From NCBI RefSeq assembly GCF_031127815.1, contig NZ_JARXHY010000002.1:186001-250000 (forward strand): a stretch of DNA of 64,000 bases, written 5' to 3'. This stretch comes from Pelagicoccus sp. SDUM812003 (GTDB taxonomy: Bacteria > Verrucomicrobiota > Verrucomicrobiia > Opitutales > Opitutaceae). Below, one piece after another: positions 1-64,000 of the stretch (the first letter of the stretch is position 1; each line of letters begins with the position of its first letter). The notes below the pieces were generated by a model. The model saw only the letters and a program-made list of their open reading frames with translations. It did no database searches and was not told the origin of the DNA. The position numbers and the translations under genes are program-made.

Positions 1-2058
1 GAATACAAGATACATCAGCGACTGGATGGAAAGGTGACGATCAAGCACGCTTTCGATGGTCTCGACGGTGATGCCCAGGTCCGGATAGCGATCGCTCATC
101 TCGGTTCGGAATCGGTCCACACTGAACGTATCCAAGTTTCGAGCGCGCGCTAAAATCGTAGTGAAGATCCATGGGCTTTGCGTGGCAGGTACCAGCACTT
201 GCGGCTTCGGCGGGTCGCTCACCGTGACCTGCGCGTAATCGTCCACCACTCCGACCACTTGGCGAAATCCCGGCGACATCCAAGGCATGATCTGAATCTG
301 CTGGCTCAAGGGATCCGAGCCGTCGCTCAGAAACGCTTCCACAAAGGCTTGATTCACCATCGCTACGCGTTGCGACTCCAAGTTATCCCATGCGTTGAAG
401 CTGCGGCCGTGGAGCAGTTTGATTCCTAGCGTATCGACGTAGTTCAAACTGACGCTGTTGTAACCGGCTGTGACTGCTTCGTCACGCTCCGCTACGAGAT
501 CCCTCCCCTGTAGTTGAAATCCGAATTCGAGTTCGATTCCCGTCAACGGAGCGCTCGAAGCGGAGGTCGTATTCAGTATCTCTTCACGCCCGCCGATCCA
601 TTCCTCGAGCTCGCGGTAGTATTCCGATAGCCCTGGCAGATCGAACATCCGGCTTTCCCCCGGAGATATGGTGATCATTACAAGGTTGTTTTCGTCAAAC
701 CCGAGATCCAAATCCCTCAAGCGCTGGTATTCGTACACCACCACCAATGCCGATAGCAGAATCGCGATCGCGATGCCGATTTGCGCCGCGAGCAGAGCGT
801 TGCGGCTTCGGCCGCTCTCCTTGCTCAAACCGTGGCGAGCTTCCCCGCTTCTCAAGGCGTCGTTGGGATCGCCTCGGGTTACTTGTATCGCCGGCAATAT
901 GCCGAAACTGACGCTGGCGACCAACGCGATCACTAGGATTGTCCATCCCAAGTGATTCGAAATTCCCACCTCGTGCAAGCGAGGAAGAAACATATCGGGT
1001 AGCAGCGATCCGATATTCAGGAGAGTCAAGGAGGCCAGGAGCCAACCGAGACCGCACCCCAGCAGGCAGACTACGCTCGATTCGACGAACGCTCGGGTGA
1101 AGGCCTGGTGCACGCTTTCGCCGATGGCCTGCCGGATCCCTAGGTCCGTTTTCCGCTGCAGTCCGCTGATCATCTGTATGTTCGCGAGATTCAGACAAGT
1201 GGCCAGCATCACCAGACTCACCGCGACGAATATCAGGATCAGGGGCGTCGTGAAATCTCCTACGATTATGGTCTGCAAGGCGTCAATGGTGGCGCCTCGA
1301 CCGCGATTGGTGGCTGGATACTGCTCGGCCAGATCGCTCGCGATCTGCTGCACGTCTCGCTTCGCCTCGGCCTCAGACACTCCGCTCTTCAGGCGACCTA
1401 CGACGCTCCAGTATCGAGAATCTCTGATAAAATACTCGCCCGTCACATCGGGAAACGGAGACCAAACGTCGGCGAAGGATGGTTCGTTGAACGACTTGGG
1501 CATGACCCCGACAATGGTGTAGACCTCGTCATCAAACCAAATCGACGAACCAACAATATCCTCGCGGCCGGAAAACTCGTTCTGCCAGAGATCAAAGGAA
1601 ATCACCGCGGATCGGGCGTTTTCGGAAGCGAAATCCTCCTCGCCAAAAAACGACCCCATTTCCGGGTGGATTCTCAATACCTGCGCGAAGTCGCGCGTCA
1701 CCTTGGCTCCAAAGAGCTGGCGTGTGGTGCCGCCCTCTTCCTTGTAGTTCAAAAACTGCCCCCGATAAGCGAACAGACCATCGAAGCTCTCCTGGTTCTC
1801 TCGAAAGTCCCTAAAGTCAGCCAAGGCCATGTAGTTGACGATCTTGCCAGTCTTCTGGTCGACGGACTGGATTCCGTAAAGCTGCTCGCTTTGCGGAAAC
1901 GGCAGTGGTTGTCGCACCACCGTGTCGGTGACAGTCCAGAGCACCGCCACAGCCGCCGTGCCAATCGAGAGAAGGATAATGGAAAAAAGCGCCTGCCAAG
2001 GCTTGCGCTTCCAGTAGCGAACGCTGTCGCGAAACAGAAGGTAAGGATGAATTTCCAT
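1..2058 (-). CDS. ABC transporter permease, duplicated MacB/FtsX type (3' end outside window)
   Basis: The frame stays open from an ATG at 2058 to base 1, giving 686 codons with the C-terminus missing. It is easy to overlook because no stop lies in the window. Residues about 23-42 form a membrane helix, followed by a large extracytoplasmic MacB-like domain to about 265. Three FtsX-type helices follow near 272-292, 330-350 and 373-393. A further helix near 423-445 then opens a second extracytoplasmic domain that runs to the edge. This doubled layout is that of the ~800-residue orphan permeases common in Acidobacteria and Verrucomicrobia; they usually act with a separate MacB-type ATPase in export of small molecules or stress peptides. 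The substrate cannot be told. It lies downstream of a kinase-regulator pair on the same strand and shares an upstream element with it. No clear Shine-Dalgarno precedes the ATG. Confidence 0.85.
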   Translation of the reverse strand, partial: MEIHPYLLFRDSVRYWKRKPWQALFSIILLSIGTAAVAVLWTVTDTVVRQPLPFPQSEQLYGIQSVDQKTGKIVNYMALADFRDFRENQESFDGLFAYRGQFLNYKEEGGTTRQLFGAKVTRDFAQVLRIHPEMGSFFGEEDFASENARSAVISFDLWQNEFSGREDIVGSSIWFDDEVYTIVGVMPKSFNEPSFADVWSPFPDVTGEYFIRDSRYWSVVGRLKSGVSEAEAKRDVQQIASDLAEQYPATNRGRGATIDALQTIIVGDFTTPLILIFVAVSLVMLATCLNLANIQMISGLQRKTDLGIRQAIGESVHQAFTRAFVESSVVCLLGCGLGWLLASLTLLNIGSLLPDMFLPRLHEVGISNHLGWTILVIALVASVSFGILPAIQVTRGDPNDALRSGEARHGLSKESGRSRNALLAAQIGIAIAILLSALVVVYEYQRLRDLDLGFDENNLVMITISPGESRMFDLPGLSEYYRELEEWIGGREEILNTTSASSAPLTGIELEFGFQLQGRDLVAERDEAVTAGYNSVSLNYVDTLGIKLLHGRSFNAWDNLESQRVAMVNQAFVEAFLSDGSDPLSQQIQIMPWMSPGFRQVVGVVDDYAQVTVSDPPKPQVLVPATQSPWIFTTILARARNLDTFSVDRFRTEMSDRYPDLGITVETIESVLDRHLSIQSLMYLVF

Positions 2059-2072
2059 GGGGAGGAAGGTAG

Positions 2073-2122
2073 ATGATTGCGGGACAAACGACATGTGCCA
2101 TTGGTCACGGCCAATGGTCACG
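2073..2122 (-). promoter_or_regulatory. Candidate regulator-binding site and promoter of the ABC permease
   Basis: Bases 2092-2109 read CATGTGCCA-TTG-GTCACG. The same sequence with a different central triplet occurs at 4180-4197 before the kinase gene. On the minus strand a -35-like ATGGCA (2101-2096) lies 17 bp before a -10-like AATCAT (2078-2073), so the conserved block overlaps the -35 box. A second TGGTCACG copy lies at 2115-2122, and CCATTGG/CCAATGG form a 7-6-7 inverted repeat at 2098-2117. Regulator binding here is inferred. Confidence 0.5.
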
Positions 2123-2188
2123 ATCCGGCATCTATCGCTTACCCGAAGCGTCGCTCCGGGTTACATTTTCCCTAAGTTCGGAAACGCT

Positions 2189-2848
2189 TCAGACCAACCC
2201 CAGCTCCCGCCCCAGCAAGGCGGCCTGCGTGCGATCGAGCACGCCCAGTTTTCCCAAGATATTGGATACATGGTTCTTCACCGTGCCCTCAGCGAGATCG
2301 AGCGTCGAAGCGATTTCCTTGTTGCTCTGCCCCTTGGCCAGGCAGCGCAGCACTTCGCGTTCACGACTCGAGAGCGATTCCACCATGCGAGGATCCGCCT
2401 TTGGAGTTTTCGGTTCAGCGAGACGATTGAATTCAGCCAGCACTTTCGCTGCGATGGACGGCTGGAGAAACGAATTGCCCGCATGCACAGTCTTGATGGC
2501 GTCCACCAGGCTCTCCGAAGGCGTATCCTTCAAAAGATAGCCTGCGGCTCCGGCCCGCAAGGCCTCGAAAACCCGCTCATCGTCGTCGAAGGTGGTCAAG
2601 GTGAGCACGCGACAGCGGGGAAAGCTCCCTGCGATCAGGCGCGTCGCTTCCACTCCATCCATTTCCGGCATGTTCAAATCCATCAGCACCACGTCCGGCG
2701 AAAGCTCCCCACATGCCTTCAAAGCCTCGCGCCCATTGGCCCGCTCTGCCACGACTTCGAGGTCCTGATGCAGGGAGAGCAAGGTCCGAAGCCCCTCCAG
2801 AAACAGCGGCTGATCGTCGACCAGCAAGACTCTGATCGCCCCACTCAT
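2189..2848 (-). CDS. NarL/FixJ-family response regulator
   Basis: 219 residues. The receiver domain fills about 5-120, with acidic pocket D11-D12, phospho-acceptor D57 in VLMDLNMPEMDG, a conserved Thr near 85 and K107. A LuxR-type helix-turn-helix follows at about 155-219 (LSSREREVLRCLAKG, then a typical recognition helix TVKNHVSNIL). It is therefore a phosphorylation-controlled DNA-binding regulator. The start codon overlaps the stop of the upstream histidine kinase gene (ATGA type), so the two are almost certainly translated together. The ABC permease gene begins 130 bp downstream and is the obvious candidate target, together with the kinase-regulator operon itself. Confidence 0.93.
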   Translation of the reverse strand: MSGAIRVLLVDDQPLFLEGLRTLLSLHQDLEVVAERANGREALKACGELSPDVVLMDLNMPEMDGVEATRLIAGSFPRCRVLTLTTFDDDERVFEALRAGAAGYLLKDTPSESLVDAIKTVHAGNSFLQPSIAAKVLAEFNRLAEPKTPKADPRMVESLSSREREVLRCLAKGQSNKEIASTLDLAEGTVKNHVSNILGKLGVLDRTQAALLGRELGLV

Positions 2849-4140
2849 CGCGGAAGATCGATGGTCAGCTTAAATCCATTTCCAGGACTGGTATCGATCT
2901 GAACCGTTCCCTTCAACAGATGAGTTCGCTCCTTGATGCCCATAATGCCAAATCCTCCATTAGTATCCACGCACCCGATACCGTCGTCTGCGATGACCAG
3001 TCGAACTGTTTGAGGGTGGCTACAGTCAAGCGTCACCTCGATCTGGCTGGCCTGCGAGTGCTTGCGAGTATTGGTCAGCGACTCCTGAGCGATACGATAG
3101 AGCGCAGCAGAAATCTTCGCATCCAGCTCCTTGAGCTCGCCTATCCGTCTAAATTCGGTACGTATTCCGGTGCTCTCAAGCTCCTCAAGCAAGCCCTCGA
3201 TCGAAGCGGCCACTCCCTTGTCCACCAATCTCGCGGTGCGCAGCGAAGCCACCGACGAGCGCACCTCCGCCAAGCCGCTCTTGGTCATTTGCTGAGCCTT
3301 CTCCAAAAATTCCCTGGACTGGACGGGATCGCGCTCCAGGAGGGCTTTCGCCGACTCGATCTGCACGTTGACCACGGTCAGAGAGTGTCCCAGCGTATCG
3401 TGGATTTCGCGGGCGATTCGATTTCGCTCCTGCGTCGCCGCAAGCTCTTCCGCCTGGGCGCTGTAGCGACGCAACCGGGCGTTCGCCTGGTCCAGGCTTT
3501 GACTCAACGTCTCCGCTCGGAAGCGGGAGTTTCGCTCTCGCCGCAGCAGGATGAACATCATCATGGAGAAACCGTAGCCCGAAGCCGCGGTGAAGATATC
3601 GTCGATCCGCAGCCAGACATCCCACATGAAATAGGCCAGCAAAACCCAGCCGCCGATCTGGCCCACGATGTAGAGCACGCAGAACTTGAGCGGAAAGACG
3701 TAGACCGAGAAACTGGCGAGAATGAAAAAGTTCACGTAGTTGAAACCTAGATACCCAGTATTCTCGTGGGCGACGTACGCATAAAGAAAACAGGACGGAA
3801 CAAATCCGAAGAGAAAGACAAGCATCTCGGCGACCGTCCCGTGCTCTCGCGGCGGGCGACCGTTTTTTGGCATTCCCACGAAGCCACTGCCCGAGCGCTC
3901 CATCATGCCGCCCAGAACGATCCAAGAACCGGCGAAACCGCCCCAGAGCAGCACCTGCAGCAGCGTCAGCCCAAACCGCATTTCCCGATCCGCGAAAACG
4001 AAAGGCAATACGAGCGAGAGCAGCATCATGGTTGCCGCAAAAGCACCGGCGATCATCCCAGTGCGCGCTTCGCGACTCATCGGCGCCTTCTTCCCGCCCT
4101 GCTCCACGCACGCGACTTCTCCTGTAGTGGCTGCTTGCAT
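2845..4140 (-). CDS. Membrane sensor histidine kinase, HisKA_3 type
   Basis: 431 residues. About six hydrophobic segments lie between residues 28 and 200 (for example near 28-50, 57-80, 104-124, 135-150, 155-175 and 186-200) with short loops, so the signal is probably sensed in or near the membrane rather than by a large extracellular domain. A short coiled linker (205-240) leads to the dimerization/phosphorylation box EIHDTLGHSL with H247. A C-terminal ATPase domain has the N-box near YRIAQESLTN and the G-box DDGIG. This is the DesK/LiaS/NarX class that partners NarL-type regulators, and such a regulator is encoded next with a 4-bp overlap. An alternative ATG at 4080 (MSREARTG) has a better purine-rich upstream stretch. 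Confidence 0.92.
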   Translation of the reverse strand: MQAATTGEVACVEQGGKKAPMSREARTGMIAGAFAATMMLLSLVLPFVFADREMRFGLTLLQVLLWGGFAGSWIVLGGMMERSGSGFVGMPKNGRPPREHGTVAEMLVFLFGFVPSCFLYAYVAHENTGYLGFNYVNFFILASFSVYVFPLKFCVLYIVGQIGGWVLLAYFMWDVWLRIDDIFTAASGYGFSMMMFILLRRERNSRFRAETLSQSLDQANARLRRYSAQAEELAATQERNRIAREIHDTLGHSLTVVNVQIESAKALLERDPVQSREFLEKAQQMTKSGLAEVRSSVASLRTARLVDKGVAASIEGLLEELESTGIRTEFRRIGELKELDAKISAALYRIAQESLTNTRKHSQASQIEVTLDCSHPQTVRLVIADDGIGCVDTNGGFGIMGIKERTHLLKGTVQIDTSPGNGFKLTIDLPR

Positions 4141-4160
4141 ACTATTCGAAAAAGCTTAGC

Positions 4161-4197
4161 GCGATACGCATCTAGAAGTCATGTGCCAAAAGTCACG
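4161..4197 (-). promoter_or_regulatory. Candidate autoregulatory site and promoter of the kinase-regulator operon
   Basis: Bases 4180-4197 read CATGTGCCA-AAA-GTCACG, matching 15 of 18 bases of the element at 2092-2109 before the permease. On the minus strand TTGGCA (4189-4184) resembles a -35 box and lies 17 bp from TATCGC (4166-4161). The element ends 40 bp before the kinase ATG, against 34 bp for the permease. The likely reading is autoactivation by the NarL-type regulator, which is inference. Confidence 0.5.
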
Positions 4198-4268
4198 TTT
4201 CCATCATTTTCAACCACCAGATCTTGGTCGTGACCCGCGGCGCGCCTTTTGCTAGGATTAGCCGCTTC

Positions 4269-5669
4269 ATGAAGGACGCCAAATCTCCCTCCCTCGGCCT
4301 TTCCATTCTCCCCACGCTCGCTTTGATCGCCTTTCTGGCCATCGGCGTGCTCGCGTTGAAAACTTCGCCTCACATTCCCTTGATGCTTGGATGTGTGGTG
4401 GCAGCCTGCTGTTCCCTGCGTCTAGGCCACTCGTGGGACGACGTGCTCAAAGCTTGCGTAAACGGAATCTCGCTCGCGATGCCTGCCATTCTGATCCTGA
4501 TGGCAGTGGGAATCCTCATCGGATCGTGGGTGGCGAGCGGAGTCGTGCCCTTGCTGGTGAGTTACGGATTGAACCTGCTTTCCCCGAGCTTCTTTCTCGT
4601 CGCCGCCTGCTGCATCACCTCCATCGTGGCCTTCTCCACTGGCAGCTCGTGGTCGACCGCAGGCACTATCGGCGTGGCTCTTGTCGGTGTCGGACAAGGG
4701 TTGGGCATCGATTCCGCCATGGTGGCGGGCGCCATCGTTTCCGGAGCCTATTTCGGCGACAAGCTCTCTCCTCTGTCCGATACCACCAATCTCGCTTCAG
4801 GCGTCGTTGGCGTCCCCCTCTTCGAGCACATTCGACACATGCTCTACACCACGATTCCGAGCATGCTGATCGCTCTGTTGCTCTACGCCTTTATCGGACA
4901 TGGCTCCACGGACGCGGCGAGCGACGCGAAGGTAGCGGAGCTGCTCGCCGCGCTGGATGAGCAGTTTCGACTCAGTCCTTGGCTGCTGCTGGCGCCTGCA
5001 AGCGTACTGGCTCTTATCGCATTTCGCGTGCCAGCCCTGCCGTCTATGCTGGGAGGAGCGTTCGCGGGAGCGGCGATCGGACTGACTACCCAAGACATAG
5101 GCCTGAGCTCCATGTTCGAAGCCATGCAGTCGGGCTACGTTTCGACGAGCGGAAACGCCCAGATCGACGAGCTCCTCTCCCGAGGCGGGCTGGAGAGCAT
5201 GTTCTGGACGATCGGTCTGATCATTTGCGCCATGGCCTTCGGAGGCATCATGGAGCGCGCCGGCATGCTGAACCGGATCGCCAACGCGGTACTCAGCTTC
5301 GCGACATCCAGCGGCAAGCTGGTCAGCTCCACGCTCGCGACCTGCATCGGCATGAACATCGTGGCCCCAGACCAATACCTCGCCATCGTGGTCCCAGGCC
5401 GCATGTACCGCAGCGCCTTCGCAAAAAGCGGACTGGCTGCCAAAAACCTCTCTCGCTGTCTCGAGGATTCAGGGACCCTTTTCTCCCCCCTCGTGCCTTG
5501 GAACAGCTGCGGGGCTTTCATGATGGGAGCTCTTGGCGTCAGTCCGTGGCTCTACCTGCCCTACGCCTTTCTAAACCTATTATGCCCATTGATTTCCGCG
5601 ATCTACGGATTCACCGGGTTCAGCATGGAAAAGACGGCCGAGAGCTCAGGTGACGAAGCCGAGCGTTGA
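4269..5669 (+). CDS. nhaC: Na+/H+ antiporter, NhaC family
   Basis: 466 residues from the ATG at 4269; an in-frame TTG at 4224 is less likely because an AGGA lies about 12 bp before the ATG. The protein is almost wholly hydrophobic with roughly 11-12 membrane helices. It carries the family signatures STGSSWSTAGTIG (near 120-135), SGAYFGDKLSPLSDTTNLA (near 160-180) and, in the second half, a region with MNIVAPDQYLAIVVPG and LSRCLEDSGTLFSPLVPWN. NhaC-type carriers exchange Na+ for H+ at the inner membrane, though some relatives move malate-lactate or amino acids, so the substrate is only probable. It is divergent from the two-component operon. Sodium handling would suit a marine or saline lifestyle. 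Confidence 0.85.
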   Translation: MKDAKSPSLGLSILPTLALIAFLAIGVLALKTSPHIPLMLGCVVAACCSLRLGHSWDDVLKACVNGISLAMPAILILMAVGILIGSWVASGVVPLLVSYGLNLLSPSFFLVAACCITSIVAFSTGSSWSTAGTIGVALVGVGQGLGIDSAMVAGAIVSGAYFGDKLSPLSDTTNLASGVVGVPLFEHIRHMLYTTIPSMLIALLLYAFIGHGSTDAASDAKVAELLAALDEQFRLSPWLLLAPASVLALIAFRVPALPSMLGGAFAGAAIGLTTQDIGLSSMFEAMQSGYVSTSGNAQIDELLSRGGLESMFWTIGLIICAMAFGGIMERAGMLNRIANAVLSFATSSGKLVSSTLATCIGMNIVAPDQYLAIVVPGRMYRSAFAKSGLAAKNLSRCLEDSGTLFSPLVPWNSCGAFMMGALGVSPWLYLPYAFLNLLCPLISAIYGFTGFSMEKTAESSGDEAER

Positions 5670-5768
5670 AGCCCCTGTTCGAATCTCAAAAAAAAAACAA
5701 AAACAGTGAATAGCGACGCCGCTGGCCTCGTCTCAAGGCGCGAAACAACACTTTCAACCCCTGAGACC

Positions 5769-6257
5769 ATGAGACCTATGAAAAGCATATCTATTCTGAC
5801 CGCGATTGCGCTTTGCGCCGCCCTCCTTACTCCCAATACCGCCAAAGCCGGCGATAGCGAAGACGCCCTCATCGGCGGACTGGTCGGAGGACTGATCATC
5901 GGCGCCGTGCTCGCCGACAACGACGTCGACACTCGATTCGAAGTGGGCTACCGCTCTCATCGAGGCCACCACGATGGCTACTGGACCTGGGTCTCCCGCA
6001 AAAAGTGGGTGCCCGGCTATTACGAGCGTCGCCGCGACCATTGCGGCAACCGCATCAAGGTCTGGGTTTCCGGCCACTACACCTACGTAAAGGAAAAAGT
6101 CTGGGTATCGCATCGCGACCACCGAGGCCACGACCGCTACGACCGCTGCGACCGACGCGGCCATCACGACAACTGCAGAAGCTGTAGTCACGACAGCAGA
6201 CACCGAGACGACCGCTATCGCGATAGACACCACCGCGACTACGCCAACCGCTTCTAG
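5769..6257 (+). CDS. His-rich secreted protein with WV(x)GxY repeats, function unknown
   Basis: 162 residues from the ATG at 5769; a second ATG at 5778 would start directly at the signal peptide MKSISILTAIALCAALL, cleaved after TAKA. The mature part begins with a glycine-zipper stretch (GGLVGGLIIGAVLA) that could insert into a membrane. It is followed by repeated aromatic units (YWTWVSRKKWVPGYYERR, then VWVSGHYTYV, then VWVSHRDH) resembling YXWGXW repeats. The last ~55 residues are almost only His, Arg, Asp, Tyr and a few Cys. The His/Asp tail could bind divalent metals, which is inference. It does not match a family with known function that I recognise. Confidence 0.75.
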   Translation: MRPMKSISILTAIALCAALLTPNTAKAGDSEDALIGGLVGGLIIGAVLADNDVDTRFEVGYRSHRGHHDGYWTWVSRKKWVPGYYERRRDHCGNRIKVWVSGHYTYVKEKVWVSHRDHRGHDRYDRCDRRGHHDNCRSCSHDSRHRDDRYRDRHHRDYANRF

Positions 6258-6410
6258 TCGCGAAAGCCGATTTGTCTCCCCTCAGGGCCCGCGGCCCACC
6301 AGATCTTTTCGGGTCGCGGGCTTGAAACGAGCCCGCTCGCGGCTTCATTCACCTTGCGCCGCATACCGAGCCCTCCTAGAACCACACACCCTGCCAAACG
6401 CATCAAAACC

Positions 6411-6890
6411 ATGAACGAGTCGCCATCCATCGACAAACGGAAAGCCCAGCTTCTCATGACGCAGCTCATGGACGGGGAGCTTTCCGCGGCCGACGCGGAT
6501 CGTCTCGAGCGCTACCTGAAGCAGCATCCGGAGGAAATCGATTGGATGGAGTCGGCCGATCTTTTGCGCCAGCTTCATCAGGAATGCCAAGCAACGACGA
6601 TAGCTAAGGAGACTATCCAAGAAGCGGATACAGGCGGGACTCTGCTTTCCTTCGCCTCCTACCTGCGACCGCTCGCCGCCGCCGCTGCCATCGCCATCGT
6701 AGGCGTCGCCGCATGGATAGGGTTCGACCAGACCGAGTCGGCATCCGCTTCGATCGAACCCGCCGTGGTGGAATTCGTCTCCACCGACCTTCCAGACGCC
6801 AGCACCTTCGTCTACTCCGACGAGGAATCCGGCTGGACCGTGGTCTGGGTGGAGACCGATAACGCTCCTAAAACCGAAGATCACGGCTAG
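6411..6890 (+). CDS. Orphan anti-sigma-factor-like single-pass membrane protein
   Basis: 159 residues. The N-terminal ~55 residues (MTQLMDGELSAADADRLERYLK) resemble the cytoplasmic sigma-binding helices of anti-sigma factors, but the HxxxCxxC zinc motif is absent. One membrane helix lies near 85-105 (LAAAAAIAIVGVAAWIGF), and a ~50-residue acidic extracytoplasmic tail follows. The ATG at 6411 is preferred over the in-frame TTG at 6354 because the family usually begins just before the first helix. No sigma gene is adjacent; the nearest is 36 kb away at 42315. It lies 153 bp after the His-rich secreted protein, with a GCGGGCT/AGCCCGC hairpin (6316-6336) in the gap. Confidence 0.6.
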   Translation: MNESPSIDKRKAQLLMTQLMDGELSAADADRLERYLKQHPEEIDWMESADLLRQLHQECQATTIAKETIQEADTGGTLLSFASYLRPLAAAAAIAIVGVAAWIGFDQTESASASIEPAVVEFVSTDLPDASTFVYSDEESGWTVVWVETDNAPKTEDHG

Positions 6891-6931
6891 GACGGCTCAG
6901 CCCACGGCTCGCTCGGAACCCTACTCAGCGA

Positions 6932-8504
<1,573 letters not shown>

Positions 8505-8505
<1 letters not shown>

Positions 8506-9710
8506 TGCCTCGCGCCTCGCAGTTCGGCAGATTCGCCCTGCTCCTCTGCGCGGGGTTTTGCCTGGTCCTCTCGTTGGAAGCCAGGCCTGCTTTCGAGGAA
8601 AAAACGCAACGCCTCGTCGAGGCGATCGGAAAGCGACTGCAACGATCAGCCGTCGTCTTCGGACAGGATTTCTCCGACTGGGAGCAACACGTCGCCGCGA
8701 AGGCATCCGCCTTGAGCTCCGCAACGAGCGACGAAGAGATCGCCCAAACCCTTGGCGAAATTCTCGAAAGCTACGAGTTGAGCCACCTGGCGATCTTTTC
8801 GCCCGACTCCGCCAAGCTTCTGAAAAAAGGCCTTCGCTCCGGCATCGGAATCTCCCTCCATCCGATCGAAGAAGGAAAACTCATCAGCTACGTGGTGCCG
8901 AGCAGCCCTGCCGATGCGTGCGGACTGCAAAAAGGCGATGTCCTGACTCAGATCGACGGAGCTCCCATAGATAACGTGGAACAGCTCCGCGGCGAGATCG
9001 GTCAACGCCGCGAGCTTACATGGATCCGTGGGGGAGAACGCATGTCATGCGAGATCGAATACGCCGTCTTCGAATCGACCGAGCGAAGCTCCATGTATTG
9101 GCTAAACGACGACATCGTCGTCATTCGCATCGCGAGTTTCCAGTACCGTTTCTACCAGGCCCATCGAATCAACCGATTCTTTCGAGAAGCCAGGCATGCC
9201 AAAGCCGTCGTGATCGACCTTCGAAACAATCGAGGCGGACTCTCCTTCTATTCGCGGCACTTGGCGTCCAAGGTCTCCCCTTGCGACTCGACCTACGCCC
9301 TTCTCGCCAAGCGAAAGCACCTGAAGCGTAGCGATTCGCTGGAGGAGCTTGCGCGAATGGCCAAGCCGATACGACCGCTCCCCTTCTCCCGTGCCTACCG
9401 AGGAAAAATCATCGTGCTCGTCGATTCCCTGTCCTCCTCCGCTGCGGACATTTTCCCCGCCTTCATCCAGGAGACCGGACGAGGAACCGTCATCGGGCAA
9501 ACCACCTCTGGCTCCCTGCAGCTGGCCCGCACCTTTCGCCTGCCCTATGGCTTCAAGCTGTATGTACCCATTTCTGAAATACTGACTCCCAATGGAAACC
9601 GCCTTGAGGGCCGCGGTTTTTCTCCGGACATCTCTCTCAGTTTAGAGCAAATCGTGAACGACGACTTCGTCTTTCAGCGAATCAAGGAACTGGTACCGTC
9701 CAGCGATTAG
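8505..9710 (+). CDS. Exported PDZ-S41 family peptidase-like protein with atypical active site
   Basis: 401 residues from the ATG at 8505, which gives a signal peptide (SQFGRFALLLCAGFCLVLSL) at once. The mature protein has a helical N-terminal region, a PDZ domain at about 125-190 (GIGISLHP...ADACGLQKGDVLTQIDG), and an S41 protease domain at about 200-395. The catalytic Ser is in VLVDSLSSSAADIF. The lysine of the usual Ser-Lys dyad, which sits in a TFGKG-like motif, is replaced (QTTSGSLQLAR). The protein may use a tricorn-type Ser-His mechanism or be inactive. Its stop overlaps by 4 bp the stop of the convergent TPR gene. Confidence 0.8.
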
Positions 9711-11125
9711 CTGCCGCTATCCGAATAGAACTGGTCGATCTTTTCCGCGACGTCCCGAAACCCGATATCGCTGGCGTAGATGATCTTGTAGCGACGTATC
9801 GCCTCCTCCCGTCTCCCAAGCCGCTCGCAGCACTCCGCAGAGGAATACAAGACGTCCTTCTTGAACTCGTCCATGGACAGGGAGCCCTCGATCGCTTGGT
9901 CGAACTGCTGCAAAGCGATGTCGAAAAGGCTTTTCTTGAAAAAGGCTCTCCCCAACAGCACGCTAGAGCGCTGGCGCAAGCTGGTGCTTCGCTGTGACAC
10001 CTGAAACTGCTTGATGGCCTCGTCGTAGCGGTCCATCCGAAGCAGCAATTCACCGTACTTCAGCCGCTGCGCGTAGTCGTTTGGAAACTGCTCCACCATC
10101 TTTCGAGTCTCCTCCAGACGCAGCGTTTCCAACTCGCTCTCCAAAATTCGGATACGCTTCTGGTTGCGTTTGCGCTTTTCAGGTCGGTTGACGTTGTCGG
10201 TCTGCAGCTTCTGCAGCTCGCGCTCGGTCGCCTTGATCGCGATTTCGCTGCGCGTCTGCTTCAGGGCCAAATCAGATTCCGCCTGCGGCAGCAATGCCGC
10301 CTTGTCGAGCCAATGCAGGGCGTTCTCGAAATCGTCCCCTTTCACAAGCGTTTTCACCAGGCGCTTGTACAAGTCCAGGTTTTGTGGGTCGCGCTGAATC
10401 GCGTCCTCAAGCTCGCGCTCATGGGCCAAGGCCGCTCCTTCGTCCTGTCTCAGGCGACTTTCCCGCTCCAAGCTGTCCGCCTGCTCTTCGTCTCTCAGCT
10501 TGGAGCGAAAGTCCCGCTCCTTCTCCGCCCACTTCCCTTGATTGATGGAGTGCGCCACCGAAGCGGATTTGACCAGCTCCTGGATCGCGCCGCTCTCCGG
10601 CTTCAACCGGCTAAGCCGTTCCGCCACTTCCACCGCCTTCTTGGTTTCGCCAACTTTGGTCAGGGCTTCGCAGTAGCGCTTCAGCAACTCGATGTCTTCG
10701 GAATCCCGATCGCAAATGCCATCGAGGCAAAAGACCGCAGTGCGATAGAGTTCCAACGCTTCGGCGCCTTCAGCGACTAGCGAAAGGCCGCCTTTGTGAA
10801 ACGGATTTCGATTCAGGGCCCTCTCCCCATACGCCATCGCCATCGACGGATTCTTCTTGAGGTATGGCTTGCCGTAGACGAGGCACAAAAAGGCTGCTAT
10901 AGAATTTTGAATACGCTTCGGTATGCGTTTTCTCTGATTCGCATAGATGCACTGCTGAGCCTGACGCAAAAGCTGACGCGCCTCCAAGAAAGCTGGCTTC
11001 TCGAGCAAGAGGCTTGAACAAATCTCGACCGCGTATTCGTAGTTTCCTCTCTCCACCGCAAGCTGAGCCACATCGAACTGCTTTCGCATTCGAGAATCCA
11101 GCTCTTTGATGGAAACTTCGCTCAT
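9707..11125 (-). CDS. TPR-repeat protein, function unknown
   Basis: 472 residues, no signal peptide. Tetratricopeptide-like helix pairs are visible near 15-55 (VAQLAVERGNYEYAVEICSS), 95-190, 260-290 and again at 350-465 (AQRLKYGELLLRMDRYDEAI, then ALQQFDQAIEG, then SAECCERLGRREEAIRRY). The middle (about 195-345) is highly charged and probably a long coiled coil. The sequence is cytoplasmic in character and should act as a protein-interaction scaffold. It precedes glmM and trpD on the same strand in gene order (it is the downstream gene), with 14 bp to the glmM stop, so it may be cotranscribed with glmM. No specific family is recognised. Confidence 0.8.
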   Translation of the reverse strand: MSEVSIKELDSRMRKQFDVAQLAVERGNYEYAVEICSSLLLEKPAFLEARQLLRQAQQCIYANQRKRIPKRIQNSIAAFLCLVYGKPYLKKNPSMAMAYGERALNRNPFHKGGLSLVAEGAEALELYRTAVFCLDGICDRDSEDIELLKRYCEALTKVGETKKAVEVAERLSRLKPESGAIQELVKSASVAHSINQGKWAEKERDFRSKLRDEEQADSLERESRLRQDEGAALAHERELEDAIQRDPQNLDLYKRLVKTLVKGDDFENALHWLDKAALLPQAESDLALKQTRSEIAIKATERELQKLQTDNVNRPEKRKRNQKRIRILESELETLRLEETRKMVEQFPNDYAQRLKYGELLLRMDRYDEAIKQFQVSQRSTSLRQRSSVLLGRAFFKKSLFDIALQQFDQAIEGSLSMDEFKKDVLYSSAECCERLGRREEAIRRYKIIYASDIGFRDVAEKIDQFYSDSGS

Positions 11126-11139
11126 CGTGATGGGTGTCG

Positions 11140-12495
11140 CTAGACGCGCTGCAAGTCCCGCTCGACCGCGCGCTCCAAATCAGCCATCGCGGCCCCGACC
11201 GCCTCCTCGGAACGCGCCTCCACCAAAAGGCGAATCTTCGCCTCAGTGCCCGAGTACCGAACCAGCAAACGACCATCGCCGGCCAGCTCGCGTTCCCATT
11301 TTCGAATGCAATCTGAAAGGTGAGCGCACCTGTCGAGCGGTGGCTTGCTCGCAATCCTGATGGCTCTGGTGAGTTGAGGAAACGCCTGATAAAGCCCCGC
11401 CCACGAACTGATTGGCTGGGCTGACTGCGCGATCAGAGCCGAGAGGGCTAAAGCGGCGCAAAGGCCATCGCCAGTGACCGCGAATCTACCGATCACCACA
11501 TGCCCCGACTCTTCGCCGCCAAGCGAATACCCCTTCGACAGCATCAGGCGAGCGATATGCTTGTCCCCGACATCCGTGCGAAGCGCCGTGATGCCTCTTT
11601 CGCTTAGGGCCGCGTCGAGCCCGAGATTGCTCTGCACCGTGGTTACCAAAACGTTATCGTGAAGCGCTCCCTTTTCCTTGGCATCAATGGCCAGAGCTGC
11701 GAGCAAAGCCTCCCCTGACACGCGGTCACCGTTTTCATCCGAAAGGATGACTCGGTCGCCATCGCCATCGAATGCGAAACCTAGGTCGTATTCGTTTTTC
11801 TCGTACAGCGACTTCAGCGACCCTGGATGCTCGCTGCCCACGCCTTTGTTGATGTTCGAGCCGTCCGGCCGGTTTGCGACCACATCCACGCTGGCTCCGA
11901 GGGTTTCGAAAAGCTTGGGAGCGATTTCCGACATCGCACCGTGAGCGCAGTCCAGGGCTACCCGCTTCCCCGCCAGCATCGCCTGCGGAAAGTGGGCAGC
12001 GAGCCCTTCTATATAAAGCTGCTTCAAATCCGAGCCGTCTTGGACGGAGCTTGCGACATCGTCACCAAGACCCTGATCCCCGGCGGCGCCGATCGCGTCG
12101 TCCAAAGCCTGTTCCAAGGCCTCCGACGGCTTGACCCCTGTCCCTTCGAAAAACTTGATCCCATTGTCGGACGCCGGATTGTGGGAGGCGGTCAGCGAGC
12201 AGGCCAACGACGCCTGACTACGTTTCGCCGCGTAAGCGACGCAGGGCGTGGGAGCGATTCCGAGATCGATCGTGATGCCACCTTCCGCTGACACGCCTTT
12301 GGCGAAGGCAGCCAGCAGGGCCTCACCTGAAGCTCGCGTATCCCTCCCTACCACGATTTCCGGGACCTCGTCGCCGACGAAATCGCGAGCGACGCTCACA
12401 GCGGCTCTCCCCGCTCGGAATGCGACTTTTTCATTGAGAGAATCGCCGCCCCAAGGACCGCGAATTCCGTCCGTTCCAAAATACGTCAAAGACAT
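11140..12495 (-). CDS. glmM: Phosphoglucosamine mutase
   Basis: 451 residues, the typical length. The enzyme converts glucosamine 6-phosphate to glucosamine 1-phosphate for UDP-N-acetylglucosamine, feeding peptidoglycan and lipid A. The start FGTDGIRG, the phospho-serine loop TASHNP (S104), the metal loop DGDGDR and the sugar-phosphate loop RYSGTEAK near the C-terminus are all present. It starts 6 bp after the stop of trpD and is likely in the same transcript. Confidence 0.93.
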   Translation of the reverse strand: MSLTYFGTDGIRGPWGGDSLNEKVAFRAGRAAVSVARDFVGDEVPEIVVGRDTRASGEALLAAFAKGVSAEGGITIDLGIAPTPCVAYAAKRSQASLACSLTASHNPASDNGIKFFEGTGVKPSEALEQALDDAIGAAGDQGLGDDVASSVQDGSDLKQLYIEGLAAHFPQAMLAGKRVALDCAHGAMSEIAPKLFETLGASVDVVANRPDGSNINKGVGSEHPGSLKSLYEKNEYDLGFAFDGDGDRVILSDENGDRVSGEALLAALAIDAKEKGALHDNVLVTTVQSNLGLDAALSERGITALRTDVGDKHIARLMLSKGYSLGGEESGHVVIGRFAVTGDGLCAALALSALIAQSAQPISSWAGLYQAFPQLTRAIRIASKPPLDRCAHLSDCIRKWERELAGDGRLLVRYSGTEAKIRLLVEARSEEAVGAAMADLERAVERDLQRV

Positions 12496-12501
12496 GCTGG
12501 G

Positions 12502-13545
12502 CTAGGAAGCGTAGAATTCCTTGGTCTGTTGAAGCTTTTTCCTGACACCGCCGCCTACGATCAAGTCGCGAGCTTCCGGGACTCCTGCAGGGATGCTGGG
12601 GTAGCGGCCGATGGCGTAGAACGCGCTGGCCACGTTGAGAGCCACCGTGTCCTCCAAACCTTTGGGCGCTTTTCCATCTAAAAGAGCATCCAGAATCCGC
12701 AGATTCTCTTCGATCTCCCCGCCAATCAAATCGTCCAATGGAGCGGGATCGAGTCCAAGGCTCGCGGCATCCCAATCCGCGCTCATCTCGCTCAGCAAGC
12801 CAAAGCCTTTGACCCGATTCACCCCTACCACGCTAAGCTCATCCAGACCGCGCCCATCGTCGAGCACGCAGTGGGCGACCAATCCCGACTTGAGGCCTAG
12901 TTGGCCCAAGGTCGCAGCCAGCATTTCGACCACCGAGGGAGAGAATACGCCGAGCAGCTGATGGGCAGGTTGGGCGGGGTTGATCAGCGGGCCGAGAATG
13001 TTGAACACCGACCGCTGCCCCTTAGCGGCGAGCGCTTGGCGCACCGGCATGATTTCCTTGAAGGCCGGATGGAAAGCCGGAGCGAACATGAAACAGAAAC
13101 CGAGCTCCTCCATGGATCGAGCCAAGGTCGCGTCGTCGGCCATCAGATCAACTCCGAGAGCCTCCAAGAGATTGGCGCTGCCGCATTTGGAAGTGATGGA
13201 GCGATTGCCATGCTTGAAAACCGGCACCCCCGCCGCCGCGAGGGCGAACACCACCGTGGTGCTAATGTTGAAGCTGCCGATCTTATCGCCCCCGGTGCCG
13301 CACACGTCGATGGCGGAGTCGCGCCATTTTTCCAGCCCTGGGTTGCGGGCCAAGGACCGGAAGCGCTGGGCGATTCCGGACACCTCCGACGCGACCTCCC
13401 CCTTCTGGGCGAGACGCGTCAAGAATGCCTCCTTCTCGGCTGCCGGCACCTCGGCCGACGCCAGCAAGTCGGCCGCCGCTCCCGCCTGCTCCAGAGATAG
13501 GTGGGATCCTTCAGCGACTTGCGCGGTTAGCTCGTTCAATTCCAT
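12502..13545 (-). CDS. trpD: Anthranilate phosphoribosyltransferase
   Basis: 347 residues. The enzyme transfers phosphoribose from PRPP to anthranilate, the second committed step of tryptophan synthesis. Visible signatures are the PRPP/Mg loop VCGTGGDKIGSFNIST, the following KHGNRSITSKCGSANLLEALG, and the hinge sequence FAPAFHPAFK. It stands apart from other trp genes; downstream are glmM and the TPR gene. It is divergent from rpmF. Confidence 0.95.
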   Translation of the reverse strand: MELNELTAQVAEGSHLSLEQAGAAADLLASAEVPAAEKEAFLTRLAQKGEVASEVSGIAQRFRSLARNPGLEKWRDSAIDVCGTGGDKIGSFNISTTVVFALAAAGVPVFKHGNRSITSKCGSANLLEALGVDLMADDATLARSMEELGFCFMFAPAFHPAFKEIMPVRQALAAKGQRSVFNILGPLINPAQPAHQLLGVFSPSVVEMLAATLGQLGLKSGLVAHCVLDDGRGLDELSVVGVNRVKGFGLLSEMSADWDAASLGLDPAPLDDLIGGEIEENLRILDALLDGKAPKGLEDTVALNVASAFYAIGRYPSIPAGVPEARDLIVGGGVRKKLQQTKEFYAS

Positions 13546-13674
13546 AGGCGAAAGTCCTAGGTTGCTTGACCTTGCAAAACAATGCTAAACAGACGCTTAT
13601 CCCCATGAGCTCCGCGCAGCCCCCGTCTGGCCCTTGCCTCGCCCGGGCCACGGAGGTTATTTTGAAACAATAAC

Positions 13675-13703
13675 TTGACGGGCTATGACCCAAGAGTTAT
13701 CAA
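13675..13703 (+). promoter_or_regulatory. Sigma-70-type promoter before rpmF
   Basis: TTGACG (13675-13680) and TATCAA (13698-13703) are separated by 17 bp, 54 bp before the rpmF start codon. The match to TTGACA is 5 of 6 and to TATAAT 4 of 6. It would drive rpmF-plsX-fabH and possibly the genes beyond. Confidence 0.5.
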
Positions 13704-13756
13704 GCGCAGCTTTTCATTTCAACAAGCACAGTATCTGAACAGGGAATTTACGCAAA

Positions 13757-13936
13757 ATGGCTAACCCAAAACGCAAGCAATCCAAGCGCCGCAGTCGCCT
13801 CCGCAGAGGAGCAAATCGTTTCGAAGCTCCCGAGCTCGCGAAGGACCCGATCGACGGTTCCGCATTTCGCCCGCACCGCGTGAATCCGAACAACGGAATG
13901 TACCGCGGTCGCCAAGTTCTCGACGCCTCCATCTAA
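13757..13936 (+). CDS. rpmF: 50S ribosomal protein L32
   Basis: 59 residues (MANPKRKQSKRRSRLRRGAN at the start), too short for many gene lists. The N-terminal MANPK(R/K)(K/R)xS(K/R)(S/R)(R/K) is the L32 signature, and the C-terminal half reads AFRPHRVNPNNGMYRGRQVL. The zinc-binding cysteines found in many L32 proteins are absent, so this is the Cys-less form. It is followed 45 bp later by plsX, the classic rpmF-plsX-fabH arrangement. The DUF177 (yceD) gene that often precedes rpmF is missing here. Confidence 0.93.
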   Translation: MANPKRKQSKRRSRLRRGANRFEAPELAKDPIDGSAFRPHRVNPNNGMYRGRQVLDASI

Positions 13937-13981
13937 GGAAGCGTTTCTACAATACAGCGACAAGCTGACGATATAGCGAGT

Positions 13982-15016
13982 ATGCTCGATCAGGCTAGCT
14001 CCGGCATCGCCGTTGACGCAATGGGCTCAGACAAGGGTCCGGCCGAAATGGTAGCCGCCGTGAAAATGGCGGTGGAAACGCTGGCGAACCTAAGGCCGAT
14101 CATCCTCGTTGGCGACGAAGCAATCTTGAAGCCCTTGCTCGAAGAAGCGGGGCTTTCTTCGCATCCAAAGGTCTCGACCTTCCACGCGTCGGAGGTGATC
14201 GCGATGGACGACAAGCCGCTCATCGCCCTCAAGCGCAAGAAGGACGCCAGCATGGTGCGGGCGATCGAGCTGGTCAAAGACGGCCACGCCGGCTGCGTGG
14301 TGAGCTGTGGAAACACCGGCAGTCTGATGGCCGGAGGCACCTTGAAGCTCCGCACCCTCGACGGCGTCGACCGCCCGGCTCTCGCTTCGGTCATGCCGCG
14401 CAAGACGGGACACTTCGTGCTCATCGACGCCGGAGCCAATCCGCTGGCCAAGGCTGAGCATCTCGTGCACAACGCCATCCTCGGCAGCAACTACTGCAAG
14501 CACGTGCTCGGCGTGGAGCGCCCCAAGGTGGGGCTCATGACCATCGGGACCGAGGAAGGGAAAGGCACCGACCTGACAAACCAGGCTCACGCGCTGCTCA
14601 AGAAGATTCCCGATCTCATCGACTACCATGGCCCTATCGAGGGATTCCAAACCTTCGAGGAGGGCGTCGACGTGGTGGTTTGCGACGGATTCACCGGGAA
14701 CATTCTGCTGAAGGCATCCGAGTCGCTTTTCATGCTACTGAAGGACTTCGTGAGCGAAGAGCTCAAGAAAAACGCGGTGCGAAAGCTCGGCTATCTGCTT
14801 TCCAAAGGAGCGTTTGACGCCATCAAGAATCAGCTGAAGCCGGAGCGCTACGGCGGTGCGCCGCTTCTCGGCCTGAAGGGCAACGTACTCAAGGCTCACG
14901 GCTCCAGCAACCGCGAAGCCGTCATGAACGCCATCCGCATCGCCAACGAGATCATCAGCAACGATCTCAAAGGCCACATCCTTTCGGATATCGAAACTGC
15001 GAATAGCCTTATCTAA
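13982..15016 (+). CDS. plsX: Phosphate acyltransferase PlsX
   Basis: 344 residues. PlsX makes acyl-phosphate from acyl-ACP, the first step of phospholipid synthesis together with PlsY. The start IAVDAMGSDKGPAEMV is the family signature; SCGNTGSLMAGG, MPRKTGHFVLIDAGAN, VGLMTIGTEEGKG and VCDGFTGNILLK follow in the right order. It sits between rpmF and fabH, linking ribosome and membrane lipid synthesis as in many bacteria. Confidence 0.96.
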   Translation: MLDQASSGIAVDAMGSDKGPAEMVAAVKMAVETLANLRPIILVGDEAILKPLLEEAGLSSHPKVSTFHASEVIAMDDKPLIALKRKKDASMVRAIELVKDGHAGCVVSCGNTGSLMAGGTLKLRTLDGVDRPALASVMPRKTGHFVLIDAGANPLAKAEHLVHNAILGSNYCKHVLGVERPKVGLMTIGTEEGKGTDLTNQAHALLKKIPDLIDYHGPIEGFQTFEEGVDVVVCDGFTGNILLKASESLFMLLKDFVSEELKKNAVRKLGYLLSKGAFDAIKNQLKPERYGGAPLLGLKGNVLKAHGSSNREAVMNAIRIANEIISNDLKGHILSDIETANSLI

Positions 15017-15087
15017 CAGGCGTAGTTTCAAGTATTTGCAATTTGCGAATTGCCTGCGTCCGCTCCCATCCTCATTCACACAAACGC

Positions 15088-16086
15088 ATGAGTACCGCGA
15101 CAAGACCCGTAAAAATAAGAGGAACCGGTTCCTTCACACCATCCAAGGTACTCACCAACGAAGATCTCTCCAAAATCGTCGATACCTCGGACGAATGGAT
15201 CTACACGCGAACCGGCATCAAGGAGCGCCGCATCGCTAGCGAGGAAGAGACGACTTCCACCATGGGAGCGGAAGCGGCCAAAAAGGCCATCGCCGCTGCC
15301 GGCCTGACCGTCGACGACATCGACATGATCATCGTGGGCACCATGAGCCCTGACATGCCGTTCCCCTCCACCGCATGCTTGGTGCAGACCCAGCTCGGCG
15401 CCCGGAAAGCCGTGTGCATGGACCTGCAAGCGGCCTGCTCCGGGTTTCTCTACATCATGGAGGCGGCCACCGGCTTTCTCTGCACCGGTCGCTATCGAAA
15501 CGTTCTGGTGATCGGTTCGGAAAAACTCTCCAGCATCCTGGATTGGCAGGATCGGACCACCTGCGTGCTCTTCGGAGACGGCGCCGGGGCGGCAGTGCTT
15601 TCCCTAGCCGAAGAAGGCGAAAGCGGCGGCATCATCGATTTTTCGCTCGGGGCCGACGGATCCAACGCCGAACTGCTGTACATGCCGGGCGGGGGCTGCG
15701 CCATACCGGCTTCGGAAAGCTCCATCCAGCAACGCCATCATTTCCTAAAGATGCGTGGGAGAGAGGTTTATAAGCACGCGGTTCGAGTGATGAGCCAAGC
15801 CGCTATCGAAATAGTTGAACAAAACGGACTGCGGGCGGATCAACTATCATGTGTGATCCCTCACCAGGCCAACATGCGCATCATCGAGGCCCTTTCGACA
15901 CGACTTTCGATTCCAATTGAACGCTTTTATCTAAATTTAGACAAATACGGAAACACCTCTGCCGCATCTATACCCATCGCGCTCGACGAGGCCGTCCGCG
16001 CCGGGAAGGTGAAGCAGGGCGACAAGATCCTACTTGTCGCGTTCGGCGCAGGCCTCACCTGGGGCGCAGCGCTTGTCGAATGGTGA
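15088..16086 (+). CDS. fabH: Beta-ketoacyl-ACP synthase III
   Basis: 332 residues from the ATG at 15088; a frame extension to 15043 lacks homology. FabH condenses acetyl-CoA (or another primer) with malonyl-ACP to start fatty acid synthesis. The Cys-His-Asn triad is C117 in DLQAACSGF, His in VIPHQANMRI and Asn in YGNTSAASIP. The N-terminal TSDEWIYTRTGIKERRIA is also typical. fabD, fabG and acpP, which often follow, are not present; the next genes concern outer-membrane assembly. Confidence 0.96.
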   Translation: MSTATRPVKIRGTGSFTPSKVLTNEDLSKIVDTSDEWIYTRTGIKERRIASEEETTSTMGAEAAKKAIAAAGLTVDDIDMIIVGTMSPDMPFPSTACLVQTQLGARKAVCMDLQAACSGFLYIMEAATGFLCTGRYRNVLVIGSEKLSSILDWQDRTTCVLFGDGAGAAVLSLAEEGESGGIIDFSLGADGSNAELLYMPGGGCAIPASESSIQQRHHFLKMRGREVYKHAVRVMSQAAIEIVEQNGLRADQLSCVIPHQANMRIIEALSTRLSIPIERFYLNLDKYGNTSAASIPIALDEAVRAGKVKQGDKILLVAFGAGLTWGAALVEW

Positions 16087-16144
16087 GAAAAGACTAGCCC
16101 ACCGATCCCATACCAGGCTCCCGACCTCCCGAACAACTTAGATT

Positions 16145-17254
16145 ATGACTCATTCGTTACAGATAGCACCGCCCGCGCGAACCCTCACTCTTTTCTTCAC
16201 CCTACTCGCAACCCTTTTTCTGACCACGCTCAACGCCGGCGAGATTCGCTGGTCCCCGGAAACCGGCTACCAGGCGGAAGAGCTAGATCTCTCCGGCCTG
16301 CTCCCTGAGGAGATCCAGCAGATTCAGAACTGGATGAACAAAGCCCGCAAAGCGGAGGAAGCAGGCCGCTACCGGTCCGCTCTTAAAAACTACAAGAAGG
16401 TCACAAAGCGCTTTCCGAAAAGCCAATACTCGCCCGAAGCGCTCTATCGACGCGCCCAGATCCAACTGGAACGCAACAAGGTCGACAAGGCCTTCGAATC
16501 CTTCAACACCATCGCCTGGGTCTACCCCAACTACGGAAGCTTCAATGAAATCCTCGGCGAGATGTACAAGATCGCCGTGGCCCGCCTGGAGACCCATCGC
16601 GACAAGATCCTGTTCGTTTTCCCAGGCTTCAAAAACACCGACCGAGCCATCCAGTACTTCGAGCGCATCGTCTCGATCGCTCCCTACAGCGACTACGCCC
16701 CCCTTTCCCTCATGAACATCGCCAAGGCTTGGTCCGACAAGAACAGCGACTCCATGACCATCTACGCCTTGGATCGACTCGTCACCAACTATCCCAACAG
16801 CTTTCTAACCGCGGACGCATACCTGAAGCTGGCCCAGACCCACTACGGCGTCATCAAAGGTCCCCAGTACGACCAACGCGCCACCGAAGACGCCATCACC
16901 TTCTTCGAGGACTTCCTGATCCAGTACCCGAACAACGAGAACGTCGCCCAAGCGGAGACCGGACTTTCTGGCGCCAAGAACATCCTGGCTATGAGCAAGG
17001 TCAAGATGGGCGATTTCTACAACTACAAGCGAGCCAAGTACGACTCGGCGAAGGTGATGTACAACGAGGCCATCACCATCGCGCCTCTCTCCGAGGCTGC
17101 CGAAATGTCGAAGAGGCGCTTGGAGAAGATCGACACCATTTTGGCCCAAAACGGCGAAGAGTCGGAAGCGGTGGAAGCCACGGCGCCGACCAACGAGGAA
17201 ATCCAGGAAAAGGCTCGCAAGCGGGCCAAGCGCAAGCTGCTCGGCATTTTCTAG
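16145..17254 (+). CDS. bamD: Outer membrane assembly lipoprotein-like protein, BamD/YfiO family
   Basis: 369 residues. A signal peptide at about 12-31 ends in LNAG; there is no lipobox Cys, unlike classical BamD. TPR-like repeats begin near 62 (ARKAEEAGRYRSALKNYKKVTKRFPKSQYSPEALYRRAQIQL) and continue through about 310. The pattern of a repeat, a spacer with 'FPxSxYSPEAL', and further repeats fits BamD, the TPR subunit of the beta-barrel assembly machine. The C-terminus is a basic/Glu-rich tail (about 330-369). It is longer than BamD of E. coli (~245). The lptE-like gene follows after 37 bp. Confidence 0.75.
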   Translation: MTHSLQIAPPARTLTLFFTLLATLFLTTLNAGEIRWSPETGYQAEELDLSGLLPEEIQQIQNWMNKARKAEEAGRYRSALKNYKKVTKRFPKSQYSPEALYRRAQIQLERNKVDKAFESFNTIAWVYPNYGSFNEILGEMYKIAVARLETHRDKILFVFPGFKNTDRAIQYFERIVSIAPYSDYAPLSLMNIAKAWSDKNSDSMTIYALDRLVTNYPNSFLTADAYLKLAQTHYGVIKGPQYDQRATEDAITFFEDFLIQYPNNENVAQAETGLSGAKNILAMSKVKMGDFYNYKRAKYDSAKVMYNEAITIAPLSEAAEMSKRRLEKIDTILAQNGEESEAVEATAPTNEEIQEKARKRAKRKLLGIF

Positions 17255-17291
17255 CTGGAACTTGGAGCAAGAGTCTGTTTGCTCCCTCCTC

Positions 17292-17801
17292 ATGCCTCGC
17301 ATCGCCGTTCTATTCTGGGCTCTGACCCTCCTGTCGCTCTCTGGCTGCGCTAGCTACCAGCTCGGAAGTTCGACAGACCTGCCCTACTCCGTCATCAGGA
17401 TCGACACGCCCAAGAACCTGACGGAACTGGCCCAAGTGGAAGCCCCGCTCAATGCGGCGCTGCGCGAGGCCGTCAGCAGAAGCGCCACCCTCCAACTCAA
17501 CGAAGGCCAACGCTACGACGCCCTGCTCGAGACCACCGTGATCGAAGCGAAACGCGAAATCGCCGGCGTTCAGTCCGAAGACGTAGGACGCGGACGAAAG
17601 TTCGAGCTGCGCATCACCGTTTCCCTCTCGCTGCGCTCGTCCAGCCAGCCGGACCGTTTTTTCATCCGCGATCGGCAGTTCGAAATCCGACAGGATGTCT
17701 ACAGCGATTCCGGCCTCGTAGAAGCGGAGTACCAAGCGATGCCGGAAATCAGCCGCGAAATCGCGGAGCGCGCCGTCGAAATCATCGAAGACCTTTGGTA
17801 G
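17292..17801 (+). CDS. lptE: LptE-like outer membrane lipoprotein
   Basis: 169 residues from the ATG at 17292. A lipoprotein signal peptide ends in LSLSGC with Cys near position 19. The rest (SSTDLPYSVIRIDTPKNLT, then NAALREAVSRS) resembles the LptE/RlpB family, which plugs the LptD barrel that places lipopolysaccharide in the outer leaflet. LptE proteins diverge strongly, so the assignment rests on the signal peptide, the size and the neighbouring bamD-like gene. Followed by rpe after 98 bp. Confidence 0.7.
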   Translation: MPRIAVLFWALTLLSLSGCASYQLGSSTDLPYSVIRIDTPKNLTELAQVEAPLNAALREAVSRSATLQLNEGQRYDALLETTVIEAKREIAGVQSEDVGRGRKFELRITVSLSLRSSSQPDRFFIRDRQFEIRQDVYSDSGLVEAEYQAMPEISREIAERAVEIIEDLW

Positions 17802-17899
17802 ATAACCCCTAAGGCCACGGCGATTCGACAGCGGCCACGCGTCTTTTCTCGGCTCTAGACTTGTGCAAACGGAGGCAGTGCAACTAGCTTAGCCGCCTC

Positions 17900-18562
17900 A
17901 TGGCAAAACCGATCTTAGCTCCTTCCATGCTCGCGGCCGATCACTCGCGTTTGGCCGAAGACGTTCTCGGCGTGCAAGCCGCCGGAGCGTCTTGGCTGCA
18001 TATCGACATCATGGATGGCCACTTCGTGCCGAACTTGACCTTCGGTCCTCAGACCGTCGCCGATCTGCGGCCCAAGACCTCGCTCTTCTTCGATGTTCAC
18101 CTGATGCTCGACAATCCTCAGGACTACGTCGAAGCCTTCGTGAAAGCGGGCGCCGACCAAGTTTCGATCCACGTCGAGCCCGATTACGATATCGCGGGCA
18201 CGCTCAAGAAGATCAAATCGCTGGGAGCCAGAGCCGGCATCGTGCTGAACCCGCCTACTCCTCTGGAAGACGTGATTCCGTATCTCGAGCAGGTCGACAT
18301 CGTCTTGGCGATGACCGTGCAACCCGGCTTCGGAGGACAGTCCTTTCAAGAAGACGTGTTGAAGAAAACCGCTCGTCTGGCAGAACTTCGCAAGCAGCGT
18401 GGACTCGAATTTCGCATCGAAGTCGATGGAGGCGTGAACCAGGAGAACGCGGCGCTCTGCCGTCAATCCGGCGTGGACACGCTTGTCGCGGGCACCGCCT
18501 TTTTCAAAGCCCAAGACCGCATCGCATTTCTCAGAGCCATCGAAACCGAAGAGCAATCATGA
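17900..18562 (+). CDS. rpe: Ribulose-phosphate 3-epimerase
   Basis: 220 residues, TIM barrel. The enzyme interconverts ribulose 5-phosphate and xylulose 5-phosphate in the pentose phosphate pathway. Signatures are LAPSMLAADHSRLAED, HIDIMDGHFVPNLTFGP, DVHLMLDNP, MTVQPGFGGQSF and EVDGGVNQENA. Its stop codon overlaps the start of hpt (ATGA), indicating translational coupling. Confidence 0.96.
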   Translation: MAKPILAPSMLAADHSRLAEDVLGVQAAGASWLHIDIMDGHFVPNLTFGPQTVADLRPKTSLFFDVHLMLDNPQDYVEAFVKAGADQVSIHVEPDYDIAGTLKKIKSLGARAGIVLNPPTPLEDVIPYLEQVDIVLAMTVQPGFGGQSFQEDVLKKTARLAELRKQRGLEFRIEVDGGVNQENAALCRQSGVDTLVAGTAFFKAQDRIAFLRAIETEEQS

Positions 18563-19134
18563 TCGCCGCAACGCCTCGCTACACAGAAGCCGACCTCGAG
18601 ACGATACTCGTATCGAAAGAGCAAATACGCAAAAGAGTCGAAGAGCTCGGACGCGATCTTTCCAAACATTTCGAAGGCAAGGACGTTACAGTGGTCTCCA
18701 TCCTCAGCGGAGCCCTCGTCTTCACCGCGGACCTGATCCGCTCCTGCGATTTCGCCACCCGGCTGGACTGCCTGCGGGCCGAGAGCTACGGCAACCTGAT
18801 GTCCGCCGATGCCCCGCCACGCATCACCAATCCCCTCAAGACCGACATCAGCGGGCGCCACGTGCTGGTGGTCGACGACATTCTCGACTCGGGAAACACC
18901 TTGCGCGCCATCATCAAGTACCTTTCCCAGGCCGAACCCGCTTCGCTCTCTACCTGCGTGCTGTTGGACAAGCCATCCCGCCATTCCAGCGAATTCACCG
19001 CCGACTTCAAAGGGTTTACCATCCCCGACGAATTCGTGGTCGGCTACGGACTCGACTTCGCCGAGCGCTACCGCAATCTTTCCTGCATCGGCGTGCTGAA
19101 GAAGGACTTGCAGAAACAGGAGTCGCACGCGTAG
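18559..19134 (+). CDS. hpt: Hypoxanthine phosphoribosyltransferase
   Basis: 191 residues from the ATG at 18559, which overlaps the rpe stop; the same frame is open further upstream inside rpe but without homology. The enzyme salvages hypoxanthine and guanine with PRPP. The PRPP-binding motif is VLVVDDILDSGNTL, and the flexible-loop region RAESYGN and C-terminal VGYGLDFAERYRNL fit the HGPRT family. Rpe and Hpt share the pentose-phosphate/PRPP theme. Confidence 0.92.
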   Translation: MIAATPRYTEADLETILVSKEQIRKRVEELGRDLSKHFEGKDVTVVSILSGALVFTADLIRSCDFATRLDCLRAESYGNLMSADAPPRITNPLKTDISGRHVLVVDDILDSGNTLRAIIKYLSQAEPASLSTCVLLDKPSRHSSEFTADFKGFTIPDEFVVGYGLDFAERYRNLSCIGVLKKDLQKQESHA

Positions 19135-19177
19135 CGGGCACGCTCCAGAAACGCGGCACAGAAAAGCAGGAACGCAC

Positions 19178-20038
19178 ATGATTCTAGCGGACAGCTGGGA
19201 AGACTACGAAATACTCGAATGCGGCGAAGGCATGAAAAAGGAGCGATGGGGGGACATCGTTTTGGTGCGCCCCGACCCGCAGGTCATCTGGCCTCTATCG
19301 AGTCGAGACTGGGGCAAGTACGACGCCTACTACCACCGCAGCTCCAAAGGCGGGGGCAATTGGGACTTTCGCAAAGCCCTGCCCGAAAGCTGGACCATCC
19401 GATACAAGGACCGGCGATTCAAGATTCGCCCCACCAGCTTCAAGCACACTGGGCTTTTTCCTGAGCAGGCCGTCAACTGGGACTGGTGCGCGAACATCAT
19501 ATCCCAGACGAAAAAGCCCTTCAAAGTGCTCAACCTTTTTGGATACACCGGAGGAGCGACGGTGGCGGCCGCTTCCGCCGGGGCTGAGGTCTGCCACGTG
19601 GACGCCGCCAAAGGCATGGTCGCCTGGTGTCGCGAAAACGCGGCCTTGAGCAATCTGTCCGACGCCCCGATTCGCTACATCGTGGACGATTGCATGAAGT
19701 TCGTGGACCGCGAGATTCGGCGGGGCAATCGCTACCATGGCATCATTATGGATCCGCCATCCTACGGGCGCGGCAGCAAAGGCGAAGTCTGGCAGTTCGA
19801 GCGCGACCTCTACGGCCTGCTGCAGAAATGCGCCCAGATCTTCGACCCCAGCGGAAGATTCTTTCTCGTAAACGCCTACACCACCGGCATCTCGCCAACC
19901 GTAGTGGGAAACCTGCTACGAGAAGCCATGGCCGAGTTTTCGGGCGAAGTCACTTCAGGCGAGGTTGGCATACCGATCACCGGCTCGCTCAACACTCTGC
20001 CCTGCGGCCTCTACGCGCGTTGGCAGCGTCCAGCCTAG
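19178..20038 (+). CDS. Class I SAM-dependent methyltransferase (probable RNA methyltransferase)
   Basis: 286 residues. SAM-binding motif I is LNLFGYTGGATVAAASAGAE (about 118-137), followed by an acidic residue in VDAAKGMV. The catalytic-type motif DPPSYGRG lies near 191-198. This combination is seen in the RlmI/RlmK-like rRNA methyltransferases (Methyltrans_SAM family). No PUA domain is present at the N-terminus; the first ~100 residues are rich in Trp and Lys. The exact target base cannot be deduced. Confidence 0.85.
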   Translation: MILADSWEDYEILECGEGMKKERWGDIVLVRPDPQVIWPLSSRDWGKYDAYYHRSSKGGGNWDFRKALPESWTIRYKDRRFKIRPTSFKHTGLFPEQAVNWDWCANIISQTKKPFKVLNLFGYTGGATVAAASAGAEVCHVDAAKGMVAWCRENAALSNLSDAPIRYIVDDCMKFVDREIRRGNRYHGIIMDPPSYGRGSKGEVWQFERDLYGLLQKCAQIFDPSGRFFLVNAYTTGISPTVVGNLLREAMAEFSGEVTSGEVGIPITGSLNTLPCGLYARWQRPA

Positions 20039-20188
20039 CGCCAGAGCCCACATCGCCCCCTGACGGGGCCGAGCTGCGTTTTGGTAACGCTTGCGATTAG
20101 GTTACATTTGAGAAACATAAGGGCTTCTCAATTGCATGGAAACTGCTGCCCTGCCAGAAACCCAACTCTTTTTCGATCCAAACACCAA

Positions 20189-21046
20189 ATGCCGCGCCAA
20201 GACTTCGTAAAGAGCAAGTTCTTCGATTTCTACCGAAACATCGACTACTCGAGCTACAAGCAAGAGAAGGAACGCCTACAAATCGAACTCTTGAAGCTGC
20301 AGCACTGGGTGTTCGAGAACAACAAGCGCGTCGCCATCGTCTTCGAAGGGCGAGATGCCGCGGGCAAGGGCTCATCCATCAAGCGCTTCATCGAATACAT
20401 GATGCCCAAGCACTTTCGAGTGGTGGAGCTGGGCATCCCTACGCCCTCGGAGTCCAAGTATTGGTTTCGCCGATACGAAAAGCATTTTCCCGAGCCGGGC
20501 GAGATCGTGTTCTTCGATCGCTCCTGGTACAATAGAGCCATGATCGAGCCCACCATGGGCTACTGCAAGCGCTCCCAGTACCGGTACTTCATGAGCAAGG
20601 TTCTGGATTGGGAGGAAAAGCACATCGACAATGGTCTCATCCTGATAAAGCTCTACCTTTCCGTAGACAAGGAAACCCAGCTGGTTCGCTTCGAGGAGAG
20701 ACAGCGGGATCCACTCAAGTATTGGAAGTACTCCAAAAACGACGAAAAAGTGCGCGAGTACTGGGACGTGCTCACCAAGTACAAGAACCAGATGTTCGAG
20801 CGCACGTCCTCCAACAAGAGTCCTTGGGTGGTCATCGGCTCGAACAACAAGCTGGAGGCTCGGCTCAAATCCATGCTCTACGTGCTGTCAGTCATCGACT
20901 ACGATGGAGGCAACAAGTTCGTCCCGCTGGCAAAGACAGAAAAGCGCGTGCGCTACAGCATCACCATCGAAGGCGTGCAGTTCAACAACCTGAACTATCG
21001 ACAGTTCAAGCTGCTGGAGACCTTGAACGACCTCTACAATGCTTGA
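20189..21046 (+). CDS. ppk2: Polyphosphate kinase 2
   Basis: 285 residues from the ATG at 20189. PPK2 enzymes transfer phosphate between polyphosphate and nucleotides. Walker A is FEGRDAAGKGS (about 52-62), Walker B region FFDRSWYNRAMIEP (109-122), then lid residues and the C-terminal KYKNQMFERTSSNKSPW typical of the short PPK2 class I. Class I forms mostly use polyphosphate to make GTP or ATP, but direction cannot be told from sequence. The following Nudix gene overlaps by 8 bp in another frame, so both are made together. Confidence 0.93.
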   Translation: MPRQDFVKSKFFDFYRNIDYSSYKQEKERLQIELLKLQHWVFENNKRVAIVFEGRDAAGKGSSIKRFIEYMMPKHFRVVELGIPTPSESKYWFRRYEKHFPEPGEIVFFDRSWYNRAMIEPTMGYCKRSQYRYFMSKVLDWEEKHIDNGLILIKLYLSVDKETQLVRFEERQRDPLKYWKYSKNDEKVREYWDVLTKYKNQMFERTSSNKSPWVVIGSNNKLEARLKSMLYVLSVIDYDGGNKFVPLAKTEKRVRYSITIEGVQFNNLNYRQFKLLETLNDLYNA

Positions 21047-21488
21047 CCTCAAGCGAGTCGAGGCCGCTGGGGGGCTGACCGTCGACGACCAGGAACGCGT
21101 CCTTTTCATCTTCAAGGACGGCCGGTGGGACCTTCCCAAGGGATTGGTCGAGAGGAAGCAAAGCCCAGAGGAAACCGCTCTCTCCGAGGTGTCCGAGGAA
21201 ACGGGCCTCTCCGCCAAGCAGATCAAGCTCGTCTGCGAACTCATCCCTACCAGCCATATTTCCAAATACGCCAAAACGAAGTCCCTCAAAACCACCCGTT
21301 GGTTTCTCCTGCGCTACCTCGGTAGCGAATCTCGGTTTCAGCCGCAGACGGAGGAAGGGATCGAGCACTGCGAGTGGATTCCGACCTGGGACCTCGAACG
21401 TCCGCTCGCCAACTGTCCAGCGCGTATCCGTTATCTGGTTTCATTTTGGCTTAAAGCTCGCCGCCACATTAGAGGCGATCTGGCCTAG
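21039..21488 (+). CDS. Nudix hydrolase with slightly atypical Nudix box
   Basis: 149 residues. The Nudix box runs from about residue 38 (GLVERKQSPEETALSEVSEE then TGL). The catalytic Glu residues (SEVSEE) are kept, but the first Glu of the consensus is Gln and the Arg of REUxEE is Ser. The sequence before it, GRWDLPKG, is typical of diadenosine- and diphosphoinositol-polyphosphate hydrolases. The gene overlaps ppk2 by 8 bp; some relatives cleave polyphosphate or nucleoside polyphosphates, so a joint role is plausible (inference). Confidence 0.85.
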   Translation: MLDLKRVEAAGGLTVDDQERVLFIFKDGRWDLPKGLVERKQSPEETALSEVSEETGLSAKQIKLVCELIPTSHISKYAKTKSLKTTRWFLLRYLGSESRFQPQTEEGIEHCEWIPTWDLERPLANCPARIRYLVSFWLKARRHIRGDLA

Positions 21489-21600
21489 CTGCACCGCCAC
21501 GGACACCTACTGGAAAAAGTCGCCCCACGTGTAGACTTTTCATACCCAGGCTCTGGATACACAAATGGCGACCCGTTGATAAACGAGCCGCCATCTGAAG

Positions 21601-21677
21601 TGGCACGGGGCAAGGGAGTCGAACCCCTAACCTCCTGATCCGTAGTCAGGTGCTCTATCCAATTGAGCTAGCCCCGC
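21601..21677 (-). tRNA. tRNA-Arg (anticodon ACG)
   Basis: Read on the minus strand, the acceptor stem GCGGGGC pairs with GCCCCGT (first pair G-U), and a CCA end is encoded. The D-arm contains AGCTCAATTGGATAGAGC, the anticodon stem-loop is CCTGA-CTACGGA-TCAGG with anticodon ACG, and the T-arm is AGGGGTTCGACTCCCTT. Length 77 with CCA. A GC-rich hairpin (21689-21704) lies 12 bp upstream of the 5' end. Confidence 0.95.
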
Positions 21678-21755
21678 TTCAGGTTTCTACCGCCGTGAGG
21701 CGGTCGAGGGTCGAGAAGAAAGATGCTTTGATGCCTCCTTTCAAGGACTTTTTTC

Positions 21756-21788
21756 AAAAAAAAGCGACCCGCTTCATCTACGGGTCGC
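21756..21788 (-). terminator. Rho-independent terminator of hpf
   Basis: GCGACCCG (21764-21771) and CGGGTCGC (21781-21788) form an 8-bp stem with a 9-base loop. On the minus strand it is followed by eight T. It lies 30 bp after the hpf stop. Confidence 0.85.
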
Positions 21789-21817
21789 AACCTAGTCGTC
21801 ACTTAACTGATACCAGC

Positions 21818-22189
21818 CTAAACCTTCGGCAGGCTCGCTGGAATCTCGACATCGTGAGTGTCTTTTCGCTTCACTCGCTGCAAGCGGGAGCGGCGTCTCA
21901 ACATTCGATCAAGCTTGTCCACTAGCAGATCGACCGCCTTGTAGCAATCCGGGTCGGAAACCGAGACGTTCAGGCTCGGCCCGTTGATTTCTATGTGTCC
22001 CTTGGCGGTGAACTCGTGTTCCTTGCCGCCCTTGCCATAGTCGCATTCCAGTTCAACCTTGACCCGAATGATGCGCTCTTCATGCCTGAAAAGTCGCTCC
22101 ACCTTATCCCTTACGCCTTGCTTGATTGACTCAGTCAGGTCCATGTGGATGCCGGTGATGATCAGATCGTGGTTGTTATCAGTGTACAT
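21818..22189 (-). CDS. hpf: Short ribosome hibernation promoting factor (HPF/YfiA family)
   Basis: 123 residues from the ATG at 22189, preceded by AAAGGATA. The beta-alpha-beta fold is recognisable: DLIITGIHMDLTESIKQGVRDKVERLF, then VKVELECDYG, then HEFTAKGHIEINGPSLNVSVSDPDCYKAVDLLVDKLDRML. The protein binds the small subunit in stationary phase and protects or dimerizes ribosomes. The C-terminal dimerization domain of long HPF is lacking; only a short basic tail follows. It has its own terminator, and is divergent from an SDR gene only 35 bp away. Confidence 0.93.
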   Translation of the reverse strand: MYTDNNHDLIITGIHMDLTESIKQGVRDKVERLFRHEERIIRVKVELECDYGKGGKEHEFTAKGHIEINGPSLNVSVSDPDCYKAVDLLVDKLDRMLRRRSRLQRVKRKDTHDVEIPASLPKV

Positions 22190-22224
22190 AGTTATCCTTT
22201 GTTTATTTGTGTTACTTCGACGAA

Positions 22225-23049
22225 ATGTCCCAAACATCCAGAGCAAACGAAAAGGACTCTAGATACGGCCTCGCCATCATTTCAGGGGGCTCTTCTGGGA
22301 TTGGAAAATCAATCATCGAACTGTTGGGTAATTTAGGAACGGCTCATCGAGTTTTCAATCTTTCTCGGAAAAAACCGGCCCATTTTACAAACGACAAACG
22401 GAGGCTTCACCTTGAGTGCGATCTAGGTGATCGCGCCAAGAGAAAGCAGGCGTTCTCCTCCCTGGAGCATGAGATAGACCAATCGCCGGAGAGCGGACCG
22501 ATTCTCCTGATAAACAACGCGGGATTCGGCCTTTACGGTGAAATAGGAGACCAATCTCCGGAACGTCACCTGGAGCTTCTAGAGGTAAACATCTGCGCCT
22601 TGGTCGAACTAACGACTCGCCTCCTGCCTAGAATTAAGCAGCGTGGCGGATCGATCATGAACATCGCCTCCACCTCCGCATTTCAGCCCACGCCCTACCT
22701 CTCCACATACGGGGCGAGCAAAGCCTTCGTGCTCAACTGGACCCTTGCGCTCAACCAGGAGCTCAAGGGCTCTGGAGCCTCCGCCCACGCCCTTTGTCCA
22801 GGCCCCACACGCACCGAGTTCTTCGATCGGGCGGGACTCTCGAAAATCCCCGGCGGCTTTTCCCAAAGCCCCGAGGAGGTGGCCAAAGTCGCCCTTTCCA
22901 TGATCGAGAAAGGACAGAGCTACCGCGTCCCTGGCCTGCTGAACAAGCTGGCCGTCCTCGCTACCAGCCTGCTTCCGCCCGCAACGCGAACGGCGCTCGC
23001 GGCCAGCGTACTCAAACGCTGGCGGTCCACCTCTAGCTCAAACCGCTGA
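22225..23049 (+). CDS. Short-chain dehydrogenase/reductase
   Basis: 274 residues. The Rossmann glycine motif is SGGSSGIGKS (near 16-25), NNAGFGLYG lies near 100, and the catalytic Ser-Tyr-Lys set is SIMNIASTSAF plus YLSTYGASK. The cofactor is probably NADP(H); the substrate is unknown. It resembles the DltE/YohF-like general SDR group. It is divergent from hpf with a very short shared promoter region and is followed by a pseudouridine synthase 5 bp later. Confidence 0.9.
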   Translation: MSQTSRANEKDSRYGLAIISGGSSGIGKSIIELLGNLGTAHRVFNLSRKKPAHFTNDKRRLHLECDLGDRAKRKQAFSSLEHEIDQSPESGPILLINNAGFGLYGEIGDQSPERHLELLEVNICALVELTTRLLPRIKQRGGSIMNIASTSAFQPTPYLSTYGASKAFVLNWTLALNQELKGSGASAHALCPGPTRTEFFDRAGLSKIPGGFSQSPEEVAKVALSMIEKGQSYRVPGLLNKLAVLATSLLPPATRTALAASVLKRWRSTSSSNR

Positions 23050-23054
23050 CCATT

Positions 23055-23843
23055 ATGCCCGCTACGGAATGGGGATGGCTCGTCACGCCCGACGAGCTCG
23101 AAGAATGGATCCTGCAAAACGACGAGCATGTGCTGCTGGTGAACAAGCCGGCCCTCCTGGTTTGCCATCCGTCTAAAAACGGCCCTTGGTCCTCCCTCGC
23201 AGGCGCCTGTCGCGAATACTTGGATTCGGTTCGCTCTCACCTCGTATCCCGCCTGGATCGCGAGACCAGCGGCATCGTCCTATTCGCCAAGCACCGCCTC
23301 AAGGCCCGTCACCTGCAAATGGCCCTGGAACGGCGAAAGGTGGACAAGACCTACCTGGCGATCATGGAGGGGGAGCTGAAAGCGGAAATTCTAGTGGACG
23401 AGCCGCTCGGCCCGGATACCCGCAGCATCGTGCACAGCAAGACCACCGTTCGCTACGACGGACGCAAGCAAGCCGCCCAAACGCGCTACACGCCGCTGCA
23501 CAGCAATGGACGCTACACCTTGGCGAAAGTCGATCCCATCACCGGTCGCAAGCACCAGATCAGAGCCCACGCCTTGCACCTCGGCCACAGCATCGTCGGC
23601 GACAAGCTCTACGGGCCGGACGAGGGCTTGTTTCTCGATTTCATCGAGGACGGCTGGACGGACAAGATGGCGTCCATCCTACCGATCAATCGCCACGCCC
23701 TGCACGCCTATCGCATGACCTTCCACCTCGAGGACGGCGTGGAAACCTACACCGCTCCGCTCACCGACGATCTGCGAGAGTTCTGTTTCCAGCGCCTCGA
23801 TCTCGACGCGCAGCGACTCGACGGCCTGATCGAAGCCCTTTGA
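23055..23843 (+). CDS. RluA-family pseudouridine synthase
   Basis: 262 residues. The catalytic Asp is in [13 protein letters not shown] (near residue 62). Other motifs are VNKPALLVCHPS, KTYLAIMEGEL and GRKHQIRAHALHLGHSIVGDKLYG. There is no S4 domain, so it belongs to the short RluA/RluE-like type acting on rRNA or tRNA uridines. The gene follows the SDR gene closely and probably shares its transcript. Confidence 0.92.
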   Translation: MPATEWGWLVTPDELEEWILQNDEHVLLVNKPALLVCHPSKNGPWSSLAGACREYLDSVRSHLVSRLDRETSGIVLFAKHRLKARHLQMALERRKVDKTYLAIMEGELKAEILVDEPLGPDTRSIVHSKTTVRYDGRKQAAQTRYTPLHSNGRYTLAKVDPITGRKHQIRAHALHLGHSIVGDKLYGPDEGLFLDFIEDGWTDKMASILPINRHALHAYRMTFHLEDGVETYTAPLTDDLREFCFQRLDLDAQRLDGLIEAL

Positions 23844-24031
23844 CCGCGTTCGAGCCCCCTCTGCAGTGCACCTAGTCGGGACGCATGGGGTCTTTGTCCT
23901 AAGCCTCGAATAAGGCATCCTTCCTTGACGAAACCCGGGCCCAGAGTCCTGCCCCTAATCGATTCCCTGATTTGTAAAGCGATTGTGAATTTACACTTTA
24001 TTCAAAAGGCCGAATAGGTTCTAGTCGCAAC
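23844..24031. other. Intergenic stretch with an inverted repeat
   Basis: First part of a 461-bp gap between the pseudouridine synthase and the MFS gene. It becomes AT-rich near 23965-24015. TGTAAA (23973-23978) and TTTACA (23990-23995) form an inverted repeat with an 11-bp spacer, about 37 bp before a small reading frame. No clear -35/-10 pair was found. Confidence 0.4.
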
Positions 24032-24139
24032 ATGCGATTTAACATGTTCGGCGTCATTTCACTCATGATCTCTGCGATCTTCATTTGGATCTACGTCATC
24101 GATTCCGTCTGGACGCTCGCCCGGAGTTTTGTCGCATAG
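24032..24139 (+). CDS. Possible 35-residue single-pass membrane peptide
   Basis: ATG at 24032 to TAG at 24137-24139. The peptide begins MRFNMFGVISLMISAIFIWI and continues as one membrane helix (about 6-24), then a short tail with Trp and Arg. A strong terminator hairpin lies 42 bp downstream and an AT-rich segment with an inverted repeat upstream, as expected for a small independent transcript. No good Shine-Dalgarno is seen. Whether it is translated is unknown; no family is recognised. Confidence 0.35.
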   Translation: MRFNMFGVISLMISAIFIWIYVIDSVWTLARSFVA

Positions 24140-24181
24140 TGCTAAGCGCTGCTATCCCCTCCCAAACCTTGATTTTTCCCG

Positions 24182-24209
24182 AACGCCACCTCTTCGCAGG
24201 TGGCGTTTT
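24182..24209 (+). terminator. Rho-independent terminator
   Basis: AACGCCACCT (24182-24191) pairs with AGGTGGCGTT (24198-24207) around the loop CTTCGC, followed by a T run. Ten base pairs make it a strong terminator. It separates the small peptide or the upstream genes from the MFS gene. Confidence 0.8.
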
Positions 24210-24304
24210 CTCGTATCCGATCGGGCCACTGCGGTACTCCTGAGCCATCGATCCGCTCGGTCCCGGCACAATCGAACTGAAGCCCAAAGCGTTGTCGCTT
24301 CGAG

Positions 24305-25651
24305 ATGAGCGACTCCTCCGCCTCCAATCCCTTCGCCTATTCGAACGTTCGGCGCTTCATCGCGTTTAGAATCCTCTTCAACGCCCGTTTCTACTATCCG
24401 ATCTTCACCATCCTCTTTTTGGATTTCGGACTAAGTCTCGAGCAATTCGCGATCCTCAACAGCATTTGGGCCGTCAGCATCGTTTGCCTCGAAGTGCCCT
24501 CTGGGGCCCTCGCCGACACCATCGGTCGGCGAAACCTAGTCGTCGCAGCGGCTGTGATCATGGTGATCGAGATGCTGGTCATCGCCTTCGCCCCGATCGG
24601 GGCTTCCCCGCTGCTGTTCACGCTCTTCGCCATCAATCGCATCCTTAGCGGCGCCGCGGAAGCCGCCGCTAGCGGAGCGGACGAAGCTCTCGCCTACGAC
24701 ACTCTGCAGGAAAACGGTCTCGAGAAAAAATGGGGAGAGGTCCTGGAGCGTCAGATGAAACTGCAGTCCGCCGCGTTCGTGGCAGCCATGAGCTTGGGAG
24801 CGATTCTCTACGATCACCAAAAGCTGAACGGCATTTTCGATTTCTTCGGATTGCCATTTGAAATCAGCAAAGCGGTCGCAATTCGACTTCCCATTTTCGG
24901 TACCCTAGCTCTCGGTGTCGCAGCCGTCTTCGTGACGCTTGGAATGAGAGAAACCGATTCGCAAAGCGCGCTGGGCTCCTCGTGGTCCGCGATACGCGAA
25001 TCGTTCGCCCGCACCTTAAGAGCGGGACGCTGGATACTGAGAACGCCTTTGGCGTTTGTCATCATTCTTTCGGGACTTCTCTTCGATCATATCGTTCGAA
25101 TGGTCCTCACCCTCAACAGCGAGTTCTATCGCCAAATTCAGCTGCCCGAGTACAGCTACGGCTTTATCGGCGCCTCCTTGGCCTTGCTTGGCACCGTCAT
25201 GCCCAAGCTGGGTCGACGTCTCGCCGAGAACCATGGGAAAGCGTTCAACTACCTGACCCTCACCGCATTGATAGCGATCGGTCTTTGGCTGATGGCTCGA
25301 TTCATACCCTACTGGAGCGCCATTCCGATGGCCATCGTCTACGCGGGCATTTTTCTAAACGGATTCTTTGTCAGCCACTACTTGAACGAGATCACCGAAT
25401 CCAGTCATCGCGCCACCGTGCTGAGCTTCAAGGGGCTTTCCTTCAACCTTGCGTATGGCCTTATCGGATACCTCTACGCGAGCGTGATCGCGGGATTGAG
25501 GGAAACATCTCAAATACAGGAGCTGCCTGAGGAAGAAGTCGAAGGAGCGCTCTTTCAGACCGTCTTCTCCTGGTTCCCCTACTACTTCCTCGGTTTGGCC
25601 GCCGTCGTATTCATTTATTCAGCGCAAAAGCTGAAACGAGCAGCCGACTAG
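24305..25651 (+). CDS. Major facilitator superfamily transporter
   Basis: 448 residues with about 12 membrane helices (for example FYYPIFTILFLDFGLSL at about 24-40). The loop between helices 2 and 3 reads GALADTIGRRN, a form of the MFS GxLADrxGRR motif. A charged segment near 130-160 and a central loop near 215-240 separate the halves. Substrate cannot be deduced; efflux is the commonest role for this type. Its stop codon shares CTAG with the stop of the convergent minus-strand gene. Confidence 0.88.
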   Translation: MSDSSASNPFAYSNVRRFIAFRILFNARFYYPIFTILFLDFGLSLEQFAILNSIWAVSIVCLEVPSGALADTIGRRNLVVAAAVIMVIEMLVIAFAPIGASPLLFTLFAINRILSGAAEAAASGADEALAYDTLQENGLEKKWGEVLERQMKLQSAAFVAAMSLGAILYDHQKLNGIFDFFGLPFEISKAVAIRLPIFGTLALGVAAVFVTLGMRETDSQSALGSSWSAIRESFARTLRAGRWILRTPLAFVIILSGLLFDHIVRMVLTLNSEFYRQIQLPEYSYGFIGASLALLGTVMPKLGRRLAENHGKAFNYLTLTALIAIGLWLMARFIPYWSAIPMAIVYAGIFLNGFFVSHYLNEITESSHRATVLSFKGLSFNLAYGLIGYLYASVIAGLRETSQIQELPEEEVEGALFQTVFSWFPYYFLGLAAVVFIYSAQKLKRAAD

Positions 25652-26691
25652 CGAACCGGTTTAGCGGGGCGCTTGGAAGAATCTTCCTTGGACGTCTGCT
25701 GAGTCTGCGGCACTTCCGGCCTATCGTAGCATGCAAACCAATCCGTAATATTGGCGAGGATACGCAGCAGCGCGCCGATGTAGATTATCTGACTCAGAGC
25801 GAGGCTTTCCTGATTGATGCGCTGCGTATTCTGGCCGATGCGCTCGGTGATGCAGGTGATCATCTCCAAATGGTTCTTCAGCTGCCTCACCCGATCGTAA
25901 TACGGCGTATCGCTGAGACGCACGCCCTGGTGCCGATTCCGCATCTCGCTATTCACCTTGCTCAGCATGTCCTGAACCGGTTTCTTGAGCTCCTTCTCGT
26001 AGTGAGAGCTGAACTCCTGCGCGACCGACAGAGTGGTTTCCTGAAAGGGTCTCACCTTCTCCTTGGTCACCACGCGCAGGAGAGCCACCAACTCCTGCGT
26101 GCGCAGGATTTCTGGAGAAACCTCCATCGACGCCATGTCGCCAGACGCGTTCTGATTGGAAAACATGCGATGGTTTTCGAGGATGTGCTTCAGATGCTCC
26201 TGCACGTCCATATGCGTCATGAACGCAATATCGCTTCGAAAGTAGCTCCACTGACGCTCGCAAACCGCGGCGAACTTCGATGAACGAACGGCTGAATTCT
26301 CGCCTTCAAGACCATAGGAATTGGCGGAATAAGCGGACGCCAACTGATCGAAAGTGCCATCGGCCAGCACGCTGAGCTCCTCGAGCACCTCCTGGCTCAT
26401 CTCCACCAATCCGTCGTAAAAGTCTGCGAAATGCCGTTCCGCAATTAACTTGGAAGAGTCGATCTGCTGCTCCGTCGCCTTTGGCTTGGCTGGGTGGGCC
26501 TGTGCATCGATGCCCCCAATCGACTTTCCGGTCACCGTGATCGGCTTGCGGGTCGCCGTTTCGCGAAGCATCAGCACTCCGATGTAAATCGCGACGCCGA
26601 TAAAGGCGCACACCGCAACCACTCCCAACACATCGGTGATGGCGTTGTTCACTGTATTGCCCATCAGGGCTGCGATGACGTGTCGATCCAT
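25648..26691 (-). CDS. Membrane-anchored helical protein, function unknown
   Basis: 347 residues. The ATG at 26691 is chosen because GGAGG stands 4-5 bp before it, the best Shine-Dalgarno seen in this part of the window; an earlier ATG at 26709 would destroy that spacing. One membrane helix lies at about 20-42 (VLGVVAVCAFIGVAIYIGVL), then a Pro/Lys linker and about 250 residues of amphipathic helix with several Gln/Glu-rich stretches. A weaker hydrophobic segment is near the C-terminus (SQIIYIGALLRILANI). The layout suggests an inner-membrane protein with a large helical cytoplasmic or periplasmic part. No family is recognised. A flagellar-rod-like gene lies upstream on the same strand. Confidence 0.7.
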   Translation of the reverse strand: MDRHVIAALMGNTVNNAITDVLGVVAVCAFIGVAIYIGVLMLRETATRKPITVTGKSIGGIDAQAHPAKPKATEQQIDSSKLIAERHFADFYDGLVEMSQEVLEELSVLADGTFDQLASAYSANSYGLEGENSAVRSSKFAAVCERQWSYFRSDIAFMTHMDVQEHLKHILENHRMFSNQNASGDMASMEVSPEILRTQELVALLRVVTKEKVRPFQETTLSVAQEFSSHYEKELKKPVQDMLSKVNSEMRNRHQGVRLSDTPYYDRVRQLKNHLEMITCITERIGQNTQRINQESLALSQIIYIGALLRILANITDWFACYDRPEVPQTQQTSKEDSSKRPAKPVR

Positions 26692-26840
26692 ATTCCTCCA
26701 ATCCGACAACGATGGTCGGACCTCTTCTCGTTCGGCGGTCGCCGACGCGAGTTTAGCCTAAGGCCCCCGATGTATGCCTCCCAATTCGTTAACCACCGTT
26801 ATTAGCAAGTATTTAGCGATCGAGCTCCAGATCGCTCACG

Positions 26841-27077
26841 TTAGCGTTTCACATCGATGAGCATGCCCAGCATCTGGTCCTTCGTTCTAATGACGCTCGC
26901 ATTCGCAGCGTACATTTTTTCCGAAACGATCAGGTCCACCATGCGAGAACTCGTGATATCGCCCTGCGAGATTGCGGACGCGGCCTCGCCTAACTTTCGC
27001 TCGGCACGCTGCATTCCTTGCCGGGCGCTGCTGAAGGTATCGTAGCCGTTCGCTGGTGAAATCGGAGAAATCGACAT
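26841..27077 (-). CDS. Stand-alone protein with flagellar basal-body rod/hook C-terminal motif
   Basis: 78 residues from the ATG at 27077 (in-frame ATGs at 27092 and 27116 would lengthen it). The C-terminus SSRMVDLIVSEKMYAANASV then IRTKDQMLGMLIDVKR is the motif by which FlgC, FlgE and related rod proteins form their terminal helix. The N-terminal half is a short amphipathic helix. Similar small proteins occur outside flagellar operons in several Gram-negative phyla; whether this one is exported by a flagellar system is unknown. No other flagellar gene is visible in the window. Confidence 0.65.
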   Translation of the reverse strand: MSISPISPANGYDTFSSARQGMQRAERKLGEAASAISQGDITSSRMVDLIVSEKMYAANASVIRTKDQMLGMLIDVKR

Positions 27078-27163
27078 GGCCCATTTTAGCATGAGGGCCA
27101 CGGTTCCCACTATCACGTATGCTGCTCAAATTGCGCCTGAGCGCATTCCTCTACAAACCCTCG

Positions 27164-29710
27164 CTAGCGCCACTCGTGTTTCGGGTAGCGGCCTTTCAAT
27201 TCCTTCTTGATCCCTTCATAGGAACCCTTCCAAAACGCTTGCAAGTCTTCCGTTGTTTGGATCGGGCGCATATTCGGAGCTAACAGCTCGATGCGTGGAG
27301 CGACCCTCCCTTGGCAAAATTTCGGCGTATCCGGCAAATCATACAAACACTGGATCTTCGCCGAGAGCGTCAGTCGCCCGTCCTCTTCCGCTCGCAAGGC
27401 GGCCGGCCGATCGTTGGCGAGTCGGACGCGGTCCGGAAGCTCCTTGTCCACCAATGAGCAAACCTCTCGCCCAACCCAATCGCGCACCGTGGGCAGGACA
27501 TCGAGTTTCTTCAAATCCCTCAAGCTACGAGCGCCCTGACAGCACTGTTCGACGATCAAGGCGCGCGCGTCTTCATCGATGGGATCGATTTCGTATTCAG
27601 GATAAACTGACGCGATGAGGTTCACCTTGCGGATGAAATGCTCCACCTTGTCGTCCCACTGCCCGAGCTGGGCCTTGCCCTCGCTGATGAGAGCCGCAAG
27701 CGCTTCCGCCGCCGCGCCGGAATCCACCTCCGGACTTTCTACGGTTTCTATGTCCAGATCCTGAAAGCGAACCGAACGACGCGAAACAACGCGCTTTTGT
27801 CGCTCGTCGAAAACGGTTTCGGAAACATCGCGAAACAAGCGAGGAAAAAGGTCCTCAAGCCATTCGCGCTCGATAGCGGTGCACTGATTGAAAACCGTCG
27901 TCACCTCGCCCCCTTGCCTACCGATTTCATTGACTTCGCAGGCAACGAGAAGCGTGGCGTCGCCCACAACGCTTTCACGAGCGAGATTGCCTCGTCTTCC
28001 ACCGACCATGGCGCAGCGCAAGGTTCCCCTATCCAATCGCTTGCATACCCTGTCCGGAAAACCGTACAGCACGCAACGCCGCACCGCTTCGTCCACTTCT
28101 TGGGGCGTCTTTTTTCCTTCGATACTCTCCGATAGACCGCAGGCTTCCGCGTATTGAGAAAGCTGATTCGCTATTTGCAGCGCCTGGCGTGAGCTTTGCG
28201 CATGAATGCCATGCTCCTGGCAAAACCTCATATCGAAACGCGCGTTGAACGCCGCTTGCCAAGCTTTTGTCTGGGCGATCAAATCGCTCTCTGAGGCGCC
28301 GTCCCAAAGGGCCTCGCGTCGCTTCGCCACCGGTTTGTCCACCTTGCGCAGCAAAATGCTCTTGGATTGCGCCAACGCCGCAACCAACGCGATCTCTTCC
28401 ACACAGCCCAGCCGACCAGCCTCGATCAGCATCGATGCATATCTGGGATGAAGCGGAAACGCGCTCATCACCCGTCCGCGCTCCGTCAAACGACCTGATT
28501 CGTCGATCGCTCCCAAGGCATTTAGCAGGCCGACCGCATCCTTCAAGCGTTCTTCGCTCGGCGCTTCGAACCAGTCGAACGCATCCACAGATTCAATACC
28601 AGTTGCCAAAAGCGATAGCAGCATTTCGGAAAGATCAACTCTCCGTACCTCCGGCTCCTCGAAGGGAGCACGGTCCGCTTGCTCTTGCTCGGACCAAAGT
28701 CTCAGAGCGATACCGGGAGCGGTACGCCCCGCCCGACCTGCTCGCTGCCGAGCCGACGCGTCGCTGATCTTCTCGATCCAGAGCGTATTGATTCCGCGCA
28801 CATGATCATAGCGAGCCACCCGGGCCTGACCGCTGTCGACCACGATTCGAACGTCGTCGATGGTCAGCGAGGTTTCAGCCACGTTGGTAGCCACTATCAC
28901 CTTTCGTCGATCGCCGCCTTCCACCGCCCGGTCCTGATCTTTGGGACTGAGTTCGCTATGCAGAGGCAAAAGCTCGAACTCATGGCTGGATAACTTGCTT
29001 CCAAGAGCGGCGATCGTTTTCCCGATTTCGAAAGCTCCTGGCATGAAGACCAAAGCATGCCCTTCCGGCTGCTCGCGAACAAGACAGCTCACTTGCTCCG
29101 CAGCCAAATCCCAGATGGCTCGCCCGGAAACCGAGCTACGCCGATCCAGGTACCGCGTATCCACCGGGTAGGTACGCCCTTCCGACTTCACTATCTCGCA
29201 AGGAGCTAGGTAAGTCTCCAGCTGTTGCGAATCTAACGTCGCCGACATGACGATCAGTTTCAAATCCCTACGTCGCGTCCGCTGCAGCATCATTGACCGG
29301 GCTAGCGTCAGATCGGCGTGCAGACTGCGTTCATGAAACTCATCGAAAACGATGCACGAGACGCCCTGCAGATCCGGGTCGGAGATCATGCGACGCAGCA
29401 AAACGCCCTCCGTCACGAAAAGGATTTTCGTCTGTTTTGAAAATACCCGTTCATGTCGAACTTGATAACCAACCGTTTCGCCGAGGGAGGAGCCTAGCTC
29501 CCATGCCACTCGTTTAGCTAGCATGCGAGCGGCGATGCGTCGCGGCTGGAGCACGATGGCGATCCCATCGTCTAGAAATCCGCCTTTGAGCAGGAACTGA
29601 GGTGTTTGCGTCGACTTGCCCGAACCAGTTGGAGCTTCGAGCACCAACCGATTCGTATTCGCAAGTTTAGTACGAAACGCTTCTTCGATTTCCAGTATCG
29701 GCAGCGACAT
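27164..29710 (-). CDS. hrpB: ATP-dependent RNA helicase HrpB
   Basis: 848 residues, close to the usual ~820. It is a DEAH/RHA-type helicase with Walker A APTGSGKSTQ (about 25-34), motif II DEFH, motif III MSATL, motif V NVAETSLTID and motif VI QRAGRAGR. A winged-helix and HA2 region follows, then the HrpB-specific C-terminal domain (about 480-848), ending with RIELLAPNMRPIQTTEDLQAF, which is diagnostic for HrpB. Its cellular role in bacteria is poorly defined. The lysA-like gene begins upstream. Confidence 0.95.
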   Translation of the reverse strand: MSLPILEIEEAFRTKLANTNRLVLEAPTGSGKSTQTPQFLLKGGFLDDGIAIVLQPRRIAARMLAKRVAWELGSSLGETVGYQVRHERVFSKQTKILFVTEGVLLRRMISDPDLQGVSCIVFDEFHERSLHADLTLARSMMLQRTRRRDLKLIVMSATLDSQQLETYLAPCEIVKSEGRTYPVDTRYLDRRSSVSGRAIWDLAAEQVSCLVREQPEGHALVFMPGAFEIGKTIAALGSKLSSHEFELLPLHSELSPKDQDRAVEGGDRRKVIVATNVAETSLTIDDVRIVVDSGQARVARYDHVRGINTLWIEKISDASARQRAGRAGRTAPGIALRLWSEQEQADRAPFEEPEVRRVDLSEMLLSLLATGIESVDAFDWFEAPSEERLKDAVGLLNALGAIDESGRLTERGRVMSAFPLHPRYASMLIEAGRLGCVEEIALVAALAQSKSILLRKVDKPVAKRREALWDGASESDLIAQTKAWQAAFNARFDMRFCQEHGIHAQSSRQALQIANQLSQYAEACGLSESIEGKKTPQEVDEAVRRCVLYGFPDRVCKRLDRGTLRCAMVGGRRGNLARESVVGDATLLVACEVNEIGRQGGEVTTVFNQCTAIEREWLEDLFPRLFRDVSETVFDERQKRVVSRRSVRFQDLDIETVESPEVDSGAAAEALAALISEGKAQLGQWDDKVEHFIRKVNLIASVYPEYEIDPIDEDARALIVEQCCQGARSLRDLKKLDVLPTVRDWVGREVCSLVDKELPDRVRLANDRPAALRAEEDGRLTLSAKIQCLYDLPDTPKFCQGRVAPRIELLAPNMRPIQTTEDLQAFWKGSYEGIKKELKGRYPKHEWR

Positions 29711-29742
29711 TTAGGCAAGAGAGGATGGCGCGAAAGCCCGGT

Positions 29743-31002
29743 CTAAAGCACCGGGACCTCGTTCGCCCAAACCTGCTCGATGGGCTGAATGTTCCGGATA
29801 ACCGCGACATCGCCATTTTCGCGAAGCAAGACTTCCGCCGACTCGGGAAAACTGTTGTAGTTCTTCGAAGCCATGGACGAGCAGTAGGCGCCAGAACCGC
29901 CGATCACCATGTAATCGCCAATCTTTCCCTCGGTCAGACGGCGTGGAGACAGAGCTTCCGGGTCGCCCGGGGCGGGAGTCAAAATATCGCCTGATTCGCA
30001 GCAATGCCCTACCACGACGTACTCCTTTTCTCCTCGCTCCGAATCGTCGGCGGGGATCAGCCACATCGGATGCTGGGCTCCATACATCGAGGGACGGGTG
30101 TTGTCAGTCATGCCGGTGTTCAGCTTCAAAAACGCGTATCCATCCGCTCCGGTATCTGTCATGTCCTGCACCTTCGAAAGGATGGCGCACGCGTTGGCGA
30201 CGAGATAGGTGCCAGGCTCGACTTCCAAATGGATCCGACGTCCTGTGCGCTGCGCGAACTGCTCGAATTCGCCACGCATCTTCTGGCCGATAACCTGAAG
30301 GTCCGTTGTCTTTTCACCTTCAACACGTCCGACCTTGTATCCACCGCCGAGATTCAAGTTCGTAACGTTAGGGAACTGGTTCACCAGATCCAAATTCATA
30401 CCAACCACTCGTATCCAAACTTCGGGGTCACTTCCGCTTCCGATGTGCGAGTGAATTCTGAATACATCGAGATCATACTTGGCTACAAGCTCCTGAGCGC
30501 GAGCGATCTGCTCATGCCAGATTCCAAACGATGACGCTGGTCCACCAACGTTTGTGCGTTGCGTGCCTCCGGAACCAAGCCCCGGATTGAACCGCAATCC
30601 GACCTTAGTTCCCGGCAAGGCCTCTCCGTAGCGCTCCACTTGGCTGAGCGAGCAAAGGTTTACGGAAATGCCGAGTTCCATCAACTCAGCGATGTCCTCC
30701 GGCAGTTCCTGAGTGCTCAGTGAGATGCGCTCCGCAGCGACGCCAGCCGCAATCGCGCGGCGAACCTCGAAACCTGAGCTGGCATCGAAATGCAACCCCA
30801 TGGAAGCGAACAAGCGCAGGATGTTAGAGTTCGGGCTAGCCTTCATGGCGTAGCGAGCGGTCAGACCGTAAGCGTTGGGAAAGGCCAGCACCTTTTCCGC
30901 AGACTGGCGCAAGGCTGCTTCGCTGTAGACGTAGCAAGGAGCGCCTACTGATTCTTGGATACGATCCGCGACCTCGCGGGTAATGAAATTCTGGAAACTC
31001 AT
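29743..31002 (-). CDS. lysA: Diaminopimelate decarboxylase-family PLP enzyme
   Basis: 419 residues from the ATG at 31002. This fold-type III PLP decarboxylase has K54 in YAMKASPN as the Schiff-base lysine. [11 protein letters not shown] follows the usual HxHIGS motif, NLGGGYKVG binds the phosphate, [10 protein letters not shown] contributes Arg/Glu contacts, and HCCESGDIL contributes the second-subunit Cys. It most likely makes lysine from meso-diaminopimelate. Related carboxynorspermidine decarboxylases are shorter, so lysA is preferred, but the sequence belongs to a divergent lineage. Next upstream on the strand is menB, 74 bp away. Confidence 0.8.
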
Positions 31003-31076
31003 GTTTAGAAAGGAACTGAAATTGGAAAAACGGATACAGGTCATGAAAGCGACCTGCTAACTAGGAAAAGCGAAAC

Positions 31077-31913
31077 CTACGGCATCCACGGATACTGCGT
31101 GAAGTCCGGTTTTCGTTTCTCCAAGAACGAGCGTTTTCCTTCCGTGCCCTCCTCGGTCATGTAGTACAAATAGGTGGCGTTTCCAGCGAGCTCCTGAATG
31201 CCAGCCTGACCGTCGAGCTCCGCGTTGAAGGCCGACTTCAAGCAGCGAATGGCGATCGGGCTATGCTGCAGCACATCCTTCGCCCACGCCACGCCTTCCG
31301 CTTCGAGCTGCTCTACCGGTACGACCTTGTTCACCAAGCCCATGTCCTGGGCTTCCTGAGCATTGTATTGGCGGCAGGTGTACCAAATCTCGCGGGCCTT
31401 CTTCTGTCCCACGATGCGCGCCAGGTAGCTGGCGCCAAATCCACCGTCGAAGCTTCCTACACGCGGACCGGTTTGCCCGAAAATCGCATTGTCCGCCGCG
31501 ATAGTCATGTCGCAGATAACGTGCAGCACGTGCCCACCACCGATGGCGTAACCAGCCACCAAGGCGATCACCACCTTCGGGATGGAGCGAATCAGCTTCT
31601 GAAGATCGAGCACATTCAGACGGGGCACCCCATCGTCGCCCACGTAGCCCGCGTGGCCGCGCACGCTCTGGTCTCCGCCCGAGCAAAACGCGTACTTGCC
31701 ATCAGTGTGAGGACCGGCGCCGGTCAGCAGAATGACTCCGATCTTCTGATCCTCGCGAGCGTCGCAAAAGGCGTCGAACATCTCGCTCACGGTCTGAGGC
31801 CGGAAGGCGTTTCGCTTTTCCGGTCGGTTGATCGTAATCTTGGCCATTCCGTTCCACTTGTGGTAGGTGATGTCCTGATACTCCTTTACGACTTGCCATT
31901 CTGCTTCAGACAT
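31077..31913 (-). CDS. menB: 1,4-dihydroxy-2-naphthoyl-CoA synthase
   Basis: 278 residues from the ATG at 31913. This crotonase-fold enzyme closes the second ring in menaquinone synthesis. Signatures are [45 protein letters not shown] and [20 protein letters not shown], and the length fits MenB rather than general enoyl-CoA hydratases. Menaquinone use is therefore expected. Other men genes are not in the window. Confidence 0.96.
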
Positions 31914-32008
31914 AGGCGTGGAATTCTGAAAACCTTGCTGGAGCCTGCAAGCACGAAGCGACCCAAAGGGAAAAGGAGGCAAATCCGCCGGCGCCGTTCG
32001 AAATCGGT

Positions 32009-32932
32009 TCAGACGAACGCCTTAAAATCCTCGGGTAGAGGGGCTTCCAATTCCAAGTCCTCGCCGGTCAGCGGATGCTCGAATCTCAGGAAGGCGCTGT
32101 GCAGCATGACGCGCTTGGGCTGCTGGGCGAGACGCGGCAGGTCCTTGAAGCCGTAGGTACGGTCTCCCAGAATGATGTGTCCCGCGCTTTTGAGGTGAAC
32201 GCGTATCTGATGCGTGCGCCCCGTGTGGATGCGGCAGCGAAAGAGCGAATAACCCGCCTCGTAAGTCTCAACCAGCGTCCAGTCCGTGCGGGACTCGCGG
32301 GCTCGACCACGTCCTTCCGTGCCCACGCGCATCTTGTGGCGCTGGTTTGGATTTCGCTCGATGGGACGATCGATCACGCCCGACATCAGTTCCGGCGTCC
32401 CGCAGGCCAAGGCGAGGTACTCTTTCACCAGGGAACGCGATTGAAACAGTTCACTCAGCGCCCGATGGGCCACGTCGGTTTTCGCCGCCATGATCAAGCC
32501 AGAAGTCTCCCGGTCCAAGCGATGCACGATGCCCGGACGTTCCACGCCGCCTATGCCGCTGAGCTGTCCCTGACAATGATGCAGCAATCCATGAGCAAGC
32601 GTCGGCTCGGACGGACCCGCGCCTGGATGGACCACCAATCCCGCCGGCTTGTCGACCACGATCAGGTGCTCGTCTTCAAAGATCACCGACAGCTCCATCT
32701 CCACCGGACTCATATCGAGCTTCTGGATACTTGGCATCTCGAAGCGAATCACTCCACCCTCGGAGACCTTGCGATTCTTGGAAATCGGCGATCCGTCCAA
32801 CGTAACCAGATCCGACTCGAAGGCTCGTTGAAAATCCGAGCGGCTATGATCGGGAAACGCTTCCGCGAGCAGCTTGTCGATGCGTTGCTTATACGTTCCG
32901 TCAGGAACGATCCATTCTATCGGTTCACTCAC
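32009..32932 (-). CDS. rluD: RluD-type 23S rRNA pseudouridine synthase
   Basis: 307 residues. An N-terminal S4 RNA-binding domain covers about 15-75 ([24 protein letters not shown], the start shown in part), followed by the synthase domain. The catalytic Asp is in [12 protein letters not shown], and [20 protein letters not shown] completes the RluC/RluD signature. RluD acts on the helix 69 uridines of 23S rRNA; the paralogue may differ. The start codon overlaps the stop of the adenosine deaminase gene (ATGA). Confidence 0.88.
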
Positions 32933-33924
32933 TGGGTGAGAGCGGCGTCAATTTCCGCTATGTATTGAGATTTCTTAGACTCGCTCATGCGAGCATGTAC
33001 GAAACCGTTTTTCGCTAGCTGAGCAAGCTCCTCCTTGGAAAAGCCAAGCCGCGAGTGAAGCGCGATGTACTCGTCGACAATGTCGTTGGCGAAACAAAGC
33101 GGGTCGTCGGTGCTGATGGTGCATGGAATGCCAGCGTCGATCAGCCGTCGAAGCGAATGATCCTCCAGACTTGGGAAAACGCCCAACTTCTCGTTGCTCA
33201 GCGGACACACGTCCAACACGCAGTTTTCCTCCGCCAGACGAGCGACCAGCTTTTCGTCCTCCACCGCGCGCACGCCATGCTGAATGCGGCGAGATCCTAG
33301 CACGTCGATCGCTTCGTAAACCTTGTCCGGCCCGCCGAACTCGCCCGCATGGGCCTTGATGATCTTGCCCGCATCGGCGCAGCGGCGCCACACTGGCGGC
33401 GCCCACTCTTCCAGATCGAGCCACTCCTGTCCGTGCAGATCGATGCCGTCAAGCTCGTCCCACTGATGCAGAGTTTCGATGATCGGCTTCATGACCTCGG
33501 TGTATCCATTTCTCACCATACCGCCGATGACCCGCACCTCCATGCCCTCTGGCACGGCAGACTTGATAGCGGAGAGGATATCACGTCCATCGACGCCGAT
33601 GAATTCCACCATATGCAGGTGAAAGCTCGTTTCCACGTATTTGACATTCAACGACGCCATGCTTTCGAACATTCGCTTGCAAGCGACGTGGTAGCGCTCC
33701 GCGGAATCAAACCACTGCACGGCGTGATCGATCAGCAGGGTTTCGAAATTTACGAAATCTGGATACTTGTAGGCTCGTTCGCGGAAGAAGGGCTGAGACG
33801 GGAAGCGCGAATCATCGAGCTCCACGAGCAAATCGTACGGCAGAGCCCCCTCGATATGAAGATGCGTCTCCGTTTTCGGGATACGTCGAATGAACGACTC
33901 CACTGAATCCATTGGTTTGATCAT
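32929..33924 (-). CDS. add: Adenosine deaminase family protein
   Basis: 331 residues. The metal-binding HxH is in PKTETHLHIEGALPYDLL, the catalytic Glu/His region in AGEFGGPD, RIQHGVRA has the next His, and ISTDDPLCF supplies the Asp pair. It deaminates adenosine or possibly adenine, as some bacterial members do. It is the first gene of a tight pair with the rluD-like gene; the M29 aminopeptidase lies just upstream with 5 bp between them. Confidence 0.9.
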   Translation of the reverse strand: MIKPMDSVESFIRRIPKTETHLHIEGALPYDLLVELDDSRFPSQPFFRERAYKYPDFVNFETLLIDHAVQWFDSAERYHVACKRMFESMASLNVKYVETSFHLHMVEFIGVDGRDILSAIKSAVPEGMEVRVIGGMVRNGYTEVMKPIIETLHQWDELDGIDLHGQEWLDLEEWAPPVWRRCADAGKIIKAHAGEFGGPDKVYEAIDVLGSRRIQHGVRAVEDEKLVARLAEENCVLDVCPLSNEKLGVFPSLEDHSLRRLIDAGIPCTISTDDPLCFANDIVDEYIALHSRLGFSKEELAQLAKNGFVHARMSESKKSQYIAEIDAALTQ

Positions 33925-33929
33925 CGCTT

Positions 33930-35042
33930 CTATCCCACCAGGTTCTCCGGATTCAATGGCAGCAATTCCTCGACGACGAACATGCCATCCTTGCGAATGA
34001 GCCTTCCATCAAACCAGATCTCACCACCGCCGTAGTCCGGTCGCTGGATACAGACCATATCCCAATGGATCTGCGACTTGTTTCCATTGTTCGCCTCCTC
34101 GTATGCCTGACCGGGCGTGAAGTGGAACGAGCCAGCGATCTTCTCGTCGAAGAGGATGTCCCGCATGGGCTCCTTGATGTAGGGATTGAATCCGATGGCG
34201 AACTCGCCGATGTAGCGAGCGCCTTTGTCGGAGTCGAGTATCTCGTTTAAGCGCCTGCTATTGTTGGCGGTGGCATTCACGATGCGCCCGTCCTTGAACT
34301 CCAGTCGGATGTCGTCGAATGAGACGCCTTGGTAAACCGTCGGAGCGTTGAACTGCACTACCCCCTGGACACTGTCGATGACGGGACAGGAAAAGACCTC
34401 GCCGTCCGGTATGTTGAAGGTCCCAATGCACGGGACTGCGTCGATGCCTTTGAGAGAAAAGCTTAAATCCGTGCCCTGACCTTTGATCTCCACCTTGTCG
34501 GTCCGACGCATCAGGTCAGCCAAGGCTTCGCTCCCATCTTCCATGCGGGCGTAGTTGAGATTGCAGACCTTGAAAAAGAAGTCCTCGAAGGCTTCGGTGC
34601 TCATCATCGCCTGCTGAGCCATGGCCGAAGTGGGCCAGCGCAGCACGCACCACTTGGTCTTGTTAACCCGCCAGTCGAGAACGGGCTTCATGACCTGCGA
34701 AACCAGTTGAGCCTGCTCCGCTGGCACGTCGGACGCTTCGAAGATATTGTTCGACCCACGCAGGGCGATGTACGCATCCATATTCTTCATACGCTGGAGC
34801 TCGATCGCGCTCTGCACGCGAAGCGATTCCTCCGTCGTTTCGAGCGAAAGCTCGCGATTGACGCGGGCGTGGTTGAGGTTGACGTAGGGAATGGCACCGA
34901 TTTCACGGGCCGCCCGGATGAGCTCCACAATGATTTCATCCGGCACGTCAAAAGCGTCGATCAAGACGCGCTCGCCCTCTTTGAGATTGGTCGAGTAGCG
35001 CGTAAGATTCTTGGCCAGTTGCGAAAGGCGAGGGTCAATCAT
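33930..35042 (-). CDS. M29-family metallo-aminopeptidase
   Basis: 370 residues, matching the thermophilic aminopeptidase T/AmpS family. The start [20 protein letters not shown] leads to the N-terminal domain. The C-terminal zinc or cobalt site is indicated by [23 protein letters not shown] and a His-Asp pair in KSQIHWDMV. These enzymes cleave N-terminal residues from peptides in the cytoplasm. It lies in line with add and the rluD-like gene, probably one operon. Confidence 0.9.
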
Positions 35043-35149
35043 GCCTTTCTAGCAATGCAAATTTGACGCTTATGCAACGCTATTAACTCTCAACAGCACG
35101 GGGCGGATCGAGAACGCTGCGGGAAACAAATGCCTCGCAGGATGCCGCC

Positions 35150-36385
35150 CTACTCAGGCCGTCCTCTTGAGGCCGCCTCCGCGGCACGCCCCTCCAGGCG
35201 CTCGGAAAAGCAGATTTTGGATACGGCTTCATCGAAGTCGTCCGCTCCCCTCATAATGTCGATTTCCAACCGAAGGTAGTACAGCGGTATGGAGAAACTG
35301 ATGGTGTCCGGAATGCGAACCGCGTCCTTTTCCGTAGTCACGATGAAGTCTAGTCCGCCGCCCTTGGCCTCGTCGAAGATCTCCAAGAGTTCGTTTCCAT
35401 CGAAGCGGTGGTGGTCCAAAAAGCGGCGGGTGTAGATGAGATTCGCCCCGAGTCCTCTCAGGAACCCTTCGAAACTCTCCGGCACCGCGATGCCGCTGAA
35501 CGCCCCGATCCGCCGACCCTTGAGCTGGCTCAATTCCAGACGTCGCTCGCCATTCACCTCCTGCAGGTACTGCGGCTTGTGGGCGCACTCGATCACGTCG
35601 ACCCCCGGATTGTGACGCTGGATCAAGGCTTCCAGTTCCGGATCCGGGCGACCGTCGGACTTTGTAAGAAAAACATACGAGGCTCGTTTCAGGTGCCGCA
35701 CCGGTTCGCGCAGGATGCCGCGCGGCAGCAGTTGCCGGTTTCCGAAGGGGTTGGTCTTGTCCACCAGCAGCAGATTGAGACGTCCCTTCAAAGGAAGATA
35801 CTGGAGCCCATCGTCCAATATCAGCGTATCGCAGCCGAAATGGCGGATGGCGTAGAGCCCGCTCTTGACCCGGTCCTTGTCCACTAGCACCACGACGCCG
35901 GGCAGATTCTTGGCTAGCATATAAGGCTCGTCGCCCGCGACTTCGGAGTCCAGCAGCAGCGATTCCCCATCGCTCACCACTTTGGGCGGAGGCGCATCCG
36001 CCCCGGTCACGTAGGTGCGCCAGAGCTTGCTCTTGAGCGATTCCTTCTTGACCGTCTTGCTCTTGTATCCGCGGCTCAGGATACCGACTTTGCGACCTCG
36101 GTTGCGCAAAGAGCGGGCGAATTTCTCCACGACCGGCGTTTTCCCTGTGCCTCCCACAGTGAGATTGCCCACGACCACCACCAGGCATCCTAGCGGCTGG
36201 TCCTTGAGAATCCGGTTGCGATAGAGAAAGAATCGCAGCTTCACCAGGCTCCCGAAAAGCATCGAGAGGGCTCGCAGGAAAACTTTGAAGGCGAAGGCCC
36301 GTTTTCCTCGACGGCGATCGTAGACCACGTCGACGGCAAACTCCTCCAGCTGGTTCAAAAGGCGTCTAGATGGCTTTACTCCCAT
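35150..36385 (-). CDS. lpxK: Tetraacyldisaccharide 4'-kinase (lipid A)
   Basis: 411 residues, longer than E. coli LpxK (328). LpxK phosphorylates the 4' position of lipid A at the inner membrane. Walker A is [15 protein letters not shown] (about 73-87), preceded by a hydrophobic amphipathic helix (about 33-60). [17 protein letters not shown] and TEEKDAVRI-like TTEKDAVR are typical. An insertion near 110-130 carries many Lys residues, and the last ~25 residues are an Ala/Arg/Glu tail. It supports a lipid A-based outer membrane. Confidence 0.93.
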
Positions 36386-36775
36386 CTTCTATCGGACGGA
36401 TTGGCTTCGCTCTGCTGCTCGTAACGGCATAAAATCCAAATGCTTAGACCAGCCTGATAGCTCCGCCAAGTCCAATCGCCCGCCACCCTGCTATAGTTGC
36501 GTCGTTGCTACTATATTAGTAGCGCCCAAGCTCGCTTCTTTCGACGAAGCGCAAGCCCGACTGCGCAAAATTGTACTTGCCAGCGGCGAAATTTGTCCTC
36601 ATCGACCCGAAAACAGCGAGATTTTAGCAAATACGAGCTGCCGCCTGACTGTGATTCCCTGCGAACAGAGACCAATCCCTAGCGATCCAAGGAGGATCGG
36701 AGGAATAGGCGGCCCCAAACCAAGCGCCCCGAAGCGCTGGAATTCAACCGTTTCCAATCAACGAGCAGATTATAA
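36386..36775. other. 390-bp gap with a perfect 17-bp palindrome
   Basis: Region between divergent lpxK and topB. GCTACTA-TAT-TAGTAGC (36507-36523) is a perfect 7-3-7 palindrome and a possible operator. It is 252 bp from the topB start and 121 bp from the lpxK start. No gene or clear terminator was seen in the remainder. Confidence 0.5.
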
Positions 36776-39283
36776 ATGAAGTCCCTAGTCATCGCCGAGA
36801 AGCCCAGTGTCGCACGAGATCTTTGCAAAGCCATCGGAGGAAAATTCGAAAAGCACGACGAATACTTCGAGAACGATGACTACGTCGTCACCTCCGCCGT
36901 GGGCCACATCGTGGAGCTCTGCATGCCGGAAGACTACGACAAGCGCGACGCCTTCTGGCGCCTCGCCAATCTGCCGATCGTTCCCGACACCTTTAAGCTC
37001 AAGCCCATCGAGCGCACCGAATCGAAGTTCAAAGCGATCAAGAAGATCCTGAAGCGCAAGGACATCGGCACCGTCATCAACGCTTGTGACGCCGGGCGCG
37101 AGGGCGAGCTGATCTTTAACTATCTGTACAAGCTGGCCAAGTGCACGCTGCCCGTAAAGCGGCTGTGGATGCTGTCCATGACGCCTACCGCCATTCGCGA
37201 AGCCTTCAAAAACATGCGCGATGGGGAGGCGATGGAGCACCTCGCCGAAGCGGCTCAGTCCCGCTCCGAGGCGGACTGGCTGATCGGCATCAACTGCACG
37301 CGTGGGGTGACAAAGCGCCTCTACGGCTCCCGAGCCGGAAACGTGGCGGGCGTAGGTCGCGTCCAGACTCCCACTCTCGCCATCGTAGTGGAACGCGAGC
37401 GGCTTATCGAGGGCTTCAAGCCGCGCGACTACTGGCGCATCGTGGCCGATTTCGGCATCGCCAATGGCAGCTACCAAGGCAACTACCAGAAAGCGGATTT
37501 CAAGAAAAACGACGACGAGCACGACCGCATCGATCGCATCTGGGACGAGGAACGCGCCAAGGCCATCATCGCGGACCTCGAAGCCGCCGATAGGGCGGAG
37601 GTGAGCGAGGAGAAGAAGAAATCGCGCCAGGCCGCCCCTCGTCTCTACGACCTGACCACCCTACAGCGCGAAGCGAACAACCGCTTCGGCTACTCCGCAC
37701 GTCGCACGCTGCAGCTCGCCCAGTCCCTCTACGAAAAGCACAAGATGATCACCTACCCGCGTACGGACTCGCGGGCCCTTCCCGAGGACTATCCGGACAC
37801 CGTGCGCAAGACCTTGCTCGGCTTCGACGACACCCTAGGCGATCTCGCCGCCCGCGTCGTATCCAACAAGTGGATAAATCCGGGCAACAAGCGCATTTTC
37901 AACAACAAGCAGGTCTCCGATCACTTCGCCATCATCCCGACCAACGAATCGCCCAAGAAGCTCAACGACGACGAAATGAAGATCTACGATATGATCGTGC
38001 GTCGCTTCATCTCGATCTTCTACCCGAGCGCCGAGTTCGATATCACCACCCGCTTCAGCGTCATTGGCGAGCACCGCTTCAAGACCGAGGGCAAGGTTCT
38101 GGTATCGCCGGGCTGGCTCGAAGTCTACGGCAAGGACAACGCAATCGGCGAAGAAACCCTGCCCGCCCTCAGCGAAGAAGACGGCTCGCCCGCGACCGCC
38201 AAGCTGGAAAGCTTCGAAAATATAAAGGAAGAAACCAAGCCGCCGCCCCGCTACACGGAAGCCACCCTGCTCTCCGCCATGGAAGGCGCCGGCAAGCTGG
38301 TGGAAGACGACGAACTGGCCGACGCCATGAAGGAAAAGGGCCTCGGCACGCCGGCCACGCGGGCGCAGATCATCGAACGCTTGATCGCGGAGCGCTACAT
38401 CGAGCGCGAACACCGCGCTTTGGTGCCCACTCCGAAAGCGGAGACGCTGCTCGATTTTCTATCCCACCTCAATGCCGAGGCTCTCACCAAGCCCGAGCTA
38501 ACCGGCGAATGGGAGTACAAGCTCCACAAGATCGAGGACGGCGAGCTGGACCGCGACGCGTTCATGAAGGAGATCGTCGATATGACCAAGGAAATCGTCG
38601 ACCGCATAAAAAACTTCCAGGAAGACGAGGACGCCATGCCGGAGACCGAGCTTCGCTCGCCCATCGACCAGCAGCCGCTCTACGAGTCCATGCGGGCCTA
38701 CCGCACCAAGGATAACAGTTTCGCCATCTACAAGATCATCGGGAACCGCAAGATGCAGGTTTCCGAACTGAAGGAGCTGCTGGAAAAGCGACGCATCGGC
38801 CCAGTGGACAATTTCCGCTCCAAGGCCGGAAAAAGCTTTTCCGCCAACCTGCTGCTGGACGAGGAAACCAACAAGGTGAAGTTCGACTTCGGCGGCGAGG
38901 AGGAAGGCTCCAACGGGACCGTCGACTTTTCGCAACTCACTCCGATCGCCAAGTGTCCGCGCACCGGTGGCGACGTCTTCGAAACGCCTGCCGCCTACGT
39001 GGTTCGCGTCATGGAAGATGGAAAGGAAACCACTCCCATCCGCGTCTCCCGCAAGATCCTCGATCGCGAGATTCCGCGCGAGCAGATGCTCAAGCTGCTG
39101 GAAAACGGCAAGACCGATCTGCTGGACAAGTTTTGGTCCAAGCGCACGAAGCGCCCCTTCGACGCCTACCTGGTTCTACAGAAAAGCGGACAGACCAAAT
39201 TCGAGTTTCCGCCTCGGGCGGCCAAGAAAGGCGCCAAGAAAGCAGCAAAAAAGGCCGCCAAGAAAGCGGCCAGCAAGAGCTGA
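36776..39283 (+). CDS. topB: DNA topoisomerase III-like type IA topoisomerase
   Basis: 835 residues. The start SLVIAEKPSVARDLCKAIGG and Toprim motif NACDAGREGELIF fit TopB rather than TopA. The catalytic Tyr is in ITYPRTDSRALPEDY (near 330). ATRAQIIERLIAERYIE supports the family. After about residue 620 there are two repeat units of a Topo-III-type C-terminal module (LRSPIDQQPLYESMRAYRT and CPRTGGDVFETPAAYVVRVM). The last 25 residues are Lys/Ala repeats (KKAAKKAAKKAA) like a histone H1 tail, which should add non-specific DNA binding. Zinc-finger cysteines are mostly lost in the repeats. Confidence 0.92.
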   Translation: MKSLVIAEKPSVARDLCKAIGGKFEKHDEYFENDDYVVTSAVGHIVELCMPEDYDKRDAFWRLANLPIVPDTFKLKPIERTESKFKAIKKILKRKDIGTVINACDAGREGELIFNYLYKLAKCTLPVKRLWMLSMTPTAIREAFKNMRDGEAMEHLAEAAQSRSEADWLIGINCTRGVTKRLYGSRAGNVAGVGRVQTPTLAIVVERERLIEGFKPRDYWRIVADFGIANGSYQGNYQKADFKKNDDEHDRIDRIWDEERAKAIIADLEAADRAEVSEEKKKSRQAAPRLYDLTTLQREANNRFGYSARRTLQLAQSLYEKHKMITYPRTDSRALPEDYPDTVRKTLLGFDDTLGDLAARVVSNKWINPGNKRIFNNKQVSDHFAIIPTNESPKKLNDDEMKIYDMIVRRFISIFYPSAEFDITTRFSVIGEHRFKTEGKVLVSPGWLEVYGKDNAIGEETLPALSEEDGSPATAKLESFENIKEETKPPPRYTEATLLSAMEGAGKLVEDDELADAMKEKGLGTPATRAQIIERLIAERYIEREHRALVPTPKAETLLDFLSHLNAEALTKPELTGEWEYKLHKIEDGELDRDAFMKEIVDMTKEIVDRIKNFQEDEDAMPETELRSPIDQQPLYESMRAYRTKDNSFAIYKIIGNRKMQVSELKELLEKRRIGPVDNFRSKAGKSFSANLLLDEETNKVKFDFGGEEEGSNGTVDFSQLTPIAKCPRTGGDVFETPAAYVVRVMEDGKETTPIRVSRKILDREIPREQMLKLLENGKTDLLDKFWSKRTKRPFDAYLVLQKSGQTKFEFPPRAAKKGAKKAAKKAAKKAASKS

Positions 39284-39328
39284 AGCGACAAGAGCTCCGG
39301 TCGGGGCGGCGAAGAACGCGTCCCGCTC

Positions 39329-39652
39329 CTAGAGCTGGGTCACTACGATCGTCTCGAACATGCTGGTGAGAAAGGTCACCACCGCGAGGGCCGTAGTAGC
39401 GAACATGTATTTCCAATCCTGGGAGTGCTTCACCACCAAGTAGGCGATACCAAGGCCGAGCAGCGTATTGATCGTGAACTGAGAGCTCGCCAGCACCACC
39501 ACTCCAGCATCCGTCAATTCGCTCTCCGCCATGGTGTAGAAGCAGGACGCCACCGCCTTGAGGGATCCGAAAAGCAGGGCGGGCAAAAGAATCTTCCGAC
39601 TCTGGAAAGCCATCACTGCAAGAATGATAAGGAAAAGCAGGCTAATGAGCAT
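39329..39652 (-). CDS. Small integral membrane protein, function unknown
   Basis: 107 residues from the ATG at 39652; the frame is open to 39709 but the added part is not hydrophobic. Four membrane helices are apparent near 2-17, 22-40, 52-75 and 82-103. It is convergent with topB and lies upstream of the UDP-glucose dehydrogenase terminator in genome order. No Shine-Dalgarno is seen and no family is recognised. Confidence 0.6.
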   Translation of the reverse strand: MLISLLFLIILAVMAFQSRKILLPALLFGSLKAVASCFYTMAESELTDAGVVVLASSQFTINTLLGLGIAYLVVKHSQDWKYMFATTALAVVTFLTSMFETIVVTQL

Positions 39653-39786
39653 CGTAACGGAGGCTTGGGTTTGGAAACGCGAATTCTGATGCCAGCATCG
39701 GAGCGCCAAGGAGTTATTGAAGAACCACTTCGGCGCGGAACGGCGTTTACTTTCGTTTTTACAAATCGCTGAGTAGGGCTCCCCAT

Positions 39787-39817
39787 AAAAAAGCGAGAAA
39801 GCCTAAGGCTTTCTCGC
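39787..39817 (-). terminator. Rho-independent terminator of the UDP-glucose dehydrogenase gene
   Basis: GCGAGAAAGCC (39793-39803) pairs with GGCTTTCTCGC (39807-39817) around TAA, followed on the minus strand by six T. It starts 28 bp after the dehydrogenase stop. Confidence 0.9.
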
Positions 39818-39845
39818 GCAAATGGTTGGAGGCTTCGTACCGCGG

Positions 39846-41228
39846 CTATTTGCGGCCGATGGCAAAAACCTGGAAGCCGATCTGGCGCAGTTTCTCGTGA
39901 TCGAGGATGTTGCGCCCATCGAAGATGAAGGCCGGCTTCATCATGCTGTCGTAGATCTTTTGATAGTCCAGATCCTTGAAGGCGTCCCATTCGGTGAGAA
40001 TGGCAAGACCATGGGCCCCTTTGGCCGCCTCGTAGGGATCCTCGCAAAGATCGATGTGCGGGTTTGGCTTTCCGTCAGCGTCGGTCTGCGGCTGCTGCAG
40101 ATCGTAGTAGATCTGCGAGGCCGCGACCTTCGGATCGTGAATCGCCAGCACCGCCTGCTCCGCCAGCAGATCGCGCCCGACGTAGATGGCCGCCGATTCG
40201 CGGGTGTCATTGGTATCCTTCTTGAAGGCGAAGCCGAAAAACGCGATGCGCTTGCCTGTGACCGTGTTGAATAGCGTGTTGATGATCTGCTGGGAAAAGC
40301 GGCGCTTCTGCCAGTCGTTCATCTTGATGACCTGATGCCAGTACTCCGCCACCTCCGGCAGACCGAAATGCTCGCAGAGATAGACGAGATTCAAGATATC
40401 CTTCTGGAAGCAGGAACCGCCAAAGCCCACGGAGGCCTTGAGAAACTTGGGACCGATGCGCGAATCGCGTCCTATGGCGTAGGCCACTTGATCGACATTC
40501 GCTTCGGTGCGCTCGCAGAGAGCCGAAATGGCGTTGATGCTGGAAATGCGCTGCGCGAGAAAGGCGTTGGCGACCAGCTTCGAGAGCTCGGAGGACCAGA
40601 GGTTGGTGGTGATGATGTTCTCCGGCTTCACCCAGTTCGCGTAGACGCTGACGAGCGTTTCGATCGCCTTGCGCCCAGCTTCCGTTTCCTCCTCACCGCC
40701 AATCAAGACGCGATCCGGAGCCATCAAGTCCTCAATAGCCGTACCCTCCGCAAGGAACTCCGGGTTGGAGAGAACCTGAAACTCCAGCCCAGGCTTGGAG
40801 TTGGCGGTCAGCACCGTCTTCAGCGACTGGGCCGTGCGCACCGGGATGGTGGACTTTTCCACCACGATCTTCGAGCCCTCGGCGATTTCCGCGATATCGC
40901 GGGCGCAAAGCTCCACGTACTTCAGGTCGGCCGCCTTTCCCGCGCCGGCTCCATAGGTTTTAGTCGGGGTGCCGACGCTCACGAAAATGATGTCCGCCTC
41001 CCGAATGGCCTTGGCTTTGTCGGTGGTGAAAAACAGGTTTCGACCGCGGGCTTCTTTCACCACATCGTCGAGTCCAGGCTCGTAGACCGGCAAGGTCTCG
41101 GAATTCCAGGCGGCGATGCGCGCTTCGTTGATGTCGGCCACCGTGACGGTGATGTCCGGACACTTATAGGCGATCATCGCCATTGTTGGGCCGCCTACGT
41201 AGCCAGCTCCTAAACAACAAATTTTCAT
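39846..41228 (-). CDS. ugd: UDP-glucose 6-dehydrogenase, animal/plant-like type
   Basis: 460 residues from the ATG at 41228 (an in-frame TTG lies 12 bp earlier). The enzyme oxidizes UDP-glucose to UDP-glucuronate for exopolysaccharides. NAD motif GAGYVGG starts at residue 7 and the catalytic Cys is in [36 protein letters not shown] and the 460-residue length match the eukaryote-like branch more than the shorter bacterial Ugd. No glycosyltransferases are adjacent, so the destination of the glucuronate is not evident. Confidence 0.92.
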
Positions 41229-41474
41229 CGGGCTTTTCAATAAGGTTATCGAGAGTCAGGATCGGATAGCGCCAATCGCATGGGCACCGCAAATCGCGGC
41301 ACGCGAATGAGACCGTCGCAATGAATGTGATGCATGATCGGCCATGCAATGATTTTACTTAGCGATTTACCACCTTCCGCGCCATATCGGTGCAATTCCT
41401 TCGATAAGCAGCCTCATCATCAATATTTTAGCGCCACTATACGTTCGCTTACGCAGACCATCCCCGCACGCCAA

Positions 41475-42248
41475 ATGCTCGATCCCGCCTCCCATCTCCA
41501 GTCCCTCGTCGACGCAGCTCGCGCTGACGGCTTCGCGATCCACGAAATCGGAAAAAGCTCCGCGTTTGAGCATCCGATCTACCTATTCAAACGGTCCGCC
41601 TCCCACAGCGTGGGCCAGGGTACCCCGCCTCGCATCTACCTTTCGGCAGGCGTGCACGGCGACGAACCGGCGCCCCCCTTGGCCTTGCTTGCCCTCTTGC
41701 GCGAACAACGGCTGCCCAGGACCATCGATATCAGCCTGTGCCCCCTTCTCAATCCCGACGGTTTCGTTCGCAACTGCCGGGAAAACGGAAACCAGGTGGA
41801 CCTCAATCGCGACTTCAAGCGTCTGAGCCAACCGGAGAGCCGAGCTCTGGCTGACTATCTCGAGCGCGAACCCGCTCGCTTCGATGCTTCCATTTGCATG
41901 CACGAGGACTGGGAAAGCGAGGGTTTCTACATCTACTGCCAAGACGAAGAGCAGGAACGATCCATCGCCGCCGAAATCCTGAAATCCATCGTCCCCATCG
42001 GCCCGATCGAGAGGGCCGAGGAAATCGACGGGCACGCCGCCCGCGATGGCATCATCGCCAAACCCATCCTCCAGGAACTCGCTGACCGCGACGATTGGCC
42101 GGAGGCGTTTCTGCTGGTCTCGCGCTCTCCCAAACTCCATTTCACCATCGAAAGCCCGAGCTCTCTCGACCTCTCGCTGCGCATCCGCATGCAGATAGCG
42201 GCTGTCACCCGGCTGGTCCAGACCCTCGCTCGCGAAAGCGGCGAATAA
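41475..42248 (+). CDS. M14-family zinc carboxypeptidase, MpaA/AstE-like
   Basis: 257 residues from the ATG at 41475. Zinc ligands are H61 and E64 in GVHGDEP and the later His in CMHEDWESEG; LNPDGF and VDLNRDFK carry the conserved substrate-binding Asn-Arg pair, and the catalytic Glu is probably in HFTIESPSS. The fold is close to MpaA, which trims murein peptides, and to succinylglutamate desuccinylase. There is no signal peptide, so it is cytoplasmic and a role in recycling of cell-wall peptides is likely but unproven. Confidence 0.83.
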   Translation: MLDPASHLQSLVDAARADGFAIHEIGKSSAFEHPIYLFKRSASHSVGQGTPPRIYLSAGVHGDEPAPPLALLALLREQRLPRTIDISLCPLLNPDGFVRNCRENGNQVDLNRDFKRLSQPESRALADYLEREPARFDASICMHEDWESEGFYIYCQDEEQERSIAAEILKSIVPIGPIERAEEIDGHAARDGIIAKPILQELADRDDWPEAFLLVSRSPKLHFTIESPSSLDLSLRIRMQIAAVTRLVQTLARESGE

Positions 42249-42314
42249 AATACCCGCAAGCCACGTCAAAGCTTGCGACCGAGGCCTTATTCACCTCCCT
42301 CACATAGCTAGCGA

Positions 42315-42887
42315 GTGAACTCCGACACCGAATCCGAACTCATCCGCCGCGGCCAGGCGGGCGACAGAAAAGCTTTCGATCAACTGGTCCGCATGCATCA
42401 GGACAAGGTCTACGGCCAGGCCCTGCGCATGCTCAAATCGGAAACGGAAGCCCAAGACGTCGCCCAACTCGCCTGGATCAAAGCCTGGAACAAGCTCGAC
42501 ACCTTCCGCCAGGATTCCGCCTTCTCCACCTGGCTCTACCGCATCACCACCTTCACCGCCCTAGACGCCATCCGCAAGCGCGACAGCCGCCGCGAATCCC
42601 TGGCGGATCAGGAATTTCTCGAACACGCCTCCCAAAGCGAGGTTTCTCCCGTTGCCTCCGCCCAGCAAATCCGTAGCCTCGAACGAAAAGAACTCCACCA
42701 GCGCCTGCTGCAAGCCATCGAACAGCTTCCAGAAAAACTGAAAACCGCCCTCAAGCTCCGCGAGCTGGAAGGACTGACCTACGAAGAAATCGCCAAAAAA
42801 CTGAACTGCAAAACCGGCACCGTGATGTCCCGCCTTTTCAACGCGCGAAAATCCATTCAAAAACACCTCATCGACCTTCTGCCATGA
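42315..42887 (+). CDS. ECF-type RNA polymerase sigma factor
   Basis: 190 residues with a GTG start at 42315. Region 2 is at about 25-95 (KAFDQLVRMHQDKVYGQALRM, then WIKAWNKLDTFRQDSAFSTWLYRI) and region 4 at about 130-185 (LPEKLKTALKLRELEGLTYEEI, ending in an HTH with GTVMSRLFNARKSI). It should direct polymerase to a small set of extracytoplasmic-stress or envelope genes. No anti-sigma gene follows; instead its stop overlaps a small secreted protein (ATGA). Confidence 0.92.
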   Translation: MNSDTESELIRRGQAGDRKAFDQLVRMHQDKVYGQALRMLKSETEAQDVAQLAWIKAWNKLDTFRQDSAFSTWLYRITTFTALDAIRKRDSRRESLADQEFLEHASQSEVSPVASAQQIRSLERKELHQRLLQAIEQLPEKLKTALKLRELEGLTYEEIAKKLNCKTGTVMSRLFNARKSIQKHLIDLLP

Positions 42888-43318
42888 AACGCATTTCCCA
42901 AACGCTCCTGCTCGTCGCCACCCTGTTCCTCGCCGCGGGCATCGCGACCGATTCGCACGCGGCCGACGACGCCCGCATCCAGGCGACGCTCATCCTCGGC
43001 ACCAACGATGGCGGCGGCGTGGACTCCCAGCTCAAGCGCTACGAAAAGAACCTCAAACGCGTTCTACGCTTCGACACCTTTCGCCAAAAAGGCTCCGGCA
43101 GCGCCAGCGTCTCCCTGCCGGGCAAGGCCTCGATCAACGTCGGCCAAGGCCAGAGCGTTTCCATTGAAGCCTCCGACGCAGGCGGCGGAAAGCTGCGCAT
43201 CGCGGCTCGTTGGGCTCAGATCTCCACCACTGTAGTGACGCCCCGAGGACAGCCCACGGTGCTGGTCGGTCCCGCATCCGGCAGCGGAAAGCTGATTCTG
43301 CTGCTAGTGGCGAATTAG
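42884..43318 (+). CDS. Secreted protein coupled to the ECF sigma gene, function unknown
   Basis: 144 residues. A signal peptide covers about 1-27 (QTLLLVATLFLAAGI) with cleavage near SHA-ADD. The mature part is Gly/Ser-rich and probably beta-stranded (GSASVSLPGKASINVGQGQS). There is no membrane helix or sigma-binding domain, so it is not a conventional anti-sigma factor. The start overlaps the sigma gene by 4 bp. It may be a periplasmic sensor or a first target of the sigma factor (inference). Confidence 0.7.
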   Translation: MKRISQTLLLVATLFLAAGIATDSHAADDARIQATLILGTNDGGGVDSQLKRYEKNLKRVLRFDTFRQKGSGSASVSLPGKASINVGQGQSVSIEASDAGGGKLRIAARWAQISTTVVTPRGQPTVLVGPASGSGKLILLLVAN

Positions 43319-43323
43319 AGCCC

Positions 43324-44514
43324 CTAGGCTCGCTTCGCCCGAGCGGGCTTCGTTTTGCTCTTCTTGCCGTGGTCCGCCCGGATAAACATCCAGGTCCCAA
43401 TGCCTTGGTAAAGGAAGTTCGGCACCCAAAACAGCAATTCGGGCCGCAGTTGAGGGCTTCCGTCCATGAAGTCGATGGAGATCATGGTCAGGTAGTAGAG
43501 CAGCCCCATGGCGACCCCCACCCCCACGTTGGCTGAAGTCTCCTTGCGCGAAGTCTTCAGCCCGAGCGGGATGGCCACGCAGGCGAAGGAAAGCACCGCG
43601 AAGCCCATGGCGAAGTTCTTGTGAAACACCATCTTCGTCTTCAGCAGCGACGCCTGAGCCTCCTGCTTCACTTCGCCGCTCGATGTATCCACAATTTCCT
43701 GCCAGCGACGCTGTTCCGCCCGCAGCTCGTCAAAGGTCATCCAGCTAAGCTTTCGCTGCAGCGTCTCCTTTCCGAGGATGCGCTCGAGCGAAAAGCTGAA
43801 GGTCGTGCTGCCGATGAACACCGGGATGTAGCGCCGGGTGCGGAAGTTCTCCGGATCATCCTCGTCGCGAATCTCGATGGCCACGTTCTCCGCCTGCAGC
43901 TCAAGGTCGCTGCTATCCTCGTGGAACTTGAAGCGTCCCCGCTCCGCCCGGCTGAACTGTGTCACCCGACCCAGCTCGTCCTGCTTCCAAATCCAGATGT
44001 CGCTCAGCAGCTCCCCATCCTTCTTGCCCACGTAGACCACGGTGCCAGGAAAGTCCTTCACGAAGGTTTTCTCCACGATGAAGCCGAGCGGATTGGTCTG
44101 GATGGTATTCTTCAGCTCGTTGCGGTATTCGGTCTTGGCCAAGGGACCGTAGTAGAAGTTGACCACCAAGGATGCAGCGGTGCCGAGTATCGCCAACGCG
44201 AATACGGAACTGGAAAGGCGAAAAATGCTCACGCCAGCCGCGCGCAGCGAGGTGATCTCGTTTTCCGCCGAAAGGCGGCCCATGGTCAGCAAAGCTCCGG
44301 TGATGAATCCCATGGGCAGGGCATAGATGAAGACGAAGGGCAGCAGGAGCCAAGTCAGCTTGAAGAAGGCGTTTACGGTCAGCTGCCCTTCCGCGAGCAG
44401 ATTGAGCATGTCCTTGACCACGCTCATGGTCAGAATCAGAAACGCGAACATCGCCACCGAAGCGAAACAGGAAGCGAAAACGTTTTTGAAAATGTATCTG
44501 TGGATCAGCGTCAC
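43324..44514 (-). CDS. LptF/LptG-family lipopolysaccharide export permease
   Basis: 396 residues. Three helices are visible near 12-33, 52-78 and 95-120, then a large periplasmic domain (about 125-290) and three more helices to the C-terminus (about 300-385). The start RYIFKNVFASCFAS and the loop GRLSAENEITSLRAAGVS are the YjgP/YjgQ signature. With LptB2 it pulls lipopolysaccharide from the inner membrane toward LptC/A. The C-terminus is Lys-rich. It is convergent with the secreted-protein gene. Confidence 0.9.
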   Translation of the reverse strand: MTLIHRYIFKNVFASCFASVAMFAFLILTMSVVKDMLNLLAEGQLTVNAFFKLTWLLLPFVFIYALPMGFITGALLTMGRLSAENEITSLRAAGVSIFRLSSSVFALAILGTAASLVVNFYYGPLAKTEYRNELKNTIQTNPLGFIVEKTFVKDFPGTVVYVGKKDGELLSDIWIWKQDELGRVTQFSRAERGRFKFHEDSSDLELQAENVAIEIRDEDDPENFRTRRYIPVFIGSTTFSFSLERILGKETLQRKLSWMTFDELRAEQRRWQEIVDTSSGEVKQEAQASLLKTKMVFHKNFAMGFAVLSFACVAIPLGLKTSRKETSANVGVGVAMGLLYYLTMISIDFMDGSPQLRPELLFWVPNFLYQGIGTWMFIRADHGKKSKTKPARAKRA

Positions 44515-44645
44515 CTGGCGCTACACTTAAAGAGCCAGCCCGTTCCGCAAGCCGAAATCTTCGACTTGCCAGATCCCGCCTAGATCCCCAAGCAACTTCC
44601 CGCTTCCTCTCGCTGTCATCAGCCCCAAGCCTCACGCCTAAGAAA

Positions 44646-45749
44646 ATGAAATACGTCCCGCAAAAGAAGCCCATCTTCGGTGAAACGCTCGAATCGCTGC
44701 AAAACAGCCTGGCGGAGCTTGGCGAGCCCAAGTTTCGAGCCAAGCAGGTCATGGACTGGCTCTATAAGAAAAGAGCCCGGACCTGGGACGCCATGACCAA
44801 CCTGCCAAAGCCGCTGCGCGAAAAGCTGGCGGAAACGTTCGAAATCGCCCCCAGCAAACGACTCCTGGCCAAGGAATCCGCCGACGAGACCGAAAAGCTC
44901 CTGCTGCAGATGGGCGACAACGCCATGATCGAGACCGTGGTCATCCGAGCTCCTCAAGTCGGTGTCGGCCAGGAAAACTCCCGCAAGACCATCTGCATCT
45001 CCACCCAGGTCGGCTGCGCCTACGGCTGCAAGTTCTGCGCGTCGGGCCTGGCAGGCTGGAAGCGCGACCTCTCCACCGGCGAGATCGTCTCCCAGCTGAT
45101 TCACGTCTGCCACCAGGAGGACGCCACCACCGAGCGGGCCAGCGAGGAAATCGCCTCCTTCGACAACATCGTGGTCATGGGCATGGGCGAGCCGATGGCC
45201 AACTACAAGAACCTGCTGCCCGCTCTGCGCATCCTCAACGCCCCATGGGGGCTCAACTTCGGGGCTCGGCGCATCACCATCTCCACCTCGGGCGTAGTGC
45301 CGCGCATTCGCGAGCTGGCGGCCGAGCCGGAACAGTTTCGCCTCGCGGTCAGCCTGCACGGGGCCACCAACCCGGTGCGCGACCAGATCATGCCGGTCAA
45401 TCGCAAGTATCCGCTGGAAGAGCTCATCCCCGCCATCAAGACCTACGGCGAAAGCAAAGGCCGCATGGTCACGCTGGAGTTCATCCTGATCGAGGAGGTG
45501 AACGACACCTTGGAGCAAGCGGACGAGCTGACGAAGATCGCTCTCGACCTGCGGGCCCACGTCAACCTCATCCCCTACAATACGGTTGACGGTCTCGAGT
45601 GGAGACGCCCCTCCATCGCCCGGCAGGACACCTTCTACAATCGACTGAAAAACAAAGGGGTGAGCGTCACCATCCGCCGCGAAAAGGGACACGACATCGC
45701 CGCCGCCTGCGGTCAGCTGAAGCTGAAAACGGAAGAGGTCGGCTCGTAG
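44646..45749 (+). CDS. rlmN: 23S rRNA (adenine-2503-C2)-methyltransferase
   Basis: 367 residues. This radical-SAM enzyme methylates A2503 of 23S rRNA and A37 of some tRNAs. The [4Fe-4S] motif is CAYGCKFCASG (Cx3Cx2C). The N-terminal KAMQ-type helical domain reads KFRAKQVMDWLYKK, and the C-terminal catalytic Cys is in HDIAAACGQLK. NIVVMGMGEPMANYKN and SLHGATN are further signatures. Confidence 0.96.
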   Translation: MKYVPQKKPIFGETLESLQNSLAELGEPKFRAKQVMDWLYKKRARTWDAMTNLPKPLREKLAETFEIAPSKRLLAKESADETEKLLLQMGDNAMIETVVIRAPQVGVGQENSRKTICISTQVGCAYGCKFCASGLAGWKRDLSTGEIVSQLIHVCHQEDATTERASEEIASFDNIVVMGMGEPMANYKNLLPALRILNAPWGLNFGARRITISTSGVVPRIRELAAEPEQFRLAVSLHGATNPVRDQIMPVNRKYPLEELIPAIKTYGESKGRMVTLEFILIEEVNDTLEQADELTKIALDLRAHVNLIPYNTVDGLEWRRPSIARQDTFYNRLKNKGVSVTIRREKGHDIAAACGQLKLKTEEVGS

Positions 45750-45824
45750 CTCCTACACCAAAGGCCAGCCTCGAATCCTACCAGGGACGTTCCGGTCCGG
45801 CCCTTGCCTTTCGCGAATTTTAGA

Positions 45825-45876
45825 GTTGATTTCAACGCCCAACAGCTCATATCAACAAATCCACATACGTTGATAT
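45825..45876 (+). promoter_or_regulatory. Operator-like repeats before metF
   Basis: GTTGA-TT-TCAAC (45825-45836), ATATCAAC (45849-45856) and GTTGATAT (45869-45876) are related half-sites; the last two form an 8-12-8 inverted repeat. The final repeat ends 3 bp before the metF start codon, so bound protein would block translation initiation or the promoter. Similar ATATCAA/TTGATAT operators are known for methionine-cycle regulators such as SahR-type ArsR proteins, as I recall; the identity is inferred. Confidence 0.5.
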
Positions 45877-45879
45877 TTT

Positions 45880-46770
45880 ATGATCGCACAACAACGCATC
45901 GACGACCTTCTCGCCACCAAGGGCCAACTGCTTTCCGTGGAGTTCTTTCCACCCAAGTCGGAGGAGGCCATTGACTCTCTCGTTTCCTCCTCGCTGGAGC
46001 TGAAGGCGCTGGAGCCGGATTTCGTTTCGGTGACCTATGGAGCGGGAGGCAGCACGCGCGATCGGTCGTCCCGGGTCAGCGCCCAGATGCGCGACGACCT
46101 GGGCTTCAACGTCATGCCTCACCTCACCTGCGTAGGGGCGAGCAAGGATGAGCTCGGGGAAATCATAGACGGCTTCTATGCCGAGGGCTACCGCAACATC
46201 ATGGCTCTGCGTGGGGATCCGCCGAAGGACCAGACCGAGTTCGTGGTGGCCGAGGGTGGTTTCGCTTTCGCGACCGACTTGGTCTCCTTCATCTCCGAAC
46301 GCTATCCTGACATTTGCATCGGGGTGGCGGGCTATCCGGAAAAGCATCCGGAGGCCAGCAGCATGGAGAAGGATCTCGAGCACTTGAAGGTCAAGGTCGA
46401 CGCTGGCGCTTCCTTCATCACCACGCAGCTCTTTTTCGACAACCAGCGTTTCTACGACTTCGTTGAGAAGGCCCAGAAACAGGGCGTTTCGCTGCCGATC
46501 TTTCCCGGCCTGATGCCAGTGCTGGCCACCAAGCAAATCAAGCGCATCGTCAGCATGTGCGGCTCATCGCTGCCGGACGCCCTCGATCGCGAGCTGGAGA
46601 AAGCGGGCGAAGATGCGGAAGCGGTCAAGGAGATCGGCACCAACTGGGCACTGAACCAGCTGGAGGATCTGGCGAAAAACGGCGTGCCTGGCGTGCACCT
46701 CTACGCCCTCAATCGCAGCGATGCGGCAAAGACGCTGATGAGCGCCTTCCGCTCCAAGCAAAGCTGCTAG
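45880..46770 (+). CDS. metF: Methylenetetrahydrofolate reductase
   Basis: 296 residues, a FAD-dependent TIM-barrel enzyme. It reduces methylene-THF to methyl-THF for methionine synthesis. Signatures: SVEFFPPKSEEAI, VSVTYGAGGSTRDR, HLTCVGASKDEL, ALRGDPPKD and TQLFFDN. There is no room for a Shine-Dalgarno beyond the operator-like repeat immediately before ATG. Confidence 0.95.
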   Translation: MIAQQRIDDLLATKGQLLSVEFFPPKSEEAIDSLVSSSLELKALEPDFVSVTYGAGGSTRDRSSRVSAQMRDDLGFNVMPHLTCVGASKDELGEIIDGFYAEGYRNIMALRGDPPKDQTEFVVAEGGFAFATDLVSFISERYPDICIGVAGYPEKHPEASSMEKDLEHLKVKVDAGASFITTQLFFDNQRFYDFVEKAQKQGVSLPIFPGLMPVLATKQIKRIVSMCGSSLPDALDRELEKAGEDAEAVKEIGTNWALNQLEDLAKNGVPGVHLYALNRSDAAKTLMSAFRSKQSC

Positions 46771-46807
46771 GCTATCGCTCGGCGGTCGGTCCGCCAAAGG
46801 ACGCTTC

Positions 46808-47203
46808 CTAACCGCCGGCGAGCACCACCTGAAATCCAGCCGCTTCCAGGGTGGCCTTCACTTCCTCGCGCTTGTCGCCTTGGATTTCGATGTTGCCGCC
46901 TTTCACCGCGCCGCCCACGCCGCAGCGCTTCTGTATGGACTTGGCGAGCTGGACCTTCTCCTCGGCAGCGATTCCCTTCCAGCCGTAGACGACGGTCACC
47001 GTCTTCCCACCCCGGCCCGACTTTTCCCGTTTCACGTCCAGGCGACCGCGATTTCCGCTTCCGGTTCTGCCGGAAGGAGCCGAAGCGTTGGCGGCGGGCT
47101 GAGACGGAGCGGCAGGCAGGTTTCCAAGATCCAAGGAGCCAAAGGGGTTCGACCCGATATCCTGTCCCCCTTCCGTGGATACGCGATCGCGCTTCTTGCC
47201 CAT
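46808..47203 (-). CDS. SUI1/YciH-family translation initiation factor-like protein
   Basis: 131 residues from the ATG at 47203. The N-terminal ~60 residues are a flexible Ser/Pro/Gly/Ala region; the SUI1 domain covers about 65-131 (GGKTVTVVYGWKGIAAEEKV, then KSIQKRCGVGGAVKGGNIEI). Archaeal/eukaryotic eIF1 and bacterial YciH share this fold and tune start-codon selection on the small subunit. It follows by 2 bp the stop of the upstream small gene on the same strand. Confidence 0.88.
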   Translation of the reverse strand: MGKKRDRVSTEGGQDIGSNPFGSLDLGNLPAAPSQPAANASAPSGRTGSGNRGRLDVKREKSGRGGKTVTVVYGWKGIAAEEKVQLAKSIQKRCGVGGAVKGGNIEIQGDKREEVKATLEAAGFQVVLAGG

Positions 47204-47205
47204 TT

Positions 47206-47589
47206 CTAGGAAAAGTCGGTTCGCCCTTGGCACCTGCCCCTAGGGATGTCGGTCTGATGGTTGAGAAGCATCAGAGCTTTCTGGTAGCTCCGATTCTTCA
47301 GAAAATGCTTCAGCTGCGGATCGATCGCTCGTCGGTGGTCGGACAAGGTCTTGTCCAGCGAGGCGATGCTCTTTTTCACCGCGTCCCCGTCCCCCGACTC
47401 GATTCCGCGCTGCAGCCGCTCCAGGTCCGCTTTCATGTACGCATTCAATTCCGCTTCCAGCATGGAGCCAGCTTCTGCCGAATTCTCGTCATCGCGCAAG
47501 CGGTTTGTTCGTTCGATCCGGTAGCTCGCCGACGACAGTTGAAAAAACGTCGAAACGGGGTCCTGTATCTTTGGCGAGCCCGTTTCCAT
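47206..47589 (-). CDS. Conserved-looking helical protein of unknown function next to SUI1
   Basis: 127 residues. There is no signal peptide or membrane helix. Helices with charged surfaces are predicted near 43-65 (LEAELNAYMKADLERLQRGI) and 80-115. Stop and next start are separated by only 2 bp from the SUI1-like gene, so the pair is a tight operon and may work together. I recognise no family. Confidence 0.6.
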   Translation of the reverse strand: METGSPKIQDPVSTFFQLSSASYRIERTNRLRDDENSAEAGSMLEAELNAYMKADLERLQRGIESGDGDAVKKSIASLDKTLSDHRRAIDPQLKHFLKNRSYQKALMLLNHQTDIPRGRCQGRTDFS

Positions 47590-47765
47590 AAGAGATTGTC
47601 GTTCGAATACGGAAAACTATGAAAATCCTTACTAGTTAAGGTCATACCTCCATTCTGACAGGCAGAAAACCGAGCGTTTTTCTTTACTCGCTCAGAGGGG
47701 GGGCTTAACCCTCATACATTCTAAAACCCGATCCTCCACCAGGATCCACACCAGGAACATCAGGA

Positions 47766-50513
47766 ATGGTCACATTCGCAACGCGTTCGAACGCAGACTT
47801 AATCGACCTCAACTACGAGAAGTGGAAGGCCGACCCCCAATCGGTAGACGAGAACTGGAGAGCGTTCTTCGAAGGCTTCGAGCTCGCGCTCGCATCCGCC
47901 CCCGTAAGGAAAACAGGCTCGACCGCCAAGGGCGGCGCCTCGCTGGGAAGCGCTTCGAAGCAGATGAATGTTTCGAGCCTGATCTACGCCTACCGCAGTC
48001 TCGGGCACACTCAAGCCTGGCTCGATCCGCTCTCGGAAAAGCCGCCGGCCAACGATGACTTGCGCATCGAGGAGTTCGGACTCAACGAAGCGGACCTCGA
48101 CACCGCCTTCGACTCCGGCCACTTCCTCGACGGTCAGCCGCTCAAGCTGCGCGATCTCATCGAAGCCCTGCGCAAAACCTACTGCTCCAACATCGGCTAC
48201 GAGTACATCCACATGCAGAACACGGACGCTCGTCGCTGGATACAGCGCAAGATCGAGCCGCTGCAGGGCAAGATCGACTTTTCCGAGAAGGTCAAAACCC
48301 GCATCCTGCGCAAGGTCTTCGCCGCGGAGTCGTTCGAGAGTTTTCTCCACACCCGCTACGCCGGACAAAAGCGTTTTTCGCTCGAGGGCGGCGAGACGCT
48401 TATCCCTTGCTTGGACAACCTGCTGGAACACTGCGGGCGCCTCGGCATCAAGGAAGTGGTCATGGGCATGGCCCACCGCGGTCGCCTCAACGTGCTCGCC
48501 AACACGCTCAAGAAATCCTACGAGTTCATCTTCGAGGAATTTGGCGATACCTACATACCGGACACGGTGGGCGGCGACGGCGACGTCAAGTACCACCTTG
48601 GCTACGAGAAAGTGATCGAAACCAAGGAGGGCCACTACGTCGAAATCCGGCTCGCCTCCAATCCAAGCCACCTCGAAGCGGTCAACCCGGTGGTCGAAGG
48701 CAAAGCCCGAGCTCGTCAACGCATCCTAAACGATTCCCAGCGCAAGAAGGTCCTGCCGGTTCTCGTTCACGGAGACGCGGCCTTCGCCGGACAAGGCATG
48801 GTGGCGGAAGTCCTTAACTTCTCGCAGCTCCCCGGCTACCGAACTGGCGGCACCGTGCACATCATCGTCAACAACCAGATCGGCTTCACCACCACCCCCA
48901 AGGAAGCGCGCTCCACTCGCTACTGCACCGACATCGCCAAGATGATCGAAGCGCCGATCTTCCACGTCAACGGCGACGATCCCCTAGCTGTGGTGTTCGT
49001 CACCCTGCTGGCCATCGAATACCGCCAAGCCTTCGGCGCCGATGTGGTCATCGACATGTATTGCTACCGCAAGCACGGCCACAACGAGTCGGACGAGCCG
49101 ATGTTCACCAACCCGGATCTCTACGACAAGATTTCCAAGCACCCGCCGGTCAGCTCAGCCCTCGCCAAGCGACTCACGAGCGACGGCACGCTTTCGGAAA
49201 AGCAGATCGAAAGCATCCGCAAGGAATACGAAAGCTCGCTCGCCAACTCGCTGGAACGCGTCAAGAAAGCGGCGGAAACACAGATCCAGGCCCGCAAGGC
49301 CTTCGCGGGCTCCAACGCCGTTTTCCAACCGCAATACAGCTTCAACCCCGTGGAAACCGGCGTGCCGCGCGAAACGCTGGAGGTCATCGTGCGCGGACTG
49401 ACCTCTCTTCCGACCCACATAAAGCCGAATCGCAAAATCAAGCGCTTCCTCGACAATCGAAAGACCGCCTTCGAAAACAACGAACCAATCGACTGGTCCT
49501 ACGCGGAGGCGCTGGCCTTCGGAAGCCTGCTCAATCAAGGCACTCCCGTTCGCCTCTCCGGTCAGGACTCGGAGCGCGGCACCTTCAGCCAACGTCACGC
49601 CGTTATCCACGATGTGGATACGGACGAACGCTACATCCCGCTGCTGCATATCGACAAGGACCAGGCGCGATTCTGCGTGTACAATTCCCTGCTCTCCGAA
49701 GCGGGCGTGCTAGGCTTCGACTTCGGCTATTCGCTCGACTACCCGCGCATGCTCTGCCTCTGGGAGGCCCAGTTCGGCGACTTCGCCAACGGCGCCCAGG
49801 TCATCATCGACCAGTTCATCACCAGCAGCGAATCCAAGTGGGGCCGCGTGTCCGGACTGGTGATGCTCCTCCCGCACGGATACGAAGGCCAAGGCCCCGA
49901 GCACTCCTCCGCTCGACTGGAACGCTTCCTCCAAGCCTGCGCCGAGGACAATATCCAAGTCGCTAATCTCTCCTCCCCCGCTCAGTATTTCCACATCCTC
50001 CGACGCCAAATGATGCGCGAGTTCCGCAAGCCGCTCGTCATCATGGCTCCGAAGTCGATGCTGCGCTTGAAGGAAGCCGCCTCGGATTGGTCCGATATCG
50101 AATCCGGCTCCTTCCTCGAAATCATCGACGACGCGAACGCGAAACCTGCCAAGGTCAACCGCCTCATCCTTTGCTCCGGCAAGGTGTACTTCGACCTGAT
50201 CAAAAAAAGAGAGGAGCTGAAGGACAACTCCGCCGCCATCGTAAGAGTCGAGCAACTCTACCCGCTGCACGCCGAGCGCCTAAAGGAAATCGCCGAAAAG
50301 TATTCAAAAATCGATACACTGGTCTGGAGCCAGGAAGAGTCTCAAAACATGGGCCCCTACACCTTCATCGCTCCTCGTTTGGAAAAAATATTCGACAAGA
50401 AGGTCGTGTACGCAGGTCGCGACGAAAGCGCCAGCCCAGCCGTTGGCGTTATGGCCTTGCACAAGAAGGAACTTGCCCAGCTTCTCGACGAAGCGTTCAC
50501 CCTCAAATCGTAA
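47766..50513 (+). CDS. sucA: 2-oxoglutarate dehydrogenase E1 component
   Basis: 915 residues. The thiamin-diphosphate subunit decarboxylates 2-oxoglutarate in the citric-acid cycle. N-terminal YEKWKADPQSVDENWRAFFE, MGMAHRGRLNVLAN, VHGDAAFAGQGMVAEVLN, NNQIGFTT, HVNGDDPLAV, CYRKHGHNESDEP and C-terminal LPHGYEGQGPEHSSARLERFLQ (in part) and VWSQEESQNMGPY are all SucA signatures. It heads a sucA-sucB-lpd operon. A GATCCT/AGGATC stem (47730-47746) lies 19 bp before ATG. Confidence 0.97.
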   Translation: MVTFATRSNADLIDLNYEKWKADPQSVDENWRAFFEGFELALASAPVRKTGSTAKGGASLGSASKQMNVSSLIYAYRSLGHTQAWLDPLSEKPPANDDLRIEEFGLNEADLDTAFDSGHFLDGQPLKLRDLIEALRKTYCSNIGYEYIHMQNTDARRWIQRKIEPLQGKIDFSEKVKTRILRKVFAAESFESFLHTRYAGQKRFSLEGGETLIPCLDNLLEHCGRLGIKEVVMGMAHRGRLNVLANTLKKSYEFIFEEFGDTYIPDTVGGDGDVKYHLGYEKVIETKEGHYVEIRLASNPSHLEAVNPVVEGKARARQRILNDSQRKKVLPVLVHGDAAFAGQGMVAEVLNFSQLPGYRTGGTVHIIVNNQIGFTTTPKEARSTRYCTDIAKMIEAPIFHVNGDDPLAVVFVTLLAIEYRQAFGADVVIDMYCYRKHGHNESDEPMFTNPDLYDKISKHPPVSSALAKRLTSDGTLSEKQIESIRKEYESSLANSLERVKKAAETQIQARKAFAGSNAVFQPQYSFNPVETGVPRETLEVIVRGLTSLPTHIKPNRKIKRFLDNRKTAFENNEPIDWSYAEALAFGSLLNQGTPVRLSGQDSERGTFSQRHAVIHDVDTDERYIPLLHIDKDQARFCVYNSLLSEAGVLGFDFGYSLDYPRMLCLWEAQFGDFANGAQVIIDQFITSSESKWGRVSGLVMLLPHGYEGQGPEHSSARLERFLQACAEDNIQVANLSSPAQYFHILRRQMMREFRKPLVIMAPKSMLRLKEAASDWSDIESGSFLEIIDDANAKPAKVNRLILCSGKVYFDLIKKREELKDNSAAIVRVEQLYPLHAERLKEIAEKYSKIDTLVWSQEESQNMGPYTFIAPRLEKIFDKKVVYAGRDESASPAVGVMALHKKELAQLLDEAFTLKS

Positions 50514-50534
50514 CGACTCTTTCAATACACCAAC

Positions 50535-51785
50535 ATGGCGACTGAAGTAATAGTGCCCACACTTGGCGAATCGATCACCTCCGGGATCATCGCCGCATGG
50601 AACGTCCAAGACGGCGACTACGTCGAAAAGGACCAAGTCATCTACGAGCTCGAGACCGACAAGATCACCTCCGAGGGGATCGCCGAGGTGTCCGGTGTCG
50701 TTTCTCTGTCCGCCTCCGAAGGCGACGAAGTAGAAATCGGTCAGGTCATCGCTACCATCGACGAATCCGCGGAAGCGCCGTCCGACAACTCGGAGAAAAA
50801 GGAATCGGCCGAAGAGCCCGAAGTCAAATCCGAGGAATCGGGCGAATCCGAAGAAGCGAAACCGTCCGCCGAATCCTCCGACGCCGTCTCGCCTGCCGTG
50901 CGACGCATCGCCGCAGAAGAGGATCTCGATCCGGCAAGCGTGGAAGGATCCGGCAAGGCCGGCCGCGTGACCAAGGGAGACATGCTGAAAGCCCTCTCTG
51001 ATCGCCCCTCGGTCAAGGAAAGCAAGCCTGCCAAAAAAACCGCTGCCGAAACTCCCAAACCAGCCGCCAAATCGAAGCCGGCTGGCGAGCGTACGACTCG
51101 CAAGCGCATGACGCCGCTGCGCAAGAAGATCGCCGAGCGACTCGTTTCCGCCCAGCAGGACGCGGCCATGCTGACCACTTTCAACGAAGCGGACATGACC
51201 GCCATCAAGGAGCTCCGCGCCAAGTACCAGGACAGTTTCGTCAAGAAGCACGGCATCAAGCTGGGCTTCATGTCTTTCTTCGTAAAGGCAGTGGTGCAAG
51301 CGCTGCAGGAGGTACCTGGAATCAACGCTCAGATCGATGGCGACGAAATCATCCAAAATCACTACTTCGACATCGGGGTCGCTGTATCCACAGAAAAAGG
51401 ACTGATGGTCCCCGTCATTCGCGATTGCGATCAGCTCAACCTGGCTGGCATCGAAAAATCCATCATCGAATACGCCAAAAAAGCTCGGGAAGGAAAGATC
51501 CAGATCGACGACCTACAGGGCGGCGTATTCACCATCACCAACGGGGGCATCTTCGGCTCCATGCTTTCCACTCCCATCCTCAATGCTCCGCAAAGCGGCA
51601 TCCTCGGCATGCATGCCATCCAGGAACGCCCTGTCGCTGTGAAGGGCCAAGTGGAAATACGCCCGATGATGTATTTGGCCGTCTCATACGATCACCGCAT
51701 CGTCGACGGTAAGGAAGCGGTCACCTTCCTCGTCAAGGTGAAGGAAGCCCTGGAGGATCCGACTCGCTTGCTTCTCGACGTCTAA
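50535..51785 (+). CDS. sucB: 2-oxoglutarate dehydrogenase E2 (dihydrolipoamide succinyltransferase)
   Basis: 416 residues. One lipoyl domain (about 1-80) carries the lipoylated Lys K43 in [12 protein letters not shown] Glu/Ser-rich linker (85-118), a peripheral subunit-binding domain (about 119-155, [20 protein letters not shown]), an Ala/Lys/Pro linker and the catalytic domain (about 190-416) follow. The active-site His is in [13 protein letters not shown]. It assembles the core of the complex. Confidence 0.96.
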
Positions 51786-51838
51786 CCTTGCCTGTTCACC
51801 GACCGTCCCGATAGAGACGATCCGTAGCTCAAACTGTA

Positions 51839-53239
51839 ATGTCTGATAAAAACTCTTTCGATGTGGCCGTTATCGGCGGCGGACCCGGCGGCTATGTTGC
51901 GGCCATCCGCTGCGCCCAGCTTGGGCTGAAAACCGCCTTGGTGGAAAAACGCAAGGCGCTCGGCGGCACCTGTCTGAACATCGGCTGCATTCCTAGCAAA
52001 GCCCTCCTCCACACTAGCGAGCAGTTCCTTTTCGCCAAGAAGCACGCCAAGGAGTCCGGCGTGGAAATCTCGGGCGATGTATCGTTGAATTTGGATACAG
52101 TGATGAAAAAGAAGGACAAGGTGGTCAAGCAGCTCACTGGCGGCGTAGACATGCTCGTGAAGAAACGCGGCATCACTCGCTTCAATGGCCACGGAAAGCT
52201 TCTGGGAGACGGCAAGATCAGCGTGGACGAAAAGGACGAGCTTTCCGCTAAGCACATCATTTTGGCCACAGGATCGGTCCCGGTGGAGCTTCCATTCATG
52301 AAGTTCGACGGCGAGACGATCGTGTCGAGCGATCACGCGCTTTCCTTCGACAAGGTGCCCGAAGAATTCGTGGTCATCGGCGCCGGTGCCATCGGCTTGG
52401 AACTGGGATCCGTCTGGAGCCGCTACGGTTCAAAGGTCACCGTCCTAGAGTTTCTACCGAAGATCGCGGCCGGATCGGATGACGATGTATCCAAATTCCT
52501 GGAACGCTGCTTCAAGAAGCAGGGCATGACCATTCACACCGAAACCAAGGTGACCGGCTCGAAGGAGATCGACGGAAAGCTCAACGTGGTGGCGGAAAAG
52601 AAAGGCAAGGAAATCACCGTGCCCGCCGACAAGGTTCTCGTGGCGGTAGGACGCAAGCCCTACACGGAAAACCTCGGCCTCGACAAGGTCGGCATCGAGC
52701 CCGACAAGCGTGGCTTCATCGAAATCGACGATCACTTTAAGACCTCCGCAGACGGCGTCTACGCTATCGGCGACATCGTGCGCGGGCCCATGCTCGCCCA
52801 CAAGGCCGAGGAAGAAGGCGTGGCCATTGCCGAGATGATCGCAGGCAAAGCGGGCCACGTGAACTACGATGTCATCCCAGGCGTCATCTACACCGAGCCC
52901 GAAGTGGCGACCGTCGGCCTCACCGAGGCTCAAGCCAAGGAAAAGGACATCAAGGTGAAGGTCGGAAAGTTCCCTCTCGCCGCCAACGGTCGGGCCATCG
53001 CCTCCGACGCCACCGACGGCATGGTCAAGATCATCGCCTGCGCCGAAACCGACAAGATCCTCGGCGGCCAAGTCGTGGCAAAAGGCGCCAGCGAAATGAT
53101 CGCCGAAATCGTGACCCACATGGAGTACGGCGGAAGCGCCGAAGACCTCGGCCGCACCGTTCACGCCCATCCGACCATTTCCGAATCCATCAAGGAAGCC
53201 GGACTGGCGGTAGACGGAGCAGCGATCCACTCCTTGTAA
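51839..53239 (+). CDS. lpdA: Dihydrolipoyl dehydrogenase (E3)
   Basis: 466 residues. The FAD motif is [11 protein letters not shown], the redox-active disulfide [16 protein letters not shown], the NAD motif [15 protein letters not shown], and the C-terminal HAHPTISE carries the catalytic His-Glu pair. It reoxidizes the lipoyl groups of the E2 subunit. Gaps of 21 and 53 bp in the sucA-sucB-lpd order support one operon. Confidence 0.97.
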
Positions 53240-53520
53240 ACGAGCAGCTGGCGGCGGCTCGCCAGCCCCAACCGCGCGACAATGCCCGCCAGGCCAGCAG
53301 GTTGCGATTCCGATCTTTAAACCTGTCGGCTGGCCCCGCCGCCCCCTGGCATCGCTCCCAAAATCGGAGCACCAGGCCGCCGCATCCGCCATCCAACGCT
53401 CACCAGGCCGCCGCATCGACCGCCACCGGTCACGCAACTCGTTTTTGCAACGTTACAAAGATTAGTTGCACGACTCCCGGCGCCCTATCGCTCCCGCGAC
53501 GCTCCGGTTTCGAAAATTTA
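53240..53520. other. Intergenic region with a 17-bp direct repeat
   Basis: First part of the 371-bp gap before the Fur-family gene. CACCAGGCCGCCGCATC occurs at 53370-53386 and again at 53401-53417, 31 bp apart. It is very GC-rich until about 53450, after which composition shifts to AT-rich promoter-like DNA. No gene is seen. Confidence 0.5.
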
Positions 53521-53595
53521 TTTGGAACGATTCCAATTTTCACTTGATATTTAGAATTATTCTCATTTGATCCTGCGACTTAGAGTTATTCTAAA
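53521..53595 (+). promoter_or_regulatory. Three evenly spaced Irr/Fur-like palindromes before the Fur-family gene
   Basis: Three 17-bp elements with a 7-3-7 layout: TTTGGAA-CGA-TTCCAAT (53521-53537), TTTAGAA-TTA-TTCTCAT (53550-53566) and CTTAGAG-TTA-TTCTAAA (53579-53595). Their centres (53529, 53558, 53587) are exactly 29 bp apart, close to three helical turns. The last lies 15 bp before the ATG. As I recall, TTTAGAA-N3-TTCTAAA is the type of site bound by Irr and PerR-like Fur proteins. Autoregulation and control of suf are inferred. Confidence 0.65.
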
Positions 53596-53610
53596 TAACC
53601 CCGCCAACAG

Positions 53611-54042
53611 ATGAACAACGAAATCGACACAGAGGTACTCAACCGGAAGCTTGCCGCTTCGGGGCTGCGGTCGACTCGCCAGCGCGAAGTCGTCTATGGC
53701 GCCATTCTGTCAAAGCGCGATCATCCGACCGCCGACGAGATCTTCGCCCGGGCCAAGCTGGAGATGCCGACCATCTCCCTAGCCACTGTCTACAACTGCC
53801 TCGAAACCTTGGTGCAGTGCGATCTGATCAAGCAGGTCCATTTGGAGCGCGAATCCACCCGCTACTGCCCCAACCTCACCGAGCACGCCCATTTTCACGA
53901 CAACGAAAGCGGCGACATCTACGACGTGCAGCTAGACGCTGCCACCATCCAGAAGCTGACCTCCCTGCTCCCCTCCGGCTTCGTGGTCGGCTCCATAGAC
54001 ATCACCTTTCGCGGCAAGGCCGCCGCTTCATCGACGTCCTAA
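53611..54042 (+). CDS. Fur-family regulator without CxxC motifs, Irr-like
   Basis: 143 residues. The winged helix (about 8-85) has [14 protein letters not shown] and [16 protein letters not shown], which are typical of Fur-family proteins. The metal/dimer half is unusual: instead of the HHHxxCxxCG motif it reads [17 protein letters not shown] with H92, H94 and H96. Only three Cys (63, 70, 86) are present, and there is no CxxC pair for structural zinc. This layout is like Irr of alphaproteobacteria, which senses heme/iron status. It precedes sufCBD, and three palindromes sit before its start. A role controlling Fe-S assembly with iron is likely. Confidence 0.85.
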
Positions 54043-54074
54043 TTCTCAACCACCACTTCTCAAATTTTAGATCA

Positions 54075-54839
54075 ATGAGCAATACACTCGAAATCAAGAA
54101 CCTCAGCGTAAGCATCGGCGACAAGCAGATCCTAAAGGACTTCAACCTCGTGGTACCGAAGGGCGAAGTGCATGCCATCATGGGGCCGAACGGCACCGGA
54201 AAGAGCACCCTTGCCAAAGCCATGGCCGGCCACCCCGACTACGAAGTCACTAGCGGCGAGATCATCATAGACGGCGTTAGCATCCTGGAGATGGAGCCGG
54301 ACGAGCGGGCGCGCGAAGGGCTCTTCCTCGCTTTCCAGTACCCGATGGAAATCCCAGGCGTGACCATCGCCAACTTCATCCGGGCCGCCCTCAACGCCCG
54401 ACTCCCCGAGGATCAGGAGCTCAACGCTCCCGACTACTACAAGTCCCTCTACGCGAAGATGGACATGCTGAAAATCGACCGCAAGTTCACCTCCCGCGCC
54501 GTAAACGACGGCTTCTCCGGCGGGGAAAAGAAGCGCTGCGAAATCCTGCAGATGGCCATGCTCGACCCGAAGTACGCCGTGCTCGACGAGACCGATTCCG
54601 GCCTCGACATCGACGCCTTGAAGGTGGTTTCCGAAGGGGTCAACTCCCTGCGAGGACCCAATCTCGGCGCTTTGGTCATCACTCACTACCAACGCTTGCT
54701 CAACTACATCGTGCCGGACGTGGTTCACGTCATGTACGACGGCCGTATCATCAAGAGCGGCGACAAGGATCTCGCCCTCCAGTTGGAGGAAAGGGGTTAC
54801 GATTGGGTCAAGGAACTGGCTGGCGAGGTAGTGGCGTAA
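54075..54839 (+). CDS. sufC: Fe-S assembly ATPase SufC
   Basis: 254 residues from the ATG at 54075. ABC ATPase with Walker [11 protein letters not shown], signature [15 protein letters not shown] and Walker [16 protein letters not shown], the last being the SufC-specific form. SufC drives conformational change in the SufB-SufD scaffold. It starts 32 bp after the Fur-family gene and is followed by sufB and sufD, the usual gene order in many phyla. Confidence 0.96.
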
Positions 54840-54881
54840 CGCCGCCCCCCGAAGCCTCAACCAAGAAAGGCGATTCAAAAT

Positions 54882-56291
54882 ATGTCCACTGAAACACCAG
54901 ATATCCAAATCGATCGGGACAAGGGGAATTTCCGCTACACCGAAAGCCACAAGTACGACGCGGGCGTCGGCCTTAACGAAGGTGTCATCGACTACATCTG
55001 CGACGTAAAGGAGGAAGACGATTGGATTCGCGAGTTCCGCAAGAAGGCGCTCAAAGTCTTCCATTCCAAGCCCATGCCCACCCACTGGGCGACCAAGGAT
55101 CTCGAAAACATCGACTTCGACAAGATCCGCTACTACCTCGCCGGAGCCAACCGAGCCAGCAAGAGCTGGGACGACGTGCCGGACGACGTGAAACAGACCT
55201 TCGAACGCCTCGGCATTCCGGAAAACGAGCGCAAGTTCCTCGCCGGCGTGGAGGCTCAATTCGACTCGGAAGCGGCCTACTCCAACATCAAGGAGAGCGT
55301 GGGCAAACAGGGCGTCATCTTCGTCGGCTCCACCGAAGGACTGCTCAAGCACCCGGAAATCTTCCGCAAGTGGTTCGGAAAGGTCATCCCGACCGGCGAC
55401 AACAAGTTCTCCGCCCTGAACAGCGCCGTCTTCTCCGGTGGCTCCTTCATTTACGTGCCGCCAGGCGTGAAGGTGAAGCACCCGCTGCAGGCCTACTTCC
55501 GCATCAACGCGGAAAACTTCGGCCAGTTCGAGCGCACGCTGATCATCGCCGACGAGGGCTCGGAAGTCACCTACATGGAAGGCTGCACCGCCCCGAAGTT
55601 CGACACCGCCACCTTGCACTCCGCAGTGGTGGAGCTGGTGGCCATGCCGGGCGCCAAGATCGAGTACATCACCGTACAGAACTGGGCATCCAACGTCTAC
55701 AATCTGGTCACCAAGCGCGCCATCGCCCACGAGAACGCCACCGTGAAGTGGATCGACTGCAACATCGGCAGCCGCCTCACCATGAAGTACCCAGGCGTTG
55801 TGCTTAAGGGCAAGAAGGCTCGCGGAGAGGTGCTCTCCATCGCTCTGGCAAACGACGGCCAGCACCAGGACACCGGCGCCAAGATGATCCACGCCGCGGA
55901 CGAGACGACTTCAAACATCATCTCGAAGTCCATCTCCATCGGCAAGGGACGCTCCACCTATCGCGGTCAGGTTCACATGCCGAAGAACCTTAAGGGCTGC
56001 AAAAACAACACCGAGTGCGACGCCTTGCTGATCAACAACAACTCGCGCACCGACACCTACCCGGCCATCACCGTTCGCGGCGATAAAAACGCCGTGCAGC
56101 ACGAGGCTTCGGTCTCAAAGGTGTCCGCCGAGCAGATCTTCTACATGCAGCAGCGCGGCCTCAGCGAGGGCGAAGCCATGAGCCTCTCGGTCAACGGTTT
56201 CGTGAACGACCTCACACGCCAGTTCCCCATGGAGTACAGCGTGGAGCTCAAGCGTCTCATCGAACTGGAAATGGAAGGCTCCGTCGGTTAG
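54882..56291 (+). CDS. sufB: Fe-S scaffold protein SufB
   Basis: 469 residues, the normal length. [11 protein letters not shown]-like sequence ([20 protein letters not shown]), VYVPPGVKV-like [47 protein letters not shown] and [19 protein letters not shown] are SufB signatures. SufB is the scaffold on which the [4Fe-4S] cluster forms with SufC and SufD. Confidence 0.97.
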
Positions 56292-56371
56292 TCGGACCTC
56301 GTCCGGATCTCAAATTTCAAACCACAAATTTCAAATTTATACCTGTGAGTTCCCTAACAGAAGACACTCCC

Positions 56372-57700
56372 ATGAGCGAAAGCAGCGAGGTCGTGAGCAA
56401 GATTCGCGAGGCCTTCGGGCGTCATATCGAAGATCTGGATACCGCGCCAAGCTGGTGGAAAGACGCCAAGAACGAGGCGTTCGAGCAGTTCTCGACGTTG
56501 CCGATGCCGACTCGCAAGGACGAGTCCTGGCGCTTCGCCAACGTGAAGAACCTCGGACTCGACGCCTTCAAGTTCGCCGCACTTCCCTCCATCGCGGACG
56601 CCGCCAAGCTGGTCGAGCGCTCCGACTTCCTCGACGCCTACTCAGGCCGCTTCGTTTTCGGCGAAGACCAGACCTTGAAGGCGGACCGCGTCTCGCCCGA
56701 GCTCGCCGAAAAAGGCGTGATCTGGGCCCCTCTCAAGGAAGCGATTTCCAAACACGGCGAAATCCTCAAGGACTACTTCATGAAGCAGGAAGCCGACTTG
56801 GGGTCCGCCAAGTTCGCCGCCTTGCATCACGCCTTCCTAGAAAACGGCGCCCTGCTCTACGTGCCCAAGGGCGTGGAGATCGAAGATCCTTTCGTCGTCT
56901 ACAACTGGAGCATCAACGAGGGCTCGGCCATTTTCCCGCACACGCTTATCATCGCCGAAGAGTTCTCAAAAGTGCGGGTGGTGGAAGCCAACCTTTCCGC
57001 CTCCGACGAAACCACCGCCTACTCGTGCGGGGTCAACCACATCTTCGCCGGCGTCGGGGCCTCAGTCGACTACACGCTGCTGCAGAACTTCAACGAGAAG
57101 ACTCTCGGCTTCCAAATCAACTCCAACATCGCCGGCAAGGATTCGAACGTTAAGACCCTTAGCGTCAACGTGGGCTGCGAGCACTACCGCTCCGAAACCC
57201 ACGGTCAAATCAAGGGCCCGGGCTCGAAGGTGGAGATGCTCTCCCTCGCCGTGGCGGACTACGATCAGGAGATCGACCAGCGCACCCTGCAGACCCACTC
57301 CGCGCCCAACGCGGTGTCCGATCTGCTCTTCAAAAACGCCCTCGTCGACAACGCCAAGACCATCTTCTCCGGCCTCATCAAGGTGGATCCAGGCGCCCAG
57401 CAGACCGACGCCTACCAGACCAACCGCAACCTGCTTCTCAGCAACTCCGCCGAAGCGAACTCTCTGCCAGGACTGGAGATCGACGCCAACGATGTGAAGT
57501 GTAGTCACGGAGCCACTACAGCCCAGATCGACGATGAGGAGATCTTCTACATGAAGGCGCGTGGCATTCCGGAAAATCGGGCTCAAGAGCTCATCGTGTA
57601 CGGTTTCTTCGAAGAGATCCTCAATCGCATCGACTGCGAGAAGCTGGCCGATCGCGCCCGCGAAATTATCCAGGACAAGTTCCGCAAACGCCTGCGGTAA
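56372..57700 (+). CDS. sufD: Fe-S assembly protein SufD
   Basis: 442 residues from the ATG at 56372; a GTG at 56345 in the same frame would add nine residues and cannot be excluded. The N-terminal part holds MPTRKDESWRFANVKNL, and the beta-helix C-terminal part has CSHGATTAQIDDEEIFYMKARGI (in part), which is the SufD signature. SufD pairs with SufB and provides iron entry. Spacing to sufT is 57 bp. Confidence 0.94.
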   Translation: MSESSEVVSKIREAFGRHIEDLDTAPSWWKDAKNEAFEQFSTLPMPTRKDESWRFANVKNLGLDAFKFAALPSIADAAKLVERSDFLDAYSGRFVFGEDQTLKADRVSPELAEKGVIWAPLKEAISKHGEILKDYFMKQEADLGSAKFAALHHAFLENGALLYVPKGVEIEDPFVVYNWSINEGSAIFPHTLIIAEEFSKVRVVEANLSASDETTAYSCGVNHIFAGVGASVDYTLLQNFNEKTLGFQINSNIAGKDSNVKTLSVNVGCEHYRSETHGQIKGPGSKVEMLSLAVADYDQEIDQRTLQTHSAPNAVSDLLFKNALVDNAKTIFSGLIKVDPGAQQTDAYQTNRNLLLSNSAEANSLPGLEIDANDVKCSHGATTAQIDDEEIFYMKARGIPENRAQELIVYGFFEEILNRIDCEKLADRAREIIQDKFRKRLR

Positions 57701-57757
57701 CCCTTGCCTCGGCAGACGATCTCATACGATTGATTCACACAACCACTTCATAGCCAC

Positions 57758-58339
57758 ATGCAACAAACCGAAGAGCAAAAGCAACGCAGCCTCACCCGAG
57801 AAGTCGAAGCGGTGCAGATCCCCAGCGGAGAGCCGCTCCAGCTCCCCGCCCTCTCGAAAGTATACATCACCCAGCAACTGGGCGGAAGCTACACCGTGAT
57901 GACCGACTTCGGCCTGGCCCGCATCGACGGTCGCGACGCGGATGCGCTCGGACAGGACATCGCCGACGAGCAGGCCGCCGCTCAGGAGGCTGCCGAGAAG
58001 AAAAAGACGCAGCCCTCCGACGAAACGCCCGACGAGGAAGCGATCTGGCAACAACTCCGCAACGTCTACGACCCCGAGATCCCAGTCAACATCGTGGACC
58101 TCGGACTGGTCTACTCCATGGTGGTCGAAGAAACGGAGAACAAGGCCAGCAAAGTGGTGGTGCAGATGACGCTCACCGCTCCGGGCTGCGGCATGGGACC
58201 GGCCATCGCCGAGGACGCCCGCAGCAAGGTCATGCTGGTGCCCGGCGTCGACGAAGCGGAGGTCAACCTCGTGTGGGAGCCAGCGTGGGATCAGAGTATG
58301 ATCAGCGAAGAGGGCCGCATGATTCTCGGCCTGGTCTAA
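57758..58339 (+). CDS. sufT: Fe-S assembly-associated protein SufT (DUF59)
   Basis: 193 residues. The N-terminal ~80 residues are specific to SufT-type proteins; the DUF59/MIP18 domain covers about 95-190 (VYDPEIPVNIVDLGLVYSM, then TLTAPGCGMGPAI with the conserved Cys). Related proteins aid maturation of Fe-S enzymes. It closes the operon; a terminator follows within 60 bp. Confidence 0.9.
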   Translation: MQQTEEQKQRSLTREVEAVQIPSGEPLQLPALSKVYITQQLGGSYTVMTDFGLARIDGRDADALGQDIADEQAAAQEAAEKKKTQPSDETPDEEAIWQQLRNVYDPEIPVNIVDLGLVYSMVVEETENKASKVVVQMTLTAPGCGMGPAIAEDARSKVMLVPGVDEAEVNLVWEPAWDQSMISEEGRMILGLV

Positions 58340-58364
58340 GGCCTAAGCGCAGGAAACGCTTTCC

Positions 58365-58404
58365 ACGCCGGATTTCCGATCACTTCGAGATCCGGCGTTT
58401 TTTT
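58365..58404 (+). terminator. Rho-independent terminator of the suf operon
   Basis: ACGCCGGAT (58365-58373) pairs with ATCCGGCGT (58390-58398), followed by seven T. It starts 26 bp after the sufT stop. Confidence 0.88.
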
Positions 58405-58495
58405 CATCGCTCCGCTTTCGTCGAGTAATTTCGCACCGAATTCCTTGCCATTGCTAGCGTGTTGGCTACCAACGACGAAGATACTGATACTAACT

Positions 58496-59074
58496 ATGCC
58501 ATGTAACGACGATAAACCTCAAGAGTCCCCAGTCGGCTCGCAAATCCAGAAGAAGTTCCTCGAGGAGCGTAAGATCTTCCTGTGGGGCCAGGTTTCGGAC
58601 GATTCGGCGAAGGACGTCACCGAAAAGCTTCTCTACCTCGAAGCGGACGCGCCCGGGAAGCCTATCACTTTCTACATCAACACTCCGGGTGGCTCCGTCA
58701 CAGCTGGCCTCGCGATCTACGACACCATCAAAATGATCTCCTCGGAGGTCACCGTGGTGGTCACCGGTCTCGCCGCTAGCATGGGCTCCATCCTGCTCTC
58801 GGCCCCGAAAAAAGGGAACCGCCTGCTCTATCCGCATGCCAAGGTTCTGATCCACCAGCCGCTCATCGGCGGGCAGTTCCAAGGCCCCGCGGTGGATATC
58901 CACATTTTCGCCCAGGACATGGAAAAGACCCGCGAGGAGCTCAACCGCATCCTTTCCGAAGCCTCCGGCCAGCCGCTGGAGAAGATCCAGACCGATACCG
59001 ATCGCGACTTCTACATGAGCGCTCAGGAAGCCATCGACTACGGTCTGGCCGACAAGATCGTCGATTCGCTCTAA
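58496..59074 (+). CDS. clpP: ATP-dependent Clp protease proteolytic subunit
   Basis: 192 residues from the ATG at 58496. The catalytic triad is S95 in GLAASMGS, H120 in LIHQPL and an Asp near 170 (TDTDRDFYMSAQEAIDYG). ITFYINTPGGSVTAGLAIYDT and EELNRILSEASGQ are typical. Forms tetradecamers with ClpX/ClpA. tig and clpX are not adjacent. The earlier frame start at 58445 has no homology. Confidence 0.96.
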   Translation: MPCNDDKPQESPVGSQIQKKFLEERKIFLWGQVSDDSAKDVTEKLLYLEADAPGKPITFYINTPGGSVTAGLAIYDTIKMISSEVTVVVTGLAASMGSILLSAPKKGNRLLYPHAKVLIHQPLIGGQFQGPAVDIHIFAQDMEKTREELNRILSEASGQPLEKIQTDTDRDFYMSAQEAIDYGLADKIVDSL

Positions 59075-59098
59075 GCGAAAAACGAAAAAAGCTTTCTC

Positions 59099-59133
59099 AA
59101 GCCGCGTATCCGATTTCCGGAGCGCGGCTTTTT
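59099..59133 (+). terminator. Rho-independent terminator of clpP
   Basis: AAGCCGCG (59099-59106) pairs with CGCGGCTT (59123-59130) over a 16-base loop, followed by T residues. It starts 25 bp after the clpP stop. Confidence 0.8.
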
Positions 59134-59168
59134 CGTCCTCAAAATGGCTCTTCGTCCGGAGATGTGTC

Positions 59169-59558
59169 CTAACTCCAGATCACTTCGCCCAAGCGCCAGC
59201 CTAGGTAGACCGAAAGGAGACAGGAAAGCACGCTGCCAACGGCATTCAGACCAGCGAGCGCGAGATGTCCGCTTTGCATCAAACGCAAGGTTTGCAGAGA
59301 AAAGGTGGAGAACGTGGTGAAACCGCCCATCATCCCCACCGAGATCATCAGTGGCAGCGCGTCATCTCGGCTCCATCCAAACTTTGAATACATGGGCAAT
59401 AGAAATCCGATCAAAAAGGAGCCGACCACATTGACGAACAGGGTGCTCCACGGAAACTCGCTTCTCATCCTATGATCGATCAGCCAGGCGGAAACGTAGC
59501 GCAGGCTCCCGCCCATGAAACTTCCGATTCCTACCCATAAAAGCGCTCTAACGTCCAT
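59169..59558 (-). CDS. crcB: Fluoride exporter CrcB/Fluc
   Basis: 129 residues from the ATG at 59558, four membrane helices. Signatures are GSFMGGSLRYVSAWL, FPWSTLFVNVVGSFLIGF and GGFTTFSTFSLQTL. The channel lets F- leave the cell as a dual-topology dimer. The start overlaps the amidase gene by 11 bp, and no fluoride riboswitch could fit, so expression follows the amidase transcript. Confidence 0.93.
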   Translation of the reverse strand: MDVRALLWVGIGSFMGGSLRYVSAWLIDHRMRSEFPWSTLFVNVVGSFLIGFLLPMYSKFGWSRDDALPLMISVGMMGGFTTFSTFSLQTLRLMQSGHLALAGLNAVGSVLSCLLSVYLGWRLGEVIWS

Positions 59559-60705
59559 TCGAATCCTGCTCCTCGATACGTCCCTGGAATCGCTCATTCG
59601 CCGCAAAAGACTTGATCGCGTCGGCCAGACTGAGAGCGACACGCTCGCGGTAGCCTGCGGTGCTGATCAGCAAGGCCTCGTCCTTATGAGAGAGAAAGCC
59701 GCATTCGACCAGGATCCCAGGGCACTTCAATCCGCGAAGCACGACGAACCGCCCTTTCTTCACCCCACGGTCTTCGCGTTTGAGTCGCTCCAAAAGATTG
59801 ATCTGAACCCGTAAACCGAGTTCGAAGCTCTCCAAATCATATTCGTTTCCTGGATACGCCACTGCGTCATCGCCAGCCTTGCCGTCGCCCGTCGAGGGCT
59901 GCCCTTGGGGAGTCAGCAGATAGGTCTCCACGCCGTTTGCCTGCTTATTAGGAGCCGCATTGAAGTGCACGCTGACAAAGAGATCCGCCTTGACGCCGTT
60001 GGCGATCTCGGACCGCTCCTCCAGCGTGACGAGTCGATCCTCGTATCTGGTGAGCACCGCCTTGAATCCCGCCTCTTCCAAGTGAGCCTGCAATCGCAGG
60101 CTTACGTCCAGATTCAGATCCTTTTCAAGGAGACCAAGAGTGGCGTTACGCGTTCCCGGCTCGGAGCCGCCATGCCCAGGATCGATCACGATGGTCTTTA
60201 TCTCGCGCGGCTCTCCCCCTTCGTCGGCTAGGGCGCTCGGCAGGACGATCGCTTCATCGGACGCTCCGAGCAGCCATTGCCCCATGCGACGGGAGAACGG
60301 CGCATCGAGGAAAACCTTCGTCCCATCGATCCACGCCATCCGGCTCTTCTCCTTGAGTACGAGCTCGCGAGCGCCCACCGACACTTTCCAAAGGTCGTCG
60401 TTGCCGGTAGGTTCCGTAACCTGCGCCCCGAAATGAGAGACCTGCCGCTTCAGGGAGTTCAAACCAAAGCTGAGACTGCTTTCGCTCGGAGCGGGCTGGG
60501 CGGCGCTTGTTTCGCTCGCCAGCTCCTCCTCCTTCGGCACCTCCATCTTCGGCTCGGGAGCGGCGGTCTCCACCGCCGTTTCCTCAGTTGGCGCCGAGTC
60601 TTCGGGCTTCGCGGAATCGCCTCCCGTGGTCTGACAGCCCCACAAAAAAAGCGAAGCAACTGCCGCCATTATAAAAAGCAGTAGGCCTCGCTTCGGGGTT
60701 AGCAT
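59548..60705 (-). CDS. Lipoprotein N-acetylmuramoyl-L-alanine amidase
   Basis: 385 residues. A lipoprotein signal peptide ends at C24 in FLWGC, then a Glu/Pro/Ala linker (about 25-75), a beta-rich ~90-residue region, and an Amidase_3 domain (about 168-375). Zinc ligands are the His in IDPGHGGSEPG, the Glu in GLLEKDLNLD and the His in SVHFNAAPN; the catalytic Glu is in LVECGFLSHKDE. It cleaves stem peptides from glycan during division, anchored by lipid. No LysM domain is seen. Overlaps crcB by 11 bp. Confidence 0.92.
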   Translation of the reverse strand: MLTPKRGLLLFIMAAVASLFLWGCQTTGGDSAKPEDSAPTEETAVETAAPEPKMEVPKEEELASETSAAQPAPSESSLSFGLNSLKRQVSHFGAQVTEPTGNDDLWKVSVGARELVLKEKSRMAWIDGTKVFLDAPFSRRMGQWLLGASDEAIVLPSALADEGGEPREIKTIVIDPGHGGSEPGTRNATLGLLEKDLNLDVSLRLQAHLEEAGFKAVLTRYEDRLVTLEERSEIANGVKADLFVSVHFNAAPNKQANGVETYLLTPQGQPSTGDGKAGDDAVAYPGNEYDLESFELGLRVQINLLERLKREDRGVKKGRFVVLRGLKCPGILVECGFLSHKDEALLISTAGYRERVALSLADAIKSFAANERFQGRIEEQDSNGR

Positions 60706-60756
60706 CCGCGTGTCTAGTTTAAATCAGCGCTCGGGAGCAAAAGGACCGAACTCAAA

Positions 60757-61419
60757 TCAATCGCGATCCTCTTCGTCGTCGTGATCGTCATCATGCTCTT
60801 CGTCATGATCATCGTCATCATGATCGTCGTGCTCGTCATCCGGATGCATGAACTTCGGCTTGCGCTTGTTCGCCGGTAGTGGAGAAACCATTACATTGAT
60901 GTTTCGTCCCACGAGCCTGGGCTGATTGTCCGCATGTCCCATGGTTTCGAGATCCGCGATGGCGCGCTTCATGGTTTCGAACCCGATCTCGGTGTGAGAC
61001 ATCTCGCGGCCACGGAAAGAGAGCGTGAGCTTAAGCTTGTTGCCCTTGGAGAGGAACTGCTCCGCACGACGCAGTTTCGTCTCGTAGTCGTGCTGCTCCA
61101 CGCGAGGACGGAACTTGACCTCCTTGGTCTTGCTGGAAGTGCCCTTGCTATCCTTGGACTTTTTCTGCTGCTCGTAGACATACTTGCCGAAGTCCATGAT
61201 GCGACAGACGGGAGGACGGGCTTGAGCCGCCACTTCCACCAGGTCCAAGCCAGCGCCTTGCGCGATCTCCAAAGCCGCCTTTGTATCCATTATTCCGAAC
61301 TGCTTACCATCCGGTCCTACGACTCGAATCTTCGGTACCCGTATTCGTTGATTGCGGCGTATAGCAGCGAACGGATCTTGTTTTCTTTGGGGTCTACGTC
61401 TACCTCGTGGCTTTGGCAT
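60757..61419 (-). CDS. infC: Translation initiation factor IF-3 with Asp/His-rich C-terminal tail
   Basis: 220 residues against ~180 for E. coli. IF-3 prevents subunit joining and checks start codons. The signature CRIMDFGKYVYEQQKK is present; the C-terminal RNA-binding domain follows (KEVKFRPRVEQHDYETKLRRAEQFL, in part). After KPKFMHP near residue 193 comes a ~28-residue tail of only Asp, His, Glu and one Arg. The start codon is an ordinary ATG, not AUU/ATT, so the classical autoregulation is not expected. rpmI and rplT do not follow; the downstream gene is the amidase. Confidence 0.93.
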   Translation of the reverse strand: MPKPRGRRRPQRKQDPFAAIRRNQRIRVPKIRVVGPDGKQFGIMDTKAALEIAQGAGLDLVEVAAQARPPVCRIMDFGKYVYEQQKKSKDSKGTSSKTKEVKFRPRVEQHDYETKLRRAEQFLSKGNKLKLTLSFRGREMSHTEIGFETMKRAIADLETMGHADNQPRLVGRNINVMVSPLPANKRKPKFMHPDDEHDDHDDDDHDEEHDDDHDDEEDRD

Positions 61420-61559
61420 TCAGAATTTTCTTCGATTAAAACAAATAAGAATCTGAATCTAATCAGACCTTTCAAGCGCATTATCAACACTATTTACGGA
61501 TAAACGCTTGAAAACCAATCATCAAAAGGGCGTTTCGGACTTTGGGCGCGACACCGTGC

Positions 61560-61931
61560 TCAAACGCTGAAACTCTCGCCGCAGGAGCAACTGGAGGTCG
61601 CGTTCGGATTGCTGAACTTGAATCCGCCCGAGATGAGAGCGTTGGAGTAATCCAGCTGCGTGCCTTTCAAATACAGAGCGCTTTTACTATCCACAATCAC
61701 CCCCACGCCTCCGAAGTCGACTAGGATATCCCCTTTTCGGGCAGCGGATTCGAAGCGCATCTTGTAGGAAAGACCATTGCAGCCGCCACCGGAGATGCCC
61801 ACTCGCAGAAACTGCTTATCGGACTCGCGCTCCAGCAAGGAAGCCACTTTCTTCACCGCATCGTCGCTGAGCTTGATCAGACGATCATCCCCACGTCTCA
61901 CCCCTTCGGGCAACTCTACTGCTGTTCCCAT
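61560..61931 (-). CDS. A-type iron-sulfur carrier protein (IscA/ErpA family)
   Basis: 123 residues from the ATG at 61931. The three cluster ligands are in GISGGGCNGLSY and in the C-terminal CSCGESF. It takes Fe-S clusters from the SufBCD scaffold to target enzymes. The first ~20 residues before LIKLSDDAVKKV are an extension not seen in ErpA. It lies 3-4 kb from the suf operon, so the two probably act together although not adjacent. Confidence 0.93.
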   Translation of the reverse strand: MGTAVELPEGVRRGDDRLIKLSDDAVKKVASLLERESDKQFLRVGISGGGCNGLSYKMRFESAARKGDILVDFGGVGVIVDSKSALYLKGTQLDYSNALISGGFKFSNPNATSSCSCGESFSV

Positions 61932-62017
61932 AGACACGTAACAAGTATCGAACGATCCTCGCCCGAAATCAAGCAGAGCGTGCGAGCGATTCACATCCTG
62001 CCTGGCAAACGCCTCGC

Positions 62018-62932
62018 CTACAATCGAATAGCGAGCTCTATCGCCTTCGATGTGCTGCCCGGGCTCGCGATCCCCTTGCCGGCGATTCCGAAACCGGTGC
62101 CATGGTCCGGACTAACCCTCAGGTGCGGCAATCCTAGCGTCACGTTCACGCCGCTGTCGAAATCCACCGCCTTGAAGGGAGCCAATCCCTGATCGTGATA
62201 GGTCGCCACCACCACATCGGCCTCTCCTTTCATAGCCCGAGCGAAGGCCGTGTCGCCCGGCACGCAGCCTTCGATACTCCCGGTCAAACGAGCTCGCAAG
62301 GCATCCAGCCATGGATTGAGTCGCTCCTTCTCCTCCGACCCAAGCAAGCCGTCCTCGCCAGCGTGCGGATTGAGCCCACAGACGATCACTCTCGGCTCCA
62401 TGCGACCGAGTCGCTTCCCCAGCATGTGGGCAGCCTCTACCGCTCGCTCGAAGACCGGACGCGTCAAAGCCTCCGGCACCTCGGCCAAAGGGATGTGCCA
62501 AGTAGCGAGGCACAGGGCTAGGCGTTCACCCACGAAGGCCATAGTCGGCTCGCCGCCCCAACGATAGGCGAAAAACTCGGTCTGACCGGGAAACTCGTAC
62601 CCGACCTCGGCGCAGAGCGATTTGGCGATCGGGCCAGTCACTACCGCGTCGCAACGCCCTTCCAAGCAGGATCGAGCCGCCGCTTCCATGGCAGCCATGG
62701 CGACCTTGGCACCTTTGGGATTCGGTTGGCCAGCTTCGAAAACCTGTTCGCTCAGGCTTTCCCCACTCACCGCGAGATCGGAGCGTCGAACGATGCTGTC
62801 GATCCAGTTTCCCGGGCCGAACAGGACGAACTCCGCGCCTTCGTAGCGATTTTCCACCAAGCAGCGCTCGATGAGCTCCGGTCCAAGCCCGGAGGGATCG
62901 CCACAGGTGATCGCGATGCGTTTGCGGCCCAT
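62018..62932 (-). CDS. pdxA: 4-hydroxythreonine-4-phosphate dehydrogenase
   Basis: 304 residues. PdxA oxidizes 4-phosphohydroxy-threonine in pyridoxal phosphate synthesis. Signatures: ITCGDPSGLGPELI, VTGPIAKSLCAEVGYEFPGQTE and HDQGLAPFKAVDFDSGVNVT, with metal-binding His residues and a C-terminal SPDHGTGFGIAGKG. The start is 6 bp after the lpxA stop. Confidence 0.95.
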   Translation of the reverse strand: MGRKRIAITCGDPSGLGPELIERCLVENRYEGAEFVLFGPGNWIDSIVRRSDLAVSGESLSEQVFEAGQPNPKGAKVAMAAMEAAARSCLEGRCDAVVTGPIAKSLCAEVGYEFPGQTEFFAYRWGGEPTMAFVGERLALCLATWHIPLAEVPEALTRPVFERAVEAAHMLGKRLGRMEPRVIVCGLNPHAGEDGLLGSEEKERLNPWLDALRARLTGSIEGCVPGDTAFARAMKGEADVVVATYHDQGLAPFKAVDFDSGVNVTLGLPHLRVSPDHGTGFGIAGKGIASPGSTSKAIELAIRL

Positions 62933-62938
62933 ACGCGC

Positions 62939-63727
62939 TTAGTCCTTGGCCCGCCCCGGGCGGGAAAAGCCCCGTTTTCCGCTGGCGAAAAACTCCAGAA
63001 AAGTCCTCAGCTCGGGACTCGGATCCCCTGCTTCCGCCAGCAACTCCTCCGCCTTCTGCCGAAGGTTTCCCGAGTGGGCGAAAACGGACTTGTACGCCTG
63101 CTGCAGCTGGCGAATCGCCTCGCGGGCCACGCCTCGACGACGCAGCCCCACCACGTTCAAACCGAACAGCGCGCTGCGCTCCGCAAGCATGGTGAAAGGC
63201 GCCACATCCATAGTGATCGCGGACAAACCGCCAACCATGCATCCCTGACCGATGCGACAAAACTGATGACTGGCGGCGCTGCCGCCGAAAAACGAGAAGT
63301 CACCCACCGTCACGTGCCCGGCCAGCAACACCCCGTTTGCGAGAACCACCTTGTTTCCCAACTGGCAGTCGTGCCCTAGGTGGGAGTTAGCCATCAAAAA
63401 ACAGTCCGAACCCACCGTGGTCGCCCCATTCTCCTTCGTGGCTCGGTTGATCGTCACCCCCTCGCGCAATGTAGTTCCATCGCCGATACGAACAAACGTC
63501 CTCCTGCTCGGGTCGAATCCTAGATCCTGCGGCAGTCCAGCCACCACCGCCGCGTTGCCGATCGTAACTCGATGGCCGATACGCGCCCCGTCCTTGATAA
63601 CCGCGTGCGATTCCACCTTCACTCCATCGCCGATCTCCACATCCGCCTCGATGACCGCGAACGGTCCGATCTCGGCCTGCTGGCCGATCTTTGCTTCCGA
63701 CGAAACGACAGCGCTTGGGTGTATCAT
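62939..63727 (-). CDS. lpxA: UDP-N-acetylglucosamine acyltransferase
   Basis: 262 residues from the ATG at 63727, the usual LpxA length. Hexapeptide repeats form a left-handed beta-helix (about 1-185), with a helical C-terminus. The catalytic His is in LMANSHLGHDCQLGN. GLNVVGLRRRG and REAIRQLQQAYKSVFAHSG are family signatures. LpxA starts lipid A synthesis. fabZ and lpxD, usual neighbours, are absent; pdxA follows. Confidence 0.95.
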   Translation of the reverse strand: MIHPSAVVSSEAKIGQQAEIGPFAVIEADVEIGDGVKVESHAVIKDGARIGHRVTIGNAAVVAGLPQDLGFDPSRRTFVRIGDGTTLREGVTINRATKENGATTVGSDCFLMANSHLGHDCQLGNKVVLANGVLLAGHVTVGDFSFFGGSAASHQFCRIGQGCMVGGLSAITMDVAPFTMLAERSALFGLNVVGLRRRGVAREAIRQLQQAYKSVFAHSGNLRQKAEELLAEAGDPSPELRTFLEFFASGKRGFSRPGRAKD

Positions 63728-63773
63728 AGCGGGCGGTTTATAGCGTGCCCGCATCGCGGGCCAAGTCCAATGT

Positions 63774-64000
63774 TCAAGCGGAAGGAATCAGCTGCAGGGC
63801 CTGCAGTCGGGTCAGCACCAGACGAAAGGCGCTGGTGAAGCGCTTAGGCGTGTATTCCACCCGCTCAAGCAGGTTCGGGACGTTCATCCACTCTCCAATT
63901 TCGATCTCATCGTGATTGAGTCGAAACGGTCCGCTGCCGGTCACGCGATAGACATTGATGAACTCCTGTCCCGTCTCCTCGCTCGGCAGGAGCTTAAACA
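63774..64000 (-). CDS. Nudix hydrolase family protein, C-terminal part (5' end outside window)
   Basis: Only the last 75 codons are visible, ending at TGA (63774-63776). The visible part starts KLLPSEETGQEFINVYRVTG and continues HDEIEIGEWMNVPNLLERV, which resembles the end of isopentenyl-diphosphate isomerase-like or general Nudix hydrolases. The Nudix box would lie just outside. Very probably cotranscribed with lpxA. Confidence 0.6.
   Translation of the reverse strand, partial: FKLLPSEETGQEFINVYRVTGSGPFRLNHDEIEIGEWMNVPNLLERVEYTPKRFTSAFRLVLTRLQALQLIPSA

Follow-up and report, generated by a model that had tools for sequence, protein, structure and literature searches.

The suf locus and its upstream palindromes

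The window (the whole 64,000-nucleotide stretch of Pelagicoccus sp. SDUM812003 DNA that was analysed) carries a gene for a Fur-family regulator that is the first of the predicted unit regulator-sufC-sufB-sufD-sufT and that is preceded by three palindromes of 17 bp each (Table 1). An earlier note on this DNA had described these palindromes as centred at 53529, 53558 and 53587 with a spacing of exactly 29 bp, and they were confirmed at precisely these positions. The candidate operator centres lie 24, 53 and 82 bp upstream of the regulator start codon. The adjacent gene had been taken to encode a Fur-family protein lacking CxxC motifs, and this was borne out (Pfam FUR 74.6 bits, cut-off 23.1), as was the assignment of the next four genes to Fe-S assembly, sufC, sufB, sufD and sufT all scoring above the curated NCBIfam cut-offs. 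Just upstream, on the same strand, positions 47766-53239 hold 2-oxoglutarate dehydrogenase-like E1, E2 and dihydrolipoyl dehydrogenase frames; E1 and E2 were named from sequence only, and the third frame has Pyr_redox Pfam matches.

Table 1. Features of the suf locus in the window (all on the forward strand)
Feature	Position (strand)	Sequence or supporting match	Score or remark
Operator site 1	53521..53537 (+)	TTTGGAACGATTCCAAT, TTTGGAA-CGA-TTCCAAT	weight matrix 24.3 bits
Possible -35 element, lying in the gap that separates site 1 from site 2	53544..53549 (+)	TTGATA	putative, from TTG recurrence in Opitutales
Operator site 2	53550..53566 (+)	TTTAGAATTATTCTCAT, TTTAGAA-TTA-TTCTCAT	weight matrix 22.3 bits
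Operator site 3	53579..53595 (+)	CTTAGAGTTATTCTAAA, CTTAGAG-TTA-TTCTAAA	weight matrix 20.8 bits
suf-linked Fur-family regulator, 143 aa	53611..54042 (+)	His38, Cys63, Cys86, His92, His94, Asp105	
sufC	54075..54839 (+)	NCBIfam TIGR01978	355.1 bits, cut-off 212.8
sufB	54882..56291 (+)	NCBIfam TIGR01980	622.1 bits, cut-off 346.4
sufD	56372..57700 (+)	NCBIfam TIGR01981	266.5 bits, cut-off 222; start codon uncertain, frame opens at 56345
sufT	57758..58339 (+)	NCBIfam TIGR03406	216.2 bits, cut-off 202.6

Near-confinement of the motif to suf

The frequency of the motif was examined at three levels. In the window, the pattern TTTAGAANNNTTCTAAA with up to three mismatches gave six matches versus 1.01 expected (the maximum of 100 shuffles being 4), and three of the six are the suf operator sites. 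In the whole 5.75-Mb genome, the sole exact match to TTRGAANNNTTCYAA is site 1; when one mismatch was allowed, 31 forward matches were obtained, three of them the suf sites, compared with 23 for the reversed-pattern control. When 25 pattern loci (10 of one search and 15 of the 31 from the search allowing one mismatch) were scored with the weight matrix, the three suf sites reached 20.8-24.3 bits and the best other site 15.8 bits.

Finally, TTRGAAYNRTTCYAA was searched with zero mismatches in 54 genomes, which produced 55 forward matches distributed over 39 genomes and five matches for the reversed control. As many as 46 of the 55 are located at suf, 45 of them before the suf-linked Fur gene and one (genome G027) before sufC. 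The nine exact matches away from suf comprise four inside predicted frames of at least 100 aa, one at a frame edge and four outside; as judged by eye from the translations of neighbouring frames, one is followed about 300 bp on by a sigma-factor-like gene and one stands before a cytochrome c-like gene. These scans, of which the earlier note had proposed that of the genome, support the sites as real and nearly suf-specific. A wider regulon was considered and rejected, as the searches of the own genome and of the 54 genomes yielded few other sites (nine of 55 off suf versus five in the control).

Gene order across relatives

Among the 57 genomes that comprise the own genome and relatives up to order level, 53 gave a match to the regulator, with only a weak, non-orthologous Fur match in G027, G033 and G051. 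sufC lies just downstream and on the same strand at all 50 orthologue loci of this set; this number includes locus L063, which is broken in its assembly and was excluded whenever proteins or motifs were counted. When the search was extended to 288 genomes across the phylum, 174 gave a match of some kind at E 1e-15. Of the same-class genomes listed, 51 in all, 35 have a strong match (E no worse than 1e-33), two a weak one and 14 none, which means that not every member of the class has the suf-regulator system. From the 37 strong matches listed, 27 further loci were examined (25 of the 35 at class level, plus G177 and G255, which share the order), 25 of the 27 being from other families of the class. 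Here sufC was found just downstream in 26 cases, the exception being L200, which has no sufC within about 1 kb downstream and is still counted as a member of the suf clade. None of the 13 weaker Fur matches (L216-L228) is linked to sufC, one of them having a weak ABC match on the opposite strand. As judged by these comparisons of gene order, the regulator-sufC arrangement is old.

Two local variants of this arrangement should be mentioned. At the class-level loci L207, L208, L214 and L215 the end of the regulator adjoins sufC (the first matched sufC residue is at +3), and boxes upstream are either weak or absent. In G027 (L236, about 1890-2020) the operators are kept directly before sufC, with a transposase-like frame just upstream, yet the assembly contains no orthologue of the regulator; this could be due to a recent loss, to an assembly gap or to use of the sites by another protein.

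Conservation of the sites and of their spacing

Ten loci were aligned, eight from the genus (that of the window included) and two from near genera. Sites 1 and 2 together with the bases between them form a conserved block, the remaining upstream region being little conserved. Site 1 is kept in all ten loci, and site 3 is conserved within the genus and to a lesser degree in the two near genera.

A weight matrix refined on Opitutales detected one or more sites in 48 of the 49 Opitutales upstream regions (L063 dropped; shuffle mean 0.36), with no site at threshold in L059. Outside its training set, the same matrix detected sites in the upstream regions of 20 of the 27 further loci (shuffle mean 0.24), with none at threshold in L190, L193, L198, L200, L207, L208 and L214, and in one of the 13 upstream regions of non-suf Fur genes. 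A matrix whose training was limited to the eight Pelagicoccus loci gave sites in 40 of the 41 other Opitutales upstream regions at a threshold of 6 or 8; at a threshold of 10 the number was 38, and at 12 it was 36. The shuffle means at thresholds 6, 8, 10 and 12 were 2.82, 0.9, 0.62 and 0.26, respectively.

With regard to spacing, neighbouring sites were 29 bp apart in 36 of 42 pairs (the others being three of 30 bp and one each of 23, 28 and 88 bp), in 22 of 28 pairs when one Pelagicoccus was kept, and in 18 of 23 consecutive pairs found by the Pelagicoccus-trained matrix at threshold 8 in the other Opitutales loci. At the further loci site pairs were rare (three) and none had 29 bp, which makes this spacing a mark of Opitutales. 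Both motif and spacing are kept before orthologues of the regulator, and the operator claim of the earlier note withstood this comparison.

The equal spacing had also been read as placing all sites on one face of the DNA. This is wrong: at 10.5 bp per turn, 29 bp amounts to 2.76 turns and successive sites are rotated by about 85 degrees, and the argument for cooperative binding from a common face therefore fails. The spacing may have another origin. A TTG is located 6 nt past the first site in 27 of the 41 Opitutales upstream regions with a site, and in 11 of 20 further upstream regions a TTG overlaps the right end of the site. In many two-site Opitutales the 29 bp can be read as a 17-bp site, 6 bp and a hexamer starting with TTG, followed by the next site, so that the layout of the promoter may set the spacing. 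This recurrence suggests that the sites flank or overlap a -35 element. A consensus promoter scan found no sigma-70-type promoter, so that the promoter is putative and activation may take place at the sites instead of repression.

The regulator protein and its altered metal site

The regulator belongs to the Fur superfamily, as demonstrated by a Pfam FUR score over the cut-off together with matches to Fur and PerR structures in the PDB. The predicted model (pLDDT 86.6) had PerR, Fur and Mur structures as its top PDB matches, with 3f8n (PerR of B. subtilis) and 5nl9 (the peroxide regulator of Leptospira) among the Foldseek matches. In B. subtilis PerR the regulatory metal is bound by His37, Asp85, His91, His93 and Asp104 (PMC4866751; this and the other papers are cited from excerpts of their text). 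The matching residues of the suf-linked regulator are His38, Cys86, His92, His94 and Asp105, meaning that four of the five ligands are kept and that Asp85 is replaced by cysteine.

This pattern was compared over the 76 members of the suf clade, which include eight from one genus and so are not independent of each other. His38, His94 and Asp105 are each present in all 76 and His92 in 74; Cys86 was found in 74 members (L059 having Glu and L062 Asp), Cys63 in equally many (L050 having Ser and L195 Thr) and Pro87 in 65; position 70 holds Cys in 46 members and His in 20. For comparison we used 26 non-suf rows, 13 of them additional Fur proteins of Verrucomicrobiota and 13 taken from plasmid records, the latter including five annotated as Irr or IrrA; one row was unreadable. 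In the 25 readable comparators position 86 is Asp in 23, Glu in two and Cys in none, position 63 is never Cys, and position 70 is His in two and never Cys. The two other Fur proteins of the own genome, which stand outside the comparator count, have Glu and Met (the latter in an unsure alignment) at position 86. Weak Fur matches were also seen in 10 phage records.

The class-level members L194, L202, L205, L206 and L211-L213 keep CxxC while already having Cys63 and Cys86, from which it follows that the sensing-site cysteine is not coupled to loss of the structural zinc site. Moreover, L062 combines Asp86 with a perfect consensus box, showing that Cys86 is not needed for recognition of the box.

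Relation to Irr and to dedicated Fe-S regulators

The Irr consensus is TTTAGAA-N3-TTCTAAA, and the Irr/PerR-like form that the earlier note had ascribed to the boxes was supported. The note had further proposed an Irr-like switch, and this proposal stood in part. The regulator shares with the Irr/IrrA proteins of Alphaproteobacteria the TTAGAA-type box and has the marks of the PerR/Irr group, namely Asp105 as the last ligand, the absence of CxxC and an Asn within the DNA helix (marks after PMC8638967). Membership of Irr did not stand, as judged by scores, clade and Cys86: the NCBIfam Irr models gave 76 bits versus a cut-off of 150 and 72.6 versus 170, the suf clade (support 100/93) and the Irr clade (100/99) are apart, and all Irr rows compared have Asp at position 86. 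Irr as the sister of the suf clade was not rejected (p-AU 0.50, with four Irr rows). This tree, in which the suf rows form a single clade, comprised 82 rows after removal of own_L001, own_L002 and L225; with long branches and only 147 columns, its deeper branching is unsure. In a first quick tree of 85 rows the long-branched Fur L002 of the own genome fell inside the suf group and the suf label needed two changes; twelve near-duplicates were omitted from both trees. The HxH motif is present as HAH at 92-94 and is equally a PerR/Fur feature. The regulator is thus not Irr, though its box and fold are PerR/Irr-like.

In its layout the locus is that of a dedicated suf or isc regulator, a likeness of function and not of homology: the gene lies beside suf, palindromes lie upstream and other targets are few. 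A dedicated regulator tied to the suf or isc operon is what it has in common with SufR (cyanobacteria and some actinobacteria) and IscR; the difference is that SufR is of DeoR type and IscR of the Rrf2 family, both with Fe-S clusters, whereas the regulator described here has a Fur fold. SufR recognises a palindrome upstream of suf and regulates its own expression (PMC8593673, PMC6034842), and by analogy the regulator as first gene, the upstream sites and the near-confinement of the motif are the layout of the autoregulated SufR (PMC8593673).

A proposed switch and its alternatives

From the conserved locus and its layout, we consider it probable that the Fur-family gene encodes a repressor that is dedicated to suf and regulates itself, and that would be the equivalent of SufR and IscR within the Fur family. 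The regulator and sufCBDT would form one transcript, and a regulator dimer would bind the three palindromes. Cys86, together with His38, His92, His94 and Asp105, would hold an iron-containing ligand, the candidate signals being Fe2+, heme or an Fe-S cluster, and the bound ligand would signal sufficient iron or Fe-S and bring about repression of both the regulator and sufCBDT. Upon iron shortage or oxidation the ligand would be lost and suf turned on. Holo-Fur of E. coli and holo-SufR are reported to repress suf (PMC8593673). By analogy, repression when supplied and relief on shortage or oxidation is the most likely polarity, which fits holo-Fur, PerR and SufR. R. sphaeroides Irr has a polarity opposite to that proposed for the suf regulator, and an opposite polarity of this kind may apply at the suf operators. 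Six Rrf2 proteins over the Pfam cut-off, some with several cysteines, are encoded in the own genome, so that other Fe-S regulators may act on suf. An Rrf2-family protein with several cysteines (L246, own genome C24:4857-5264) is a candidate second Fe-S regulator.

What the switch reads can be envisaged in several ways. The most far-reaching is a Fur-family protein in which a sensing-site thiolate (Cys86, with Cys63 and Cys/His70 in and after helix 4) would read an Fe-S cluster or heme directly and which would control suf and itself in Opitutales and sister families; it would then be a further, independently evolved kind of dedicated regulator of Fe-S assembly, a reading that as a whole is possible rather than probable. 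It is rather doubtful, but worth serious attention, that the protein is a PerR-type sensor, in which Fe2+ at His38/Cys86/His92/His94/Asp105 makes the active repressor, peroxide oxidises the site (a His or the new Cys) and thereby releases suf, and Cys86 only tunes the site. The structural matches 5nl9 and 3f8n and the four retained ligands, together with a PerR-type Asn62 and Asp105 (roles: PMC4866751, PMC8638967), agree with such a sensor, and the box is of the TTATAATnATTATAA kind (consensus from PMC11631912); in addition, Leptospira PerRA and PerRB also lack CxxC (PMC8638967), and PerR of S. mutans represses suf in an Fe2+-dependent manner (PMC11631912). It is less easily reconciled with the replacement of Asp85 by Cys in 74 of 76 members, with a motif nearly confined to one operon, with NCBIfam PerR scores that reach no more than 74.3 bits against a cut-off of 180 (every other PerR model listed likewise falling short) and with the lack of any peroxide gene recognised by eye beside the nine exact non-suf matches.

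Cys-Pro is a heme motif, and heme at the HAH motif and at Cys-Pro 86-87 might take the apo-protein off the DNA, as in an Irr-like switch. Irr senses heme, with HxH as its heme motif, and has a global regulon (PMC7762939), and in R. sphaeroides it binds TTAGAAATATTCTAGA at a suf promoter (PMC6956336). The Irr-like box and the frequent Pro87 speak for such a switch, but HxH also occurs in the ordinary PerR/Fur site and so is no pointer to heme, and with scores below both Irr cut-offs and a separate clade we regard it as unlikely. Cys86 might instead be a sulphur donor in a zinc sensor: B. subtilis Zur has Cys84 in place of PerR Asp85, so a cysteine at this position is already known in the superfamily, yet Zur has no equivalent of the His37 ligand (PMC4866751), whereas the suf-linked regulator has His38 in 76 of 76 members and suf as its target, and a separate Zur-like protein, L001 (so judged solely from its sequence), is encoded in the genome, making zinc sensing very improbable. 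It is scarcely to be expected, finally, that the palindromes are bound by another regulator (e.g. the other Fur, L002) with the adjacent gene as a passenger. G027, where operators are kept without the adjacent gene, would suit this explanation, but gene and sites are conserved jointly and the motif is almost confined to the locus, unlike what is expected for a global Fur.

Significance of a probable suf-dedicated Fur-family regulator

The action of Irr at R. sphaeroides suf (PMC6956336) and of PerR at S. mutans suf (PMC11631912) means that control of suf by the Fur family is already known. Among the literature matches listed, none described a Fur-family suf regulator in Verrucomicrobiota, nor was any description found there of a Fur-family regulator that heads suf, is nearly restricted to suf and has an altered site. 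RisR of Myxococcus is another dedicated regulator of Fe-S assembly beside IscR and SufR (PMC9973013), and a regulator of the Fur family that is tied to suf in Opitutales and their sister families, a group from lakes, groundwater and peat according to record titles, would be a further solution. Its altered metal site would allow a direct test of how an iron sensor with Fur fold could become one that senses the supply of Fe-S or heme, and a nearly single-target, autoregulated switch with a fixed operator geometry would make a simple bench system.
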